Shown in pieces: positions 1 to 64,000 of a stretch of 64,000 nucleotides of DNA. This DNA is from Acidithiobacillus montserratensis. GTDB taxonomy: Bacteria; Pseudomonadota; Gammaproteobacteria; Acidithiobacillales; Acidithiobacillaceae. The translations under genes were made by a program, and so were the position numbers. The notes beneath the pieces are model-generated. The model saw only the letters and a program-made list of their open reading frames with translations, was not told where the DNA came from and did not search any database. The number at the start of each line of letters is the position of its first letter. Positions within the stretch are counted from its first letter, which is position 1. Location: positions 1 to 64,000 of the forward strand of contig NZ_JABBOU010000023.1 in assembly GCF_018853465.1 (NCBI RefSeq), in the 5' to 3' direction.

Positions 1-1117
1 TGCAGGTAAAATCAGTCCCGCCGAAGAAATTATTGCCGATATAGCGGCGGGCCGCATGGTGATTCTCATGGATGATGAAGGCCGGGAGAATGAAGGGGAC
101 CTGATCATGGCGGCGGAGTTTGTGACGCCTGCCGCCATCAATTTCATGGTGACCCAGGCACGGGGGCTGGTGTGTTTGCCGCTGACCCGTGAGCGCTGCC
201 AACAGCTGCGCTTGCCGCAAATGGTCGGGCACAATACTGCCAGCCTCGGCACTGCGTTTACGGTTTCCATTGAGGCAGCCCGGGGCGTAACCACCGGTAT
301 TTCTGCGGCAGATCGGGCCGCCACCATACAGGCCGCCATTGCTGCTGATGCCGCGCCCGAAGATCTGGTGATGCCCGGACATATTTTCCCGCTGGCCGCC
401 GAGCCGGGTGGGGTGCTGGTGCGTGCCGGGCATACCGAAGCGGCCGTGGATCTGGCGCGTCTGGCCGGCTGTCAGCCTGCCGGGGTGATTTGCGAGATTC
501 TCAATGCCGATGGCGAAATGGCGCGGCTGCCGGATTTGCTGCCCTATGCGGCGGAGCATGGCCTCAAAATCGGCACCATTGCCGATCTGATCCGCTATCG
601 TCTGGAAAGGGAAAGAATTGTCGAGCGCCAGGCACAGGGTCCCTGGCATACGGCTTATGGTGATTTCCAGTTATATGTCTATCGCGACTGGGTGGCCCGG
701 GAAACTCATTTTGCCCTGGTCATGGGCGATGTAGAGGCTATGGACAGTCCCGTGCTGGTCCGGGTGCAGGTCGGTAAAGTCCTCAATGATCTGTTTGCCG
801 GGGCCGCCAGTCCTAATACCCGTGCTCTACAGCGTATTGCTGCGGAGGGTCGGGGGGTGTTGGTGTACCTGCACCACAATGACACGATGGAAGAGCTTTT
901 GCAGGAAGTGGCTGCCTTGCCGGAATTACCCAAAGGACCGGGCCAGGCCGGAGATTCCGGTCGGGTTCTGCGCACTTTTGGTATTGGTGCCCAGATTTTG
1001 ACAGACCTCGGCGTGCATCGCGCCGAGGTCTTGAGTGACAGTCAGTTCCAGTATCGGGGAATCGGTGGATTCGGTCTCGAAATTGTCGGGCAACGTCCAT
1101 TTCAGGAAAGTAACTAA
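1..1117 (+). CDS. ribBA: RibBA-type protein (3,4-DHBP synthase with degenerate GTP cyclohydrolase II half), 5' partial
   Basis: The reading frame is open from base 2, so the start lies upstream of the window; the ATG at 56 is internal. The N-terminal half is 3,4-dihydroxy-2-butanone-4-phosphate synthase, which turns ribulose 5-phosphate into the four-carbon unit of riboflavin; the [11 protein letters not shown] motif and the later GHTEAAVDL motif are present. The C-terminal half keeps the RibA fold landmarks ([21 protein letters not shown]) but contains no cysteine, so the zinc-binding CX10CXC motif is missing, and the usual QEGRGIGL reads HHNDTMEEL. This half is therefore probably not a working cyclohydrolase. 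ribH follows 9 nt downstream, as expected for a rib operon. Confidence 0.93.
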
Positions 1118-1126
1118 GGAAAAAAT

Positions 1127-1591
1127 ATGATTCAGCAAATAGAAGGCAGTCTGCAGGCCGGCAAGTTTCGTTTTGTGCTGCTGGTCAGTCGTTTCAACAG
1201 CTTTATTACCCAGCAACTGGAGCAGGGAGCCATTGATGCCCTGCGTCGCCACGGCGCCAGTGACGAGCAGATACATGTGGTCTATGTGCCGGGAGCTTAT
1301 GAAATTCCCCTGGTAGCCCAAAAGCTGGCGCGCAGTGGCAATTATGATGCGGTGCTCTGTCTGGGAGCGGTGATTCGCGGGGGTACCCCCCATTTCGATT
1401 ATGTGGCTGGTGAAGTTTCCAAAGGTGTGGCACAGGTGGCCATGGATACGGGTATTCCGGTCATTTTTGGCATATTGACCACGGACAGCATCGAGCAGGC
1501 CATCGAACGGGCCGGCACCAAGGCCGGAAACAAGGGTTTTGATGCGGCCATGACCGCCCTCGAAATGGTGCAATTACTGGGTCAGATCTGA
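1127..1591 (+). CDS. ribH: 6,7-dimethyl-8-ribityllumazine synthase
   Basis: Lumazine synthase, 154 aa, the normal length. It condenses the DHBP made by RibB with 5-amino-6-ribitylamino-uracil, the step before riboflavin synthase. Diagnostic segments are FNSFITQQL near the N-terminus, VPGAYEIPL (substrate pocket), [16 protein letters not shown] with the catalytic-loop histidine, and [10 protein letters not shown]. The ATG has an AAGGAAAAAAT ribosome-binding context in the 9-nt gap after ribBA, so the two are co-transcribed. NusB follows 6 nt later, a common rib-nusB linkage. Confidence 0.96.
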
Positions 1592-1597
1592 GCATCC

Positions 1598-2041
1598 ATG
1601 AAAAATAGTCGTCGTCGCCTGGCGCGTCAGGCCATTATCCAGGCCTTGTATCAATTGCAGATGAACCCGGGGCATTGTCCCGATATCGCCCTGCAATTTA
1701 CGGCCGACCCGGAACGTCTGCAAGGGGCCGATCGGGAATTTTTTACCAGTGTCTGGGAAGGCGTTTGTCACGCCATCCCAGAGCTGGATCCCGCCATTGC
1801 GGAGGAAATCCCGGATCGACGTTGGGAGGATGAAATCAGCGAAGTAGAACGCGCCATTTTGCGTCTTGCTGCTTACGAGTTGCGGGATTTACCGCAAACT
1901 CCCTATCGGGTGGTCATCAATGAGGCCATTGAACTGGGTAAGGATTTTGGAGCGGAACAGGGCCATCGTTTTGTCAACGCCGTACTCGACAAGCTGGCCC
2001 AGCGCTGGCGACAGACAGAAACTACCCGGAACGAATCGTGA
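1598..2041 (+). CDS. nusB: Transcription antitermination factor NusB
   Basis: 147 aa all-helical NusB. It binds boxA RNA together with S10 to antiterminate rRNA operons. Recognisable parts are the N-terminal SRRRLARQAIIQALYQLQ helix and the C-terminal block with ILRLAAYELRD, YRVVINEAIELGKDFG and FVNAVLDKLA. It is placed directly after ribH. The S10 partner is encoded in this same window (23476-23784). No thiL gene follows, although that is a frequent neighbour in other proteobacteria. Confidence 0.95.
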   Translation: MKNSRRRLARQAIIQALYQLQMNPGHCPDIALQFTADPERLQGADREFFTSVWEGVCHAIPELDPAIAEEIPDRRWEDEISEVERAILRLAAYELRDLPQTPYRVVINEAIELGKDFGAEQGHRFVNAVLDKLAQRWRQTETTRNES

Positions 2042-2285
2042 AATGAGTGTCGGACCTGGTGGAAAAGGTTTTGCTTGCCAGAGAGCCGGACTTTAGAAGC
2101 GCAGTCTGCTTGGGGCACAGATGCAAAAACGTGTCCTCATCCAGTGGCTAGCGAGGTGTATGACGATTGCGCTGAACCTTTTTTCTTTGTGGAGATTATC
2201 CCTTGAAAAAGTTCTGGCAGTGTCTTAGCTTTATGGTATAACCTCCACATCTGAAAGCCATTACCCTGTATTCATGGAGTGAATC

Positions 2286-2861
2286 ATGCCTGCTCATCGT
2301 TTTTTGCGTATTCCTGTGCTGGCCGCCTGCTCGACGGCCGCTTTGTTATTGCTTGCCGCGCCTTTGGTTGATGCCCAGACCATGGCCGGAAAAGCAGAAA
2401 TGGAAGATTCTGCCAGTACCCAGCCAGCCGACCTGACCACCGCCAAATTGGAAAACAGCATTGGTACCCGCTGTGCTCTTGGAGACGGTGTGCCTCAGAA
2501 CTACTCTTTGGCGGCGCAGTGGTTTGAAAAATCCGCTCTGCATGGCTATGGAAAGGCCGAGTATAATCTCGGAATGCAATATTACTTTGGTCAGGGTGTT
2601 CCCAAGGATCTGACTAAGGCGGCATACTGGTGGAATAAGGCGGCAGAATTGGGTGTTTCCGCTGCACAATATAACCTGGGTAATCTCTACTTCATGGGTC
2701 AGGGCGTGCCGCAGGATTATACCAAGGCCGCTTTGTGGTGGCATAAGGCGGCAGCTGCGGGCAATGTGCAGGCTAGTAAAAACCTGCAGGTACTGGCCCG
2801 CACCGTACCGGAATTCAAGAATGCCACAGCGGTTCCGGTCGTGGATAAAAAAGTCGACTAA
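2286..2861 (+). CDS. Secreted Sel1-like repeat (TPR-type) protein
   Basis: 191 aa with an N-terminal signal peptide (hydrophobic run to about residue 30, ending near VDA). About three Sel1-like repeats span residues 57-165, each with the AEYNLGxxYYxGQGVPxD and KAAxWWxKAAxxG pattern. Sel1 repeats form alpha-solenoid protein-binding surfaces; the partner cannot be read from the sequence. It stands alone in a 244-nt spaced position after nusB and converges on the lapA-like gene, so it is probably a single-gene unit. The specific function is unknown. Confidence 0.8.
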   Translation: MPAHRFLRIPVLAACSTAALLLLAAPLVDAQTMAGKAEMEDSASTQPADLTTAKLENSIGTRCALGDGVPQNYSLAAQWFEKSALHGYGKAEYNLGMQYYFGQGVPKDLTKAAYWWNKAAELGVSAAQYNLGNLYFMGQGVPQDYTKAALWWHKAAAAGNVQASKNLQVLARTVPEFKNATAVPVVDKKVD

Positions 2862-2879
2862 ACCCGATAATGCCGGGTC

Positions 2880-3224
2880 TCAGTTTTCGACCTTGCTTCC
2901 GCTCATGCCGTTGCTTTTCTGGATACGTAAAGCAGCGGCATGTTCTTTTTCGATGTATTCCCGTTTGCCTCTTTCCTCATTGAGTTGTCCTTCCAGTTCC
3001 CCCAGGCGGCGTTCGTGACGGCGTATTTTTAACTTGTTACGAATATGGGTCGGCAGGTAAATCAACATGCTGGCAATAAAGCCCGCCACAAATCCACAAA
3101 GTAATATCACGCCCTGCGACTGGGCAAAAGTCCAGGAAAAAAAATGTACGGACGTCATGACGTTGTTCTGCACAGCAAATATGACGGCCAACGCGGCAAT
3201 GATCAGAGAAATAACAACCCACAT
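2880..3224 (-). CDS. lapA: LapA/DUF1049-family inner-membrane protein
   Basis: 114 aa. Two transmembrane segments lie near the N-terminus (about residues 3-21 and 38-60), separated by a short periplasmic loop with VHFFSW. A basic, coiled-coil-prone cytoplasmic tail follows (RNKLKIRRHERRLGELEGQL). This is the architecture of LapA (YciS), which works in lipopolysaccharide assembly and control of LpxC turnover. A strong AAGGGGGG ribosome-binding site precedes the ATG. It sits 35 nt downstream of ubiB on the same strand, so co-transcription is likely; its usual partner lapB is not here. The family is fairly secure, the exact role less so. Confidence 0.75.
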   Translation of the reverse strand: MWVVISLIIAALAVIFAVQNNVMTSVHFFSWTFAQSQGVILLCGFVAGFIASMLIYLPTHIRNKLKIRRHERRLGELEGQLNEERGKREYIEKEHAAALRIQKSNGMSGSKVEN

Positions 3225-3259
3225 GATGATACCCCCCTTTTATGGAATTTATGTTGAAA

Positions 3260-4942
3260 CTAATCGCGCACTTTAAAGAAGCTGGACACCCAATGGAAGC
3301 CGATCCAGGTCAGGCTCGGAACCAGAATTAACCAGGCCCATAGTGGCAGGTCGAGAATGGCAAAGTCCAGTTTATGGGCGAGGGCGGCCATGATGCCGAT
3401 ACCGATAACGATAAATGTTCCACTGACTCCAAAGGAAAGCCGCCACAGGCCGCGTCGCAGTTCCTGGCGAATTCCGTCCAGATCCTGATTGCGGATCACC
3501 AGAGGCAGTTCACCTTGTTGTGTCTGGCGCAGAATATTGTGCAATAGAACGGGTATTTCCGGTAACACCAGGCCCCACTCCGGAAAATGCCGTTTCATTT
3601 CCGTCCACCATCCGCGCGGACCGCGTTGGCGGCTCAGCCACTCTGTAAGCAGCGGTGTGGCCACTTCCCACATATTGAGGGCAGGATTGAAGTCCCTGGC
3701 AATGCCTTCCACATTCACCAGGGTTTTCTGGAGCAGGAGCAGTTGAGGCTGGGTTTGCATATGAAAGGCCCGCGTCGTCTGAAACAGACGCAACAACAGA
3801 TTAGCCACCGAAATTTCATTCAGTGGTTTCTCAAATACCGGCTCGGCAATGGCCCGGATGGCTGCTTCAAAATCCTGGACATTGGTATCGGGGGGTACCC
3901 AGCCGGCTTCCACATGGGCCTCGGCGACTCTGCGATAGTCTCTTTGGAAAAAGGCGATCATGTTTTCCGCCAGATAATGCTGGCTGGCATCGTCCAAGCT
4001 ACCCATGATGCCAAAGTCGACGGCGATGAAGCGACCATTCCGGGGATCAATGAATATATTCCCCGGGTGCATGTCGGCGTGAAAATAAGCGTCACGAAAA
4101 ACCTGGCGGAAAAAAATATCTGCCGCTCGACGGGAGAGTTGATCGAAATTGATCCCGGCCTTGCGTAAGGCGTCCAGTTGCCCGATGGGGATGCCATAAA
4201 TACGTTCCATTACCAGGACGGAAGAACTGCAGAAGTCCCAGTAAATTTCCGGGATATAAAGCAAGTCAGGATCAGCGGCAAAATTGCGGCGTAACTGGCT
4301 GGCATTGGCCGCTTCGCGCAATAAATCCAGTTCCCCCCGCAACGTCTTGGCATACTCGGCCACTACCGCACGCACGCGCAGGCGTCTGCCTTCTTGCGAG
4401 TAACGCTCCGCCAGATCCGCCAGCAGCCCCAATATGGCCAGGTCCTGATCAATGACGCGGCGCAAACCCGGGCGACGGACCTTGATGGCGACCGCGCGGC
4501 CATCATGCAAAACGCCAAAATGCACCTGGGCAATGGAAGCTGCGGCAGCGGGCTGGGGATCGAACTCGGCAAACAGGGCGGAAACCGGTTTGCCGAGTGC
4601 CGTCTCAATGATTTGCCGGGCTTCATCTGAGGGAAAGGGGGGGACGGCATCCTGGAGCTTGGCCAGCTCCTGGGTTATATGATCAGGTAGCAGGTCGCGT
4701 CGGGTAGAGAGCATCTGCCCTAATTTGATGAAAGTCGGGCCTAATGTTTCCAGGGCCTGGCGTAGTCGCTCGGCAAAATCACCCTGGGGTTTGCGGCCCA
4801 GCCAGGACATGGGGCTGAGGCGCAAGAGGGCCTGGTAGGGTTTCAGGATGGGTAAAAAATAGAGGACTTCATCCAGGCGGTAGCGCACCAGGACGCGGGT
4901 AATGTGCAGGGTACGCACGAAACGAAGCAGGGATTGTCGCAT
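3260..4942 (-). CDS. ubiB: UbiB-family atypical kinase/ATPase (ubiquinone biosynthesis)
   Basis: 560 aa, close to the usual UbiB length. ABC1/AarF/ADCK landmarks are in order: the KxGQ-type extension FIKLGQMLSTRRDLLP, the alanine-rich nucleotide loop AAASIAQVHFG, the lysine strand VAIKVRRPG, the catalytic loop HADMHPGNIFID, and VDFGIMG in place of the protein-kinase DFG. Two hydrophobic helices at the C-terminus anchor it in the inner membrane. UbiB proteins support the late ubiquinone steps, probably by extracting lipid intermediates with ATP; quinone is the electron carrier for respiration. The lapA-like gene follows on the same strand. Confidence 0.92.
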   Translation of the reverse strand: MRQSLLRFVRTLHITRVLVRYRLDEVLYFLPILKPYQALLRLSPMSWLGRKPQGDFAERLRQALETLGPTFIKLGQMLSTRRDLLPDHITQELAKLQDAVPPFPSDEARQIIETALGKPVSALFAEFDPQPAAAASIAQVHFGVLHDGRAVAIKVRRPGLRRVIDQDLAILGLLADLAERYSQEGRRLRVRAVVAEYAKTLRGELDLLREAANASQLRRNFAADPDLLYIPEIYWDFCSSSVLVMERIYGIPIGQLDALRKAGINFDQLSRRAADIFFRQVFRDAYFHADMHPGNIFIDPRNGRFIAVDFGIMGSLDDASQHYLAENMIAFFQRDYRRVAEAHVEAGWVPPDTNVQDFEAAIRAIAEPVFEKPLNEISVANLLLRLFQTTRAFHMQTQPQLLLLQKTLVNVEGIARDFNPALNMWEVATPLLTEWLSRQRGPRGWWTEMKRHFPEWGLVLPEIPVLLHNILRQTQQGELPLVIRNQDLDGIRQELRRGLWRLSFGVSGTFIVIGIGIMAALAHKLDFAILDLPLWAWLILVPSLTWIGFHWVSSFFKVRD

Positions 4943-4984
4943 GGCCGCTAGTCTAGCATGGAATCAGGATGCTGCATGATGAAA

Positions 4985-5019
4985 AAACCATAAAAAAGGC
5001 GGATCAGTGCTGATCCGCC
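4985..5019 (-). terminator. Rho-independent terminator of the OmpA-like gene
   Basis: The perfect inverted repeat GGCGGATCAG / CTGATCCGCC occupies 4998-5007 and 5010-5019, with a tight loop. Read on the minus strand, the stem is followed at once by a run of six T. It lies 22 nt beyond the stop codon of the minus-strand OmpA-like gene and upstream of the ubiB start, so it separates the two units. Confidence 0.9.
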
Positions 5020-5041
5020 CGGCATCGCAATGCTGCGATAA

Positions 5042-5683
5042 TTACTGAACGGTTTTTTGCACCTTGATGTTGGAGTTGATCTCCACACGCTGGTTCAGGA
5101 AACGTCCTTGCTGTGTAGCGTTGCTGGCCACTGGATCATTATAGGAATGACCTTTGAGGACCATGCGATCACTGGAAACGCCGTGTCTGCTCAGATACTG
5201 AGCCACGCTCTGGGCACGCAACTTGGACAGTTTGAGGTTATAGGCATAGCTGCCAACCTTACTGCAGTAACCATTCACGTCGAGAACGGCATCGGGATGA
5301 TTTTTGGCAAAATCAGCGACCTCGTCCAGGACCTTGATGTCATGATCGAGCAGTTTGTAGGAATCAAATTTGAAGTTGATGCCGGTAATGGTGATGGGCT
5401 TGCTGACCAGCACCGTGCGCTCAACGGGAGCAATGGGGGCGGGTGCCGGTGCCGGTGCCGGTGCTACCGCAACAGGTGCTGGCTTGGTCGGAGCGCAATA
5501 CTCAGGAACAGCACCATCTGTAACAGGCCGTCCACCGCGAACGCAGGCACCGTTGCCGGTGACTACGGGTTTGCCGCCTGCCTGAATGGCATAACCCATG
5601 TAACCGTTGTCGGCATAGGCTGTGCCGGCAAAAAGACCGCCACTGATGGCAAGCATCAGGGTAATACGTTTAATATGTTGCAT
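5042..5683 (-). CDS. OmpA-like C-terminal domain outer-membrane/periplasmic protein
   Basis: 213 aa with a signal peptide (cleavage after about residue 24, AYA). A small N-terminal region with two cysteines and a Pro-Ala repeat linker (residues 68-86) follow, then an OmpA C-terminal domain (about 95-205). That domain normally anchors the outer membrane to peptidoglycan. The arginine of the LSKLRAQSV helix is kept, but the usual GHTD diaminopimelate-binding segment reads GYCS (138-141), so peptidoglycan binding may be altered. There is no beta-barrel. The gene has a strong GAGGAGGG ribosome-binding site and its own terminator, so it is probably monocistronic and well expressed. Confidence 0.85.
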   Translation of the reverse strand: MQHIKRITLMLAISGGLFAGTAYADNGYMGYAIQAGGKPVVTGNGACVRGGRPVTDGAVPEYCAPTKPAPVAVAPAPAPAPAPIAPVERTVLVSKPITITGINFKFDSYKLLDHDIKVLDEVADFAKNHPDAVLDVNGYCSKVGSYAYNLKLSKLRAQSVAQYLSRHGVSSDRMVLKGHSYNDPVASNATQQGRFLNQRVEINSNIKVQKTVQ

Positions 5684-5747
5684 TTATAAACCCTCCTCTC
5701 AAGCCCGGGCAGAAATCTGCCTGGCAAAATCTAGAACTGCCACGCAA

Positions 5748-5776
5748 AGAATGTTGTAATTCGGCAACGATGTCAA
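5748..5776 (-). promoter_or_regulatory. Candidate sigma-70 promoter for the OmpA-like gene
   Basis: On the minus strand a perfect -35 hexamer TTGACA (5771-5776) is followed after 17 nt by a poor -10, CATTCT (5748-5753). The implied 5' UTR of about 55 nt contains a GGCAGA/TCTGCC hairpin near 5707-5720. The -35 is convincing and the -10 is weak. Confidence 0.35.
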
Positions 5777-5897
5777 GAAATAGGCACAAGTATCGCGCTG
5801 CGCGAAATGGCAGCCATAAAGAAGCGCTCTGAATACTGCTTGTGTTCAAGCGTAAATCTTTTTAAGTACATTATGGATATTGCTTGCCTTAAATCTG

Positions 5898-5927
5898 TTG
5901 ACAGACCCCTGCACTAAGCGGCACAAT
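5898..5927 (+). promoter_or_regulatory. Promoter of the tRNA-tuf operon
   Basis: A perfect -35 TTGACA (5898-5903) and CACAAT (5922-5927, 4 of 6 to consensus) are separated by 18 nt, just upstream of tRNA-Tyr. The bases between the -10 and the expected start are GC-rich (GCGCCGC). This is the kind of discriminator found at stringently controlled stable-RNA promoters. Confidence 0.6.
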
Positions 5928-5941
5928 GCGCCGCTAATCGT

Positions 5942-6026
5942 GGAGGGGTTCCCGAGCGGTCAAAGGGATCAGACTGTAAATCTGACGGCTCTGCCTTCGG
6001 AGGTTCGAATCCTCCTCCCTCCACCA
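5942..6026 (+). tRNA. tRNA-Tyr (GTA)
   Basis: 85-nt class II tRNA with an acceptor stem GGAGGGG / CCTCCCTCC pairing region and a genome-encoded CCA. The anticodon GTA is at 5976-5978. It has a long variable arm (GGCTCTGCCTTC) and a T-loop GGTTCGAATCC. It is first in the cluster Tyr-Gly-Thr-tuf, the same order as the tyrU-glyT-thrT-tufB locus of enterobacteria. Confidence 0.97.
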
Positions 6027-6070
6027 TATTATAGAAGTGTGTAGTAAACGGCGCGGGCGCTACAGTTTAT

Positions 6071-6144
<74 letters not shown>

Positions 6145-6151
6145 GAAGTAG

Positions 6152-6227
<76 letters not shown>

Positions 6228-6269
6228 TATTGTTTATTTTCTTGGGTCTGTTTTCTTGGGGAGTTTCTG

Positions 6270-7460
<1,191 letters not shown>

Positions 7461-7481
7461 GTTAGTAGCGTTGTAAAGTTG

Positions 7482-7502
7482 AACGGCGGCTTGTCCGCCG
7501 TT
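7482..7502 (+). terminator. Hairpin between tuf and tRNA-Trp (partial terminator or processing site)
   Basis: AACGGCGG (7482-7489) pairs with CCGCCGTT (7495-7502) around a CTTGT loop, but only three T follow. It could attenuate transcription into trpT-secE-nusG or mark an RNA cleavage site; it does not look like a full stop. Confidence 0.45.
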
Positions 7503-7512
7503 TGCCGTCTGC

Positions 7513-7588
7513 AGGGCAGTAGCTCAATTGGTAGAGCAGCGGTCTCCAAAACCGCAGGTTGGGGGTTCGATCCCCTCCTGCCCTGCCA
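7513..7588 (+). tRNA. tRNA-Trp (CCA)
   Basis: 76-nt tRNA with acceptor stem AGGGCAG / CTGCCCT, anticodon CCA at 7546-7548 in a CTCCAAA loop, T-loop GGTTCGATCCC, and a terminal GCCA giving the encoded CCA end. It sits between tuf and secE, a conserved position in many proteobacteria, and ends 20 nt before the secE start. Confidence 0.97.
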
Positions 7589-7608
7589 TTATTAAAGGTG
7601 CGGTGGTC

Positions 7609-7959
7609 ATGTCGGAAAAAGTGAAGCTCTATTTTGCGGCAGGTTTCGCTGCCCTCGGGGTGTTCGCCTATTTTCTGATCCCCGCGCGTATCGGGACGTA
7701 TTACCCGAGTGTTGGCCTTGCCGTCGGCTTGCTGATTGCCGCCGGTTTGTTTGCCTATAGTGAAAGCGGAAAGAAGCTTTTAGTGTTTTTTCGAGAATCC
7801 TATCTTGAATTGCTGAAAGTCGTCTGGCCAACCCGCCCTGAAGTGCTGCGGAGTACTGCCATTATCATAGGGTTGATTGCCGTCATTGCGGCTTTTCTGT
7901 GGTTGGTCGATCTGGCACTCCTTGGCGTGGTACGGCTACTACTCGGAGGAGTTGGCTAA
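7609..7959 (+). CDS. secE: Preprotein translocase subunit SecE
   Basis: 116 aa with three predicted transmembrane helices (about residues 5-25, 32-50 and 85-112), as in the enterobacterial form. The conserved cytoplasmic amphipathic segment ELLKVVWPTRPE precedes the last helix; it clamps SecY. The ATG at 7609 follows AAAGGTGCGGTGG and begins MSEKVKLY; the open frame runs back into tRNA-Trp but is not coding there. nusG starts on the next base after the stop. SecY, the channel subunit, is encoded at 32328-33659. Confidence 0.95.
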   Translation: MSEKVKLYFAAGFAALGVFAYFLIPARIGTYYPSVGLAVGLLIAAGLFAYSESGKKLLVFFRESYLELLKVVWPTRPEVLRSTAIIIGLIAVIAAFLWLVDLALLGVVRLLLGGVG

Positions 7960-8493
7960 ATGGCAATGCGTTGGTATGTAGTGCATGCATTCTCGGGTTT
8001 TGAGAAAAAGGTTCAGGCAGAAATTCGCGAGCGCGCACAGCGTGAAGGATTGGCCGATAGCTTTGGTGAGATCCTCGTCCCGGTGGAAGAAGTCGTGGAA
8101 ATGCGCAATGGCCAGAAAACCAATTCTCAGCGCATGTTTTATCCGGGCTACGTTCTGGTGCAGATGGAAATGGATGACATCACTTGGCATCTGGTCAAAA
8201 GCACACCCCGGGTGACAGGTTTTGTGGGTGGTTCCGTGGGGCGTCCTCATCCCCTCAGTGATGCGGAAACAGACGCCATTATGGACCGTATCAAAGAAGG
8301 CGTTGAAAAGCCGCGTCCCAAGTTCAGCTTCGATGCGGGTGAACAGGTGCGCGTCATTGACGGACCCTTCAAGGACTTCAATGGTGTGGTCGAAGAAGTC
8401 AACTTTGAAAAAAGCAAGCTGCGGGTGTCGGTCACCATTTTTGGTCGGTCAACCCCCGTGGAGCTGGATTTTGGTCAGGTAGAAAAAGTCTGA
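7960..8493 (+). CDS. nusG: Transcription termination/antitermination protein NusG
   Basis: 177 aa, the typical length. The NGN domain starts with [15 protein letters not shown] and contains the FYPGYVLV segment that contacts RNA polymerase. A C-terminal KOW domain has [18 protein letters not shown]. NusG tethers Rho or S10 to the elongating polymerase. The start codon abuts the secE stop, which implies coupled translation. Confidence 0.97.
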
Positions 8494-8505
8494 CGGTAAC
8501 ATGAC

Positions 8506-8532
8506 GAGGGAGCCGTACGGCGTTTGGACCTC
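8506..8532 (+). promoter_or_regulatory. Candidate L1-binding leader of the L11 operon
   Basis: In the 53-nt nusG-rplK gap, GAGG (8506-8509) can pair with CCTC (8529-8532), enclosing a GCCG-TA-CGGC stem and an asymmetric loop GTTTGGA. This paired-stem, asymmetric-loop shape just ahead of the rplK ribosome-binding site is what L1 recognises when it represses the rplKA mRNA. The similarity was judged by eye. Confidence 0.45.
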
Positions 8533-8546
8533 ACAGGAGCTTAGTA

Positions 8547-8975
8547 ATGGCAAAGAAAATAACAGGTTATATCAAGTTGCAGGTGAAGGCTACGCAAGCC
8601 AACCCAAGTCCGCCCATTGGTCCCGCTCTGGGGCAACGCGGCCTCAATATCATGGAATTCTGCAAGGCCTTCAATGCCCAGACCCAGGGTGTGGAACCGG
8701 GCTTGCCCCTGCCGGTGGTGATTACGGTTTATGCCGACAAAAGTTTCACCTTTGAAGTCAAAACCCCGCCCGCAGCAGTGCTGTTGATGAAAGCCGCAGG
8801 CTTGCCCAAGGGTAGTGGACGTCCTAATACCGTCAAGGTCGGTAAGGTGACGGAAGCGCAGATTGCGGAGATTGCCAAAACTAAAATGCCCGATCTGAAC
8901 ACCGAAAATCTCGAATCCGCCATGCGGAGTGTGCGCGGAACTGCCCGGAGTATGGGCCTGACGGTGGAGGGTTAA
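8547..8975 (+). CDS. rplK: 50S ribosomal protein L11
   Basis: 142 aa L11, which forms the GTPase-associated centre with 23S rRNA helices 43/44. The N-terminal domain carries [26 protein letters not shown] with the flexible proline region, and the RNA-binding C-terminal domain carries TVGKVT-like and [13 protein letters not shown] segments. The start ATG 8547 has the ribosome-binding site CAGGAG. rplA follows 3 nt after the stop. Confidence 0.98.
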
Positions 8976-8978
8976 GCC

Positions 8979-9671
8979 ATGGGAATTAAATCCAAACGGA
9001 CGCAGGCAGTTCGCGCTATGGTGGATCGTAATCAGCGCTATAGCATTGAAGAAGCATTGGAACTGGTCAAAAAAATGGCAACGGCCAAATTTGACGAGTC
9101 AGTCGATGTGGCCGTAGGGCTGGGTATTGATCCGCGCAAGTCAGATCAGGTAGTGCGCGGTGCGGTGGTGTTGCCCAACGGTACGGGTAAGCAGATGCGC
9201 GTTGCCGTTTTCGCGACGGCTGACAAGGCCAATGAAGCACGCGAAGCCGGTGCCGATATTGTTGGTATGGAAGATCTGGCGGAGCAGGTAAAAGCCGGAC
9301 AGATGGACTTTGACGTGGTCATTGCCACGCCCGATGCCATGCGCATTGTCGGAACCCTGGGTCCGGTGCTGGGTCCACGCGGTTTGATGCCTAACCCCAA
9401 GGTGGGCACGGTTACTGCCGATGTGCGCACGGCCGTTACCAATGCCAAGGGTGGTCAGGTTCGTTATCGTGCGGATAAAGGCGGCATTGTCCATAGCAGC
9501 ATTGGCAAATCATCTTTTGAAGCGAAAGCCCTGCACGAAAATTTGCTGGCCCTGATTGACAGCTTGCGTAAAGCCAAGCCGGCCACCAGCAAGGGTATTT
9601 ACATTCGCAAGGTCAGTTTGTCCGCGACCATGGGTCCCGGGGTCGCGGTAGATCTTTCTGGTCTGGCGTAA
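8979..9671 (+). CDS. rplA: 50S ribosomal protein L1
   Basis: 230 aa L1 of the mobile L1 stalk. Key segments are the N-terminal [21 protein letters not shown], the hinge [14 protein letters not shown], and the signature [16 protein letters not shown]1 is also expected to repress its own operon by binding the leader before rplK. Tightly linked to rplK and separated from rplJ by a 143-nt structured leader. Confidence 0.98.
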
Positions 9672-9689
9672 AAGTTTTCTGTCTTCGGG

Positions 9690-9800
9690 CGGAAAAGTCG
9701 GCGTGAGCCGGCGTACAAAGACCGCAGGGGGCGCGAGCCTTAATGTTTTTCCCTGCGTAGGCGACGGCGCGCCAGCTTTCTGGCCGCCTCGGTTAGATAG
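9690..9800 (+). ncRNA. L10 leader (autoregulatory mRNA element)
   Basis: The rplA-rplJ spacer contains GAGCCTTAAT followed by CCTGCGTAGGCGACGG. These resemble, in order, the conserved core of the enterobacterial L10 leader, where the L10(L12)4 complex binds a kink-turn and blocks translation. The strand is GC-rich and can form several stems. Boundaries are approximate. Confidence 0.6.
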
Positions 9801-9814
9801 GAGGTGACATTCAC

Positions 9815-10336
9815 GTGAGCCTTAAACTCGCAGAAAAAGAACAGGTTGTCATCGCCCTTCAAGCCAAAATCACAGAGGCGCAAGCCACTGTGGTAGCAGA
9901 ATATCGTGGTTTGACTGTGGCACAGATGACGGCATTTCGGGCTGAAGCATTGAAGCAGTCCGTACATGTTCAGGTGGTAAAAAATACGCTGTTGAAGCGG
10001 GCGTTGGCGGGTACACCGTTTGCCGTCATGGAACCCTTATTGAAGGGGCCCTTGATATTTGCAGCGGCTGAAGATCCGGTGGCATTAGCCAAAATCTTTA
10101 CGGATTTCTCCAAGCGTTTTGACAAACTGGTGGTTACCGGTGGGGTACTGAGTGGCAAGCAGATTGACGCTGCGGCGATTGTTCAGTTGAGCAAAATGCC
10201 GTCCCGCGAAGAATTGCTGGCGAAGTTGCTCGGCACCATGCAGGCACCCGTATCCGGTTTTGTACGCACCCTCAACGAGGTTCCGAGCCGTTTTGTTCGG
10301 GTCCTTGCCGCAGTTCGCGATCAACGCGCTGCCTAA
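9815..10336 (+). CDS. rplJ: 50S ribosomal protein L10
   Basis: 173 aa L10, the base of the L7/L12 stalk. The N-terminal rRNA-binding part has [17 protein letters not shown] and [10 protein letters not shown], and the C-terminal helix binds L12 dimers. GTG start at 9815 preceded by TAGGAGGTGACATTCAC. L10 with L12 is expected to repress through the leader just upstream. rplL follows after 27 nt. Confidence 0.97.
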
Positions 10337-10363
10337 CTAAATTGATGATGAAGGAGTTGTAAA

Positions 10364-10750
10364 ATGGCATTGTCCAAAGCAGAAATTTTAGACGCTATTG
10401 CAGGGATGACGGTTCTGGAACTTTCCGAACTGATCAAAGAAATGGAAGAAAAGTTTGGTGTATCTGCAGCCGCTGTGGCGGTGGCCGCTCCTGCTGGCGG
10501 TGCTGCTGGTGGTGAAGGTGCTGCTGCTGCCGAAGAACAGACGGAGTTTGATGTCATTCTGACCAACGCTGGCGCCAACAAGGTCAACACCATCAAGGTG
10601 GTGCGTGCCATTACCGGTCTGGGCCTGAAAGAAGCCAAAGATCTGGTGGACGGCGCTCCCAAAGCGGTCAAGGAAGGCGTTGCCAAGGCCGAGGCGGAAA
10701 GCGTCAAGGCGCAACTCGTCGAGGCTGGTGCCGAGGCGGAGATCAAGTAA
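10364..10750 (+). CDS. rplL: 50S ribosomal protein L7/L12
   Basis: 128 aa. The N-terminal dimerisation domain ([17 protein letters not shown]) is joined by an Ala/Gly-rich flexible hinge (about residues 35-55) to the factor-binding C-terminal domain with [22 protein letters not shown]. Four copies sit on L10 and recruit EF-Tu and EF-G. The ribosome-binding site GAAGGAG precedes the ATG. Confidence 0.98.
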
Positions 10751-10780
10751 TCTGTTGTACCTGTATTGAGCAGTTTATCT

Positions 10781-10807
10781 GGCTGGCAACCGTAAAAGTT
10801 GCCAGCC
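10781..10807 (+). promoter_or_regulatory. rplL-rpoB intercistronic hairpin
   Basis: GGCTGGCAAC (10781-10790) and GTTGCCAGCC (10798-10807) form a perfect 10-bp stem with a 7-nt loop. No T-run follows, so it is not a standard terminator. In enterobacteria the same spacer holds an attenuator and an RNase III site that lower rpoBC expression relative to rplJL; this hairpin could play that role. Confidence 0.6.
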
Positions 10808-10875
10808 CCTCATCGTTTGTGGAAAGCAGCTTTAAGCCTTATCCCTAAACCTTGCAGTTGTTGCGCGGAGCATCC

Positions 10876-13800
10876 ATGGCCTACTCTTTTACTGAAAAGA
10901 AACGGATTCGTAAAGACTTTGGCAAAAGCCAGAGCATTCTCGCAGTGCCATATCTGCTGGCTACGCAGATGGATTCTTATCGGGAGTTCCTCCAGGAGTC
11001 AGTGGCTCCGGCGGCGCGCAAGGAAACAGGGCTGGAGGCGGTTTTCCGCTCGATTTTTCCGATGGAAAGCTATTCCGGCAATGCCATGCTGGATTATGTG
11101 TCCTATCGTCTGGAAAAACCGGCTTTTGATGTGGTGGAATGTCGTCAGCGAGGTCTGACTTATAATGCCGGACTGCGCGTGCGTTTGCGTCTGGCGGTGA
11201 TGGAAAAGGATGACAGTACCGGCGCCAAGCGTGTCAAGGACGTCAAGGAACAGGACGTGTACATGGGCGAAATCCCGCTCATGACCGAACATGGTTCTTT
11301 TGTCATCAATGGCACTGAGCGTATTATCGTGTCCCAGTTGCATCGCTCACCGGGTGTGTTTTTTGATCATGACCGGGGCAAAACCCATTCATCCGGCAAG
11401 TTGCTGTTCAATGCCCGGATTATTCCCTATCGCGGTTCCTGGTTGGATTTTGAATTTGATCCCAAGGATCATGTGTATGCGCGTATTGACCGGCGCCGCA
11501 AATTGCCGGCAACCACGCTGTTGCGGGCGCTCGGTTACGGTACCGAAGATATTCTCGAAATGTTTTTCGAGACCGATACCTTCCATATTCTCGACGGCGA
11601 GCTGCATTATGATTTCATCCCCCAGCGTTTGCAGGGTGAAATTGCCAGCTTCGATATTGTCAATCCAGCCACCGGCGAGTTACTGGTAGCAACGGGTAAA
11701 CGTATCACTGCCCGGCATATCAAAGCCATGGCCGAGGTGCCCGGCTTGCAGCAGCTGCCGGTCCCCGATGTCTTTGTTTTGGGAAAAATTGTCGCCAGGG
11801 ATGTGGTCAACCCTGAGACCGGCGAAGTATTGCTCGCCGTCAATGAACCCATTACCGGCGAAGTGCTGGATCTGCTGCGCAAGGGGCCGTCATTGTCCCT
11901 GCATACCCTGTACATCAACGAACTTGATCGCGGGCCGTATATTTCCGAGACTCTGCGCATTGACACTTCCCGCGATGCCCATGAAGCCCAGATGGAAATT
12001 TACCGGCTGATGCGTCCGGGTGAACCGCCCACCAAGGATGCCGCACAAAATCTGTTCCAGGGTTTGTTCTTCAGTCCGGACCGCTACGATTTGTCAGCGG
12101 TGGGGCGGATGAAGTTCAATCGTCGGGTAGGTCGTGAAGAAATTACCGGTCCTGGCGTGTTGAGCAGTGAAGATATTCTGGCCGTGCTTAAGGTGTTGGT
12201 ATCCCTGCGTAATGGTATCGGGGAAATCGATGACATTGATCATCTCGGCAATCGTCGGGTGCGTTCGGTCGGTGAGTTGATGGAAAACCAGTTCCGATTG
12301 GGATTGGTGCGGGTGGAAAGAGCCGTGAAAGATCGTCTGGCTCTGGCTGAAAGTGAAGGCCTGACCCCTCAGGATCTCATCAATGCCAAGCCGATTGCGG
12401 CGGTCGTCAACGAGTTTTTTGGTTCCAGCCAGCTTTCTCAGTTCATGGACCAGACCAATCCGCTGTCGGAAGTCACCCACAAGCGCCGGGTTTCCGCCTT
12501 GGGGCCTGGTGGCTTGACCCGTGAACGGGCCGGCTTTGAAGTCCGTGACGTGCATCCCACCCATTATGGTCGCATCTGCCCGATTGAAACGCCGGAAGGT
12601 CCCAATATCGGTTTGATCAACAGCTTGTCCTGCTATGCCCGGACCAACGAGTACGGCTTTCTGGAAACCCCCTATCGCCGCGTTATCGATCGTCGGGCGA
12701 CTGACGAAATCGAGTATCTCTCCGCCATTGAAGAAGGCAATTACATGATTGCCCAGGCCAATTCGGCCCTGGACGAGCATGGGATGTTGATCGATGAGCT
12801 GATTTCCTGTCGTTACAAGAATGAGACCACACTGGCCAGTAGCGATCAGGTGCAGTTCATGGATATTTCTCCGCGCCAGATTGTGTCGGTGGCGGCGAGT
12901 ATGATCCCCTTCCTGGAGCATGACGATGCCAACCGCGCCCTTATGGGTTCGAACATGCAGCGTCAGGCTGTCCCGACCATTCGTTCCGATGCGCCCATGG
13001 TGGGCACCGGCATGGAACGGGTGGTGGCCATTGATTCCGGCGCGGCTGTGGTTGCCCGGCGTGGTGGTGTGGTGGATATTGTTGATGGCGCGCGTATTGT
13101 TATCCGCGTCAACGATGAAGAAACCCTGGCGGAAGAGCCCGGCGTGGATATCTACAATCTCGTGAAGTACGCCCGTTCCAACCAGAACACCACATTGAAT
13201 CAGCGGCCGGTGGTGCAGGTCGGTGATGTGGTCAGTCGCGGTGATGTGCTCGCCGACGGTCCCAGTACCGAAATGGGCGAACTGGCTCTGGGTCAGAACA
13301 TGCTGGTAGCCTTCATGCCCTGGAATGGATACAACTTTGAAGACTCCATTCTTATTTCCGAACGGGTCGTGGCAGAAGATCGCTATACCACCATCCATAT
13401 TGAAGAGTTTCCGGTTTTTGCCCGGGATACCAAACTGGGACCGGAAGAAATTACCCGGGATATTCCCAATGTCGCCGAAGGCGCGCTCCGTCATCTGGAT
13501 GAGTCGGGAATTGTTATCATCGGTGCCGAACTGTCTCCCGGAGATATTCTGGTGGGTAAGGTAACGCCCAAGGGTGAAACCCAGCTGACCCCCGAAGAGA
13601 AGCTGTTGCGCGCCATCTTCGGGGAGAAAGCTTCGGACGTGAAGGATAATTCCTTGCGCATGCCGGCTGGCATGTATGGAACGGTCATTGATGTTCAGGT
13701 TTTCACCCGGGATGGTATCGATAAGGATGCCCGCGCCAAGTCCATCGAAGAACATGAATTGACACGTATCCGCAAGGACTTGAACGATCAGTACCGGATT

Positions 13801-14964
13801 GTCGAAGAAGACAGCTATCAGCGTATTGAAAGGCAGTTGATCGGCAAGGTGGCCGAGGGCGGTCCCAAGGGACTGGCTGCTGGCAACAAGGTCACCAAGG
13901 CTTACCTGAAAGATCTGCCCCGGGCGCAATGGTTCGAAATCCGCCTGCGTTCTGATGAAGGGAATGATGCCCTGGAACAGATCCGTGCTCAGCTGGAAGA
14001 ACAGCGTCAGCGTCTGGATGCGGTGCTGGAAGAAAAGCGTCGCAAGCTGACTCAGGGAGATGATCTCAGTCCCGGCGTTCTGAAAATGGTCAAGGTGCAT
14101 GTGGCCATCAAGCGGCAGTTGCAACCCGGTGATAAGATGGCGGGTCGCCACGGCAACAAGGGCGTGGTGTCCAAAATCGTACCGGTTGAGGATATGCCCC
14201 ATCTTGCCGATGGGACCTCGGTCGATATCGTACTTAATCCGTTGGGCGTGCCTTCGCGTATGAACGTGGGGCAAATTCTGGAAACCCACCTGGGCTGGGC
14301 TGCCAAAGGGCTGGGCAAAAAAATTGCGGCCATGCTGGAAAGCGATCTCGCCATGCAGGAAATGCGCGCCTTCCTCGCTGAAATCTACAATCGGGCCGGC
14401 AAAAAGGAAGACCTCGACAGTCTCAGCGATGAAGAAATCCGGGTACTGGCGCAAAACCTGCGTGGCGGTGTGCCCATGGCAACCCCGGTATTTGATGGTG
14501 CTTCCGAAGAAGAAATCCGCGACATGCTGGAACTGGCCGGGCTGCCACGTAGCGGCCAGGTGACCCTCTATGACGGGCGTACGGGTGATGCCTTTGATCG
14601 CCCGGTGACCGTGGGTTACCTCTATATGCTCAAGTTGCACCACCTGGTGGACGACAAGATGCATGCGCGCTCTACCGGACCGTACAGTCTGGTCACCCAG
14701 CAGCCCTTGGGTGGCAAGGCACAATTCGGCGGTCAGCGTTTCGGCGAAATGGAAGTCTGGGCGCTGGAAGCCTATGGCGCCGCCTATACCCTGCAGGAAA
14801 TGCTGACGGTGAAATCCGATGACGTCAGTGGACGCAGTAAAATGTATGAGTCCATCGTCAAAGGCGATTTCCGTATGGATGCCGGAATGCCGGAGTCTTT
14901 CAATGTGCTTTTGAAAGAACTGCGTTCCCTGGGTATTGACATTGAATTGGAACAGTCCAAGTAA
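10876..14964 (+). CDS. rpoB: RNA polymerase beta subunit
   Basis: 1362 aa from ATG 10876 (GGAG 5 nt upstream); an in-frame TTG at 10852 gives an implausible N-terminal extension. The rifampicin-pocket region ([20 protein letters not shown], then [11 protein letters not shown]) reads like the sensitive form. Active-centre segments include [10 protein letters not shown] and [14 protein letters not shown], and the C-terminal clamp with [18 protein letters not shown] is intact. rpoC follows 24 nt downstream. Confidence 0.98.
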
Positions 14965-14988
14965 TATTTCCGCCCCGGGCGGGCAAGG

Positions 14989-17900
14989 ATGGATGCGTTG
15001 AAAGACTTACTGAAGCTCTTCAAACAAAACGATCAGCAGGAAGAATTTGATGCCATACGAATTGGCATCGCTTCGCCGGACAAGGTGCGTTCCTGGTCTT
15101 TTGGTGAAGTAAAAAAGCCCGAAACCATTAATTACCGGACGTTCAAACCCGAACGCGAAGGCTTGTTCTGCGCCAAGATTTTCGGCCCGATCAAGGACTA
15201 CGAATGTTTGTGTGGCAAATACAAACGACTCAAGCATCGCGGCGTGGTTTGCGAAAAGTGCGGCGTCGAAGTCACCCAGGCGCGGGTACGCCGCGAACGT
15301 ATGGGTCATATAGAGCTGGCCAGTCCGGTCGCGCATATCTGGTTCCTCAAGTCCCTACCCAGCCGGATGGGTATGATTCTCGATATGCCTTTGCGGGATA
15401 TTGAGCGGGTCCTGTATTTTGAGGCCTATGTGGTGGTGGATCCCGGTGTGACGACCCTCGAACGCGGCCTCATCATGAGTGAGGACCAGTACCTTGATGC
15501 CCTCGAAGAACATGGGGATGAATTTGTCGCCAAGATGGGTGCGGAAGGCATTCGTGATTTGCTCCGGGGCATTCCTCTGGTGCAGGAAATCGAGCGGATT
15601 CGCAATGAACTGCGCGAGAGCAACTCCGACACCAAGACCAAAAAACTGAGCAAGCGCCTGAAAATTCTGGAAGGCTTTGAGTCTTCCGGTAATCGTCCGG
15701 AATGGATGATCATGGAAGTGCTGCCGGTGCTGCCCCCGGATTTGCGCCCGCTGGTACCCCTGGATGGTGGACGTTTTGCCACTTCAGACCTGAACGATCT
15801 GTATCGTCGGGTCATCAACCGTAACAACCGGCTCAAGCGTCTGCTCGAACTGAAAGCCCCGGATATTATCGTCCGGAATGAAAAGCGCATGCTCCAGGAA
15901 GCGGTGGACGCCCTGTTGGACAATGGCCGGCGTGGCCGGGCCATTTCCGGGCCCAACAAGCGTCCCCTCAAGTCCCTGGCTGATATGATCAAGGGTAAGC
16001 AGGGCCGTTTCCGTCAGAATCTCCTGGGCAAGCGAGTGGATTACTCCGGCCGTTCGGTGATTGTGGTGGGGCCGGAATTACGTCTGCATCAATGCGGCCT
16101 GCCCAAGAAAATGGCTCTTGAGCTTTTCAAGCCCTTTATTTTCAACAAGCTCGAAGAGCGGGGTCTGGCTACGACCATCAAGGCGGCCAAACGTCTGGTC
16201 GAACAGGAAAAGCCCGAAGTTTGGGATATTCTGGAAGAAGTCATTCGTGAGCATCCGGTCATGCTCAACCGCGCGCCGACCCTCCACCGTTTGGGTATCC
16301 AGGCTTTCGAGCCGGTATTGATCGAAGGCAAGGCCATTCAGCTGCATCCTCTGGTTTGTGCGGCCTATAATGCCGACTTTGACGGTGACCAGATGGCAGT
16401 ACACGTACCGCTTTCTCTGGAAGCCCAGCTCGAAGCCCGTACCCTGATGATGTCCACCAACAATATTCTCAGCCCGGCCAACGGTGATCCGGTCATCGTG
16501 CCGTCACAGGATATTGTGCTGGGTCTCTACTATGTCAGCCAGGAACGCGCCGATGCCAAGGGTACCGGCAGCATGTTTGCCGACATCCGCGAAGTACGCC
16601 GGGCTTACGAGAGCGGGGAAGTGGGCCTGCACGCGCGTATCACGGTGCGTTTCCGGGGCGAACGTCTAGAGACGACGGCTGGCCGCGCCCTGCTCGGTGA
16701 TATTTTACCTGAGGGATTGCCCTTCAGCGTGATCAACAGGGTGCTGAAGAAAAAGGTGATCGGTGAACTGATCAATACCTGTTATCGACGTTTGGGGATT
16801 AAAGATACCGTCATTTTTGCCGATCAGCTCATGTACACCGGGTTCCGGATGGCCACCCGGGCGGGTATTTCCTTCGGTGCCGGAGACATGGTCACCCCGC
16901 AGGAGAAAGAAGGCATTCTCAGCCGTTCCGAAGACGAGGTGAAAGCCATACAGGCCCAGTACACATCTGGTCTGGTCACCGAAGGTGAGCGCTACAATAA
17001 GGTGGTGGACATCTGGTCCAGAGCTACCGATGAAGTAGCGAAAGCGATGATGGATCGGGTTAGCAAGGAAACCGTTACCTTGCCGGACGGGAGCAGCGTG
17101 CAGCAGGATTCCTTCAACTCCATCTTTATGATGGCTGATTCCGGCGCCCGTGGTTCTGCTGCCCAGATTCGTCAGTTGGCAGGTATGCGTGGCCTGATGG
17201 CCAAGCCGGATGGTTCGATTATCGAGACACCCATTACCGCGAACTTCCGCGAAGGGCTTAACGTACTGCAGTACTTCATCTCCACTCACGGTGCCCGGAA
17301 GGGCCTGGCGGATACGGCACTGAAGACCGCGAACTCCGGCTATCTGACGCGCCGACTGGTAGATGTCACCCAGGATCTGGTGGTGGTGGAACATGATTGC
17401 GGCTCGGAAGAGGGGCTGCCCATGACCTCACTGGTGGAAGGGGGCGAAGTCATTGAACCCCTGCGCGATCGAGTGCTCGGTCGTGTTCTGGCGGAAGATC
17501 TGGTGCATCCCAATACCGGAGATATTGTCATCGCCCGCAACACCCTGTTGACTGAACAGCATCTGGGTCAACTCGACGAGCTGGGCGTGGATGGCCTGAA
17601 AGTGCGCTCGCCGTTAACCTGCCATTCCCGGCACGGAGTCTGCGCGCTTTGCTATGGTCGCGATCTGGCCAGAGGCCACCTGGTCAATGCCGGTGAGGCG
17701 GTCGGCGTGATTGCTGCGCAATCCATCGGTGAACCGGGCACCCAGTTGACCATGCGGACCTTCCACATTGGTGGTGCGGCCAGTCGTTCTGCCGCCCAGA
17801 GCAGTCTGGACGTGAAGCAGGGCGGTGTCTTCCATTATCAGGCGAACTTGCGGGTGGTGACTCATTCCAGTGGACGCCATGTGGTGGTCGGCCGGAATGG

Positions 17901-19155
17901 TGAAGTAACCGTAACCGACGAGCAGGGCCGTGAAAAGGAACGCTACAAGATGCCCTACGGCGCTACCCTGCTGGTCAATGACAATGCTTCGGTCACTGCC
18001 GGTATGCGGGTAGCGGAATGGGATCCCCACACCCGCCCGATTGTCAGTGAAGTGGGTGGTAAAATCTCCCTCAAGGACGCCGTGGAAGGTGCCAGTGTCG
18101 CCATTCAGACCGATGAAATCACCGGTTTGTCAACCCTGATGGTCATCGATGCCAAGCAGCGCCCTGCCCATGGTCGGGACCTGCGCCCGGTCATCAGCAT
18201 CCTCGATGAGAAAGGCCAGGATCTGAAGCTGCCCGGCACTGATCTCCCGGCCCGTTATTTCCTCCCCGCCCGTGCCATTATCGCGGTACAGGAAGGTATG
18301 GAAATTTTCCCCGGCGATATTCTGGCCCGTCTGCCTGCCGGTACCACGAAGACCCGTGACATCACCGGTGGTTTGCCGCGTGTGGCCGAATTGTTCGAAG
18401 CCCGTCGTCCCAAGGATTTTGCGATTATTGCGGAACACGAGGGTATTGTCGGCTTCGGCAAGGACACAAAGGGCAAGCAGCGCCTTATCATCACCGATGA
18501 AAACGGCGAACAGCACGAATATCTGATTCCCAAGGGGCGGCACGTCACCGTGTATGAAGGTGAGCGTGTGGTCCCCGGTGAACAGTTAGTCGAAGGTCAG
18601 CCGGTGCCCCACGACATCTTGCGGGTACTGGGCGTACAAGCGCTGGCCAACTACATCGTCGACGAAGTCCAGGACGTGTATCGTCTGCAGGGTGTACGGA
18701 TTAACGACAAGCACATCGAAGTGATCCTCCGGCAGATGCTGCGTCGTGTGGAAGTCACTTCCAGTGGGGATGGCACCTTTATCCCCGGAGATCAGGTTGA
18801 TCGGGCCCGGGTGGAAGATGAAAATGCCCGACTGGAACGGGAAGGCAAGGAAGTGGCGCGTTTTACGCCAATGCTGCTGGGTATCACCAAGGCCAGTTTG
18901 TCAACTGAGTCCTTTATTTCGGCGGCAAGTTTCCAGGAAACCACCCGTGTACTGACCGAAGCGGCAGTGTCCGGAAAACTGGATGATCTGCGTGGTCTGA
19001 AAGAAAACGTCATTGTGGGGCGTCTGGTACCGGCAGGTACCGGTCTGGCCTACCATGAACATCGGCGGCGCTTGAATCGAGGCGAAACACTCAGTACCGG
19101 GGAAAAATCCGTCGCGGCGACGACAGAAATACTGCTCGATAGCGAAAACCCGTAA
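14989..19155 (+). CDS. rpoC: RNA polymerase beta' subunit
   Basis: 1388 aa. It has the N-terminal zinc ribbon (CLCGKY, then CEKCGVEV), the catalytic Mg-binding motif [12 protein letters not shown], the trigger-loop region with [15 protein letters not shown], and the second zinc site CDCGSEEG with [16 protein letters not shown]. Start ATG 14989 follows GGGCAAGGATGG. No terminator is visible after its stop; the next unit begins with a strong promoter 28 nt downstream. Confidence 0.98.
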
Positions 19156-19182
19156 TTTTGTAAGGTATGTCCGAGGCTTGCC

Positions 19183-19211
19183 TTGACAGTCAGGGCCAGC
19201 CTCACTAGAAT
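19183..19211 (+). promoter_or_regulatory. Strong sigma-70 promoter for the str/S10 superoperon
   Basis: TTGACA (19183-19188) and TAGAAT (19206-19211) are separated by exactly 17 nt, with a GC-rich discriminator GCGCCC after the -10. It lies between rpoC and rpsL and is the best promoter-like match noticed in this window. An inverted repeat overlaps it (19196-19235). Confidence 0.85.
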
Positions 19212-19235
19212 GCGCCCTCTCATCGGTGAGGCTGG
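19196..19235. repeat. 10-bp perfect inverted repeat bracketing the rpsL promoter -10
   Basis: CCAGCCTCAC at 19196-19205 and GTGAGGCTGG at 19226-19235 are exact reverse complements with a 20-nt spacer. The spacer holds the TAGAAT -10 and the expected transcription start. It could be an operator, or the downstream arm could matter only as part of the early transcript. Confidence 0.7.
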
Positions 19236-19264
19236 GTGCCATCATCGTACTCTGGAGATTGTAA

Positions 19265-19636
19265 ATGCCCACATTAAATCAACTCGTGCGCAAGCCACGC
19301 AAGCGGCCTGTCGCCAAAAGCAAGGTGCCAGCCCTGGACGCGAATCCCCAAAAACGTGGGGTATGCACCCGTGTGTACACCACAACGCCTAAAAAGCCCA
19401 ACTCGGCACTGCGTAAGGTCGCCCGTGTGCGTCTCACCAATGGTTTTGAGGTCAGTAGTTACATTCCTGGTGAAGGTCACAACCTCCAGGAGCACTCGGT
19501 GGTGTTGATCCGTGGTGGCCGTGTCAAGGATTTACCCGGCGTTCGTTATCATATTGTGCGTGGTACCCTGGATACTGCTGGCGTGAAAAACCGCAAACAG
19601 TCCCGCTCCAAGTACGGCGCCAAGCGTCCCAAATAA
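19265..19636 (+). CDS. rpsL: 30S ribosomal protein S12
   Basis: 123 aa decoding-centre protein. [12 protein letters not shown] carries the lysine equivalent to K42, and [10 protein letters not shown] carries the one equivalent to K87. Both are the streptomycin-sensitive residues. First gene of the str cluster, behind the promoter at 19183. Confidence 0.98.
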
Positions 19637-19662
19637 GCAGAAATTGAAGGAGTTGTTGCGCC

Positions 19663-20133
19663 ATGCCCAGACGTCGTGAAGTCCCCAAGCGGGTTGTCCT
19701 CCCGGATCCCAAATACAAAGAAGAAATCATCGCCAAATTTGCCAACGTCATGATGCGTGACGGCAAAAAAAGTACAGCGGAGAAAATTGTTTATGGTGCT
19801 CTCGAAATGGTTGCGGAGCGCAGCAAGAATGATGCGCTGGAAATATTCCGCAAGGCCATTGACAACGTCCGCCCGGTGGTGGAAGTCAAGAGCCGACGCG
19901 TGGGTGGTGCCACCTATCAGGTTCCGGTAGAAATCCGCTCGGATCGCAGAATGGCTTTGGCCATGCGCTGGCTGCGCGACTCCGCGCGCAAGCGTAACGA
20001 AAAATCCATGGGCAACCGTCTGGCTGCCGAAATTCTGGAAGCGGCAGAAAATCGTGGTAATGCCGTGCGTAAGCGGGAAGAAACCCACCGCATGGCTGAA
20101 GCCAACAAGGCTTTTGCCCATTTCCGTTGGTAA
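19663..20133 (+). CDS. rpsG: 30S ribosomal protein S7
   Basis: 156 aa S7, the primary 16S 3'-domain binder and usual translational repressor of the str operon. Signature [18 protein letters not shown] at the N-terminus and [20 protein letters not shown] in the middle. Ribosome-binding site GAAGGAG lies before ATG 19663. 26 nt after rpsL and 32 nt before fusA. Confidence 0.98.
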
Positions 20134-20165
20134 TTGACCAGACTCTGACCCAAAAGGACTAAACT

Positions 20166-22265
20166 GTGGCTCGCACGACCCCCATTGAACGTTATCGCAA
20201 TATCGGCATTATGGCGCATATTGATGCCGGCAAAACGACTACTACTGAGCGTATCTTGTTTTACACGGGCGTGTCCCACAAGATTGGTGAGGTGCATGAG
20301 GGTACGGCCGTCATGGACTGGATGGCCCAGGAGCAGGAGCGGGGTATCACCATCACTTCGGCAGCTACCACCTGTTTCTGGAAAGGGATGGATGGGCAGC
20401 GCGCCGAGCACCGTATCAACATTATTGACACCCCCGGACATGTCGACTTCACCATTGAGGTGGAGCGCTCCCTGCGCGTGCTGGACGGCGCCATGGCCGT
20501 CTTCTGCGCGGTAGGCGGGGTGCAGCCCCAGTCCGAAACCGTATGGCGTCAGGCCAACAAGTACAAGGTTCCGCGTATCGCCTTTGTGAACAAGATGGAT
20601 CGCCAGGGTGCCAACTTCAAGCGGGTTGTCGAGCAAATTGCCACCAAACTGAAAGGTAATCCGGTTCCCGTGCAGTTGCCCATTGGTGAAGAAGAACGCT
20701 TTAGTGGCGTCATCGACCTGATGAAAATGAAGTCCATCAATTGGGATGATGCACTCCAGGGGACGCGCTTTACGGAAGAGGAAATTCCTGCCGATATGCG
20801 CGAGGAAGCGGAAGCTGCCCGGCATTTCATGGTGGAAGCCATTGCCGATGCCGACGAAGACATCATGATGAAATATCTGGAAGGCGAGGAAATCTCCATT
20901 CCTGAGCTGCAGGCGGCTTTACGCAAGGCGACCATTGCTGGCACCGCAGTTCCCGTACTCTGCGGCAGTGCATTCAAGAACAAAGGCGTACAGGCTGCCC
21001 TGGATGCGGTTCTGGATTACCTGCCTTCTCCGGTTGATATTGAGGCGGTAGTAGGTACGGATCCGGATACCGGCGCGGAGATTGTGCGTTCTGCTGATGA
21101 TGCAGAGCCCTTTTCGGCTCTGGCGTTCAAAATCGCTACGGATCCTTTTGTCGGTCAGTTGACCTTTTTCCGGGTGTATTCCGGAGTGTTGACCGCGGGT
21201 TCGACGGTGTTGAATCCGGGTCGTAACCAGAAAGAGCGTATCGGTCGGGTGCTCCAGATGCACGCCAACGAACGCCATGAAATCAAGGAAGTACTGGCAG
21301 GTGATATCGCCGCTGCGGTGGGTTTGAAGACCGCCTACACGGGTGACACCCTATGTGATCTCAATAAAGCCATTTCTCTGGAGCAGATGGAATTTCCCGA
21401 ACCGGTCATTCATGTGGCGGTGGAACCAAAAACCAAAGCCGACCAGGAAAAAATGGGTATTGCTCTGGGTAAGTTGGCCCAGGAAGATCCTTCGTTCCGG
21501 GTGCGTACCGATCAAGAATCGGGTCAGACCATTATTTCCGGTATGGGTGAGTTGCATCTGGAAATTATCGTCGATCGCATGAAGCGGGAGTTCAACGTCG
21601 AAGCTACGGTGGGCGCTCCCCAGGTAGCCTATCGTGAAACCATCCGTAAAACGGTGGAGGCTGAAGGTAAATTCGTCCGTCAGTCGGGTGGCCGTGGTCA
21701 ATATGGTCACGTCTGGCTGCGCCTGGAACCCCTGGAGCCCGGTACCGGCTTCATTTTCGAAAATGCCGTAGTCGGTGGTACGGTGCCCAAAGAATTTATC
21801 GGCCCGACGGAAAAAGGTGTTGAAGAAGCCCTGGATAATGGTATCATCGCCGGCTTCCCGGTGGTGGACGTCAAGGTCACTATTTTTGATGGTTCCTATC
21901 ATGACGTCGACTCATCGGAAGCCGCCTTTAAAATTGCGGGTTCCATGGGTTTCAAGGCGGGTGCGGCAAAAGCCAACCCGGTCCTGCTGGAACCCATATT
22001 TGCTGTGGAAGTGGTGACCCCGGAAGAATACATGGGTGACATCATTGGTGACATCAATAGTCGGCGCGGCATGATGCAGGGCATGGAAGATGAGGCAGGC
22101 GCTAAGGTGATTCGCTGTGAAGTGCCGCTGTCGGAAATGTTTGGTTATGCCACCACCGTGCGTTCGCTTTCGCAAGGTCGTGCCACTTATACCATGCAGT
22201 TTGAGAAGTATATGGAAGTCCCCGGCCATGTGGCCGAGGCTATTGTCAAGAAAAGTCAGCGCTAG
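20166..22265 (+). CDS. fusA: Elongation factor G
   Basis: 699 aa translocase GTPase with a GTG start after AAAGGAC. P-loop [21 protein letters not shown] is split here as [17 protein letters not shown] plus FYTG; switch II is DTPGHVDFT and the guanine motif NKMDRQGA. Domain IV shows [10 protein letters not shown] and domain [19 protein letters not shown]. Standard position rpsL-rpsG-fusA-tuf. Confidence 0.98.
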
Positions 22266-22285
22266 TCGTAACGGGAGAGTTCAAG

Positions 22286-23475
<1,190 letters not shown>

Positions 23476-23476
<1 letters not shown>

Positions 23477-23784
23477 TGGACAGCTCAAAAATTCGTATTC
23501 GTCTTAAATCCTATGATTACCGCATGCTGGATATTTCTGCAGCGGAAATCGTCGAAACTGCACGACGTACCGGAGCGCGGGTCTGCGGTCCTATCCCGTT
23601 GCCCACCAAAATTGAGCGCTTTACGGTGTTGCGTTCGCCCCATGTGGACAAAAACTCGCGTGATCAGTTTGAACAGCGAACCCACAAGCGTTTGCTCGAC
23701 ATCCTTGATCCCAATGATAAAACCGTAGATGCGCTGATCAAGCTAGATCTTGCAGCGGGTGTTGATGTCGAGATCAAGCTGTAA
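23476..23784 (+). CDS. rpsJ: 30S ribosomal protein S10
   Basis: 102 aa. Contains [14 protein letters not shown] and [18 protein letters not shown], then [13 protein letters not shown]. Also the NusB partner (NusE) in antitermination. Its ATG overlaps the tuf stop (TAATG), so there is no room for the S10 leader found in enterobacteria; L4-mediated attenuation at this point is unlikely. Confidence 0.98.
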
Positions 23785-23803
23785 TTTTAGAAAGGACAAG
23801 AAA

Positions 23804-24436
23804 ATGGTAATGGGTCTGATCGGACGGAAAGTAGGCATGACGCGCATCCTTGCGGATGATGGTCGGGTGTTGCCGGTAACCGTCATTCATGTGGCACCTA
23901 ACCGGGTGACCCAGATTAAAGATATCGCCACGGATGGTTACTGTGCAGTGCAGGTAGCTTGTGGTGAGCGTCGTCCGCAGCGGGTAACCTCGCCTTTGGC
24001 AGGTCATTTCCGTAAAAGTGGCGTCGTTCCCGGCCGTCTGCTCAAGGAATTTCGCGTCGATGATACGGGTAGCTACTCGCAAGGCGCCGAGATTGGCCTG
24101 AATATTTTCAGCGCCGGGCAAAAAGTGGACGTTACCGGAACCAGTAAAGGTAAAGGTTTCGCGGGTGCCATCAAACGTCATAACTTCCGTAGTAACCGAG
24201 CCAGTCACGGTAACTCGCGGGCCCACAATGCGCCAGGCTCCATCGGCTGCCGTCAGACTCCCGGGCGTGTTTTCAAAGGTAAGAAAATGGCGGGACATCT
24301 GGGCGATGAACAGGTGACCACCCTTAATCTGGAATTGGTACGCATCGACGAAGCCAGACAGTTGCTGATGATCAAGGGTGCTGTACCCGGTGCACGCGAC
24401 GCCGATGTCATCGTGCGTCCTGCAGTCCGCGGTTAG
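23804..24436 (+). CDS. rplC: 50S ribosomal protein L3
   Basis: 210 aa from ATG 23804, which follows AAAGGACAAGAAA; the frame opens further upstream inside rpsJ. Contains [13 protein letters not shown], the extended loop [19 protein letters not shown], and [19 protein letters not shown]3 is an early assembler near the peptidyl-transferase centre. Confidence 0.97.
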
Positions 24437-24447
24437 GAGAGATAAAC

Positions 24448-25065
24448 ATGCAAGTGCAAAGTCTTGAGATCAGCAGCGGTAAAAATACCGCCATTGAAGT
24501 GGCCGATGGTGTTTTCGATGTGCCCTACAATGAAGCGCTGCTTCACCAAGTAGTCGTTGCCCAGCAGGCGGGTATGCGGACAGCCACCGCACACCAGAAG
24601 AATCGTTCAGCGGTGCGTGGCGGTGGTCGTAAGCCCTGGAAGCAAAAAGGGACGGGCCGTGCCCGTGCCGGAACCATCCGCAGCCCAGTGTGGCGCGGTG
24701 GCGGTCGGGTTTTCCCGGCTGGTGGAGAAAACTATCAGCAAAAGATCAACAAAAAAATGTGGGCCGGTGCCATGCGCACTGTGCTGGCGGAGTTGTTGCG
24801 CCAGGGAAGGCTGCAGGTCATCCAGCGGGAGGATTTTGCAGAAGCCCGTAGCAAAAATGCCCGTGAATGGATTGAACGTGCAGGTGGCACGGACTTTCTC
24901 CTGGTGATGGGCGAAGTTCCGGTCAATCTGTTTCTGAGCCTGCGCAATTTTCCCAGGGTCGGCATTGCAGGTTGGCAGGATATCGGTCCTGCAGATCTGC
25001 TCCAGTATGGTCGCGTCCTGATGGATCAGGATGCGGTCATGAAATTAGGTGAGGTGTACGGATGA
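24448..25065 (+). CDS. rplD: 50S ribosomal protein L4
   Basis: 205 aa. The tunnel loop is recognisable ([20 protein letters not shown]) and is followed by [12 protein letters not shown]4 regulates the S10 operon in enterobacteria, but the target leader is absent here. The last four bases overlap rplW (ATGA). Confidence 0.97.
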
Positions 25066-25355
25066 ATGCGGAACGTAAATACCTGGTCCTGTTGGCTCCC
25101 GTCATCAGTGAAAAAAGCACCATGGTTCAGCAGAAAGCTAACCAGTTTGTGTTTAAAGTAGCGCGGGATTCCACCAAGCTGGAAATCAAGGCGGCGGTAG
25201 AAAAACTTTTTGAAGTACAGGTGTTGTCGGTTCAAACCTGTAACTACATGGGCAAGGAAAAGCGCATGGGCCGTCATGTCGGTCGTCGCTCTTCCTGGAA
25301 GAAGGCTTATGTACGTCTGGCTGAAGGCAACAGCATCGACTACGGCGTGGCCTGA
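25062..25355 (+). CDS. rplW: 50S ribosomal protein L23
   Basis: 97 aa tunnel-exit protein that docks trigger factor and [24 protein letters not shown] and the [20 protein letters not shown] loop are typical. Its ATG overlaps the rplD stop codon, implying translational coupling. Confidence 0.97.
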
Positions 25356-25371
25356 GGAAAGGATCTGAAAA

Positions 25372-26196
25372 ATGGCACTGATTAAAACCAAACCCACCTC
25401 TGCCGGCCGACGTTTTGTCGTGAAAAGTGTAGAAACACGTCTGCATAAAGGAGACCCCTACCCGGGTCTGGTGGAGTCTCAATCCCATAGTGGTGGACGT
25501 AACAACCTGGGGCGGATTACCCGTCGCCATCAGGGTGGTGGTCATAAGTCACACTATCGCCTGATTGATTTCAAGCGCAACAAATTCGATGTTCCCGGTA
25601 AGGTGGAACGTCTGGAATATGATCCCAATCGTTCAGCCCATATTGCTTTGGTATGTTATGCGGATGGCGAACGCCGTTACATTCTTGCCGCCAAAGGCAT
25701 GAACGTCGGTGATCCCATTCTTTCTGCCGATCAGGCACCCATCAAGCCCGGTAACTGTATGCCTTTGCGTGGCATTCCTGTGGGCTCTGTGGTGCATAAT
25801 ATTGAAATGCGCCCTGGCAAGGGTGGTCAGATTGCCCGCTCCGCCGGTGCTTCTGCACAGCTCATGGCCCGTGACGGCGAATATGCGCAATTGCGTCTAC
25901 GCTCTGGTGAAGTGCGGCGAATTCATGTATCCTGCCGCGCTACCATTGGTGAGGTCGGTAACGAAGAACACGGCTCTCAACAATTGGGCAAGGCAGGTGC
26001 TACCCGTTGGCGTGGTGTGCGTCCTACCGTACGTGGTGTGGTCATGAACCCGGTAGACCATCCTCACGGTGGTGGTGAAGGTCGCACCTCTGGTGGTCGT
26101 CATCCGGTTTCGCCATGGGGACAGCCGACCAAGGGTTATCGTACCCGTAAAAACAAGCGTACAAGCAATATGATTGTACGGCGTCGTTCGCGTTAG
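25372..26196 (+). CDS. rplB: 50S ribosomal protein L2
   Basis: 274 aa. Peptidyl-transferase-region protein with [19 protein letters not shown], the signature [20 protein letters not shown] containing the conserved histidine, and a basic C-terminus. Ribosome-binding site GAGGAAAGGA. Confidence 0.98.
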
Positions 26197-26214
26197 TGGT
26201 AAAGGGGATTTGAC

Positions 26215-26490
26215 GTGCCACGTTCCATTAAAAAAGGTCCGTTCATTGATGAGCATCTGGACCGTAAAGTACAAAGTGCTCAGGCGAGTAGTAGTCGGCG
26301 TCCGATCAAAACCTGGTCGCGTCGCTCCACGATCACGCCTGACTTCATCGGTCTGACCATCAGTGTGCATAATGGTCGTCAGCATATTCCCGTGGTAGTC
26401 AACGAGAATATGGTAGGCCATAAGCTCGGTGAATTTGCCTTGACCCGGACCTTCAAAGGTCATGTGGCTGACAAAAAAGCCAAGCGCTAA
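26215..26490 (+). CDS. rpsS: 30S ribosomal protein S19
   Basis: 91 aa with GTG start at 26215 after AAAGGGG. Contains [14 protein letters not shown], then [20 protein letters not shown] and [16 protein letters not shown], the standard S19 signature in the 30S head. Confidence 0.98.
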
Positions 26491-26502
26491 AAGGGGATAC
26501 AG

Positions 26503-26835
26503 ATGAAATCATCAGCGGTACTCAAAGGACTTCAGATGTCTCCCCAGAAGGCGCGCTTGGTTGCTGATCTGGTACGCGGCAAGCCCGTCGACAAGGCTCT
26601 GGAGATTTTGCAGTTCACTAACAAGAAAGCGGCTTTGCCGATTCGCAAGTGTCTGGAATCTGCAATTGCCAATGCTGAAAATAATGAAGGTGCCGATGTG
26701 GACGCTCTTTTCGTCGAACAGATATTGATCGACGGTGGTGCGGTGCTGAAGCGCTTTGCGGCCCGGGCAAAAGGTCGGGGCTCACGGATCCTGAAACGGA
26801 CCAGCCATATCACGATTGTGGTCGCAGAGAGTTAA
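26503..26835 (+). CDS. rplV: 50S ribosomal protein L22
   Basis: 110 aa. Contains [20 protein letters not shown] and the tunnel beta-hairpin [20 protein letters not shown], which lines the exit tunnel near L4. Confidence 0.98.
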
Positions 26836-26846
26836 CTGAGGAAGCT

Positions 26847-27509
26847 ATGGGACAAAAAACCAATCCAGTCGGACTGCGTCTGGGAATCATTAAGAATTGG
26901 AACTCCCGCTGGTACGGGAAGGGCGATTTCCAGGAAAAACTGCTGGAAGACATTAAAATCCGTCAGTTTATTCGCAATCGTCTTTCTGGAGGTGCGGTTT
27001 CTGACATCATCATTGAGCGGCCGGCGCGCAGCGCACGCATCACCGTACATACTGCCCGCCCCGGCATTGTGATCGGTAAAAAAGGCGAAGATATCGAAAA
27101 GCTCCGCCATGATGTGCAGAAACGCATGGGTGTGCCGGTACATATCAATGTGGAGGAAATCCGCAAACCTGAGCTTGACGCGCAACTGGTGGCGGAGAGC
27201 GTAGCCCAGCAGCTGGAGCGGCGAATCATGTTCCGTCGGGCGATGAAACGCGCGGTGACCAATGCCATGCGTTTTGGTGCCTTGGGGATGCGCATCAATT
27301 GCGCCGGCCGTCTGGGTGGTGCTGAAATCGCCCGTACAGAATGGTATCGCGAAGGACGGGTGCCGTTGCACACTTTGCGTGCCGACATTGATTATGGATT
27401 TGCCGAGGCCAAGACTACCTACGGGATTATCGGCGTCAAGGTTTGGATTTTTAAGGGCGAGATTCTGGAATGGAGCACGGTGCAAAACACCGCTGCTCAC
27501 CAGAAGTAA
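26847..27509 (+). CDS. rpsC: 30S ribosomal protein S3
   Basis: 220 aa. N-terminal [14 protein letters not shown], the KH-domain GxxG loop in [16 protein letters not shown], and C-terminal [20 protein letters not shown]. Part of the mRNA entry channel helicase ring with S4 and S5. Confidence 0.98.
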
Positions 27510-27521
27510 CAGGAGCTTCTG

Positions 27522-27938
27522 ATGCTGCAGCCTAAACGTACGAAGTTTCGTAAACAACATAAAGGACGCAATCGCGGAATCGCGACACGCGGTAACAAGG
27601 TCAGTTTTGGTGAGTACGGTCTCAAGGCCGTCGGTCGTGGCAGAATTACCGCCCGCCAATTGGAAGCTGCGCGGCGTGCCATAAGTCGTCACGTCAAGCG
27701 TGGTGGTCGCATCTGGATTCGCATTTTCCCAGATAAACCGATCAGTAAAAAACCGGCTGAAGTCCGCATGGGTAAAGGTAAAGGTAACCCCGAATATTGG
27801 GTCGCCCTCATCCAGCCGGGTAAAGTGCTGTATGAAATGGAAGGTGTCAGTGAGGAAATTGCGCGTGAAGCTTTTGCTTTGGGTGCAGCCAAGCTGCCGG
27901 TGCAGACCGTATTTGTGAGTCGGCGGGTGATGGGATGA
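27522..27938 (+). CDS. rplP: 50S ribosomal protein L16
   Basis: 138 aa. [19 protein letters not shown] at the N-terminus, then [17 protein letters not shown] and [20 protein letters not shown]. Contains the [12 protein letters not shown] stretch with the arginine/glycine context that ribosomal oxygenases recognise in relatives. Overlaps rpmC by four bases. Confidence 0.98.
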
Positions 27939-28129
27939 AAGCACAGGAAATACATAAGCTGGATCTGGCAGGTTGCCAGGCCGAACTGATGCTCTTGTTG
28001 GAAGAGCAGTTCAAGCTGAGGATGCAGCATGCGACAGGTCAGCTTGCCAAAACCACGCGTTTGCGTACCGTACGCAGGGATATTGCGCGGGTGCGTACCG
28101 CGATCAGTGCCAAGAAGGGAGTGCAGTGA
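27935..28129 (+). CDS. rpmC: 50S ribosomal protein L29
   Basis: 64 aa two-helix protein at the tunnel exit: [20 protein letters not shown] and [21 protein letters not shown] overlap with rplP upstream and one-base overlap with the rpsQ ATG downstream. Confidence 0.97.
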
Positions 28130-28404
28130 TGAGTGAAACAAAAAATCCGCGCAGTCTCGTCGGCACCGTGGTCAGTGATCGTATGGACAAGACCATTGTG
28201 GTTCTGGTGGAAAGGCGAATCCAGCATCCCTTGTATAAAAAATATATCCGCCGTTCCAAAAAGTTTCATGCCCATGATGCAGATAATGCCTGTCATATTG
28301 GGGACACGGTGAAAATTGAAGAATGTCGGCCGTTGTCCAAAACCAAAAGCTGGCGTCTGGTCAATGTGATCAGCGTGGGCATTAGTGAAGGAGATAACGC
28401 ATGA
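28129..28404 (+). CDS. rpsQ: 30S ribosomal protein S17
   Basis: 91 aa from ATG 28129 (TGATG overlap with rpmC); longer upstream frames are not S17. Contains [20 protein letters not shown], then [15 protein letters not shown] and [18 protein letters not shown]. Overlaps rplN by four bases. Confidence 0.97.
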
Positions 28405-28769
28405 TTCAGATGCAGACCCGATTGAGCGTGGCGGACAATAGTGGCGCGCGTGAAGTCATGTGTATCAAGGTTTTGGGCGGTTCGCACCGGCGTTATGCTG
28501 ATATTGGTGATGTGATCAAGGTCAGCATCAAGGACGCCGTGCCCCGTGGCAAGGTCAAGAAAGGTGATGTCTACAATGCCTTGGTAGTGCGCACCCGCAA
28601 AGGTGTGCGCCGTGAGGACGGCTCCCTGATTCGTTTTGACAGCAATGCTGCGGTACTGCTGAATAATCAGCTGCAGCCTATCGGTACCCGTATATTCGGG
28701 CCGGTAACTCGCGAATTGCGCGGGGCAAATTTTATGAAAATTATTTCGTTAGCGCCAGAAGTGCTGTAG
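28401..28769 (+). CDS. rplN: 50S ribosomal protein L14
   Basis: 122 aa. [60 protein letters not shown] and a C-terminal [11 protein letters not shown] are all typical. First gene of the spc section. Confidence 0.98.
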
Positions 28770-28778
28770 GGGATGACC

Positions 28779-29099
28779 ATGGTGAAGTTACGTAAGGACG
28801 ACGAAGTCGTGATTCTGGCCGGCAAAGACAAAGGCAAGCGGGGTAAGGTGCTGAAAGTTCTGCGCAAGGAATCGCGCGTTGTGGTTGAGAAGGTGAACAT
28901 GATCAAGCGTCACGTTCGTCCTGATCGTATGGGCAAGCCTGGTGGTATTGTCGAAAAAGAAGCGCCTCTGCACATTTCCAATGTCGCTGTATTCAACGCC
29001 AGCGCCGGCGCTGCCGACCGAGTGGGGTACAAAACTCTGGATGGTGAGCGCAAGGTTCGGGTGTTTAAAAGCAGCGGCGAAGTTATCAGCGGCCGTTAA
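28779..29099 (+). CDS. rplX: 50S ribosomal protein L24
   Basis: 106 aa starting [19 protein letters not shown], a KOW-domain protein initiating 50S assembly. Two in-frame ATGs exist; the one at 28773 touches the AGGGG ribosome-binding site, whereas 28779 has a normal 6-nt spacing, so 28779 is preferred. Contains [19 protein letters not shown] and HISNVAVFN. Confidence 0.95.
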
Positions 29100-29113
29100 G
29101 GGTAAAATATAAA

Positions 29114-29656
29114 ATGGAAGCACGTTTGCATACTTTGTACAAAAACGCCATCGCCCCAAAGCTGATGCAGGATTTCGGTTATCAAAGCGTGATGGAAGTC
29201 CCCAAGATTCAGAAAATCACCCTGAATATGGGTGTGGGTGAAGCGGTGGGTGACAAGAAGATCCTGGAAGCCGCTGTCGGAGATATGACCAAAATTGCCG
29301 GTCAAAAACCAGTGGTTACCCGTGCACGCAAATCGGTGGCCGCGTTCAAGATTCGTGATGGCTACCCGATTGGTTGCATGGTGACCCTGCGTGGTATGGT
29401 CATGTATGAATTTCTGGATCGTCTGGTGACAGTGGCTATTCCCCGGATTCGAGATTTTCGTGGTCTTTCACCCAAATCCTTTGATGGTCGTGGTAACTAC
29501 ACCCTGGGTGTGAAAGAACAGATCATATTCCCGGAAATTGAATATGATAAAATTGATCGTTTGCGCGGGTTGGACGTGGTGTTCACTACCACCGCCAAGA
29601 ATGATGAAGAGGGCCTTGGGCTGTTAAAAGCTTTCAAGATGCCCTTCCGGTCTTGA
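29114..29656 (+). CDS. rplE: 50S ribosomal protein L5
   Basis: 180 aa 5S rRNA-binding protein. [39 protein letters not shown] and [20 protein letters not shown] are diagnostic, with a C-terminal [20 protein letters not shown]. Confidence 0.98.
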
Positions 29657-29670
29657 AGGGAGTTTGACGC

Positions 29671-29856
29671 GTGGCAAAAAAATCATTGATTGCAAAGTCC
29701 GAAAGGACCCCAAAGTTTAAGGTGCGTGCGTACCACCGCTGCAAATTGTGCGGACGTTCACGTGGTTACTATCGGAAGTTTGGCCTTTGCCGTTTGTGCC
29801 TGCGTAAGCATGCTTCGGCGGGTTCGATTCCCGGTATTGTTAAAGCGAGTTGGTGA
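29671..29856 (+). CDS. rpsN: 30S ribosomal protein S14, short zinc-binding type Z
   Basis: 61 aa with GTG start at 29671. It carries two CxxC pairs (C24/C27 and C40/C43) around [12 protein letters not shown], i.e. the zinc-ribbon type Z S14 common in Firmicutes, Thermus and epsilonproteobacteria. Most proteobacteria keep a ~101-aa zinc-free form in this position. Position between rplE and rpsH is normal, so the short gene is the resident S14, not an auxiliary copy. Confidence 0.96.
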
Positions 29857-29865
29857 GGAAACACG

Positions 29866-30261
29866 ATGAGCGTAACGGACCCTATTGCTGACATGCTTAC
29901 GCGCATTCGTAATGCGCAACAAGTCAACAAAGCAAAAGTATTAATTCCTGCTTCCAAATTGAAACGGGCGATCGCCCGGGTTCTTGTGGAAGAAGGCTAC
30001 ATAAGTGACTTCCGTGAAGAAACACTGGATGGACATCCTGTGTTGAATCTGACACTCAAATATTATGCCGGTGCTGGCGTCATTGCTGAGATCCGTCGGG
30101 TAAGCAGACCGGGAGTGCGTATTTATCGCGGCGCAGAAGACCTTCCAAGAGTTCGGGATGGCTTTGGCATCGCCATCATTTCCACATCGCAGGGTATCAT
30201 GACTGATCGTGCGGCGCGTAGCGCTGGGATTGGTGGTGAAGTACTCTGCGTCGTCTCTTAA
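29866..30261 (+). CDS. rpsH: 30S ribosomal protein S8
   Basis: 131 aa. [18 protein letters not shown] at the N-terminus and [20 protein letters not shown] with a GGEVLCVV tail. S8 is the usual translational repressor of the spc operon, acting on the rplX-rplE region in enterobacteria; no target site was defined here. Confidence 0.98.
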
Positions 30262-30273
30262 GGGGGAAAAGGT

Positions 30274-30798
30274 ATGTCGCGAGTAGGGAAACAACCCGTT
30301 ACTCTTCCCAAGGGTGTGGAGGTACATATTGCTGACCAGCGTTTGCATGTGAAGGGACCCAAAGGACAAATGTCGGTACCTTTTCACTCCAGTGTGTCTC
30401 TCCAGGTTGAAGAAGGTGTTGCGACTTTGGATTGGACAGAAGGTCAAAATGCTTTTGCGGGTACCATGCGGGCTTTGCTCAATAACATGGTGCATGGTGT
30501 TTCGGTGGGTTTTGAGCAGAAGCTGGAAATCATCGGCGTCGGTTATCGTGCCCAGGCCAAAGGCAGAACCTTGAGTTTGAGTCTGGGTTTTTCGCACCCG
30601 GTGGATTACCCCGTGCCTGAAGATATTACGATTGAAACACCTACTCAGACAGAAATCGTGATCAAGGGAATCGATAAACAGAAGATTGGCCAAATTGCTG
30701 CTGACATCCGTGCTTATCGTCCTCCTGAACCCTATAAGGGTAAAGGGGTGCGTTATGCCGGTGAAAATGTCCGTCGTAAAGAAGCCAAGAAGAAATAA
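30274..30798 (+). CDS. rplF: 50S ribosomal protein L6
   Basis: 174 aa. [16 protein letters not shown] at the N-terminus, [20 protein letters not shown] in the middle, and the family signature [20 protein letters not shown] near the C-terminus. Near the sarcin-ricin loop. Confidence 0.98.
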
Positions 30799-30814
30799 TG
30801 GTTGAGGCAGGTGA

Positions 30815-31171
30815 ATGATGAATAAAAATGTATCCAGACTTCGTCGTGCCCGGAAAACCCGTGCACGGATTGCTTCACAGGCCAAGCCGAGACTCTGCGT
30901 CTTTCGTTCCGGAAAGCACATATATGCGCAAATCATTGATGACTCTAAAGGAGTTGTCATAGCCCAGGCATCGAGCGTTGAAGGCGAAGTACGCGCAACC
31001 ATGCCGCGCGGCGCAGACGTGGCTGCTGCCGTGACCATCGGTCAACGGGTAGCGGCCAAAGCATTGGCTGCAGGGGTAAAGGAAGTGGCCTTTGACCGAA
31101 GCGGTTATCGTTATCATGGTCGGGTGCGAGCCCTGGCCGACGCCGCCCGTGAGGGCGGGTTGTCGTTCTGA
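30815..31171 (+). CDS. rplR: 50S ribosomal protein L18
   Basis: 118 aa 5S rRNA-binding protein: RAIASQAKPRLCVFRS-like block (RIASQAKPRLCVFRSGKHIY), then FDRSGYRYHGRVRALADAAR. The start is one of two tandem ATGs (30815 or 30818); either is compatible with the GGCAGG upstream. Confidence 0.97.
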   Translation: MMNKNVSRLRRARKTRARIASQAKPRLCVFRSGKHIYAQIIDDSKGVVIAQASSVEGEVRATMPRGADVAAAVTIGQRVAAKALAAGVKEVAFDRSGYRYHGRVRALADAAREGGLSF

Positions 31172-31185
31172 CGGAGATCTGAAAA

Positions 31186-31716
31186 ATGGCAAGGGAAAAT
31201 CGGGATAATCAACCCAGCGATGGTATGCAGGAGAAGTTAATCCATATCAATCGTGTGTCCAAAGTGGTCAAAGGCGGTCGGCAATTCGGTTTTGCGGCGT
31301 TGATGGTAGTGGGTGATGGCGATGGTAAAGTCGGTTTCGGGCGTGGTAAAGCCAAGGAAGTACCGGCAGGTATCCAGAAAGCCACAGATCAGGCGCGTCG
31401 GTGGATGACCCAGATTCCCTTGATGCGGGGCGGTACCATTCCATATCCTGTGGAAGGACGTCATGGCGCAGCGCGCGTCATGCTACGACCTGCTCCTGAG
31501 GGTAGTGGTGTTATTGCCGGTGGAGCCATGCGTGCGGTGTGCGAAGCGGTTGGTTTACGGAATGTGGTGGCCAAATCTTTGGGATCCAATAATCCTATTA
31601 ACGTCGTGCGTGCAACTTTCGATGCGTTCAACAAGCTTTCCAGCCCGCAGGCTATTGCCATGAAGCGCGGCAAGAGTCTCAAGGAAATTCGTGGTGAGGG
31701 AGGTCATGATGAGTAA
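31186..31716 (+). CDS. rpsE: 30S ribosomal protein S5
   Basis: 176 aa. N-terminal dsRNA-binding-like domain with [20 protein letters not shown] and [17 protein letters not shown], then the C-terminal [20 protein letters not shown]. The 3' end overlaps rpmD by 8 bases. Confidence 0.98.
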
Positions 31717-31894
31717 ACAGTTACGCATCACGCTGGTGAAAAGTTTAATTGGTGTGACCGAAAAACATCGTCGAGTCATTAGCGGTCTGGGCCTGCGTCG
31801 TACCAATCATACCGTCGAACGTCCGGATACTCCGGAAATCCGTGGCATGGTCAATAAAGTGCCTTACCTTTTGCGCTGGGAAGAGTTGTCATGA
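31709..31894 (+). CDS. rpmD: 50S ribosomal protein L30
   Basis: 61 aa: [20 protein letters not shown], then [20 protein letters not shown]. Start chosen at ATG 31709, 5 nt after GGGAGGT; the ATG at 31706 and the longer frame from 31691 are less well spaced. Overlaps both rpsE and rplO, which suggests coupled translation. Confidence 0.95.
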
Positions 31895-32328
31895 AACTAA
31901 ATACAATTGCGCCTGCAGAGGGTGCAAAAAAAGATCGTCGTCGTGTCGGTCGTGGTATTGGCAGTGGCCTCGGCAAAACTGCCGGACGCGGCCATAAGGG
32001 TCAGCATGCTCGTTCTGGTGGTTATCATAAGGTGGGTTTTGAGGGTGGTCAGATGCCCTTGCAGCGGCGGATTCCGAAAAGAGGTTTCCGCAACACCCTG
32101 GGTGTTCGTAGTTGTGAGGTGACCCTGACTCAGCTCGAAAATGCCGCTATTGATGGTGTGGTGGATATGGAAGGACTGCTGCTGCGGCGCATTGTGCGCG
32201 GTAACCCGGATGTGGTCAAAGTCATCATGACCGGCGAATTGACTCAGGCCATTACGGTGCGGGGCTTGCGAGTGAGCGCAGGCGCCAAGGCTGCTATCGA
32301 AAATGCTGGTGGAAAGGTCGAAGAATAA
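31891..32328 (+). CDS. rplO: 50S ribosomal protein L15
   Basis: 145 aa. N-terminal basic Gly-rich extension [19 protein letters not shown] and [20 protein letters not shown], then a C-terminal globular part. Overlaps rpmD by four bases and secY by one. Confidence 0.98.
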
Positions 32329-33659
32329 TGGCCGGGTTACGTAATATTGCAGGTGCCGCTCAGGGTGCTGGTAAGATCAATGAATTACGTAACCGCATTC
32401 TTTTTTTGCTGGGTGCTTTGCTGGTATTTCGTATTGGCGCTCATATTCCTGTTCCGGGCATTGATCCTGCGGCGATGGCTTCTTTTTTCAATGCGCAAAG
32501 AGGTACCATCCTGGGCATGTTCAACATGTTCTCCGGAGGAGCCTTGTCTCGTCTGACGGTTTTTGCTCTGGGAATCATGCCTTACATCAGTGCCTCCATC
32601 ATTTTTCAGTTGGCGGGTTCGGTCTTCCCCAAGCTCGAAGAACTGAAAAAAGAAGGGGAATCCGGTCGCCGTAAAATTACCGAATATACGCGTTACGCCA
32701 CTGTGGGTCTGGCCCTGATGCAAGGCCTTGGTATTGCCGTGGCCATTGAAAAGATGCACGCCGGCCATGTGCCCGTGGTCATTGATCCGGGTCCTTTGTT
32801 TCTGTTTACCACCACGATTACTCTGGCTTGTGGAACCGTATTCCTGATGTGGATCGGGGAACAAATTACCGAGCGTGGTATAGGCAACGGCATATCTCTG
32901 ATCATTTTTGCCGGGATTGTGGCCGGTTTGCCTGACGCGATTGGCACCACTTTTGAATTGATGCAGACCGGGCAGTTTCAACCGTTGTTTGTAGTCGCTC
33001 TCTTTGTACTGGCACTGCTGGTAACGGCATTCGTGGTGTTCATGGAAAGTGCACAAAGGCGGGTCCCCATCCAGTATGCCAAGCGCCAGGTCGGGCGCAA
33101 GATTTATGGCGGGCAAAGTACCCATATGCCCCTCAAGGTAAATATGAGTGGTGTAATTCCGCCCATATTCGCTACCAGTATTCTCTTGCTACCCGCCACC
33201 CTTTCGGGTTGGTTTGCCAATGTTCCCGGTATGGAGTGGCTGGCCCGTTTTGGTCAGGCCCTGAGTCCCGGTTCCGCACTATATGTAGTTGTTTTTACAA
33301 CTGCCATTGTGTTTTTTGCGTTCTTCTATACGGCGATGGTTTTCAATCCTCGGGATACGGCTGACAATCTCAAGAAATCAGGTGCTTTCGTACCAGGTAT
33401 TCGTCCTGGTGAGCATACAGCCCGGTACATGGACAAGATTCTGACCCGCCTGACGCTCTGGGGTGCAATTTATCTGACTTTGGTGTGTTTGCTGCCAGAG
33501 TTCCTGATTGTTGAGTACAATGTGCCTTTCTATCTGGGTGGTACCAGCCTCCTGATCGTGGTGGTAGTGATGATGGATCTCATGGGTCAGATCCAGAGCC
33601 ATCTCCTGACCCATCAATATGAAGGGTTGATTCGCAAGAATCCCCTCGGCGGACGCTGA
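32328..33659 (+). CDS. secY: Preprotein translocase subunit SecY
   Basis: 443 aa with ten predicted membrane helices. The plug and first helices lie in [20 protein letters not shown], the cytoplasmic loop holds [20 protein letters not shown], and a later loop holds [19 protein letters not shown]. Forms the channel with SecE (7609-7959). Starts on the last base of the rplO stop codon. Confidence 0.98.
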
Positions 33660-33661
33660 GC

Positions 33662-34318
33662 TTGGCCAGACATATTATTTTTCTGGGTGCCCCAGGAGCC
33701 GGTAAAGGAACGCAGGCACAGCGTCTTTCCCAAGAATTGCGCTTGCCTCATGTCTCCACCGGTGATATGCTCCGCGCCTCTGTTCAGTCTGGCAGTGAGA
33801 TTGGACGCCGGGCGGCAGCAGTGATGGATTCCGGGGCTTTGGTCAGTGACGATATTATCATGGGTATTGTCGCCGAACGTTTGACCTTGGAAGATGCGCT
33901 TGCTGGTGTGATATTTGATGGTTTTCCGCGTACCGTGCACCAGGCCAATGCTCTGGATGCGTTACTTGAGCGCGGCGGGAGTCAGATTGCGGCGGTGTTG
34001 CATATCACGCTGGATGACGAAGAAATAGTGGAGCGACTGTCTGGAAGACGTGTTTGTTCTGGCTGCGGCGCCATTTATCATGTGCGATATCATCCTTCAC
34101 AGGTAAGTGCTGTGTGTGATGTATGTGGTGCTGATTTGGTTCAGCGTGAAGATGATCAGCCGGAAGTCATCAGGAAACGGTTGGCCGTTTATCAAGCGGA
34201 AACCGCGCCCTTGGTCGCTTATTATCACGATCGCCCTGCCTACCATCGCATCGATGGGCATGGTGAGACGGACGAGGTTTTTGCCAGAATCGTGAAAGCG
34301 GTGAGGGAAACAGATTAG
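33662..34318 (+). CDS. adk: Adenylate kinase with zinc-type LID domain
   Basis: 218 aa with a TTG start two bases after secY. Converts AMP plus ATP to two ADP. P-loop LGAPGAGKGTQAQ, NMP site STGDMLRA and DGFPRT are intact. The LID domain has four cysteines (C132, C135, C152, C155) in a CSGCG...CDVCG arrangement that binds structural zinc, as in Bacillus enzymes; the enterobacterial LID uses a polar network instead. The map gene often found next to adk is absent. Confidence 0.95.
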   Translation: MARHIIFLGAPGAGKGTQAQRLSQELRLPHVSTGDMLRASVQSGSEIGRRAAAVMDSGALVSDDIIMGIVAERLTLEDALAGVIFDGFPRTVHQANALDALLERGGSQIAAVLHITLDDEEIVERLSGRRVCSGCGAIYHVRYHPSQVSAVCDVCGADLVQREDDQPEVIRKRLAVYQAETAPLVAYYHDRPAYHRIDGHGETDEVFARIVKAVRETD

Positions 34319-34537
34319 ATGTCGAAAGAAGATACTCTGGAAATGCAGGGTGAGGTCATTGAAAACTTGCCAAGTGCCACCTTCAAGGTGCGTCTCGAAA
34401 ATGGCTATGTCGTCAATGCCCATATATCTGGGAAAATGCGGATGCATTATATCCGTATTCTCCCTGGAGATAAGGTGACCGTAGAAATGACGCCCTATGA
34501 TTTAACCAAGGGTCGCATTATATATCGTGCCAAATAG
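34319..34537 (+). CDS. infA: Translation initiation factor IF-1
   Basis: 72 aa OB-fold: [36 protein letters not shown] and [11 protein letters not shown] are the family signature. ATG directly follows the adk stop. Binds the 30S A site during initiation. Confidence 0.97.
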
Positions 34538-34546
34538 GGGAATGTG

Positions 34547-34660
34547 ATGAAAGTAAGGGCGTCAGTAAAAAAACTTTGTCGTAATTGCAAGATTGTCCGC
34601 CGTAACGGTGTGGTACGGGTAATTTGTGTGGAGCCCCGTCACAAGCAGCGTCAAGGTTAA
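34547..34660 (+). CDS. rpmJ: 50S ribosomal protein L36, zinc-binding form
   Basis: 37 aa: [20 protein letters not shown], then [18 protein letters not shown]11, C14, C27 and H32 form the zinc site of the C+ type. The ATG at 34547 follows AGGGGAATGTG. Position between infA and rpsM is standard. Confidence 0.97.
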
Positions 34661-34681
34661 GGCGGCTAAATTTATCAGTCT

Positions 34682-34696
34682 GTGGGCTTGTCCCAC
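34682..34696 (+). promoter_or_regulatory. Small hairpin in the rpsM leader
   Basis: GTGGG (34682-34686) and CCCAC (34692-34696) enclose CTTGT in the 59-nt rpmJ-rpsM gap, just before the TTGGAGG ribosome-binding site. S4 represses the alpha operon through a leader pseudoknot in enterobacteria; whether this hairpin is part of one cannot be told by eye. Confidence 0.3.
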
Positions 34697-34719
34697 TTGG
34701 TCTTTTGGAGGAATTGCGG

Positions 34720-35076
34720 ATGGCCCGCATTGCTGGTGTAAATATTCCAAACAACAAGCAAATTGAAATTGCCTTGACGTATATCTATGGGATTGGCAGA
34801 AACCGTTCGCAACGTATTTTGACGGCGGCGGAGATTGCTTTTGACATGCGCGTCAAGGACATCAGCGAACCGGAGCTGGAACGCATTCGTACCGAGGTAG
34901 CCAAGTTTCTGGTTGAGGGTGATCTTCGTCGTGAGGTCACCATGAACATCAAACGTTTGATGGATCTCGGCTGCTATCGTGGTATTCGGCACCGTCGTGG
35001 ACTCCCGGTTCACGGACAGCGCACCAAGACAAATGCACGGACCCGTAAAGGTCCTGCCAAGTCGATCACACGTTAA
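34720..35076 (+). CDS. rpsM: 30S ribosomal protein S13
   Basis: 118 aa from ATG 34720 (TTGGAGGAATTGCGG upstream): [20 protein letters not shown], the H2TH region [11 protein letters not shown], and the C-terminal [20 protein letters not shown]. First of the alpha-operon section. Confidence 0.98.
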
Positions 35077-35093
35077 CTAGGAAGATTCCGGTA

Positions 35094-35489
35094 ATGGCGA
35101 AAACACAGACAAACTCCCGCGTGCGGAAGAAAGTTAAAAAGAACGTACTCGACGGGGTCGCGCATATTTATGCGTCCTTTAACAATACCATCATCACCAT
35201 CAGTGACCGTCAGGGTAACGTCCTGACCTGGGCAAGTTCAGGTGGTTCGGGTTTCCGTGGGTCGCGCAAAAGCACCCCCTTCGCCGCTCAGGTGGCAGCG
35301 GAAAATGCCGGAAAAAAGGCGCAGGAATATGGTGTTAAAAATCTGGATGTAGAAGTGCGTGGCCCTGGACCGGGTCGGGAAAGTACGGTTCGGGCTTTGC
35401 ATTCTATCGGCTTTCGCATTGCGAGTATTCGCGACGTCACGCCGATTCCCCATAACGGCTGCCGTCCGCCTAAAAAGCGGCGTGTTTAA
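35094..35489 (+). CDS. rpsK: 30S ribosomal protein S11
   Basis: 131 aa. [39 protein letters not shown], and the C-terminal [18 protein letters not shown] are typical of the platform protein S11. Confidence 0.98.
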
Positions 35490-35509
35490 ATTTTAGGTGG
35501 AGGTTGTTA

Positions 35510-36136
35510 GTGGCTAAATATACGGGTCCCAGTTGTCGTTTATGCCGCCGTGAAGGTGGCAAGCTCTTTCTGAAAGGTGAAAAATGCTTTTCGGACAAAT
35601 GTCCTGTGAGTATTCGTGCCTATGCGCCAGGTCAGCATGGTCAGCGTCGGGGAAGAGTCAGCGAATACGGTGGTCAGCTGCGAGAAAAGCAGAAGATTCG
35701 GCGCATTTATGGTGTTCTCGAAGGTCAATTCCGGCGTTACTTTGAACAAGCCAGTCAGAAGCGCGGTGTGACCGGTGAGACCTTGCTGCGCTTGTTGGAG
35801 CTGCGTCTGGATAATGTGGCTTATCGTCTGGGTTTTGGCTCTTCCCGTGCCGAAGCACGGCAAGTGGTTCGCCATGGTCATGTGCTGGTGAATGGACGCC
35901 GTGTGGATATTCCTTCTTATCAAGTGCGGGCCGGAGATGTGGTGAGTGTGGCTGAATCTGCTCGTCAGCATGTGCGCATTGTTTCTGCTGTTGAGGCGGC
36001 CGGCGGTCGTGGTTTCCCGGAATGGGTGAGCATGGATGCGGCGTCGCTCAGCGCCACGATCAAGGCCGTGCCGGCACGTGAAGATATCGCACCGGATTTG
36101 AACGAACAGGTCGTCGTGGAGTTGTACTCTAAGTAA
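35510..36136 (+). CDS. rpsD: 30S ribosomal protein S4, zinc-binding form
   Basis: 208 aa from GTG 35510 (AGGTGGAGG 6 nt upstream). N-terminal zinc finger C9, C12, C26, C31 (CRLC, then CFSDKC); S4 domain with [20 protein letters not shown] and [20 protein letters not shown]. Primary 16S binder and usual alpha-operon repressor. The TTG at 35504 is an alternative start but lies too close to the ribosome-binding site. Confidence 0.97.
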
Positions 36137-36158
36137 GACCGGGGGTTGAGGAAAGCTT

Positions 36159-37175
36159 ATGACTGATGTTGGTGATCTGTTACGCCCTCAGGGCGTAGAA
36201 GTTGAAGAAATTTCCGCACGTCGGGCGCGCCTCTCTTTGGGGCCTCTGGAACGTGGCTTTGGCCACACTCTGGGCAGTGCTTTGCGACGCATTCTGCTTT
36301 CCTCTCTCAAGGGAGCTGCCGTTACTGAGGTAGAGATTGAAGGCGTTCTGCATGAATATTCCAGTATCGAAGGGGTGCAGGAAGACGTCGTCGATATTCT
36401 GCTCAACCTGAAAATGCTGGCAGTGCGTTCCCAGGGGCACGGTAATGTGCAAGTAAAGTTGCACAAGCGTGGACCCGGTGTGATGACCGGTGCTGATATT
36501 GTTTCTGAGCATGGGATTGAAGTTGCTAATCCTGATCAGGTGATCGCCACCCTGACCCGTGATGTCGAATTGGTCATGCATCTGCGTATTGACGACGGGC
36601 GAGGCTATGATGCCGCTGCCAGCCGCCGCCAGAATCACGAAAAACGGATTGGGGTCATGGCTCTGGATGCCAGCTTCAGCCCGGTTTTGAAGGTTAGCTA
36701 TCAGGTTGAAAATGCGCGTGTGGAACAGCGTACAGATCTTGACCGGCTGATTCTGGATGTGGAGACCAATGGAGTGGTTGATCCGGTGTGGGCGATTCAG
36801 GAAGCTTCACGTATACTCCGCAGTCAATTGGGGGTGCTGGCTGGCGCAGAAAACCAGCAAGTCCCGGAAGCTTCCCAGGTACAAGGGGGACAAGACCTGA
36901 TGCCCTTACTGGTACGCCCAGTTGATGATCTGGAGTTGACGGTTCGTTCTGCCAATTGCCTGAAAGCAGAAGATATTTTTTATATTGGTGATTTGGTCCA
37001 AAAGTCCGAGCAGGAACTGCTGAAAGCCCCCAATCTCGGCAAAAAATCACTCACCGAAATCAAGGAAGTGCTGGTTGCCCATGGTCTCAGTCTGGGTATG
37101 CGTATCGAGAACTGGCCGCCGGAAAACCTGCCGCCGGTTGCCGGGCGCAATGCAGACGTTGATGTTAACGGCTAA
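36159..37175 (+). CDS. rpoA: RNA polymerase alpha subunit
   Basis: 338 aa. The N-terminal domain has [20 protein letters not shown] and [20 protein letters not shown]; the linker is near residue 240; the C-terminal domain has [19 protein letters not shown] and [20 protein letters not shown] for UP elements and activators. Between rpsD and rplQ as usual. Confidence 0.98.
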
Positions 37176-37204
37176 CGTTCAGAATTTGGTAGAAGGAATG
37201 GGTT

Positions 37205-37582
37205 ATGCGTCATCGCAAAAGTGGTAAGCAATTAAACAGAAATAGCAGTCATCGGCAGGCCATGTTTGCCAATATGATGGTGTCCTTGTTTCATCATGAG
37301 CGTATTGTGACCACGCTCCCCAAAGCCAAGGAACTGCGGCGTTTTGCGGAGCCCATGATTACGCTCGCGAAAGAAGCCACGGTTGCCAGGCGGCGTCTGG
37401 CTTTCTCGCGCTTGCGCGACCGTCAGGCGGTGGTCAAGCTTTTTGACGATCTGGGACCTCATTATGCAGCCCGCCCCGGTGGCTATCTGCGTATTGTCAA
37501 ATATGGTTTCCGCGCAGGTGACAATGCTCCCCTGGCGATTGTGGAGCTGGTGGATCGGCAGGCAGTCGCCGAAGCTTCCTGA
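37205..37582 (+). CDS. rplQ: 50S ribosomal protein L17
   Basis: 125 aa: [20 protein letters not shown], then [20 protein letters not shown] and [20 protein letters not shown]. Last gene of the superoperon; a terminator begins 26 nt downstream. Confidence 0.98.
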
Positions 37583-37607
37583 TCCTTCAGTTTCGCGCTA
37601 GTTACCC

Positions 37608-37642
37608 AAAACCGGCCAGTGACATCAGTCCTGGCCGGTTTT
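37608..37642 (+). terminator. Terminator of the ribosomal superoperon
   Basis: AAAACCGGCCAG (37608-37619) pairs with CTGGCCGGTTTT (37631-37642), an 12-bp stem with an 11-nt loop, followed by GTTT. Its A-rich left flank would also let it act in the other direction. Confidence 0.9.
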
Positions 37643-37743
37643 GTTTAAAGACCCACTTTATTCTGCTACACATTCAACATCACTTTGTACTATATTGGTG
37701 AGGTATCGCTTTTCCGGCGATATGCAACCAAAAGGAGTGATGT

Positions 37744-38025
37744 ATGCAGAAGTTGACCCGTCGTGAATGGTTCAAATCCAGTGGGAAGGTTGTCATTGCC
37801 GCAGCCGTGGCGCCTGCGGTTCTGGCTAACGTGGCCGAGGCTGCGACCAGCAAGGCTACACAGGCATCGGTACAATATGTGACGCACCCCAACGGTAAGG
37901 AAATGTGCAGCAATTGCAAGTTCTTCATTCCCGGGGCCAAGGCCAATGAGGATGGAGGCTGCAAAGTGGTCGCCGGTAAAATCAGTCCGCGCGGTTATTG
38001 CACCATTTATATGCCCAAAAAATAA
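37744..38025 (+). CDS. High-potential iron-sulfur protein (HiPIP, Iro-like), Tat-exported
   Basis: 93 aa. The twin-arginine signal TRREWFK (residues 5-11) and hydrophobic stretch end near AEA (33). The mature part carries the HiPIP cysteines C55, C58, C73 and C86 (CSNCKFF, GGCKVV, RGYCTIY) for one [4Fe-4S] cluster. Tat export fits a cofactor folded in the cytoplasm. HiPIPs are periplasmic electron carriers in sulfur or iron oxidation; Iro of Acidithiobacillus is such a protein. The usual Trp before the last Cys is Tyr here. AAAGGAGTG ribosome-binding site; it has its own position after the rplQ terminator. Confidence 0.93.
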   Translation: MQKLTRREWFKSSGKVVIAAAVAPAVLANVAEAATSKATQASVQYVTHPNGKEMCSNCKFFIPGAKANEDGGCKVVAGKISPRGYCTIYMPKK

Positions 38026-38034
38026 TCTGACCTC

Positions 38035-38487
38035 TTACTGCTGTCCGGTACTGCCGAAGCCGGCACTACCTCTTTCGGTGGCAGCAAAGGTTTCAACCAC
38101 CAGAATTTTCGGCCGGATAACGGGGACCAGTACCATCTGTGCCACCCGCTCTCCGGGCTCGATGACGATTGCTTCCTGCCCGCGATTCCATAGGGACATT
38201 TTGACCGGTCCCTGATAATCCGCATCAATGACACCGGTAAGATTACCTAACACCAGTCCGCGATGACCGAGTCCCGAACGTGGGAGTAACAATGCAGTGA
38301 CTCCGGGATCCGCGATATGCATGGCAAAACCTGCGGATACGAGTTCCACGGTGTTCGGTAACAGATGTAAGGGGGCTTCCAGACAGGCCCGTAAATCCAT
38401 GCCGGCAGCGTCTTCACTGGCATAGTGCGGAAGTGGCCAAAGCGCGCCGATGCGCGGGTCAAGAATGCGAATTTGTAACTGTTCCAT
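38035..38487 (-). CDS. dut: dUTP diphosphatase
   Basis: 150 aa trimeric dUTPase that removes dUTP and supplies dUMP. The motifs are in order: [49 protein letters not shown] and the C-terminal arm [10 protein letters not shown]. Its start lies 29 nt inside the end of coaBC, the same gene order as in many proteobacteria (dfp-dut). Confidence 0.97.
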
Positions 38488-39727
38488 GTTGTTCGGTAAC
38501 CTTTGAAGCGAAGTGATTTTCTGCGATATGGCGGATCAGGTGTCTGGCCAGATCGATTTTGCTGCAGGTCGGGATTTCGGTCAGATCTGACCCCTCAAGA
38601 ATGCTACAGGCATTGCTCTCAGCACCCATTCCCGTGTGACGCTGACTGATGTCATTGACGATCATGATGTCTGCGCCCTTGCGGGTGGCTTTGTCGCGCG
38701 CCGAGTCCAGATGATCCTGGGTTTCTGCCGCAAACGCGACGATGAGACGCGGGCGTCGGGCATGTTGATGCACGCTTGAGACAATATCTGGATTCACGGT
38801 TAACGTCAGCTGTTCCGCTATGGCCGTTTTGGGGAGTTTTTCTGTGCTTTGCAGTGCCGGGCGATGGTCGGCGACGGCTGCATTGGCAATGAATAAATCT
38901 GTGGGAATTGCCAAAGCCCGCAGTGTGGCTTCGAGCATTTCCTGTGCAGAAGTGACATTTTCCCGTAATACGCCCGGAGGGGTTGCTTCTTGGCTGGGGC
39001 CGCTGATGAGCTGCACCCGGGCACCCGCTTCGGCACAGGCCCGGGCCAGGGCAAAGCCTTGCTTGCCGCTGGCGCGATTACTCAGACCCCGGGCGGGATC
39101 CAGGCTTTCCCAGGTCGGCCCTGCGGTAATGAGCACCTGTTTCCCTGCGAGAATTTTTGGCGCCAGCGCCAGACGGAGTTGTGCTACGATCTGTTCCGGT
39201 TCCAGCATCCGCCCTGTACCTTCTTCACCGCAGGCCAGTGCTCCGGCTTCCGGCCCGAGAAGCTGCATCCCATATTCGCAGAGTTGCCGCAGATGCGCCT
39301 GGGTAGCAGGATGTGCCCACATGCTGGCATTCATGGCCGGAGCCAGAAAAATCGGTGCGTGGGTAACCAGCAACAGGGTGCTGAGCAGATCATCGGCGAG
39401 ACCCAGGGCAAAACGGGCCAGGCTGTGAGCGGACACCGGGGCGACGACAATGGCGTCCGGCCAGCGCGCCAGACGGATATGGTCCATCGCCGCTTCCTCT
39501 TCGGCGGCAAACAAATCCTGACGCACCGCTTGACCACTCAGGGCTTGCAAGGTGATGGGGGTAACAAACTGGGCCGCGCTGCGGGTCATCACCACCCTTA
39601 CCTCGGCGCCCAGCAGGGTCAGCTCGCGGACGATTTCCGGGCTTTTATACGCGGCGATGCTGCCACAAATTCCCAGCAGAATTCGTTTGCCAGCCAGGGG
39701 TTCAGTCGTGTTGAATAGGCTTCTCAT
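38459..39727 (-). CDS. coaBC: Bifunctional phosphopantothenoylcysteine decarboxylase/synthetase
   Basis: 422 aa coenzyme A enzyme (Dfp). The CoaC flavin domain (residues 1-190) has [20 protein letters not shown] and the substrate clamp [13 protein letters not shown]. The CoaB domain has [20 protein letters not shown] and [12 protein letters not shown]. It adds cysteine to phosphopantothenate and decarboxylates the product. The 3' end overlaps dut; radC is divergent only 32 bp away. Confidence 0.96.
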
Positions 39728-39759
39728 GATAATCCCAGTGTAAGGGAAGGAGGGAGCAA

Positions 39760-40434
39760 ATGGCTATTACTGATTGGCCGGTGGATGAGCGTCCCCGGGA
39801 GAGGTTGCTTCAGAAAGGTGCCCAGAGTTTGTCGGATGCCGAGCTGTTGGCGATTTTTTTGCGAGTCGGGGTGGTGGGTAAAAGCGCGGTCGATGTATCC
39901 CGGGAATTGCTGCAGAATTTTGGTGGGTTACGGGCCTTGTTGACCGCCACCCGCGACCAGTTCTGCGCGCATCATGGCATGGGTGATGCAAAATATGCTT
40001 TACTTCAGGCGGTATTGGAGATGGGACGTCGACATCTGGCAGAAGAATGGCAACGGGGTACTTGTCTGGATTCGCCGCAACGGGTGCGCCAGTATTTGTC
40101 GGCCAGTTTGCGTGATCGCTGCCGGGAAATATTCGCTGTGATTTTTCTGGATAACCGGCACAGGGTGCTAAAGCTGGAAGAAATGTTTTCGGGGACTATT
40201 GATGGTGCGACGGTGCATATCCGGGAAATCCTGAAGCGGGCATTGGAACTGAATGCGGCCGCTTTGATCGTTGCCCATAACCACCCCTCCGGAGTGGCGG
40301 AGCCCAGCTCCGCTGATCTGGCGCTGACCCGGAGGCTGGAAAGTGCCATGCAATTGCTGGAGCTGCGCTTGCTGGACCATTTTATTGTGGGCGATGGGGA
40401 GCCCTTGTCCCTGCGTGAGCAGGGTGGCTGGTGA
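39760..40434 (+). CDS. radC: RadC/JAB-domain protein
   Basis: 224 aa. N-terminal helix-hairpin-helix region ending [20 protein letters not shown]-terminal JAMM domain with H173, H175 and D186 in [14 protein letters not shown], the metal site of deubiquitinase-like folds. The original DNA-repair assignment of RadC was not borne out, so the biochemical role is uncertain. Neighbouring coaBC and dut is the common chromosomal context. Confidence 0.93.
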
Positions 40435-40799
40435 TTAAAAACCAGCCCATCTGGCGACGTGCCCGTTATGCCCTGCGGGGGTTCGGTATGGCCGCCCGGG
40501 AGGAAGCCAGTTTTCGTGCGGAATTATGGGCTCTGTTGGGCGCCGTGCTGTTTTTGATATGGGTCCAGGCTTCCCTGTGGTGGTGGGGACTGGCTCTGGT
40601 GCTCATGGCCATGCTGCTGGCAGCAGAGTTGCTGAATACTGCAGTGGAGTCCCTGGCTGATCTGGTCAGTCCGGAGTTTCATCCCTTGGTGGCCCGTGCC
40701 AAAGATTGTGGGGCGGCAGCCGTGTTTGTACTCAGTACTGTCGGCGTGTTTTTGGTATTGCTGCTCTTGTGGCAGCACTTCCATGGAGGTGCCAGGTAA
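40431..40799 (+). CDS. dgkA: Diacylglycerol kinase (DgkA type)
   Basis: 122 aa with GTG start overlapping the radC stop. Three transmembrane helices and the signatures [11 protein letters not shown] and [15 protein letters not shown] with the catalytic glutamate. Phosphorylates diacylglycerol released by periplasmic glucan and LPS modification, returning it to phosphatidic acid. Confidence 0.93.
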
Positions 40800-40917
40800 G
40801 ATGGGCGTATTTTACCCGGTGGGCGGTTACTGCCTATAATAGTTCTATATGCAGGCTGGACTGGTATTTATGGTGGCCGGCAGCTTGTCAGTGATTTTCA
40901 ATATGCAGGGAGGAAGA

Positions 40918-41271
40918 ATGGGTATTGACGCAGGCATTACCGTTATTGCCATCGTCATGATCATTATTTTGCTGATCATCGCGGTGACTGCGGGCGTATT
41001 TATCCGCACCTTCCTGCGCCTGGAAAGGTTGCTGGCCCGTGCCGAACAGGATGTCGGTCCCCTCATTTTTGAGCTCAAGTCAGCACTGGCAGACATCAAG
41101 AAAATGACCCAGATGGGTCGGGCACAAATGAGCAGGGTGGATTCCACCATGAAATATCTCAGTCGGGAAATCATGGAAACCACCGAAACCCTGGTTCAAC
41201 CAGTGCAGGAACTCGGTATGTGGTACCGGGCGTTGCGCACTGGCTGGCGCTATTTTTCACGAAAACGGTAA
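40918..41271 (+). CDS. Small single-pass membrane protein, DUF948-like
   Basis: 117 aa from ATG 40918 (GGGAGGAAGA upstream), preferred over the open frame from 40849. One N-terminal transmembrane helix (about 3-28) followed by a long helical region with ERLLARAEQDVGPLIFELKS and a basic C-terminus. The layout resembles DUF948 proteins, which usually lie beside YtxH proteins as here. Function unknown. Confidence 0.7.
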   Translation: MGIDAGITVIAIVMIIILLIIAVTAGVFIRTFLRLERLLARAEQDVGPLIFELKSALADIKKMTQMGRAQMSRVDSTMKYLSREIMETTETLVQPVQELGMWYRALRTGWRYFSRKR

Positions 41272-41296
41272 AGCCGGAAACGGCGAGGAGCAAGCC

Positions 41297-41659
41297 ATGA
41301 GAAACGCAGAAGGTTTTGTAGTAGGCATTCTGGTAGGCGCAGTGGGTGCCTTGCTGTTGGCGCCGGCCAGTGGTGCGGAAACCCGTCAGGAGATACGCAG
41401 GGCCATGGACAAGGGTAAAGAGCGCTTTTATAACCTCGAATCACTGGCTGAAGAGCGTATTGGTGTGCTGATTGACGAGATTCAGGAAAAAACCGCCAGA
41501 CTGATGGATGCCGGCGGCGATTTGATGGAGTCCAAGCGCGAGGATCTGCTGGAGGCTATTCAGGTAGCCAAGCGGGCATTGGCAGAGGAACGGGATATTC
41601 TCACGCGCAGCACGCGTGCCCGGCGCGAAATTCTGCTGGAAGAGGAAGAGGACGCCTGA
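41297..41659 (+). CDS. YtxH-like membrane-associated protein
   Basis: 120 aa. The N-terminal glycine-rich helix GFVVGILVGAVGALLLAPAS is the YtxH signature; the rest is charged and probably coiled-coil, ending in acidic EEEEDA. Such proteins are stress-related but biochemically undefined. 25 nt after the DUF948-like gene, probably one operon. Confidence 0.75.
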   Translation: MRNAEGFVVGILVGAVGALLLAPASGAETRQEIRRAMDKGKERFYNLESLAEERIGVLIDEIQEKTARLMDAGGDLMESKREDLLEAIQVAKRALAEERDILTRSTRARREILLEEEEDA

Positions 41660-41769
41660 GCAGCAGCGGATGGAATGCGGCTCTTTTTATGGTGTAATCA
41701 ATCATTTCATGGTGCGGTAGCGGGTGGGGACGGCTATGATGTGCAGGCCGAATTTTTAAGGAGATACAG

Positions 41770-42147
41770 ATGGCTGATAAATTGTTGATGGTTATGGTAA
41801 ATACCGATCCTTCCAATCCCCAGGAGCTGGGAGCACCTTTCTTCCAAGCGACTGTGGCTGCGGCCATGGATTTTGACGTGGAAGTGGTGCTGACCGCCCG
41901 TGCTGGCGAACTGGCCAAAAAGGGCGTGGCCGAAAAAATGTTTGTGATGCCCGGCAGCCCCAAGAGCGTCTATGATTTCATCAAGGACGCCCATGAAGCT
42001 GGCGTGAAGTTCTTTGTTTGTACCCCCACCCTCGAACTGTGGGACTGCACCAAGGAAGATCTGATTCCTGAAGTATCTGACGTCGTCGGTGGCGCTTATG
42101 TAATCGAACAGGCCATGGACGACGACGTGGTCACCTTTACCTATTGA
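41770..42147 (+). CDS. DsrE/DsrF-family protein
   Basis: 125 aa, soluble. Rossmann-like DsrE fold indicated by KLLMVMVNTDPSN, the helix GAPFFQATVAAAM, and AGVKFFVCTPTLELWDCTKE with two cysteines that could carry sulfur. DsrE-family proteins act as sulfurtransferases or sulfane-sulfur carriers, which would suit a sulfur oxidiser, but many members are uncharacterised. AAGGAG ribosome-binding site; hpt follows after 7 nt. Confidence 0.75.
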   Translation: MADKLLMVMVNTDPSNPQELGAPFFQATVAAAMDFDVEVVLTARAGELAKKGVAEKMFVMPGSPKSVYDFIKDAHEAGVKFFVCTPTLELWDCTKEDLIPEVSDVVGGAYVIEQAMDDDVVTFTY

Positions 42148-42154
42148 TGCCAAG

Positions 42155-42703
42155 ATGACACCGACCCATTTGGGACCCGCTGAGCACCTGTTCAGTGCGG
42201 AAGAGGTGGAAGCGGCCATCCAGAGGATGGCCGTTGCCATTAATAAAGACCTTGAGCATCTGACGCCGCATCGTCCGATAGTGCTGCTCTGTGTGCTGAC
42301 TGGTGCGATTGTGGTGGTAGGGCAACTCATGCCCCATTTGCATTTTCCCATGACCCTGGATTGTGTGCAGGTCAGTCGCTATGGTTCGGAAACCAGTGGC
42401 GGTGAATTACAGTGGCGCACCCGGCCCAAGGAACCTCTCGCGGGTGCCATTGTGCTGCTGGTGGATGATATTCTTGATGAGGGGATTACCCTCAAATCCA
42501 TTCAGGATTTTTGCATGGCAGAAGGGGCCGTCGCGGTGCATACGGCAGTGATGGTACGCAAGATACGCCCTCGTGCTGTAGATCTGCAGGTAGACTATGT
42601 GGGCCTGGATGTTCCCGATCGCTTTGTATTTGGCTATGGTTTGGATGCCCGGGGGCTGGGACGTAATGCGCCGGGGATTTTTGTGCTCCCGGAGGATCAC
42701 TGA
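42155..42703 (+). CDS. hpt: Hypoxanthine phosphoribosyltransferase
   Basis: 182 aa. PRPP-binding motif VLLVDDILDEGITL, N-terminal LCVLTGAIVVVGQL and the base-binding VDYVGLDVPDRFVFGYGLD. Converts hypoxanthine or guanine plus PRPP to IMP or GMP. The stop overlaps the next gene's start by one base, coupling it to a methylthio-nucleoside phosphorylase that could supply hypoxanthine. Confidence 0.92.
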   Translation: MTPTHLGPAEHLFSAEEVEAAIQRMAVAINKDLEHLTPHRPIVLLCVLTGAIVVVGQLMPHLHFPMTLDCVQVSRYGSETSGGELQWRTRPKEPLAGAIVLLVDDILDEGITLKSIQDFCMAEGAVAVHTAVMVRKIRPRAVDLQVDYVGLDVPDRFVFGYGLDARGLGRNAPGIFVLPEDH

Positions 42704-43518
42704 TGGGTGTGGTTGGCATTATTGGTGGCAGTGGTTTAACCCGACTCAACAATCTGCAGATTCGTAACCGTCGGGTTGTGCGCACCCCCTTCGGAGAAGC
42801 TTCCGGCCCCCTGACTTTTGGGAACCTGGGGGGGCAGGAAGTGGTTTTTCTGGCCCGCCATGGGTATGGGCACACCATTCCCCCGCATCGGGTGAACTAT
42901 CGCGCCAACATCTGGGCCTTGCACCATGTGGGCGTGACCCATGTCATTGCGGTGGCGGCGGTGGGTGGCATCAGTGAGGCCATGCAATCTGGCGTCATTT
43001 GCGTGCCGGACCAGTTGATTGATTATACCAGTGGGCGGCCCGGCACTTTCTTTGAAGGCGGCGAAAGCATGGTGGTTCACATTGATTTTTCGGAGCCCTA
43101 CTGCGGACGTATCCGCGAACGCCTGCTGCAGGCGGCAAAAATGTCGGGAGTGGCAGCGCTGGATGGGGCTACCTACGCGGCAACCCAGGGCCCCCGTCTG
43201 GAAACCATCGCCGAAATTCGCCGTATCGAAAGAGATGGCGGGGATATTGTCGGCATGACCGGTGCTCCCGAAGCGGTTTTGGCGCGGGAAATCGGCCTGT
43301 GTTATGCGCCCTTGTCCCTGGTAGTAAATCCGGCGGCAGGTAAGTCCAGTGAGCCCATCACCATGGAAGCCATTGATGCGGTAATGCATGAGGGGATGGA
43401 AAGGGTGCGGTCGATACTGGCCAGTACGGTTCCCCTTCTGGCTGATTGCCCCCAGTGTGATTGCGGACTTTCCGTCGGGCCGGAAGCCCTTAAACACCTG
43501 CACAGCCGGCGCAAGTAA
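42703..43518 (+). CDS. S-methyl-5'-thioadenosine/thioinosine phosphorylase
   Basis: 271 aa purine-nucleoside phosphorylase family (MTAP branch). GIIGGSGL at the N-terminus, phosphate-site LARHGYGHTIPPHRVNYRAN, ATQGPRLETIAEIRR and the GMTGAPEAVLARE block. Cleaves methylthioadenosine or methylthioinosine with phosphate. Linkage to hpt favours the thioinosine route: MTI gives hypoxanthine, which Hpt makes into IMP. Substrate choice is inferred, not seen. The C-terminus has a CPQCDCG cysteine cluster. Confidence 0.85.
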   Translation: MGVVGIIGGSGLTRLNNLQIRNRRVVRTPFGEASGPLTFGNLGGQEVVFLARHGYGHTIPPHRVNYRANIWALHHVGVTHVIAVAAVGGISEAMQSGVICVPDQLIDYTSGRPGTFFEGGESMVVHIDFSEPYCGRIRERLLQAAKMSGVAALDGATYAATQGPRLETIAEIRRIERDGGDIVGMTGAPEAVLAREIGLCYAPLSLVVNPAAGKSSEPITMEAIDAVMHEGMERVRSILASTVPLLADCPQCDCGLSVGPEALKHLHSRRK

Positions 43519-43558
43519 CAGACTGTTTATTAAAACAGTACAGTCAGGTTGCTTGCGC
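43509..43558. terminator. Nested hairpin between convergent genes
   Basis: GCGCAAG (43509-43515) pairs with CTTGCGC (43552-43558), enclosing a second stem ACTGTTT / AAACAGT (43522-43528, 43533-43539). It lies where the phosphorylase gene and gor converge. There is no long T-run, so termination strength is unclear. Confidence 0.4.
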
Positions 43559-43577
43559 GGCCTGCTCGGGTGAGCGA

Positions 43578-44936
43578 TCAGCGCAAGGTGACCAGCTCCT
43601 CAGCGCTGGTAGGATGGATGGCAATGGTGTCATCAAAATCCCGCTTGCAGGCGCCCATGCGCAGAGCGACGGCAAATCCCTGCAACATTTCATCGACGCC
43701 ATCGCCAATGGCATGCAGGCCGACAATTTTTTCCTCCCGGCCGACCGTTACCAGTTTCATGGCCGTTTTTTCCGGTTCTTCGGAAAATGCGCGCAGCATG
43801 GGGGTGAAGCGGGTCTGATAAACCTTGACGGATTCGTCCCCGTATTGTTCCCGGGCGGCGGTCTCGCTCATCCCCACAGTGGCTATGGGCGGGTGACTGA
43901 AAATCACCGTTGGCACCAGGGAGCTATCCAGATGACGGTCGGCTTGCTGGTTAAACAAACGATCTGCCAGTCGGCGCCCGGCAGCAATGGCTACGGGGGT
44001 CAGGGCGGGGGCTCTGGTCACATCACCCAGAGCATAAATGCCAGTGCTGGTGGTGTTTTGAAAGGTATCAACGCCAATAAAACCCTGGGCATCTTTTTGT
44101 ACATCGCTATGTTCCAGGCCGAGGTCGCTGCTATTGGGTTGTCTGCCGATGGCCCAAATGACCGTATCCAGACCGCCTAAGCAGTCTCCATCCTGAAAAT
44201 GCAGGCATAAACCATCTTCCTGTTGCTCCAGCGCGCGGACCTGGCGCTGGGCAAGGAGGTTGATTCCCTGGTGCAGCATGGCGTCCATGAGGTGTTCGCT
44301 AAGCATGGGCTCGAAGTCATTCAGAAAATGATGGCGGCGCATGACCAGGGAGACATCACTGCCCAGAGCATGGAGAACACCGGCTAATTCCACCGCAATA
44401 TAACCGGCCCCGACAATGGCGACGCAGCGTGGCTTTTGCTCCAGAGCAAAAAAACCATCCGAAGTGATGCCCAGTTCGGCGCCGGGAATATCCGGCCAAA
44501 GTGGCTGACCACCGGTAGCGATGACAATGTGAGGCGCCTGCAGGACCTGACCTTCGACTTCTACCTGATGCGCAGCGCGCAGGCGGGCATGACCCCGCAG
44601 CAGGGTGACGCCATTGCCATCCAGACCCTGGGCATAGCGGCCATTCAGGCGATGAAGGTAGGCATCCCTTCGCGCTTTGAGTTGTTCCCAATGGAAATCA
44701 GGCGTGACGGCAGTAAAGCCGTATTCTTCGGCCATACGCATCTGTTCTGCCAGATGCGCCGCATTCCAGAAGATTTTTTTGGGGACACAACCGACATTGA
44801 CGCAGGTGCCTCCCAGCGGGCCTGCGGCGATCAGAGCGGTTCTGGCCCCGTATTGGGCAGCGCGGTTGGCGGTGGCGATACCGCCACTGCCGCCGCCGAT
44901 CACAATCAAATCATATGGTTGTTGGTGGTCCATCAA
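43578..44936 (-). CDS. gor: Glutathione-disulfide reductase
   Basis: 452 aa FAD/NAD(P)H disulfide oxidoreductase. FAD motif [14 protein letters not shown], redox pair C45/C50 in [13 protein letters not shown] (the PKK is glutathione-reductase-specific), NADPH Rossmann segment [15 protein letters not shown], and C-terminal [10 protein letters not shown] with the active-site His/Glu. Regenerates GSH, which the peroxiredoxin-glutaredoxin fusion just upstream consumes. Confidence 0.95.
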
Positions 44937-45035
44937 CTGTCATCCTTTTGTGCAGGCAAGTATTGTTTTGCCGGGCGGATTATACACGCGTCTGAAGCGT
45001 CGTATCCGGAGAATACGACGCTGGTTACCCCGGAG

Positions 45036-45776
45036 TTATTTGCCGAGATATTTTTCCAGATCATCAGCCCCGCCGATATGGCGTCCACCTATAAATACCT
45101 GGGGAACCGTCGAGCGACCACTGACTGCACGAATACTGCGGGAACTGATTCCGGTCCCCATACCCGTATGGATTTCCTCAAAAACCAGGTTCTGCGCTTT
45201 CAGCAGCGCCTTGGCCCGGGCGCAGTGGGGACAACCCTCGCGGGTGAATACCGTGATGAACTCCGGATCCCGAGCTTCGGGATTGATATAGCGGAGCATG
45301 GTATCCGCGTCGGAAACTTCAAAGGGATCGCCGGGCTTGTCAGGTTCGATGAACATTTTTTCAATGACACCATCCTTGACCAGCATGGAATAGCGCCACG
45401 AACGCTTGCCAAAACCCAGATCACTTTTGTCAACCAGCATCCCCATGCCCTGGGTAAATTCACCGTTACCATCAGGCACCAGGTGTATGTTTTCCACACC
45501 CAGTTCCTTGGCCCAGGCATCCATCACAAAGGCATCATTTACGGAAAAACAAAGGATATCATCGACGCCGTTTTCGTGGAAAGTCGGGGCCAGTTCGTTA
45601 TAACGGGGTAGGTGGCTGGAAGAGCAGGTGGGCGTGTAAGCCCCCGGCAACGAAAACACGATGACGGTTTTTCCCTTGAAAATCTGGTCACTGGTGACAT
45701 CGCGCCACTGGTTGTCAGCGCGGGTGCGAAAAGTGGCTTGGGGAACACGTTTGCCTTCCATACTGGTTAGTTTCAT
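45036..45776 (-). CDS. Peroxiredoxin-glutaredoxin fusion (glutathione peroxidase activity)
   Basis: 246 aa from ATG 45776; a GTG one codon earlier is also possible. Prx5-type peroxiredoxin domain (1-160) with peroxidatic C51 in GAYTPTCSSSHLP, followed by a glutaredoxin domain (170-246) with CPHC at 182-185 and STVPQVFIGG. The fused Grx reduces the Prx domain with GSH, so peroxides are removed without a separate thioredoxin. AAGGAG ribosome-binding site. Located before gor on the same strand with a 99-nt gap. Confidence 0.95.
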   Translation of the reverse strand: MKLTSMEGKRVPQATFRTRADNQWRDVTSDQIFKGKTVIVFSLPGAYTPTCSSSHLPRYNELAPTFHENGVDDILCFSVNDAFVMDAWAKELGVENIHLVPDGNGEFTQGMGMLVDKSDLGFGKRSWRYSMLVKDGVIEKMFIEPDKPGDPFEVSDADTMLRYINPEARDPEFITVFTREGCPHCARAKALLKAQNLVFEEIHTGMGTGISSRSIRAVSGRSTVPQVFIGGRHIGGADDLEKYLGK

Positions 45777-45853
45777 CACTGAATCTCCTTGCGGTGGTGG
45801 AATTGAGGAAGATATATCACAGTTCTGTAATATACATTGAATAATAATAGAAC

Positions 45854-45963
45854 ATGTCTAAATTAAATGCAAGGGCTTGGGATGCCATTTCCTTCAATGG
45901 CGCCTCTGTTTTCGGTGGGGAGACGGCGACGCCTATGATGTGGATCTGGTGGATTATCACTGA
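45854..45963 (+). pseudogene. Decayed HigB-type toxin upstream of higA
   Basis: In one frame bases 45895-45963 read QWRLCFRWGDGDAYDVDL, then VDYH and stop. This is the conserved end of HigB/RelE-superfamily toxins, where the family has DQWRICFRW and a terminal DYH. The upstream ATG at 45854 (MSKLNARAWDA) is in a different frame, and most of the toxin body (the GNRLEALKGDR-type region) is missing. The toxin is therefore truncated by deletion and frameshift. AT-rich DNA precedes it. Confidence 0.75.
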
Positions 45964-45975
45964 CAGGAGTGTGTG

Positions 45976-46269
45976 ATGCGTGAGCGAATAGAACCCATAC
46001 ATCCCGGGGAACACCTAGCGGAGTTTCTGGAGGACTATGCTATCAGCCAGTATCGGCTGGCGAAGGATATCCACGTACAGGCGCGCCGGATCAACGAGAT
46101 TGTGAAGGGGCAACGGGCCATCACTGCCGATACGGCGCTGCGTCTGGGGCGTTATTTTGGTATGTCAGCGCAGTTTTGGATGAATTTGCAGGGTAGTTAT
46201 GACCTTGCGCACGCCCTTGAGGAGCTCGGCAGCAGGCTTGAAAAAGAAGTGCATCCGCACGCGGCGTGA
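45976..46269 (+). CDS. higA: HigA-family antitoxin (orphan)
   Basis: 97 aa from ATG 45976 (AGGAG 6 nt upstream). IHPGEHLAEFLEDYAISQYR and LAKDIHVQARRINEIVKGQR form the helix-turn-helix of the VapI/HigA antitoxins, and YFGMSAQFWMNLQGSYDL is the typical closing motif. It begins 12 nt after the remnant higB stop, the normal HigBA order. With no toxin left, it may persist as a DNA-binding regulator or a guard against related toxins. Confidence 0.9.
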   Translation: MRERIEPIHPGEHLAEFLEDYAISQYRLAKDIHVQARRINEIVKGQRAITADTALRLGRYFGMSAQFWMNLQGSYDLAHALEELGSRLEKEVHPHAA

Positions 46270-46471
46270 TGCCGGGGTATGGTGTCACTTATATGGCCGT
46301 TTGCGGGACACGGCAGGATGGGGAGATTTGAGATACCACAGCCGTCACATAAAGCGTCAAATAATCTGGATTCTACAAAAGGGAATAGTGAAGTAACGGA
46401 TTTCGAAACTCGGGAGACTCTGGTTTCTGGCCTGAATAATTCGAGTTTTGTGGTCCTCAATCTTCACTAGT

Positions 46472-47260
46472 TTACTTCCTTATTCTCAATAGACTTTTTT
46501 CATTAAAGTTAATAATAGCTGTATCTTGCGTAGTATAGTTTTGAAAGGAAAAGAACAGTTGCCTAAACTCATTGTTACTGTAATTTGTTAATGAATATAT
46601 TTTTCTGCCATTGTGGTTGTATGAAAACAAAGTAAAATGTTCTGTAATTTTCTGATATCTCATTTTATATTTTTCTTTTGCTTTCTTTTCTCCTGCTGAA
46701 AATGGAGAGTGATCCCACGGAAACCAGTCAAAAGCGCTATCCATTGAACATCCAGCACAATCTCCATCAGTCCTATATGCTACCCAATATTTTCCATCTG
46801 GACTTTCCAATGTGAAACCTGCGCTACTGTCCTCACCTTCTATGGGTCCGCCAACGATTTCCAGTCCACGTGGACCGAGAAAGTAGCCAGTCTCACCAGC
46901 AACATATAGTGCTAATATTTTTGACTGCAATTTCGTAATGAAAAAATTATATCTTCTTTTTAATGTTGGTGGTGCATAATAGTTCTCATCTTTCGTTGTA
47001 TAGGTTTTTACTGGAATGACCATGACTGGTATTTTTTCCAGCCCAAATGTAGCATATCCATACGGTATAGGTTTGTGTAGTTGTTGACTTGTTATATTGT
47101 TTGGAACAGGCTGATAAATATAATCATTAGCAATGGCTGGTTCTACGATCATAAAAGACGCGATATAAGTTAAACAAATTGCTACACATTTATAGCTGAT
47201 AATGCTGCTAATTGTGCAGTGTTTAAATCTTGGAGAAAAGTAACAGAAATGATCATGCAT
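46472..47260 (-). CDS. Secreted protein of unknown function (possibly DUF4850-like)
   Basis: 262 aa, AT-rich codons. The first ~44 residues contain a hydrophobic signal or anchor (about 22-44, ending EPAIA). The body holds ETGYFLGPRGLEIVGGPIEG, a cysteine pair in DGDCAGCSMDSAF, and aromatic-rich ends. The GPxG...G and CxGC...A pattern reminds me of DUF4850 proteins, from memory only. Last in the minus-strand accessory cluster, 24 nt after the CFI-box gene. Confidence 0.6.
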   Translation of the reverse strand: MHDHFCYFSPRFKHCTISSIISYKCVAICLTYIASFMIVEPAIANDYIYQPVPNNITSQQLHKPIPYGYATFGLEKIPVMVIPVKTYTTKDENYYAPPTLKRRYNFFITKLQSKILALYVAGETGYFLGPRGLEIVGGPIEGEDSSAGFTLESPDGKYWVAYRTDGDCAGCSMDSAFDWFPWDHSPFSAGEKKAKEKYKMRYQKITEHFTLFSYNHNGRKIYSLTNYSNNEFRQLFFSFQNYTTQDTAIINFNEKSLLRIRK

Positions 47261-47284
47261 AAGTATTATTATCCAAGTTTCTAG

Positions 47285-47626
47285 TTAAATAATTTTTATA
47301 ATTAAATCTAATACTTTTCTTGTCGCATAAGATCGATGTTGTTTCTTTGCCAACCAAGTTGCTATCGGAGGCGACAATAGGTAATAATATTTTATCGCAA
47401 TTCTACCTAATCTGTATGGTCTCAACCTAGTATCTCTGAAATGGCGGAGTTCCTGAACTTCTGGCGCCATAGTATCTCCATATACAGCGGTTGCTATAAA
47501 GCATGGACTAACTGCACGTCCATATCGCCTTTTCTCTTGCGCAATTCTCTTCTTACGTGCTGTTTCAGATTCGCCGCGTGGATTAAAAATTGTTATTGGT
47601 GTTTTTTTTCTTCCGCGTTTTGCCAT
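47285..47626 (-). CDS. CFI-box C-terminal domain protein
   Basis: 113 aa from ATG 47626, which has AAGGAG 6 nt upstream; the open frame to 47818 overlaps the nuclease gene and is not used. A basic N-terminus (MAKRGRKKTPITIFNPRG) leads to CFIATAVYGDTMAPEVQELR, the CFI-box motif, followed by FRDTRLRPYRLGRIAIKYYY and SPPIATWLAKK. CFI-box domains end many unrelated bacterial proteins and are thought to have a targeting or processing role. AT-rich; 17 nt after the nuclease gene. Confidence 0.75.
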   Translation of the reverse strand: MAKRGRKKTPITIFNPRGESETARKKRIAQEKRRYGRAVSPCFIATAVYGDTMAPEVQELRHFRDTRLRPYRLGRIAIKYYYLLSPPIATWLAKKQHRSYATRKVLDLIIKII

Positions 47627-47643
47627 AACGGGCTCCTTGTATG

Positions 47644-48195
47644 CTATATATCTATTAAGTCTGTATGCTTCAAAAGAAGAACACCAGTGCTTTTCGCAAG
47701 ATTTTTTGCTGCGTAAGTATAACCTGTAGTTGTTACAACAATAGCTATGTTTGCGTGGTAATAACTCATGGCTGTATGAGCCTCTTGAACCGCTTTTACA
47801 CCAACGCTTTTTGACCACTGCTTACATTGAATAACTGATTTTTTATTACCTTTCACTGCGATGATATCTGCGCCAAAATCCCCTGAAGATTTTGTCATTT
47901 TTGTTGTCCAACCATTGTTCTCCAGAAGTGCCGCACAGAAATTCTCGTATTGCCCTGGGGTGAGTTGCATGGGATTTTCGGTCCCTGCTCCTAATAACGC
48001 GGATCTGATTTTTGATTTACGCTTTGCTTTCCACAGTAGCCGCGCAGTGACAATCCCTACGGCGATGAACAGGATGAGCAGCACGCCACCCCCGCCTATT
48101 GCGTATAGTATCTTGATTAATCCGAACAACGCTCCGAGGATGATTAGTGCGCCGATGGCCTCACTGGTACTCCCTTTCATCTTGCGACGGGGCAT
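47644..48195 (-). CDS. Membrane-anchored Mrr-type restriction endonuclease-like protein
   Basis: 183 aa from ATG 48195 (AAAGGA upstream), preferred to the ATG at 48255, which has no ribosome-binding site. Two transmembrane helices (about 11-33 and 36-54), a basic linker, then an Mrr catalytic domain of the PD-(D/E)xK fold: SSGDFGADIIA with D110, then VIQCKQW with Q123 and K125. The conserved AVQEAHTAMSYYHANIAIVV follows. The cytoplasmic nuclease would be held at the inner membrane. It is AT-rich compared with flanking core genes and is part of a four-gene minus-strand cluster. Confidence 0.8.
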   Translation of the reverse strand: MPRRKMKGSTSEAIGALIILGALFGLIKILYAIGGGGVLLILFIAVGIVTARLLWKAKRKSKIRSALLGAGTENPMQLTPGQYENFCAALLENNGWTTKMTKSSGDFGADIIAVKGNKKSVIQCKQWSKSVGVKAVQEAHTAMSYYHANIAIVVTTTGYTYAAKNLAKSTGVLLLKHTDLIDI

Positions 48196-48241
48196 TACTA
48201 TATTATCCTTTGCCAATTTACCATGATAAGATGAAAAAATA

Positions 48242-48667
48242 TCATTGTGAACCATCAGAATGATAATAGTAATGGTTATAATCGTGTAACCTTATATCTA
48301 CCCTTGCCGCATTGCGAGTGTATAGATATTCATTGTAGGCGCGTTGTTCACAAATTCTTATTTGGCGGCGAACGCAGGCCTCACGGTCAACTGCATATGT
48401 GCAGTGGGGAGTAATCATGTTATGACAATTCCAGATAGCCTGGTTGTATGACTGTGTTGACTGTAAATTTTGCATACAATGGTAGAAATATCTGGTTCCA
48501 GGTTGTAACCCATCAGCTTCACACTGTTGCTGATTCGCAGCAATTTGCTGTGCTCTTTGTTGCGCAGCATACGCTGTAAGATCAGCACATCCTGAAACGG
48601 AGAGTGTTATCATAACAATAAAGAGAACTTTCTTTTTATAAAAAGATATGTTGTATCCTCTCTGCAT
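48242..48667 (-). CDS. Small cysteine-rich lipoprotein
   Basis: 141 aa. The signal peptide ends in a lipobox VSGC (C27), so the mature protein is likely lipidated. The mature part has paired cysteines (CEADG, HCMQN, NCHNM, HCTYA, EACVRR, ICEQR) that probably form disulfides in the periplasm, and a His/Tyr-rich tail. Not recognised as a known family. First gene of the minus-strand accessory cluster, 46 nt before the nuclease gene. Confidence 0.65.
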   Translation of the reverse strand: MQRGYNISFYKKKVLFIVMITLSVSGCADLTAYAAQQRAQQIAANQQQCEADGLQPGTRYFYHCMQNLQSTQSYNQAIWNCHNMITPHCTYAVDREACVRRQIRICEQRAYNEYLYTRNAARVDIRLHDYNHYYYHSDGSQ

Positions 48668-48716
48668 GCTTTTTCTGGTTCCTCTGTTATTTTAAGTGAG
48701 TAACACGATTGTTGTT

Positions 48717-48753
48717 ACCCGGAGACAGGACACAATGTGTCCTTTTGTCGGGT
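48717..48753. repeat. Imperfect palindrome with perfect 8-bp core
   Basis: AGGACACA (48727-48734) and TGTGTCCT (48736-48743) are separated by one base. Outer arms ACCCG (48717-48721) and CGGGT (48749-48753) extend the dyad. A second small dyad, GTAACA / TGTTAC, lies at 48700-48718. It sits in the 186-nt gap between the PIN antitoxin end and the lipoprotein start, so it may be an operator, an RNA hairpin or a mobile-element end. Confidence 0.6.
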
Positions 48754-48853
48754 GGACGTTGGCCCGTCTCTCGGTAATGTACTGATTCATCACATAACGG
48801 GCAAGGGCAAAAACCGGGTATCATGAGACAGAACGATGATGCCGGAGATTGTG

Positions 48854-49108
48854 TTATTGACCGGGCATTTCATCGCCAGGGTGTGGCGGCTCATTTCCGA
48901 CCTTATCCAAGATGGACAAGATGTCGGCGGGATTTGCTCCGCCTGCCCGCCGCTTGAAAAAGTCAGCGGCTGTTTCCACGGCCCCAACCTTCTCGGCCAG
49001 TGCCACAGTAATCCACAGGTTGAGGGATACACCGTCCTCACGAGCAAGCCGCTGTGCGGCTGTTTTAAGGGACTGGGGCAGCTTGAGTGCGTAGGCAGCT
49101 TTGTTCAT
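48854..49108 (-). CDS. Ribbon-helix-helix antitoxin (HicB-like/CopG type)
   Basis: 84 aa. The N-terminal YALKLPQSLKTAAQRLARED followed by GVSLNLWITVALAEKVGAVE is a ribbon-helix-helix DNA-binding unit; the acidic, Gly/Pro-containing C-terminus would cap the toxin. Its start overlaps the PIN toxin stop by four bases (ATGA). The pair is in toxin-first order. Confidence 0.85.
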   Translation of the reverse strand: MNKAAYALKLPQSLKTAAQRLAREDGVSLNLWITVALAEKVGAVETAADFFKRRAGGANPADILSILDKVGNEPPHPGDEMPGQ

Positions 49109-49530
49109 TTGCGAACCTCCATCAATAGTTGCTTAGGGAGCCATAGCGGCAGGCTAAAACGCTTTGCCGCCATAGCGAAGTGTGTCATGTTGAAAGTGAC
49201 CAGGGCGTCAGCGTTACCGTTGACGGCAACATCCAAGACCATCTCGTCATTTGGGTCGTTCAGCTGCGGCCGCCACTGAAAATGAATCTCCACGGGTAGG
49301 CAAGCACTCGCCAGCGCATTCAGGAGATGGTCTATCTCTGAAATCGATAGCCCGGAAACTTCCCGTTGTTCGTCCCTCTTTAGCACCGCCTCATATTCCA
49401 AAAAGAGCGCAGGTGTCGCCAATACCCCCACTTGGCCAAGGGCAACCAGCCGTAACGCGGCATGACTGGCCCCTGAGCGGCTACGCAGGGCGCTGGCCAA
49501 GACAGATGTGTCGAGCACGACCTTAAGCAT
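49105..49530 (-). CDS. PIN-domain toxin
   Basis: 141 aa. VLDTSVLASALRSRSG carries the first PIN acidic residue (D7), with later acidic residues in LFLEYEAVL and DPNDEMVLDVAVNGNADALV; VTFNMTHF is typical of the PIN-family toxin component of COG1569 type. Probably a metal-dependent RNase inhibited by the overlapping ribbon-helix-helix protein. The start codon is 40-odd bases after an AT-rich stretch with a GATATC-centred imperfect dyad (around 49537-49548). Confidence 0.88.
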   Translation of the reverse strand: MLKVVLDTSVLASALRSRSGASHAALRLVALGQVGVLATPALFLEYEAVLKRDEQREVSGLSISEIDHLLNALASACLPVEIHFQWRPQLNDPNDEMVLDVAVNGNADALVTFNMTHFAMAAKRFSLPLWLPKQLLMEVRK

Positions 49531-49811
49531 ATCTAATACGATATCATAAAATCAAAAATGGATGCTATCCTTTCAGATTTTGGTTTATCCCAACAAAGGG
49601 ACCAAAAGCCCCGCAGAGAACTTTGCATCAGCCTGAGCTTGCAATGGGTGTAGGTCTATTTAATTCCCCGAAGTTTCTCCGGTTCCAGCCGGTTGATTTC
49701 GGATGAATGCCCTCCTCAGCGAGTCCTTGCGTTTTTCTTCTGGGTGCCCCGAGTTCGACAGTAAATCTCGCAACTAATTGGTATCGTTGATAAAGATTTC
49801 AAAACGCTCCA

Positions 49812-50369
49812 CTACAACAGCGTCAGTTGCTGAGAGGCAGCGGTTTTTTTTACCCGGAGGGCATGCAGAACCTCGTTTTGGCCATCGTGGATGGAAGACA
49901 CCCCGGATACGGGTGGGGCACCATTGAGACGGATCTGGTGATGTTGAATGCGGCGGAGCTGCTCCAGGGCGCGTTCCGGCGTCAGCCCGCTGTGACTCGC
50001 CCGTAAACGACTGCGCATGACCCGATGCAGAATCAGCGCCATGAAGCAGATCGCGGCGTGCGCCCGGATCCGGTCGGGCAGGCGGTGGTAGACCGGGCCG
50101 ATTTCCAGCTCCGACTTGAGCACCTTGAAGCCACGCTCGACGTCGGCGAGAGACTGATAGCGGGCCACGACCTCTGCCGCTGACAGGTCCTGCACATTGG
50201 TCACCAGCAGGAGCTTGCCATCCATGCGCTCCGCCCGCGTCCGTGCAGCTTCGTCAATAGCGTAGCTAAACTGCTGGGCGGCCATGTCCACCTGGATGAT
50301 GCGCGATAAATGCGCCTCGCAGACGGCATAGTAGAAGCGAGCCTTGGCCCCGCTGTTTAACAGCCTGTG
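49812..50369 (-). pseudogene. Truncated IS1634-family-like transposase
   Basis: The frame from about 50369 to the stop at 49812 encodes only the last part of a transposase: NSGAKARFYYAVCEAHLSRI, then KLLLVTNVQDLSAAEVVARY, VERGFKVLKSELEIGPVYHR and DRIRAHAAICFMALILHRVM. That is the C-terminal third of IS1634/IS4-superfamily transposases, with the catalytic Glu in VLKSELEI. The N-terminal two thirds are missing, and upstream the DNA switches to another small frame, so the element is dead. Confidence 0.8.
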
Positions 50370-50571
50370 AGCGTTCTTCGTAATACCGATGAATCTCCCC
50401 GTAGTACTGGCTTTCGAAGCATTCCGTGAAGCGCTGCAGAAATTCCAGGACTGTGACGGCGGCCTCGTCGGAGAGCGGTGGCATGGGTAGCTGGTCGTTG
50501 CAGGAATGCGCGATTATGGTGGCCTCCTCAGCGTGCGGCTTTGCGCCAGGCGGGTTGCTGGGCGGGGTCAT
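50370..50571 (-). pseudogene. Fragment of a small mobile-element-associated ORF
   Basis: From ATG 50571 the frame reads MPPLSDEAAVTVLEFLQRFT, then CFESQYYGEIHRYYEERSQ, after which it runs out of frame through the truncated transposase. The first part looks like a small conserved hypothetical protein seen near transposases; from memory only. The junction near 50370 marks a deletion or recombination point. Confidence 0.45.
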
Positions 50572-50580
50572 AAAGTTCAA

Positions 50581-51024
50581 GGGCTGAGCTCCGGTGCCGG
50601 GCTCAGGGTGCGGCGCGCCCCGTCAGCATGGGCGGTTCACTCCAAGGGGAAAGTCTGTAGCGGAAGTCCTGTCTCGTCTGCTGCATCTTCGCAGGCATTG
50701 CTCCAGGTGGTTGCGGATTTTTCCAGGAGATAAGGCTTCAAGCTGCCAGATTGAGCTAACAAATCGTTTATCTCGCGGCGCTGAATCCGAATGGTACTTC
50801 TCCAGCTATTGCCTCCTTTTTCTGGTTGCCATGCTCACTTGATGAGGTGCAACAACAAGAATGTCAGACGGCTTTTTAATTCGAGTTCCTCGGATGGAAG
50901 CGGCAAGCTGGTGGAGTATATCGGGACAATATCCAGCCACACCCTTGGCAACAATACATGGATACCGGTAGATTGCTCTGATGCCCTCTCCACTCGGTTC
51001 AGCCGCCACATATCCAGAGAAAAC
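50581..51024. other. 444-nt stretch without a supported gene
   Basis: Between the transposase remnant and the LysR start. The LysR frame stays open back to 50791, but those codons do not resemble a LysR N-terminus. No promoter, repeat or RNA was convincing; a CbbR binding site may be here but none could be placed. Probably remains of the accessory region plus the regulator's upstream DNA. Confidence 0.5.
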
Positions 51025-51996
51025 ATGACGCAAACCCTGCATTCTCTTTCACGCCATGTGACCTTTCGCCAGTTGCAGATATTTGCAGCCATCATCCGTA
51101 CCGGGAGTTTTACGGAAGCCGCCGACGAGCTTTTCCTGGCGCAGCCCACCATCTCGCTGCAAATGAAGAAATTGGGGGAGACCATTGGTCTGCCTTTATT
51201 CGAAAAAATGGGGAAGACCATCCGGCCGACGGGGGCTGGAGAGGACTTGTATGCGGCCTGTCGGGATTTGTTCCGTACTTTTGAGGACCTCGAGGCGCAA
51301 ATCGCCGACCGCAAGGGTATCCGCCGGGGAAAATTGCGTCTGGGGGTGGTGACGACGGCCAAATATATTGCTCCCGAGTTGTTGGCGGCTTTTGGTGTGC
51401 AATTTCCGGGCATTGAATTCAGTATGAAAGTCAGCAATCGGGATGAGATTATCCAACGCATTCAAAACGGCGAGGATGATCTGTATGTGATGGGGCAGGT
51501 ACCCGATGACGAAGTCGATGTAGAGTCAGTTCCTTTTGCCTTGAATCCGCTCACGGTCATGGTCCCGCGTGGACACCCATTGACCCGCCTGTACAAACCC
51601 GTGTCGCTGGCGGCCATTGCCGAGGCGCCTTTCCTGATTCGCGAGCCGGGCTCGGGGACGCGCCATGCTTACCTGAGATTGTTCGCAGAAAAAAATCTGC
51701 GGCCCCATATTGTCATGGAATTGAGCAGTAACGAGGCGATAAAGCATGCGGTGGCCAGTGGCCTCGGGGTATCCATTCTTTCCATCCACTCCCTGGCGCT
51801 GGAGGGGACTGGTGGTCCCATCGAGGTGCTGGAGGCAGAGGACTTTCCTATCTTACGCCAATGGTTTCTGGTGTATCCCAAGGGTAAACATTTGTCATCT
51901 ACGGCACAGAAGTTCCTGGACTTTTCCGTTTCCCAAGAGCAATTCATTACTGACCGACTGCTGCATCTGTGGCCGGAGTTGCGTCATCATCTCTGA
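51025..51996 (+). CDS. cbbR: LysR-family regulator, CbbR-like
   Basis: 323 aa from ATG 51025. N-terminal winged helix-turn-helix VTFRQLQIFAAIIRTGSFTE and ADELFLAQPTISLQMKKLGE; the effector domain has LRLGVVTTAKYIAPELLAAF, then DLYVMGQVPDDEVDVESVPF and LIREPGSGTR, all characteristic of CbbR, the activator of Calvin-cycle and carbon-concentrating genes. It is the likely regulator of dabB-dabA 2.4 kb downstream, although an SDR/AraC pair now sits between. The binding signal is expected to be a reduced-carbon metabolite. Confidence 0.85.
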   Translation: MTQTLHSLSRHVTFRQLQIFAAIIRTGSFTEAADELFLAQPTISLQMKKLGETIGLPLFEKMGKTIRPTGAGEDLYAACRDLFRTFEDLEAQIADRKGIRRGKLRLGVVTTAKYIAPELLAAFGVQFPGIEFSMKVSNRDEIIQRIQNGEDDLYVMGQVPDDEVDVESVPFALNPLTVMVPRGHPLTRLYKPVSLAAIAEAPFLIREPGSGTRHAYLRLFAEKNLRPHIVMELSSNEAIKHAVASGLGVSILSIHSLALEGTGGPIEVLEAEDFPILRQWFLVYPKGKHLSSTAQKFLDFSVSQEQFITDRLLHLWPELRHHL

Positions 51997-52166
51997 ATTT
52001 ATATGAAGGTGGTGAACGGCTTTCGGGTAGAAGAGGGCATGTGCGTCGTAGCCAGAGCAGTATGAAAATGGACGATCGCAAAAAAACTTCGGAGTCTGGC
52101 ACATGGTGAATACGGACATGGCTGCGTATATTTTCTGATTTCCAGAGTCATCGAAGGAATCTCAGC

Positions 52167-53144
52167 ATGCGCGTATTTGTGACCGGTGCGACCGGATTCA
52201 TTGGTAGGGCGGTTGTGCGGGAGTTGCAGGAAAATGGCCACCATGTGATTGGACTAGCCCGCTCCAGGCAGGCGGCTACGTTGCTGCGAAAGCAGGGAGT
52301 AGAGCCGCAGCAGGGCCATCTGGCTGACCTTGAGAGTCTGCGTACCGCAGCGGCACGCAGCGATGGCGTGATCCACCTGGCTTTTATACATGGCTTATCC
52401 AATGCTTCCTGGCGGAACCGCTTGTATATATTGGCGGGTGGCGCGCCGGGTGGCATTGTGGGACGTTTTCTGAAAGTGGTGACTGACGCCGATCGTCGCG
52501 CCATAGATGCGATGAGCGCTGCCTTGCAAGGCTCAGAACGTCCGTTGGTGGCTACGTTTGGTACTTTGGGTATGGCCGCTACTGGTGTCATGCGAGACTC
52601 GCCTGCACTGGAGGCAGATAAGCCCGATCCAGCTTCACCGGGTTATGGTCGCGCAATCACCGAGTCGGTTCTTGAAGCTTGGGCGATGCGCGGCGTGCGC
52701 ACATCCATGGTGCGGCTGTCACCCTCTGTGCATGGTATGGGCGACAACGGTCTGGTGCGGCAGATAATCCTGGCGGCGCGTAAAAAAAAGGAAATGGCGT
52801 TTGTGGACGATGGGTGTAATCGCTGGCCGGCTGTACACCGTGACGACGCGGCAAAATTGTTTCGGCTGGCGCTGGAAAAAGGCAGCGCCGGGGCCCGATA
52901 TCACGGTGTCGCCGAGGAGGGTATTATGATGCGTGATATTGCTGGCGTGATTGGTCAGCGATTAAGCTTGCCGGTCCGCTCCATCACGCATGAAGAAGCA
53001 CTGAAACACTATGGTTGGCTGGGCGCGTTTATTGCGCTGGACAATCCCAGTTCTAGCCTCTGGACGCGCGAGCAGATGGACTGGCAGCCGCTTGGGCCGT
53101 CCCTGCTCGATGACCTTGAGAACTGTGATTATTTCCGCGACTGA
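52167..53144 (+). CDS. NAD(P)-dependent epimerase/dehydratase-type SDR
   Basis: 325 aa. N-terminal Rossmann motif VFVTGATGFIGRAVVREL, a degenerate active site (SPGYGRAITESV in place of YxxxK), and WPAVHRDDAAKLFRLALEKG. Atypical extended SDR of unknown substrate. GAAGGAAT ribosome-binding site. The AraC-family gene follows 73 nt later; SDR plus cupin-type AraC pairs are common portable units, so this may be an insertion between cbbR and dab. Confidence 0.85.
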   Translation: MRVFVTGATGFIGRAVVRELQENGHHVIGLARSRQAATLLRKQGVEPQQGHLADLESLRTAAARSDGVIHLAFIHGLSNASWRNRLYILAGGAPGGIVGRFLKVVTDADRRAIDAMSAALQGSERPLVATFGTLGMAATGVMRDSPALEADKPDPASPGYGRAITESVLEAWAMRGVRTSMVRLSPSVHGMGDNGLVRQIILAARKKKEMAFVDDGCNRWPAVHRDDAAKLFRLALEKGSAGARYHGVAEEGIMMRDIAGVIGQRLSLPVRSITHEEALKHYGWLGAFIALDNPSSSLWTREQMDWQPLGPSLLDDLENCDYFRD

Positions 53145-53217
53145 TCGGGCATGGCATACAAGGTGTTGCGCTGCAAACTTTACTTTATCAACCGGGCTCA
53201 ATACCTCAAGGTAATCC

Positions 53218-54192
53218 ATGGACCCTCTTTCGGATATGTTGTCTCTGCTCCGACCGCAAAGCTACGCCTCTCGAGGTCTTGATGTTGCCGGTAGGTGGGC
53301 ATTGGATTTTCCGTCTGGTCCGGGCATCAAGTGCTATGCCCTGACTACCGGGCGTTGTTGGTTATGGGTGGAGGGTGTAGATCTACCGCTGGCGCTGACG
53401 GCTGGCGACTGTGTGCTGTTGCCACGCGATTGTGCATTTCGTTTCGGCAGTGATGCAGAGGCGCCTGCACAGGATGTCATGGATCTGATTTCCGGCACCC
53501 AGATGGGAGCTGTGGTTACCCTCAATGGCGGTGGAGACTGCAGCGGGGTCGGGGGTTATTTCGAGTTCGTGGATCCACAAGCGGATATTCTGCTTGGCCT
53601 TTTGCCGCCAGTGATCATGGTCCGCGAAGAGTCAGATCGTGTCGCTCTGCGGCAGTCGATAGAACGACTGATGCAGGAGCTGCGTGAACCGCAGCCTGGC
53701 AGTGATCTGCTGGCCGACCACCTTGCGCAGACCTTATTGATTCAGGCTTTGCGTTTGTTTCTGGCGGATCGTTCTGCGGCGGGCACTGGTTGGTTATTCG
53801 CCATGGCCGACCGACATATCGGCGCGGCACTGGTCGCACTGCATACTGACCCGGGTCGGCGCTGGAATCTGTCGATACTGGCAAAACATGTTGGCATGTC
53901 CCGCTCCAACTTTGCAGCCCGCTTCAAAAATATCGTGGGTGAAACACCGATGGAATATCTGACGCACTGGCGCATGCAGCTTGCTGCGGATCGACTTGCA
54001 CACGGCCATCAGCCTGTCTCCGCTATCGCCTACGCGCTGGGATACGAATCCGAAAGTGCTTTTAGCGTCGCCTTCAAGCGGGTCATAGGCTGTCCCCCGG
54101 GAAGATATGCGCGGGAGTGTTCCGCGCATAAATCTCCGGCGGCCCGACTGCATCGCCAGAGTAAAGGGCACGCAGGGTCGGACAAAATTTGA
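53218..54192 (+). CDS. AraC-family regulator with N-terminal cupin domain
   Basis: 324 aa. N-terminal cupin-like sensor (about 20-190) with CYALTTGRCWLWVEG and LTAGDCVLLPRDCAFRFGS; C-terminal double helix-turn-helix with WNLSILAKHVGMSRSNFAAR, then GETPMEYLTHWRMQLAADRL and IAYALGYESESAFSVAFKRV. Probably regulates the SDR gene; the direct repeats upstream of dabB are also arranged as AraC-type sites often are. Confidence 0.9.
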   Translation: MDPLSDMLSLLRPQSYASRGLDVAGRWALDFPSGPGIKCYALTTGRCWLWVEGVDLPLALTAGDCVLLPRDCAFRFGSDAEAPAQDVMDLISGTQMGAVVTLNGGGDCSGVGGYFEFVDPQADILLGLLPPVIMVREESDRVALRQSIERLMQELREPQPGSDLLADHLAQTLLIQALRLFLADRSAAGTGWLFAMADRHIGAALVALHTDPGRRWNLSILAKHVGMSRSNFAARFKNIVGETPMEYLTHWRMQLAADRLAHGHQPVSAIAYALGYESESAFSVAFKRVIGCPPGRYARECSAHKSPAARLHRQSKGHAGSDKI

Positions 54193-54282
54193 AGCTTTCT
54201 CCCTAAGCGAATATTCCGTTATTTCTTCTGAGCTATTTACGCAGTTACTTGGTTATGAGCCTTAAGCTATATTGTATTTATG

Positions 54283-54315
54283 ATAATAAATTATATAAAT
54301 TTAAATAATAAATTA
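54283..54315 (+). repeat. 11-bp direct repeat, 22-bp period, upstream of dabB
   Basis: ATAATAAATTA occurs exactly at 54283-54293 and 54305-54315. The surrounding 54270-54330 is nearly all A/T, unlike the flanking genes. The repeats begin 92 and 70 nt before the dabB ATG and lie on one helical face. They are candidate regulator half-sites; the AT-rich tract may also hold the dab promoter. Confidence 0.55.
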
Positions 54316-54374
54316 GAATAAATAATCATATCCCGTTATTGTCTCCTCCGGTCATCTGATCCCTGGAGGTAACA

Positions 54375-56072
54375 ATGATGCACATTCTATCCATACCTTG
54401 GCTGGCAGGAGGACTGTTGGCGCTGATGCCGGCAGGACTTATCCTGATGGGCTTGCCTGGGGTTCGCAGGACCCGGCAATCCGCCCTTACGACCCGTAAC
54501 CGGGTCCGTTGGACCGCCATAGTCACATTATTACTGGCTTTGGCTGCCGATCTGATTTTTGTCTTGGGTGCCCGCAGCAGCCTGCTTTTGGCAAGCGTGC
54601 CACTGCCCGCTCTGCACTTCGCTTTGCCGCTCTCCATAGCAGTTGATCCCTTGACCTTGATCCTCGCGAGCGTGGTGTCTTTTGTGCTGGTGATGATTGC
54701 CCAATACAGCGTGGCCTATCTGGACGGTGATCCGCAGCAGGCCCGTTTTTTCCGGCTTTTGTCTTTTACGGGCGGGTTTTTTCTCCTGACAGTCATCTCC
54801 GGCAACATCGGATTATTTACCCTGGCCATCATTGCCGTGGGCTTCAGTATCAATCGTCTGCTCAGGTTTTATGGGGATCGTCCCAAGGCCATCATGGCGG
54901 CCCACAAAAAGTCCTTGTTCACACGGACGGCGGATCTCTGTCTGGTGGCTGCTGCCCTGTTGATCGGACACAGCGTGGGAAGTCTTCAGTTTGTGGCTAT
55001 CCGCAGTTTCGTCGAGCAGGCGGGGACCATACCCATGTCTCTGCAGGTGGCTGCCTGGCTGATTGTGGCGGCGGTGTTTTTGAAAAGTGCGCATTTTCCG
55101 GCCCATGGCTGGTTGATTCAGGTCATGGAGGCGCCTACTCCAGTGTCAGCACTGATGCATGCGGGTATTGTGTATAGTGGGGCCATTGTCGCGCTGCGCA
55201 CGAGCGCACTGCTGATCCGGGTTCCCGACGCCCTGCTTATACTGGGATTGGCGGGTTTGACTACGGTCATGATCGCTTCTCTGGTGATGACCACCCAGAC
55301 TTCCATCAAATCCATGTTGGCCTGGTCTACAACCGCCCAGCTGGGTTTCATGTCTCTGGAGCTGGGTTTGGGGCTTTTCCCTCTGGCACTGCTGCACTTG
55401 GTGGGACATTCCCTCTACAAGGCGCATGCCTTCCTGTCTTCGGGCAGTATTACCGATCAGTTGCGTCAGGTGCCGCCGGGCGCCAAGAAGAAAGCCGGCC
55501 TGGTAACGTGGCTGACGGCTACCGTGCTGGGGGTACTGATCTCTGCGGGTGCTGCCTGGTGTTTTGGCGAAAATCCCTTTGTGGAACCCGTGTGGATTGC
55601 CCTGGTGCTGATTGTCGCTGCCGCTATATCGCAAATTTTGATCAAAGGCTTTCTGTTTGATGCGGCTGTGGACCGGTTTATGGCCATATTGGTAGCTGTC
55701 GCCATGGGATTGATTTATCTAGTGCTGCACACCTTGTTTGTCTGGGGCTTTAGCGCCGACCTGACCCGTGCCATGCCCGTCGTATCGGGCGCTTATATGG
55801 CGTTGGTGGGATTGACGGCAGTGGGTTTCCTGTTCCTGAGTTTCATGCAGGGCCCCGGACACATGGTTCTGCCGAAAAAAGTCCAGTGGGCTTTGTTCAC
55901 TTATCTCTACAACGGCTTGTATACCGACTACTGGGTAGAGCAGTTTTCCCACCGTTTCTGGTCGGAGCGGGTCAGCGTCAAACTGCCGCGCAAGAATCTT
56001 GCCGTGGAGTCTTTGCAATCAGTGGCACGAAATCAGGAATCCATGACCATGAAGGAGGTGACCAATGAGTAA
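54375..56072 (+). CDS. dabB: DabB, membrane subunit of the DAB inorganic-carbon transporter
   Basis: 565 aa, about 14 hydrophobic segments, of the NuoL/MrpA antiporter-like family. LDGDPQQARFFRLLSFTGGF, the helix with AAVFLKSAHFPAHGWLIQVM and EAPTPVSALMHAGIVYSGAI are typical; the rest of complex I is absent. DabB couples cation movement to DabA, so CO2 is hydrated one way and bicarbonate accumulates in the cytoplasm. GGAGG ribosome-binding site; the stop overlaps dabA by 8 nt. Confidence 0.93.
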   Translation: MMHILSIPWLAGGLLALMPAGLILMGLPGVRRTRQSALTTRNRVRWTAIVTLLLALAADLIFVLGARSSLLLASVPLPALHFALPLSIAVDPLTLILASVVSFVLVMIAQYSVAYLDGDPQQARFFRLLSFTGGFFLLTVISGNIGLFTLAIIAVGFSINRLLRFYGDRPKAIMAAHKKSLFTRTADLCLVAAALLIGHSVGSLQFVAIRSFVEQAGTIPMSLQVAAWLIVAAVFLKSAHFPAHGWLIQVMEAPTPVSALMHAGIVYSGAIVALRTSALLIRVPDALLILGLAGLTTVMIASLVMTTQTSIKSMLAWSTTAQLGFMSLELGLGLFPLALLHLVGHSLYKAHAFLSSGSITDQLRQVPPGAKKKAGLVTWLTATVLGVLISAGAAWCFGENPFVEPVWIALVLIVAAAISQILIKGFLFDAAVDRFMAILVAVAMGLIYLVLHTLFVWGFSADLTRAMPVVSGAYMALVGLTAVGFLFLSFMQGPGHMVLPKKVQWALFTYLYNGLYTDYWVEQFSHRFWSERVSVKLPRKNLAVESLQSVARNQESMTMKEVTNE

Positions 56073-58521
56073 CAATGTTCTGGAAAATACGGAAATGCTC
56101 TACGAGCGGGTGATTCGGCGGATTGCTCCGCTCTGGCCTCTGGATAGTTATGTGGCGGTCAATCCCTACTGGGGTTTTGCGGATACACCCTTCTGTCAGG
56201 TAACAGCGGAGCTGGAGGGCAGTGTGGGTGAGCGTCTGGTCATGGATCGGCGCTGGTATGCGGATTTGTTGCAAACGGGCAAGCTGGATATGGTCGACAT
56301 TCAGTGCGCTGCGGATGATCTGGGCTTGTCTGCCGATGAGGAGGAATGGCGTAATTACCTGCAGGAAACGCCAGAAACGCCCATGCGTCTGCCGCGTTTG
56401 CCGGAACTGATGGATCGCCAGGGGCATGCTTCCATCTCCCAGTATGTGGTGGAGCAAATCAGCCACTTTCTGGCCGCTTATTATGACCGTGGGCAGTCCT
56501 TCTGGTCCTTTCCCAGGGATCCCGACCTCGGGCTTTTCGGCAGCTGGCGGCAGTACACCTTGCTCGATCATAGTCTCAGTCCCATGGGTCTGAAGAAGAT
56601 TCGCGCACCTTTGCTGGCTTTGTCTGCGGAACCTGTGCAGGCCCGGGTCTGGGCCATGCAGACCCTGAACATTCCCCAAGGGGAGGAGGAGGCTTATCTG
56701 CTGGTTTTGCTCAAGTCCATTGGAGGCTGGACGAGCTGGTGCCGCTATCTTCTCTGGCAGGCGGAACTGCAGGGGGCTGCGCATCAGGATCTGCGGGATC
56801 TGTTGACGATCCGGATGGTCTGGGAGGCGCTGCTGCGTCTTGCTGCGAATCCCCAAGTGGTGGAGCGCTGGCAGCGGCAATTGCACGCCTGGTCACAAGA
56901 TGACAAGAAAATTGACCGGGAGAATGCCCAGCGCGGTGAGGTACTGCTGCGCGCTACGGAAATCGCTTACCGCCGTCAGGTGGCGGCGCGGATTCGCAAG
57001 CGTCCGTCGCGCAAAGTCGGCGCTGCAAAATCACAGATCCAGGCAGCATTTTGCATTGACGTGCGCTCAGAGGTATTCCGCCGGCATCTGGAAGGCGTCA
57101 TGCCCAGCCTGGAAACCATCGGTTTCGCCGGCTTTTTCGGGGTGTTGCTGGATTATCAGCGGCAGGGAGATCTGGTACCCCGGACCCAGTCCCCGGTGTT
57201 GCTCAATCCCGCTGTGCATGTCCACGAGGAGGTTCCGGAGCCCGTTATCACCCGGCGTTTCCGGCGCCTGCGCCGGGGAGCGACCTGGAAGCAGTTCAAG
57301 CTTTCGGCGGCATCCTGCTTCTCCTTTGTGGAAACTGCCGGGCTCTCCTATGTGGCGCGTCTGCTGGCGGATACTCTGGCTTGGCATCAGCCATCGCTTC
57401 CGCCCGACGATGCAGGGCTTTCCGGGGGCGAACGGGCGGCGTTGCACTGCGCGTTGCCGGCTTCTCTGAGTCTGGATGAACGTGTCAAAATGGCGGAGTT
57501 CATTCTGACGGGCCTGGGGCTGACTCAAGAGGTGGCTCCCATTGTGATGCTGGTGGGCCATGGTAGTTCTACGACCAATAATCCCCACCGTGCAGGTCTG
57601 GATTGTGGTGCCTGTGCGGGGCAAACGGGCGAGGTCAATGCCAAGGCAGCGGCTCAGCTGCTCAATGACCGGCAGATTCGCACAGCACTGTTGGAAAAAG
57701 GCTGGACTCTCGATCCTGAGACCTGCTTTTTGCCGGCGCTGCACGATACCACCACGGATCGGGTGGAGATTCTGGGTAAGCTGAGTGATTACCGGCTCGA
57801 TGCAGCGCTTTTCGCAGCATTGCAGGATGCTTTGGAAAAAGCGGCCAATCTCACCCGGCTGGAAAGAATGCTGCGCCTAGAGCCGGATCTGCGGGATCCC
57901 GATATGGTCAGCCGGAATATGGCTTTTCGTGGGCGGGATTGGTCCCAGGTGCGTCCCGAATGGGCGCTGGCGGGTAATGCTGCCTTCATTGCCGCACCCC
58001 GTTGGCGGACGCGGGAAATGAATCTGGCGGGGAGGGCTTTCCTCCACGATTACGATACCAGCAAGGATGCGGATTTCAGTCTCCTGAACCTGATCATGAC
58101 GGCCCCCCTGGTGGTCGCCAACTGGATCAATCTGCAATATTACGGTTCCATTGTCGATAATCAGCGGCAGGGTTGCGGTAACAAGGTCCTGCACAATGTG
58201 GTGGGGGGCACCATCGGGGTACTGGAGGGCAATGGTGGCGATCTGCGCGTTGGGCTATCGGAGCAATCTCTGCGCGACAGCAGCAGTATTCTGCAGCATG
58301 AGCCTTTGCGTTTGTCGGCTTTCATCGAGGCGCCGACGGAAGCGATGGACGCCATCATCGCAAAAAATGCGGTACTCGACCAACTGGTCAATAACCGCTG
58401 GCTGACCATTATCCAGATCACCCCCGACGGTCAGCTTCTGGAGCGCCGTGGCGAAGGGACCTGGAAGAACATCACTCAATACCAGCCGAGAAAATCGGCA
58501 GCGGTATCCAGCCCGCCGTAA
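56065..58521 (+). CDS. dabA: DabA, carbonic-anhydrase-like subunit of the DAB transporter
   Basis: 818 aa, DUF2309/UPF0753 family. The zinc ligands and catalytic residues of the beta-carbonic-anhydrase-like site are present: C330 and D332 in FCIDVRSEVFRRHLEG, H499 in LVGHGSSTTNNPH, and C514 in RAGLDCGACAG. The spacing H499 to C514 equals the known H524 to C539 spacing of the Halothiobacillus protein. Works with DabB in inorganic-carbon accumulation. Its 3' end overlaps serB on the other strand by 46 nt. Confidence 0.94.
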   Translation: MSNNVLENTEMLYERVIRRIAPLWPLDSYVAVNPYWGFADTPFCQVTAELEGSVGERLVMDRRWYADLLQTGKLDMVDIQCAADDLGLSADEEEWRNYLQETPETPMRLPRLPELMDRQGHASISQYVVEQISHFLAAYYDRGQSFWSFPRDPDLGLFGSWRQYTLLDHSLSPMGLKKIRAPLLALSAEPVQARVWAMQTLNIPQGEEEAYLLVLLKSIGGWTSWCRYLLWQAELQGAAHQDLRDLLTIRMVWEALLRLAANPQVVERWQRQLHAWSQDDKKIDRENAQRGEVLLRATEIAYRRQVAARIRKRPSRKVGAAKSQIQAAFCIDVRSEVFRRHLEGVMPSLETIGFAGFFGVLLDYQRQGDLVPRTQSPVLLNPAVHVHEEVPEPVITRRFRRLRRGATWKQFKLSAASCFSFVETAGLSYVARLLADTLAWHQPSLPPDDAGLSGGERAALHCALPASLSLDERVKMAEFILTGLGLTQEVAPIVMLVGHGSSTTNNPHRAGLDCGACAGQTGEVNAKAAAQLLNDRQIRTALLEKGWTLDPETCFLPALHDTTTDRVEILGKLSDYRLDAALFAALQDALEKAANLTRLERMLRLEPDLRDPDMVSRNMAFRGRDWSQVRPEWALAGNAAFIAAPRWRTREMNLAGRAFLHDYDTSKDADFSLLNLIMTAPLVVANWINLQYYGSIVDNQRQGCGNKVLHNVVGGTIGVLEGNGGDLRVGLSEQSLRDSSSILQHEPLRLSAFIEAPTEAMDAIIAKNAVLDQLVNNRWLTIIQITPDGQLLERRGEGTWKNITQYQPRKSAAVSSPP

Positions 58522-59588
58522 CGAATCTGAAAGTCCGCCTGGGCCCGCACTACGGCCTTGGCGTGATAGGCAATGCCGACGCCTGCCTTGCGCAGCATCG
58601 GCAGATCATTGGCTCCGTCCCCTATGGCAATACAGTGACTGGGGTCGGTGCCAGCACTGATGGCCAATAACTCCAGGATGTCGGCCTTGGCATCGGCATC
58701 GACGATGTCGCCCAGCACCTGACCGGTGATTTTGCCATCGACGATTTCCAGGGTATTGGCAAAGGCATAGTCCAGATCCAGCATCTCTTGCAAATGCCGG
58801 GTAAACTGGGTGAAACCACCGGAAACCACCCCGGTTTCGAGTCCTTGCGCCTTGGCGGCCTGGATCAGCTCCCGGGCCCCGGGGCTGAGCTGCAGACGTT
58901 CGCGGATGATGGCATCGATGCTGCTGGCGGGGGTCCCCTGTAACAGACGCACCCGTTCCCGCAGGGAGGTCTGAAAATCCAGCTCGCCCGCCATGGAGCG
59001 TTCGGTAATGGCCGCTACCTGCCGTTTGAGACCCAGGTGGTCGGCCATTTCATCAATACATTCAATGCTGATCAGTGTAGAATCCATATCAGTCAGCAGC
59101 AGCCGGAAATGGCCAGGGTCCCAGACCGGGGTCATGGCCAGATCGACATGAATGCCTTCCAGAGCATCCGTCAGCGCACGATTGAAGGCCGGGACAGGGC
59201 CCTGGGGACCATGCATGGCGATGGCCAGGCTGTCGCCCTGGGCATGAAGAATCCGGCCGGGCATACAATTTTGCAGGTGCAGGGTGGTCAATGCCCGGCG
59301 CAGGGCTTCGGCGTGCAGCGGACCCCGCAGCACCAGTCGCGAAGCATGGCTCTCGCTGGGCATGGAGGACCAGAAAACCTCGCGATCCTGATGCAGGGCC
59401 TGGTGGGACAGCTCATCCAGAAAAGGCGTGATTTCACTGACAGCCACCGGCAGATGCCAGCTTTGCAGCCAGGAGCCCCAGATTTGCTGATGACTTTCGG
59501 TACTATGGACGAATTGTCCCATGCTGGCAGGTAAGGTCATGGGGCCGCGTTCAGCAGGACTCAACAGGGCAAGGCGGGTGCTACTCAT
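58476..59588 (-). CDS. serB: Phosphoserine phosphatase
   Basis: 370 aa HAD-family enzyme for the last step of serine synthesis. N-terminal ACT-like extension (about 1-155), then LLLTDMDSTLISIECIDEMA with the nucleophile DxDxT, SGGFTQFTRHLQEM and CIAIGDGANDLPMLRKAGVG. Start overlaps the mfd stop (ATGA). The 3' end runs 46 nt into the convergent dabA. Confidence 0.95.
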   Translation of the reverse strand: MSSTRLALLSPAERGPMTLPASMGQFVHSTESHQQIWGSWLQSWHLPVAVSEITPFLDELSHQALHQDREVFWSSMPSESHASRLVLRGPLHAEALRRALTTLHLQNCMPGRILHAQGDSLAIAMHGPQGPVPAFNRALTDALEGIHVDLAMTPVWDPGHFRLLLTDMDSTLISIECIDEMADHLGLKRQVAAITERSMAGELDFQTSLRERVRLLQGTPASSIDAIIRERLQLSPGARELIQAAKAQGLETGVVSGGFTQFTRHLQEMLDLDYAFANTLEIVDGKITGQVLGDIVDADAKADILELLAISAGTDPSHCIAIGDGANDLPMLRKAGVGIAYHAKAVVRAQADFQIRYGGLDTAADFLGWY

Positions 59589-62500
59589 GCGGGTGTCCTC
59601 AAGGCTTCGACAAGGGGAATGATGGCCTGGCAGCGTGCTTCACCGTCGGGAAAGTCCTGGCGAATGCGCAGGCGCTGGGCGCCGTCCAGTTGATAAATAC
59701 TGTGCGGACGCTGTACCAGTTGAATGATTTTTTCCGGAGACACCTGGTTTTCCGGGGCAAATTGCAGGCGGGCTCCCGATGGTCCGACGTCGATCTGTTC
59801 AATACCCATCTGGCTGGCAAGGAGGCGGAGCTGGGTCTGGCACAGCAGCGTTCTGGCCGGGGCAGGCAGCGGACCGAAGCGATCCACCATTTCCACCATG
59901 ATTTCACCAATAGCCGCATCACTGCGCACATCGCTGAGTCGCTTGTAAAACTGCAGGCGTAAATGTACGTCAGGCAGGTAGTCTTCGGGGATCAAAGCTG
60001 CCGTGTTCAGATGAATTTCCGGCCCGCTGGCGCGTTGCTCGGCCAGACTGCGCGGATCCTTGCCGGCGCGGATGGCGGCCACGGCATCATTGAGCCATTC
60101 CATGAACAGGGTAAAGCCGACTTCGTCCATGTGTCCGCTTTGCTCTTCACCTAGCAGTTCACCGGCGCCTCGGATTTCCAGATCATGACTGGCCAGAGCA
60201 AAGCCTACCCCCAAATCTTCCAGAGACTGGATGGCATCCAGTCGGCGGCGGGCATCATCACTCATGGCGCGCAGGTCGGGGGTGAACAGGTAGGCATAAG
60301 CCCGCTGATGGGAGCGTCCCACCCGACCGCGAAGCTGATGCAGCTGGGCCAGACCAAATTTATCCGCCCGATTGATGAGAATGGTATTGGCGTGGGGATT
60401 GTCGATGCCCGATTCGATAATGGTGGTACTGAGCAGGATATCAAAACGCTGATGATAAAAATCGAGCATGACCGCTTCCAGCTCGCCTTCCGGCATTTGC
60501 CCGTGGGCGACGCGCAGTCGGGCCTCAGGAAGCAGCCGACGGAGATTGCTGGCCATGCGCTCAATATCCCGCACTTCATTGTGCAGGAAGTAAATCTGGC
60601 CACCCCGGTGCAATTCGCGCTGACAGGCTTCGACCACCACCGCATCTTCCCAAGTTTGCACAAATGTACGCACCGGTTGGCGACGTTGCGGGGGCGTAGC
60701 GATGATGGATAAATCCCGCAATCCGGCCAGGGACAGATTCAGGGTGCGGGGAATGGGAGTGGCGGTGAGCGTAAGAATATCCACTTCTGCGCGCAGCGCC
60801 TTAATCTGTTCTTTCTGGCGGACCCCGAAGCGGTGTTCCTCGTCCAGAATCAACAAGCCAAGATCCTTGAAATGCACATCTTTCTGGAGCAGGCGATGGG
60901 TGCCGATCAGTATCTGGACTTCCCCCGCTTCGGTGGCTGCGAGAATCTCCTTGTGGGTCTTACCCTTCTGGAAGCGGGAAAGTACCTCTACCCGCAGCGG
61001 CAAGCCGGCAAAGCGATTCTGAAAATTTTCATAGTGCTGTTGGGCCAGCAGGGTGGTAGGTACCAGAACGACTACCTGTGCCCCGCCATGGGCCGCCAGA
61101 AAAGCCGCGCGCAGCGCCACCTCGGTTTTGCCGAAACCCACATCGCCACAGACCAGACGATCCATGGGATGGGGGCTGGTCATGTCGGCAATCACGGCAT
61201 CAATGGCCTGTTGCTGATCGGGGGTTTCTTCGAAGGGAAAACGGGAAACAAAGTCCCAATAGGCTTCATCTGGGTGCGCAAAGGCGCGTCCCTGGCGCGC
61301 CGCCCGCCGGGCATAAATGTCCAGCAGTTCGCTGGCGGCATCAATGGCCTTTTCCCGCGCCCTGGTTTTGGCTTTGTCCCACTGCGGACTACCCAGACGC
61401 GACAGTACCGGTTCCGCAGCCCCGTTACCCACATACCGGGCGATGCGATCAAGATGATCGGCGGGTACATACACCAGATCTCCCTGGGCATATTCCAGCA
61501 CCACATATTCATTGACATCGCCCTGGGCCGCAAAAGGCGTGCGCATCCCCTGAAAACGCCCGATCCCGTATTCCTCGTGGGTCACCGCATCGCCGGGCTG
61601 CAGTTCGCCCAGATCACGGATCAATCCTTCCACATTGCGTTGCCGGACCTGGGCGCTGCGTCTTTGCGCAAATACCCGATCCCCGAAAATTTGCGCTTCC
61701 GAGACGAGCGCACGCTGGACCAGCCCCTTGTCCTTGATCAGCAGGCCGCGCTCCAGAGGGGCTACAGTGATGGCAATTTTTTCTGCGGAAGCCAGAAACT
61801 CCGGCCAGTTGTTCAGACGGGTTGCCGTCAGTCCGGCTTTACTGAGCCGTTCAGAAAGGGCTTCCTGACGGCCCGGAGATTCGGCAGCAATCAGGGCGCG
61901 TCCCTGGGGCGGGAGTTGCCGTAAAAAGGTTTCCAGCGCTGCCAGTGGCGTTTCCGGGCTGCCCTGCAGGGCAGGTAAAGGGGCTGTCGGCAAGGCTTCG
62001 CCGGTCCCGTTTTGCTCCCCGTGGACCAGGGCGCGACTTTGCAGGGCGCTTTCCCATTCGTCTGGGCTCAAGATCAATGCTTCAGGAGGAAGAATGGGGT
62101 AATGGAAGTCGTGGGCGCGCTCTTCGTGACGCTCTTGCCAGTCATGACGGATTTGCTGGCTGGCGTTTGCCAGACCGGGAGGCATGAAAATAATTCCGTC
62201 CGCAGGGAAATGGGAGAGCAAGTGGCTGCTTTCCGGGAAAAACAGAGGCAGATAATGCTCCGCCCCCTGCGGAACCTGCCCCCGACTGGCGGCCCGATAC
62301 GCTTCCGAGCGCTGTGGGTCACCACTGAACCGGGCTCGAAACTGGCTGCGGAACTCATGGAGGGCGTCCTTATCCACGGGGATTTCCCGCGCCGGGAGCA
62401 GGGACACCTTGCTGACTTTGTCCAGGGTTCGCTGGGTTTCCGGATCAAAAGCCCGGATACTTTCCACCTCAGTATCAAACAGCTCAACCCGGTAGGGTAA

Positions 62501-63049
62501 GGGGCTGCCACTGGGAAACAGATCAATGATGCCACCACGCCAGGCCAGTTCACCAGGCTCGGACACTTCGCTGACATTGCGGTAGCCGGCATCAATCAGA
62601 CGTTGCCGGAAGCGTTCGGGAGGCAGCGCGTCGCCAACGGCCAGGACAAAAGCGTGTTGATCGAGAAAAGTTCTGGGCGGAAGGCGTTGCAGGGCAGCAG
62701 CCATGGGCGCCAGACAGAGGCCGCGCCAGTTGGGTAATGCAGCCAATGTGGCCAGACGGGTAGCCGTCGCATCTGCGGGGGGCGCCAAGCGATCATAGGG
62801 CAGAATTTCCCGGTCCGGGAAAATCAGGGGAGCATCTAGATCGGGCGCAAAAAAAGCCCATTCGCGCTGCCATTCTTCCAGATCACGGGGATTGGGCAAC
62901 AGTACCAGCAGAGGTTTCTGCCATTGGCGAAGCATTTCGGCGGCCAGCCAGCAGTCGGCGGCTCCGAAAATATGCTGGAAGATGCGGGTGCTACCGACGC
63001 GAGGGACAGGGCCCAAAGGAAGAGAATGGTCCAAAATTTCCGGGGTCAT
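59585..63049 (-). CDS. mfd: Transcription-repair coupling factor Mfd
   Basis: 1154 aa from ATG 63049 (MTPEILDHSLPLGPVPRVGS); the frame stays open to 63280, but the extra codons cover the ispD upstream region and are not Mfd-like. UvrB-like N-terminus, CarD-like polymerase-interaction domain with GDAVTHEEYGIGRFQGM, helicase motif CGDVGFGKTEVALRAAF, DEEHRFG, and motif VI RGRVGRSHQRAYAYL. Removes stalled polymerase and recruits UvrA. serB is translationally coupled behind it. Confidence 0.96.
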   Translation of the reverse strand: MTPEILDHSLPLGPVPRVGSTRIFQHIFGAADCWLAAEMLRQWQKPLLVLLPNPRDLEEWQREWAFFAPDLDAPLIFPDREILPYDRLAPPADATATRLATLAALPNWRGLCLAPMAAALQRLPPRTFLDQHAFVLAVGDALPPERFRQRLIDAGYRNVSEVSEPGELAWRGGIIDLFPSGSPLPYRVELFDTEVESIRAFDPETQRTLDKVSKVSLLPAREIPVDKDALHEFRSQFRARFSGDPQRSEAYRAASRGQVPQGAEHYLPLFFPESSHLLSHFPADGIIFMPPGLANASQQIRHDWQERHEERAHDFHYPILPPEALILSPDEWESALQSRALVHGEQNGTGEALPTAPLPALQGSPETPLAALETFLRQLPPQGRALIAAESPGRQEALSERLSKAGLTATRLNNWPEFLASAEKIAITVAPLERGLLIKDKGLVQRALVSEAQIFGDRVFAQRRSAQVRQRNVEGLIRDLGELQPGDAVTHEEYGIGRFQGMRTPFAAQGDVNEYVVLEYAQGDLVYVPADHLDRIARYVGNGAAEPVLSRLGSPQWDKAKTRAREKAIDAASELLDIYARRAARQGRAFAHPDEAYWDFVSRFPFEETPDQQQAIDAVIADMTSPHPMDRLVCGDVGFGKTEVALRAAFLAAHGGAQVVVLVPTTLLAQQHYENFQNRFAGLPLRVEVLSRFQKGKTHKEILAATEAGEVQILIGTHRLLQKDVHFKDLGLLILDEEHRFGVRQKEQIKALRAEVDILTLTATPIPRTLNLSLAGLRDLSIIATPPQRRQPVRTFVQTWEDAVVVEACQRELHRGGQIYFLHNEVRDIERMASNLRRLLPEARLRVAHGQMPEGELEAVMLDFYHQRFDILLSTTIIESGIDNPHANTILINRADKFGLAQLHQLRGRVGRSHQRAYAYLFTPDLRAMSDDARRRLDAIQSLEDLGVGFALASHDLEIRGAGELLGEEQSGHMDEVGFTLFMEWLNDAVAAIRAGKDPRSLAEQRASGPEIHLNTAALIPEDYLPDVHLRLQFYKRLSDVRSDAAIGEIMVEMVDRFGPLPAPARTLLCQTQLRLLASQMGIEQIDVGPSGARLQFAPENQVSPEKIIQLVQRPHSIYQLDGAQRLRIRQDFPDGEARCQAIIPLVEALRTPA

Positions 63050-63172
63050 ATCAGCAAATACAGGAAGCCTAGTGTAAGGTGCCCGTGCGCAAACTGCAAA
63101 AGCACAAACCCTTGCGCCTCCTGGACAGACTGCGGATACTGCGCCTGAATCCCATGTATTTGAGGGCAAGTG

Positions 63173-63886
63173 ATGAACCGGATCTGGATGATTATTCCCG
63201 CCGGAGGGAAGGGGCAGCGCTTTGGCGGGTCGCAGGCCAAACAATATGTGCAGCTCCGGGGCCAGCCAGTATTGGCTCATACCCTGAACATTTTTCTGCA
63301 GGAACCCCGTATAACCGGTGTTCAGCTGGTCCTGCCCGAGGAAGACCTGCGCAGCGGATTCTGGCGGGAGTTATTGGGCGAGCAGATGGTTTTGCCGCTG
63401 GCACCCGTTAGCGGTGGCAAGCAGCGTGCTGATTCCGTGCGTTTGGGTCTGGAGGCCTTGCAAGCAGCCGGTGCTGCGGATACGGATTGGGTGCTGGTCC
63501 ACGATGCGGCCCGGCCCTGCCTGCGCAGTGAGGATCTGCACAGCTTGCTGGACAGTCTGCCAGATTCTCCTCAGGGCGCTTTGCTGGGCATACCGGTTGC
63601 CGATACCCTCAAACGCGAAAAGAACGCGGTGTCTTTGGGCAGCGTTGATCGGGAGGGATTGTGGCGGGCCTTGACTCCCCAGGCCTTCCCCCTGGGGGCT
63701 TTGCTGGCCGCCCTGCGGGTAGCGCAAGCAGTGGAATCGCCCATTACCGACGAAGCTTCGGCCATGGAGCTGCAAGGTTGGCGTCCACGTCTGATTCAAG
63801 GACATGGGGATAATATCAAGATTACTCTGGGGGATGATCTGGCTTTGGCTGCCGCTATTCTGGCAGCCCGTGATGAGGATAAATAA
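63173..63886 (+). CDS. ispD: 2-C-methyl-D-erythritol 4-phosphate cytidylyltransferase
   Basis: 237 aa from ATG 63173 (a GTG one codon earlier is possible). MEP-pathway enzyme: [20 protein letters not shown] with the Gly/Lys CTP-binding loop, [16 protein letters not shown], and [15 protein letters not shown] at the end. Forms CDP-methylerythritol. Divergent from mfd; ispF starts 2 nt after the stop. Confidence 0.95.
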
Positions 63887-63888
63887 GC

Positions 63889-64000
63889 ATGCGTATTGGT
63901 CACGGTTTTGATGTACATGCCCTTGTACCTGAGCGTCTGCTGATTCTGGGCGGGGTCCAGATCCCTTATCCGCTGGGTTTGGCAGGGCACTCTGATGCAG
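63889..64000 (+). CDS. ispF: 2-C-methyl-D-erythritol 2,4-cyclodiphosphate synthase, 3' partial
   Basis: Only the first 37 residues are inside the window: [20 protein letters not shown], then [17 protein letters not shown]. The DVH and HSDA motifs are metal ligands of IspF. The gene directly follows ispD (ispDF order) and continues past base 64000. Confidence 0.93.

Follow-up and report, generated by a model that had tools for sequence, protein, structure and literature searches.

A membrane Mrr-type nuclease gene and a free-standing CFI-box gene recur as an adjacent pair in Acidithiobacillaceae

In the 64,000-nucleotide stretch of Acidithiobacillus montserratensis DNA analysed here (the window), the gene of a membrane Mrr-type nuclease is followed by that of a small CFI-box protein, and the two genes stand adjacent, in three settings, in 3 of the 29 Acidithiobacillaceae genomes among the 115 genomes searched (that of the window, G002 and G017). 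We read the pair as a mobile two-gene module in which a nuclease tethered to the membrane may be controlled or positioned in trans by the CFI-box protein, with incoming DNA as the most likely target, and we assign this reading a probability of roughly 0.45.

An AT-rich cluster on an island

The pair lies within a cluster of four open reading frames (ORFs) at 46472-48667, all on the minus strand, which encode in 5'-3' order a 141-residue lipoprotein (48242-48667), the 183-residue Mrr-type nuclease (47644-48195), the 113-residue CFI-box protein (47285-47626) and a 262-residue secreted DUF4850 protein (46472-47260). The longest ORF for the nuclease begins at 48255 and has 203 residues; the preferred ATG at 48195 leaves 46, 17 and 24 nt between consecutive genes. 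The one-strand layout and spacing described in an earlier sequence-only reading are borne out by the ORF list. That reading had also remarked that the cluster is richer in A/T than the core genes, which agrees with a GC content of 0.388 (38.8%, the average of the window being 54.5%), the lowest among 1237 sliding windows of the same length (mean 0.545, sd 0.035). GC content ranges from 0.35 to 0.45 in the individual cluster genes and from 0.55 to 0.63 in the surrounding toxin-antitoxin and transposase ORFs. Shine-Dalgarno-like sequences precede the cluster starts, the weakest by eye being that of the DUF4850 gene, and a promoter scan returned 13 candidates against 7.7 expected (sd 2.9), little above chance.

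The cluster belongs to an island of 4996 bp (45896-50891) with a peroxiredoxin-glutaredoxin gene on one side and a LysR-type regulator gene on the other. In the nearest species searched (G016, with a neighbouring gene 97% identical), 170 bp occupy the place of these 4996 bp, and homology in blastn ends at 45895 and restarts at 50892; no direct or inverted repeat of more than 8 bases was found within 100 bp of either end. The toxin-antitoxin genes and the dead transposase noticed earlier at the flanks of the cluster are indeed present, namely a HigA-family antitoxin ORF at the island edge (45973-46269, plus strand; TIGR02607, E = 7.8e-29), beside which the ORF list contained no HigB-like ORF, a PIN-domain toxin-like ORF (49105-49530, minus strand; PF13470, E = 8.9e-22; TIGR00305), and a 159-residue ORF (49812-50291, minus strand) that represents the C-terminal fragment of an IS1634-family transposase and matches positions 345-482 of the 483 in NF033559 (E = 1.1e-41). 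The small ORF beside the PIN gene (48854-49108, minus strand), with a weak HicB match (PF05534, E = 0.01, 16.2 bits against a cut-off of 21), is probably its antitoxin.

The two outer genes of the cluster are nearly private to this genome. The lipoprotein, recognised by eye from its lipobox VSGC, has a hydrophobic N-terminus and matches no Pfam family above the cut-off; it was found in 2 of the 115 genomes, its own and, as a 41-residue match, G013. The DUF4850 protein is a member of its family (PF16142, E = 1.4e-6, 28.4 bits against a gathering cut-off of 22.5) and carries a hydrophobic N-terminus and, by eye, an AIA-ND cleavage-like site; its gene occurred in 1 of the 115 genomes and in 1 of 321 genomes of the class, each time its own. 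Neither protein was found in the plasmid records searched, no DUF4850 protein in viral_contigs, and no mention of DUF4850 in the open-licence literature searched, a set without most subscription papers. Since these outer genes are not common to relatives, we rejected a four-gene system and take the nuclease-CFI pair as the unit; of the four-family co-occurrence put forward earlier, the part concerning the outer genes fell away and that concerning the inner pair, whose genes stand side by side in one constant order in three genomes, was upheld.

The membrane nuclease and the CFI-box protein

The nuclease belongs to the Mrr_cat family (PF04471, E = 6.4e-27, 94.4 bits against a cut-off of 21). 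Its AlphaFold2 model, built from a 33-row alignment (mean pLDDT 92), comprises two helices (residues 9-32 and 36-69) followed by a mixed alpha/beta domain, and Foldseek matched the model to AF1548, MspJI, AspBHI and Cdn1 at E < 0.001, with Hjc just above this value. The nuclease domain contains E84, D110, Q123 and K125, and both the catalytic D...QxK residues and the PD-(D/E)XK fold are present; D110 is conserved in 33/33, Q123 in 31/33 and K125 in 32/33 aligned homologs, and the residue numbers previously given for the last three fit the start at 48195. Basic stretches lie on the cytoplasmic side of the membrane according to the positive-inside rule, and because basic residues mark both the N-terminus and the segment that follows helix 2, the nuclease domain is predicted to be cytoplasmic, with the two helices forming a putative inner-membrane hairpin and both termini facing the cytoplasm. 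The earlier suggestion of a membrane-anchored Mrr-type nuclease is thereby supported by sequence and by the structure model.

Several known systems resemble the nuclease in part. EcoKMrr and the type IV Mrr enzymes have the Mrr_cat domain and the PD-QxK site, the latter as described in PMC12707154, in common with it, whereas here the N-terminal winged-helix family had no match in the nuclease at E up to 1 (Pfam), a helical hairpin, predicted to lie in the membrane, occupies that place in the model, and a second gene accompanies the first. Zorya ZorD contains a related nuclease domain, and in a PADLOC scan of the four cluster proteins the nuclease alone gave a match, to the nuclease portion at the C-terminus of ZorD, but no ZorA/B or helicase is encoded among the four genes and the combination of ZorA and ZorB with ZorD or ZorE was not found in that scan. 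STAND (NLR-like) proteins with an Mrr_cat effector exist, according to PMC9122126, and are related through the nuclease domain, but no STAND partner is present among the four genes. The combination had been called unrecognised; PADLOC gave no named system for the cluster, in which the nuclease alone was matched, through its catalytic domain, and the literature searched on membrane Mrr nucleases contained no description of a membrane Mrr and CFI pair.

The closest nuclease outside the family is encoded on plasmid pACRY02 of Acidiphilium cryptum (52% identity over 113 residues). Such plasmid "restriction endonuclease" proteins share the size, layout and N-terminal membrane hairpin of our nuclease, and pACRY02 differs in that its 8.3-kb stretch lacks a CFI-box ORF. 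None of the five plasmid stretches examined, among 257 matching plasmid records, had a CFI protein within 2.5-4 kb of the nuclease gene; given these solitary relatives, the nuclease can do without CFI. The genome of the window also encodes a second Mrr-type protein of 316 residues with hydrophobic stretches (L043:1050-2000), whose gene comes next after a topoisomerase gene and for which a whole-genome search revealed no CFI partner.

The CFI-box protein has a basic N-terminus (MAKRGRKKTP) and a CFI box starting at C42, and it is a member of the CFI_box_CTERM family (NF041770, E = 1.7e-23, 82.2 bits against a cut-off of 40), with the difference that it has 113 residues and no further domain, while most relatives are longer. 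Three homologs were found. Its AlphaFold2 model is all-helical (pLDDT 85) and has no relative in the PDB by fold (best E = 7.9) or by profile; the best viral fold match, at E = 0.14, is a phage-encoded protein bearing an auto-processing chaperone domain. Hydropathy indicated no membrane segment in the CFI proteins of the three pairs. Across 113 aligned CFI domains (7 of 120 domain references being left out), C42, F43, I44, A45, T46, R64, G74 and Y81 are invariant.

At large, the CFI box is spread over many phyla and lies mostly at the C-terminus of longer proteins, many of them extracellular; neither the box nor NF041770 was mentioned in the open-licence literature searched, a collection lacking most subscription papers. 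Pfam and PADLOC scans covered 115 of the 121 distinct CFI proteins (three were too long or contained X, and three more were omitted). Among the 25 of 103 Pfam partner families that were listed, DUF11 occurred 13 times, fn3 12 times, CSD (cold-shock) 11 times, and Mrr_cat and VRR_NUC three times each. There were at least two TIR proteins (one ThsB_TIR, one TIR_2) and at least two dynamin-like proteins, both from one locus, these counts being lower bounds because 20 of the 115 proteins were scanned individually. At L054:3357-6859, two dynamin-like proteins with Sel1 repeats are encoded in tandem, each ending in a CFI box, and at L087:818-1588 an archaeal ThsB-type TIR protein has a CFI box at its end. 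HEPN-like motifs are plausible in three CFI proteins (L062, L070 and L102), with Pfam support below the cut-offs; two more matches to the HEPN-like pattern look like chance and were set aside.

One locus, L105, encodes an intact Mrr-TPR-CFI fusion with PemK and PIN-like genes upstream. A gene that appears SIR2-like by eye directly precedes this fusion (L105:2744-5234) and has no Pfam or PADLOC match. Two archaeal Mrr-CFI fusions (L088 and L095) keep the fold and lack Q-x-K, and because two of the three fusions are without it, they argue for a physical link and not for control of the nuclease. An enrichment of CFI proteins in PADLOC models was considered and dropped, since 115 neighbouring ORFs taken as a control matched 76 families against 26 for the 115 CFI proteins, many of the 76 (among the 25 listed) coming from one methyltransferase; as a whole, the CFI set shows no enrichment in defence models. 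Fusions thus link CFI to nucleases, and CFI is no general mark of defence.

Recurrence of the pair in relatives

Close matches in the two relatives share 55-61% identity with the nuclease and 55-67% with the CFI protein. The CFI gene is located 3' of the nuclease gene in all three genomes, with a spacing of 17 nt here and of 25 nt or an 8-nt overlap in the others. For both genes and all three comparisons, pS was 0.76-0.87 (saturated) and pN 0.24-0.35; because synonymous sites are saturated and non-synonymous sites are not, both genes have been maintained as proteins, and they are under purifying selection.

The gene after the CFI gene differs in each genome, encoding the DUF4850 protein here, a lipoprotein-like protein in G002 and a signal-peptidase-like S26 protein in G017 (E = 5.7e-32). 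Unrelated neighbours in relatives had been named as a reason to abandon the cluster, and they do occur at this downstream position, while the order of nuclease and CFI genes is kept. All three proteins in the slot have a hydrophobic N-terminal stretch, which in G002 lies at residues 43-67 of an ORF that may in fact start at a more internal position. At the beginning of this G002 ORF (L038:4046-4480), about 47 nt from around the start of the CFI gene are duplicated, which points to past recombination in the slot, much as though a cargo gene had been inserted there.

As to the surroundings, a TOTE conflict-system primase-helicase gene (E = 3.8e-100) lies 298 nt upstream of the pair in G002, and within about 5 kb of the pair in G017 there are a ParD-like antitoxin, an IS66/DUF6538 ORF and a recombinase-like ORF whose Phage_integrase match falls below the cut-off. 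The LysR-type regulator genes of the window (50791-51996) and of the G002 locus (L038:7725-8819) share 77% identity and have opposite orientations relative to the pair. In these two genomes no more than about 4 kb separate the pair from the LysR-type gene, the vicinity of which is possibly an insertion hotspot.

Beyond the family, the association is sparse. The genome scan retained 80 of 116 CFI relatives, and in these 80 CFI loci (674 kb) nuclease profile matches occurred in three, each beside or fused to CFI, where about 0.03 would be expected from the density in the class; only L105 is independent in this comparison, because L044 and L045 were found through their resemblance to the query. 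Nuclease and CFI matches were found together in 5 of the 321 genomes of the class, and the genome of the window alone has both on one contig, a survey in which genes on separate contigs of drafts may still be neighbours and a limited number of candidates was scored per genome. At E up to 1e-8, a CFI match was present in 16 of 398 genomes of the phylum; the ORFs around 4 of these 16 matches and around one phage locus, inspected by eye, included no Mrr beside the CFI genes. In viral_contigs there was no confirmed relative of the nuclease and one CFI locus, and among 50,697 phage records 10 had a distant nuclease match and one a CFI match. A phage origin of the cluster genes was rejected in view of this near-absence.

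Possible action of the pair and competing readings

We infer interaction, regulation and a defence role for the pair as follows. The nuclease, of the small PD-(D/E)XK Mrr type, would be held by its hairpin in the inner membrane with the catalytic domain in the cytoplasm, and the CFI protein, with its basic N-terminus and invariant cysteine, would be a soluble helical partner that supplies in trans a module which other proteins carry in cis at the C-terminus. It may control the assembly or the place of the nuclease and so keep the enzyme inactive as long as no foreign DNA enters through the membrane and no signal is perceived. A helical partner that governs assembly would be comparable to the tetramer-dimer switch of EcoKMrr, in which assembly governs the nuclease according to PMC12707154. 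The pair would travel on mobile or island DNA and acquire unrelated exported proteins downstream. A role against incoming DNA, one of two outcomes raised in the earlier reading, is plausible from the mobile-element setting and from the TOTE gene beside the pair in one relative; the other, cell death, would be just as hypothetical.

The most serious competitor, which we consider possible and yet less probable, holds that the nuclease acts alone, as a membrane restriction factor against entering DNA or as a mobile element's weapon against rivals, with the CFI protein as a passenger of three related islands. The solitary plasmid relatives, without CFI in 5/5 stretches, and the second membrane-type Mrr protein without CFI in the same genome speak for it, but three diverged genomes retain the pair in different surroundings, with purifying selection on both genes, and an intact Mrr-CFI fusion exists in L105. 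Those same solitary plasmid copies also tell against a toxin-antitoxin-like pair, in which the nuclease would harm its own cell and the CFI protein restrain it for the maintenance of mobile DNA. This arrangement would suit the small second gene, the tight spacing or overlap and a mobile setting amid toxin-antitoxin genes, but the CFI domain is very common in unrelated proteins, unlike a dedicated antitoxin, and the nuclease comes before its partner, toxin-first gene order being less usual in type II toxin-antitoxin pairs; moreover, neither core gene matched a type II toxin-antitoxin family in Pfam or NCBIfam. We regard this explanation as unlikely.

The exported or membrane-bound protein that follows each of the three pairs, and the presence of the Holliday junction resolvase Hjc among the PD-(D/E)XK relatives, would be in keeping with an envelope or DNA-uptake function, the nuclease working with exported proteins to process incoming DNA during transformation or repair; since those neighbours are mutually unrelated, and a housekeeping role is at odds with the patchy distribution (3/29) and the island setting, such a function seems quite improbable. 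Least credible of all is that AT-rich foreign genes gathered by chance between two core genes and share no function, which would account for the private outer genes and for an island of unrelated pieces but is contradicted by the recurrence of the inner pair in three genomes.

A broader proposal, which goes beyond the mobile two-gene module and which we find doubtful, is that CFI boxes serve bacterial and archaeal effectors in general as control or docking modules, fused in cis to Mrr, VRR-NUC, TIR and dynamin-like proteins, perhaps to HEPN proteins as well, and supplied in trans here, so that the pair would be a two-gene defence system of an undescribed type. A free-standing CFI box beside one nuclease in a small putative operon is in any case a good place to learn the role of CFI, and should phages or plasmids be restricted by the pair, it would represent a new membrane-tethered layout of Mrr nucleases and provide the first function of a CFI box.
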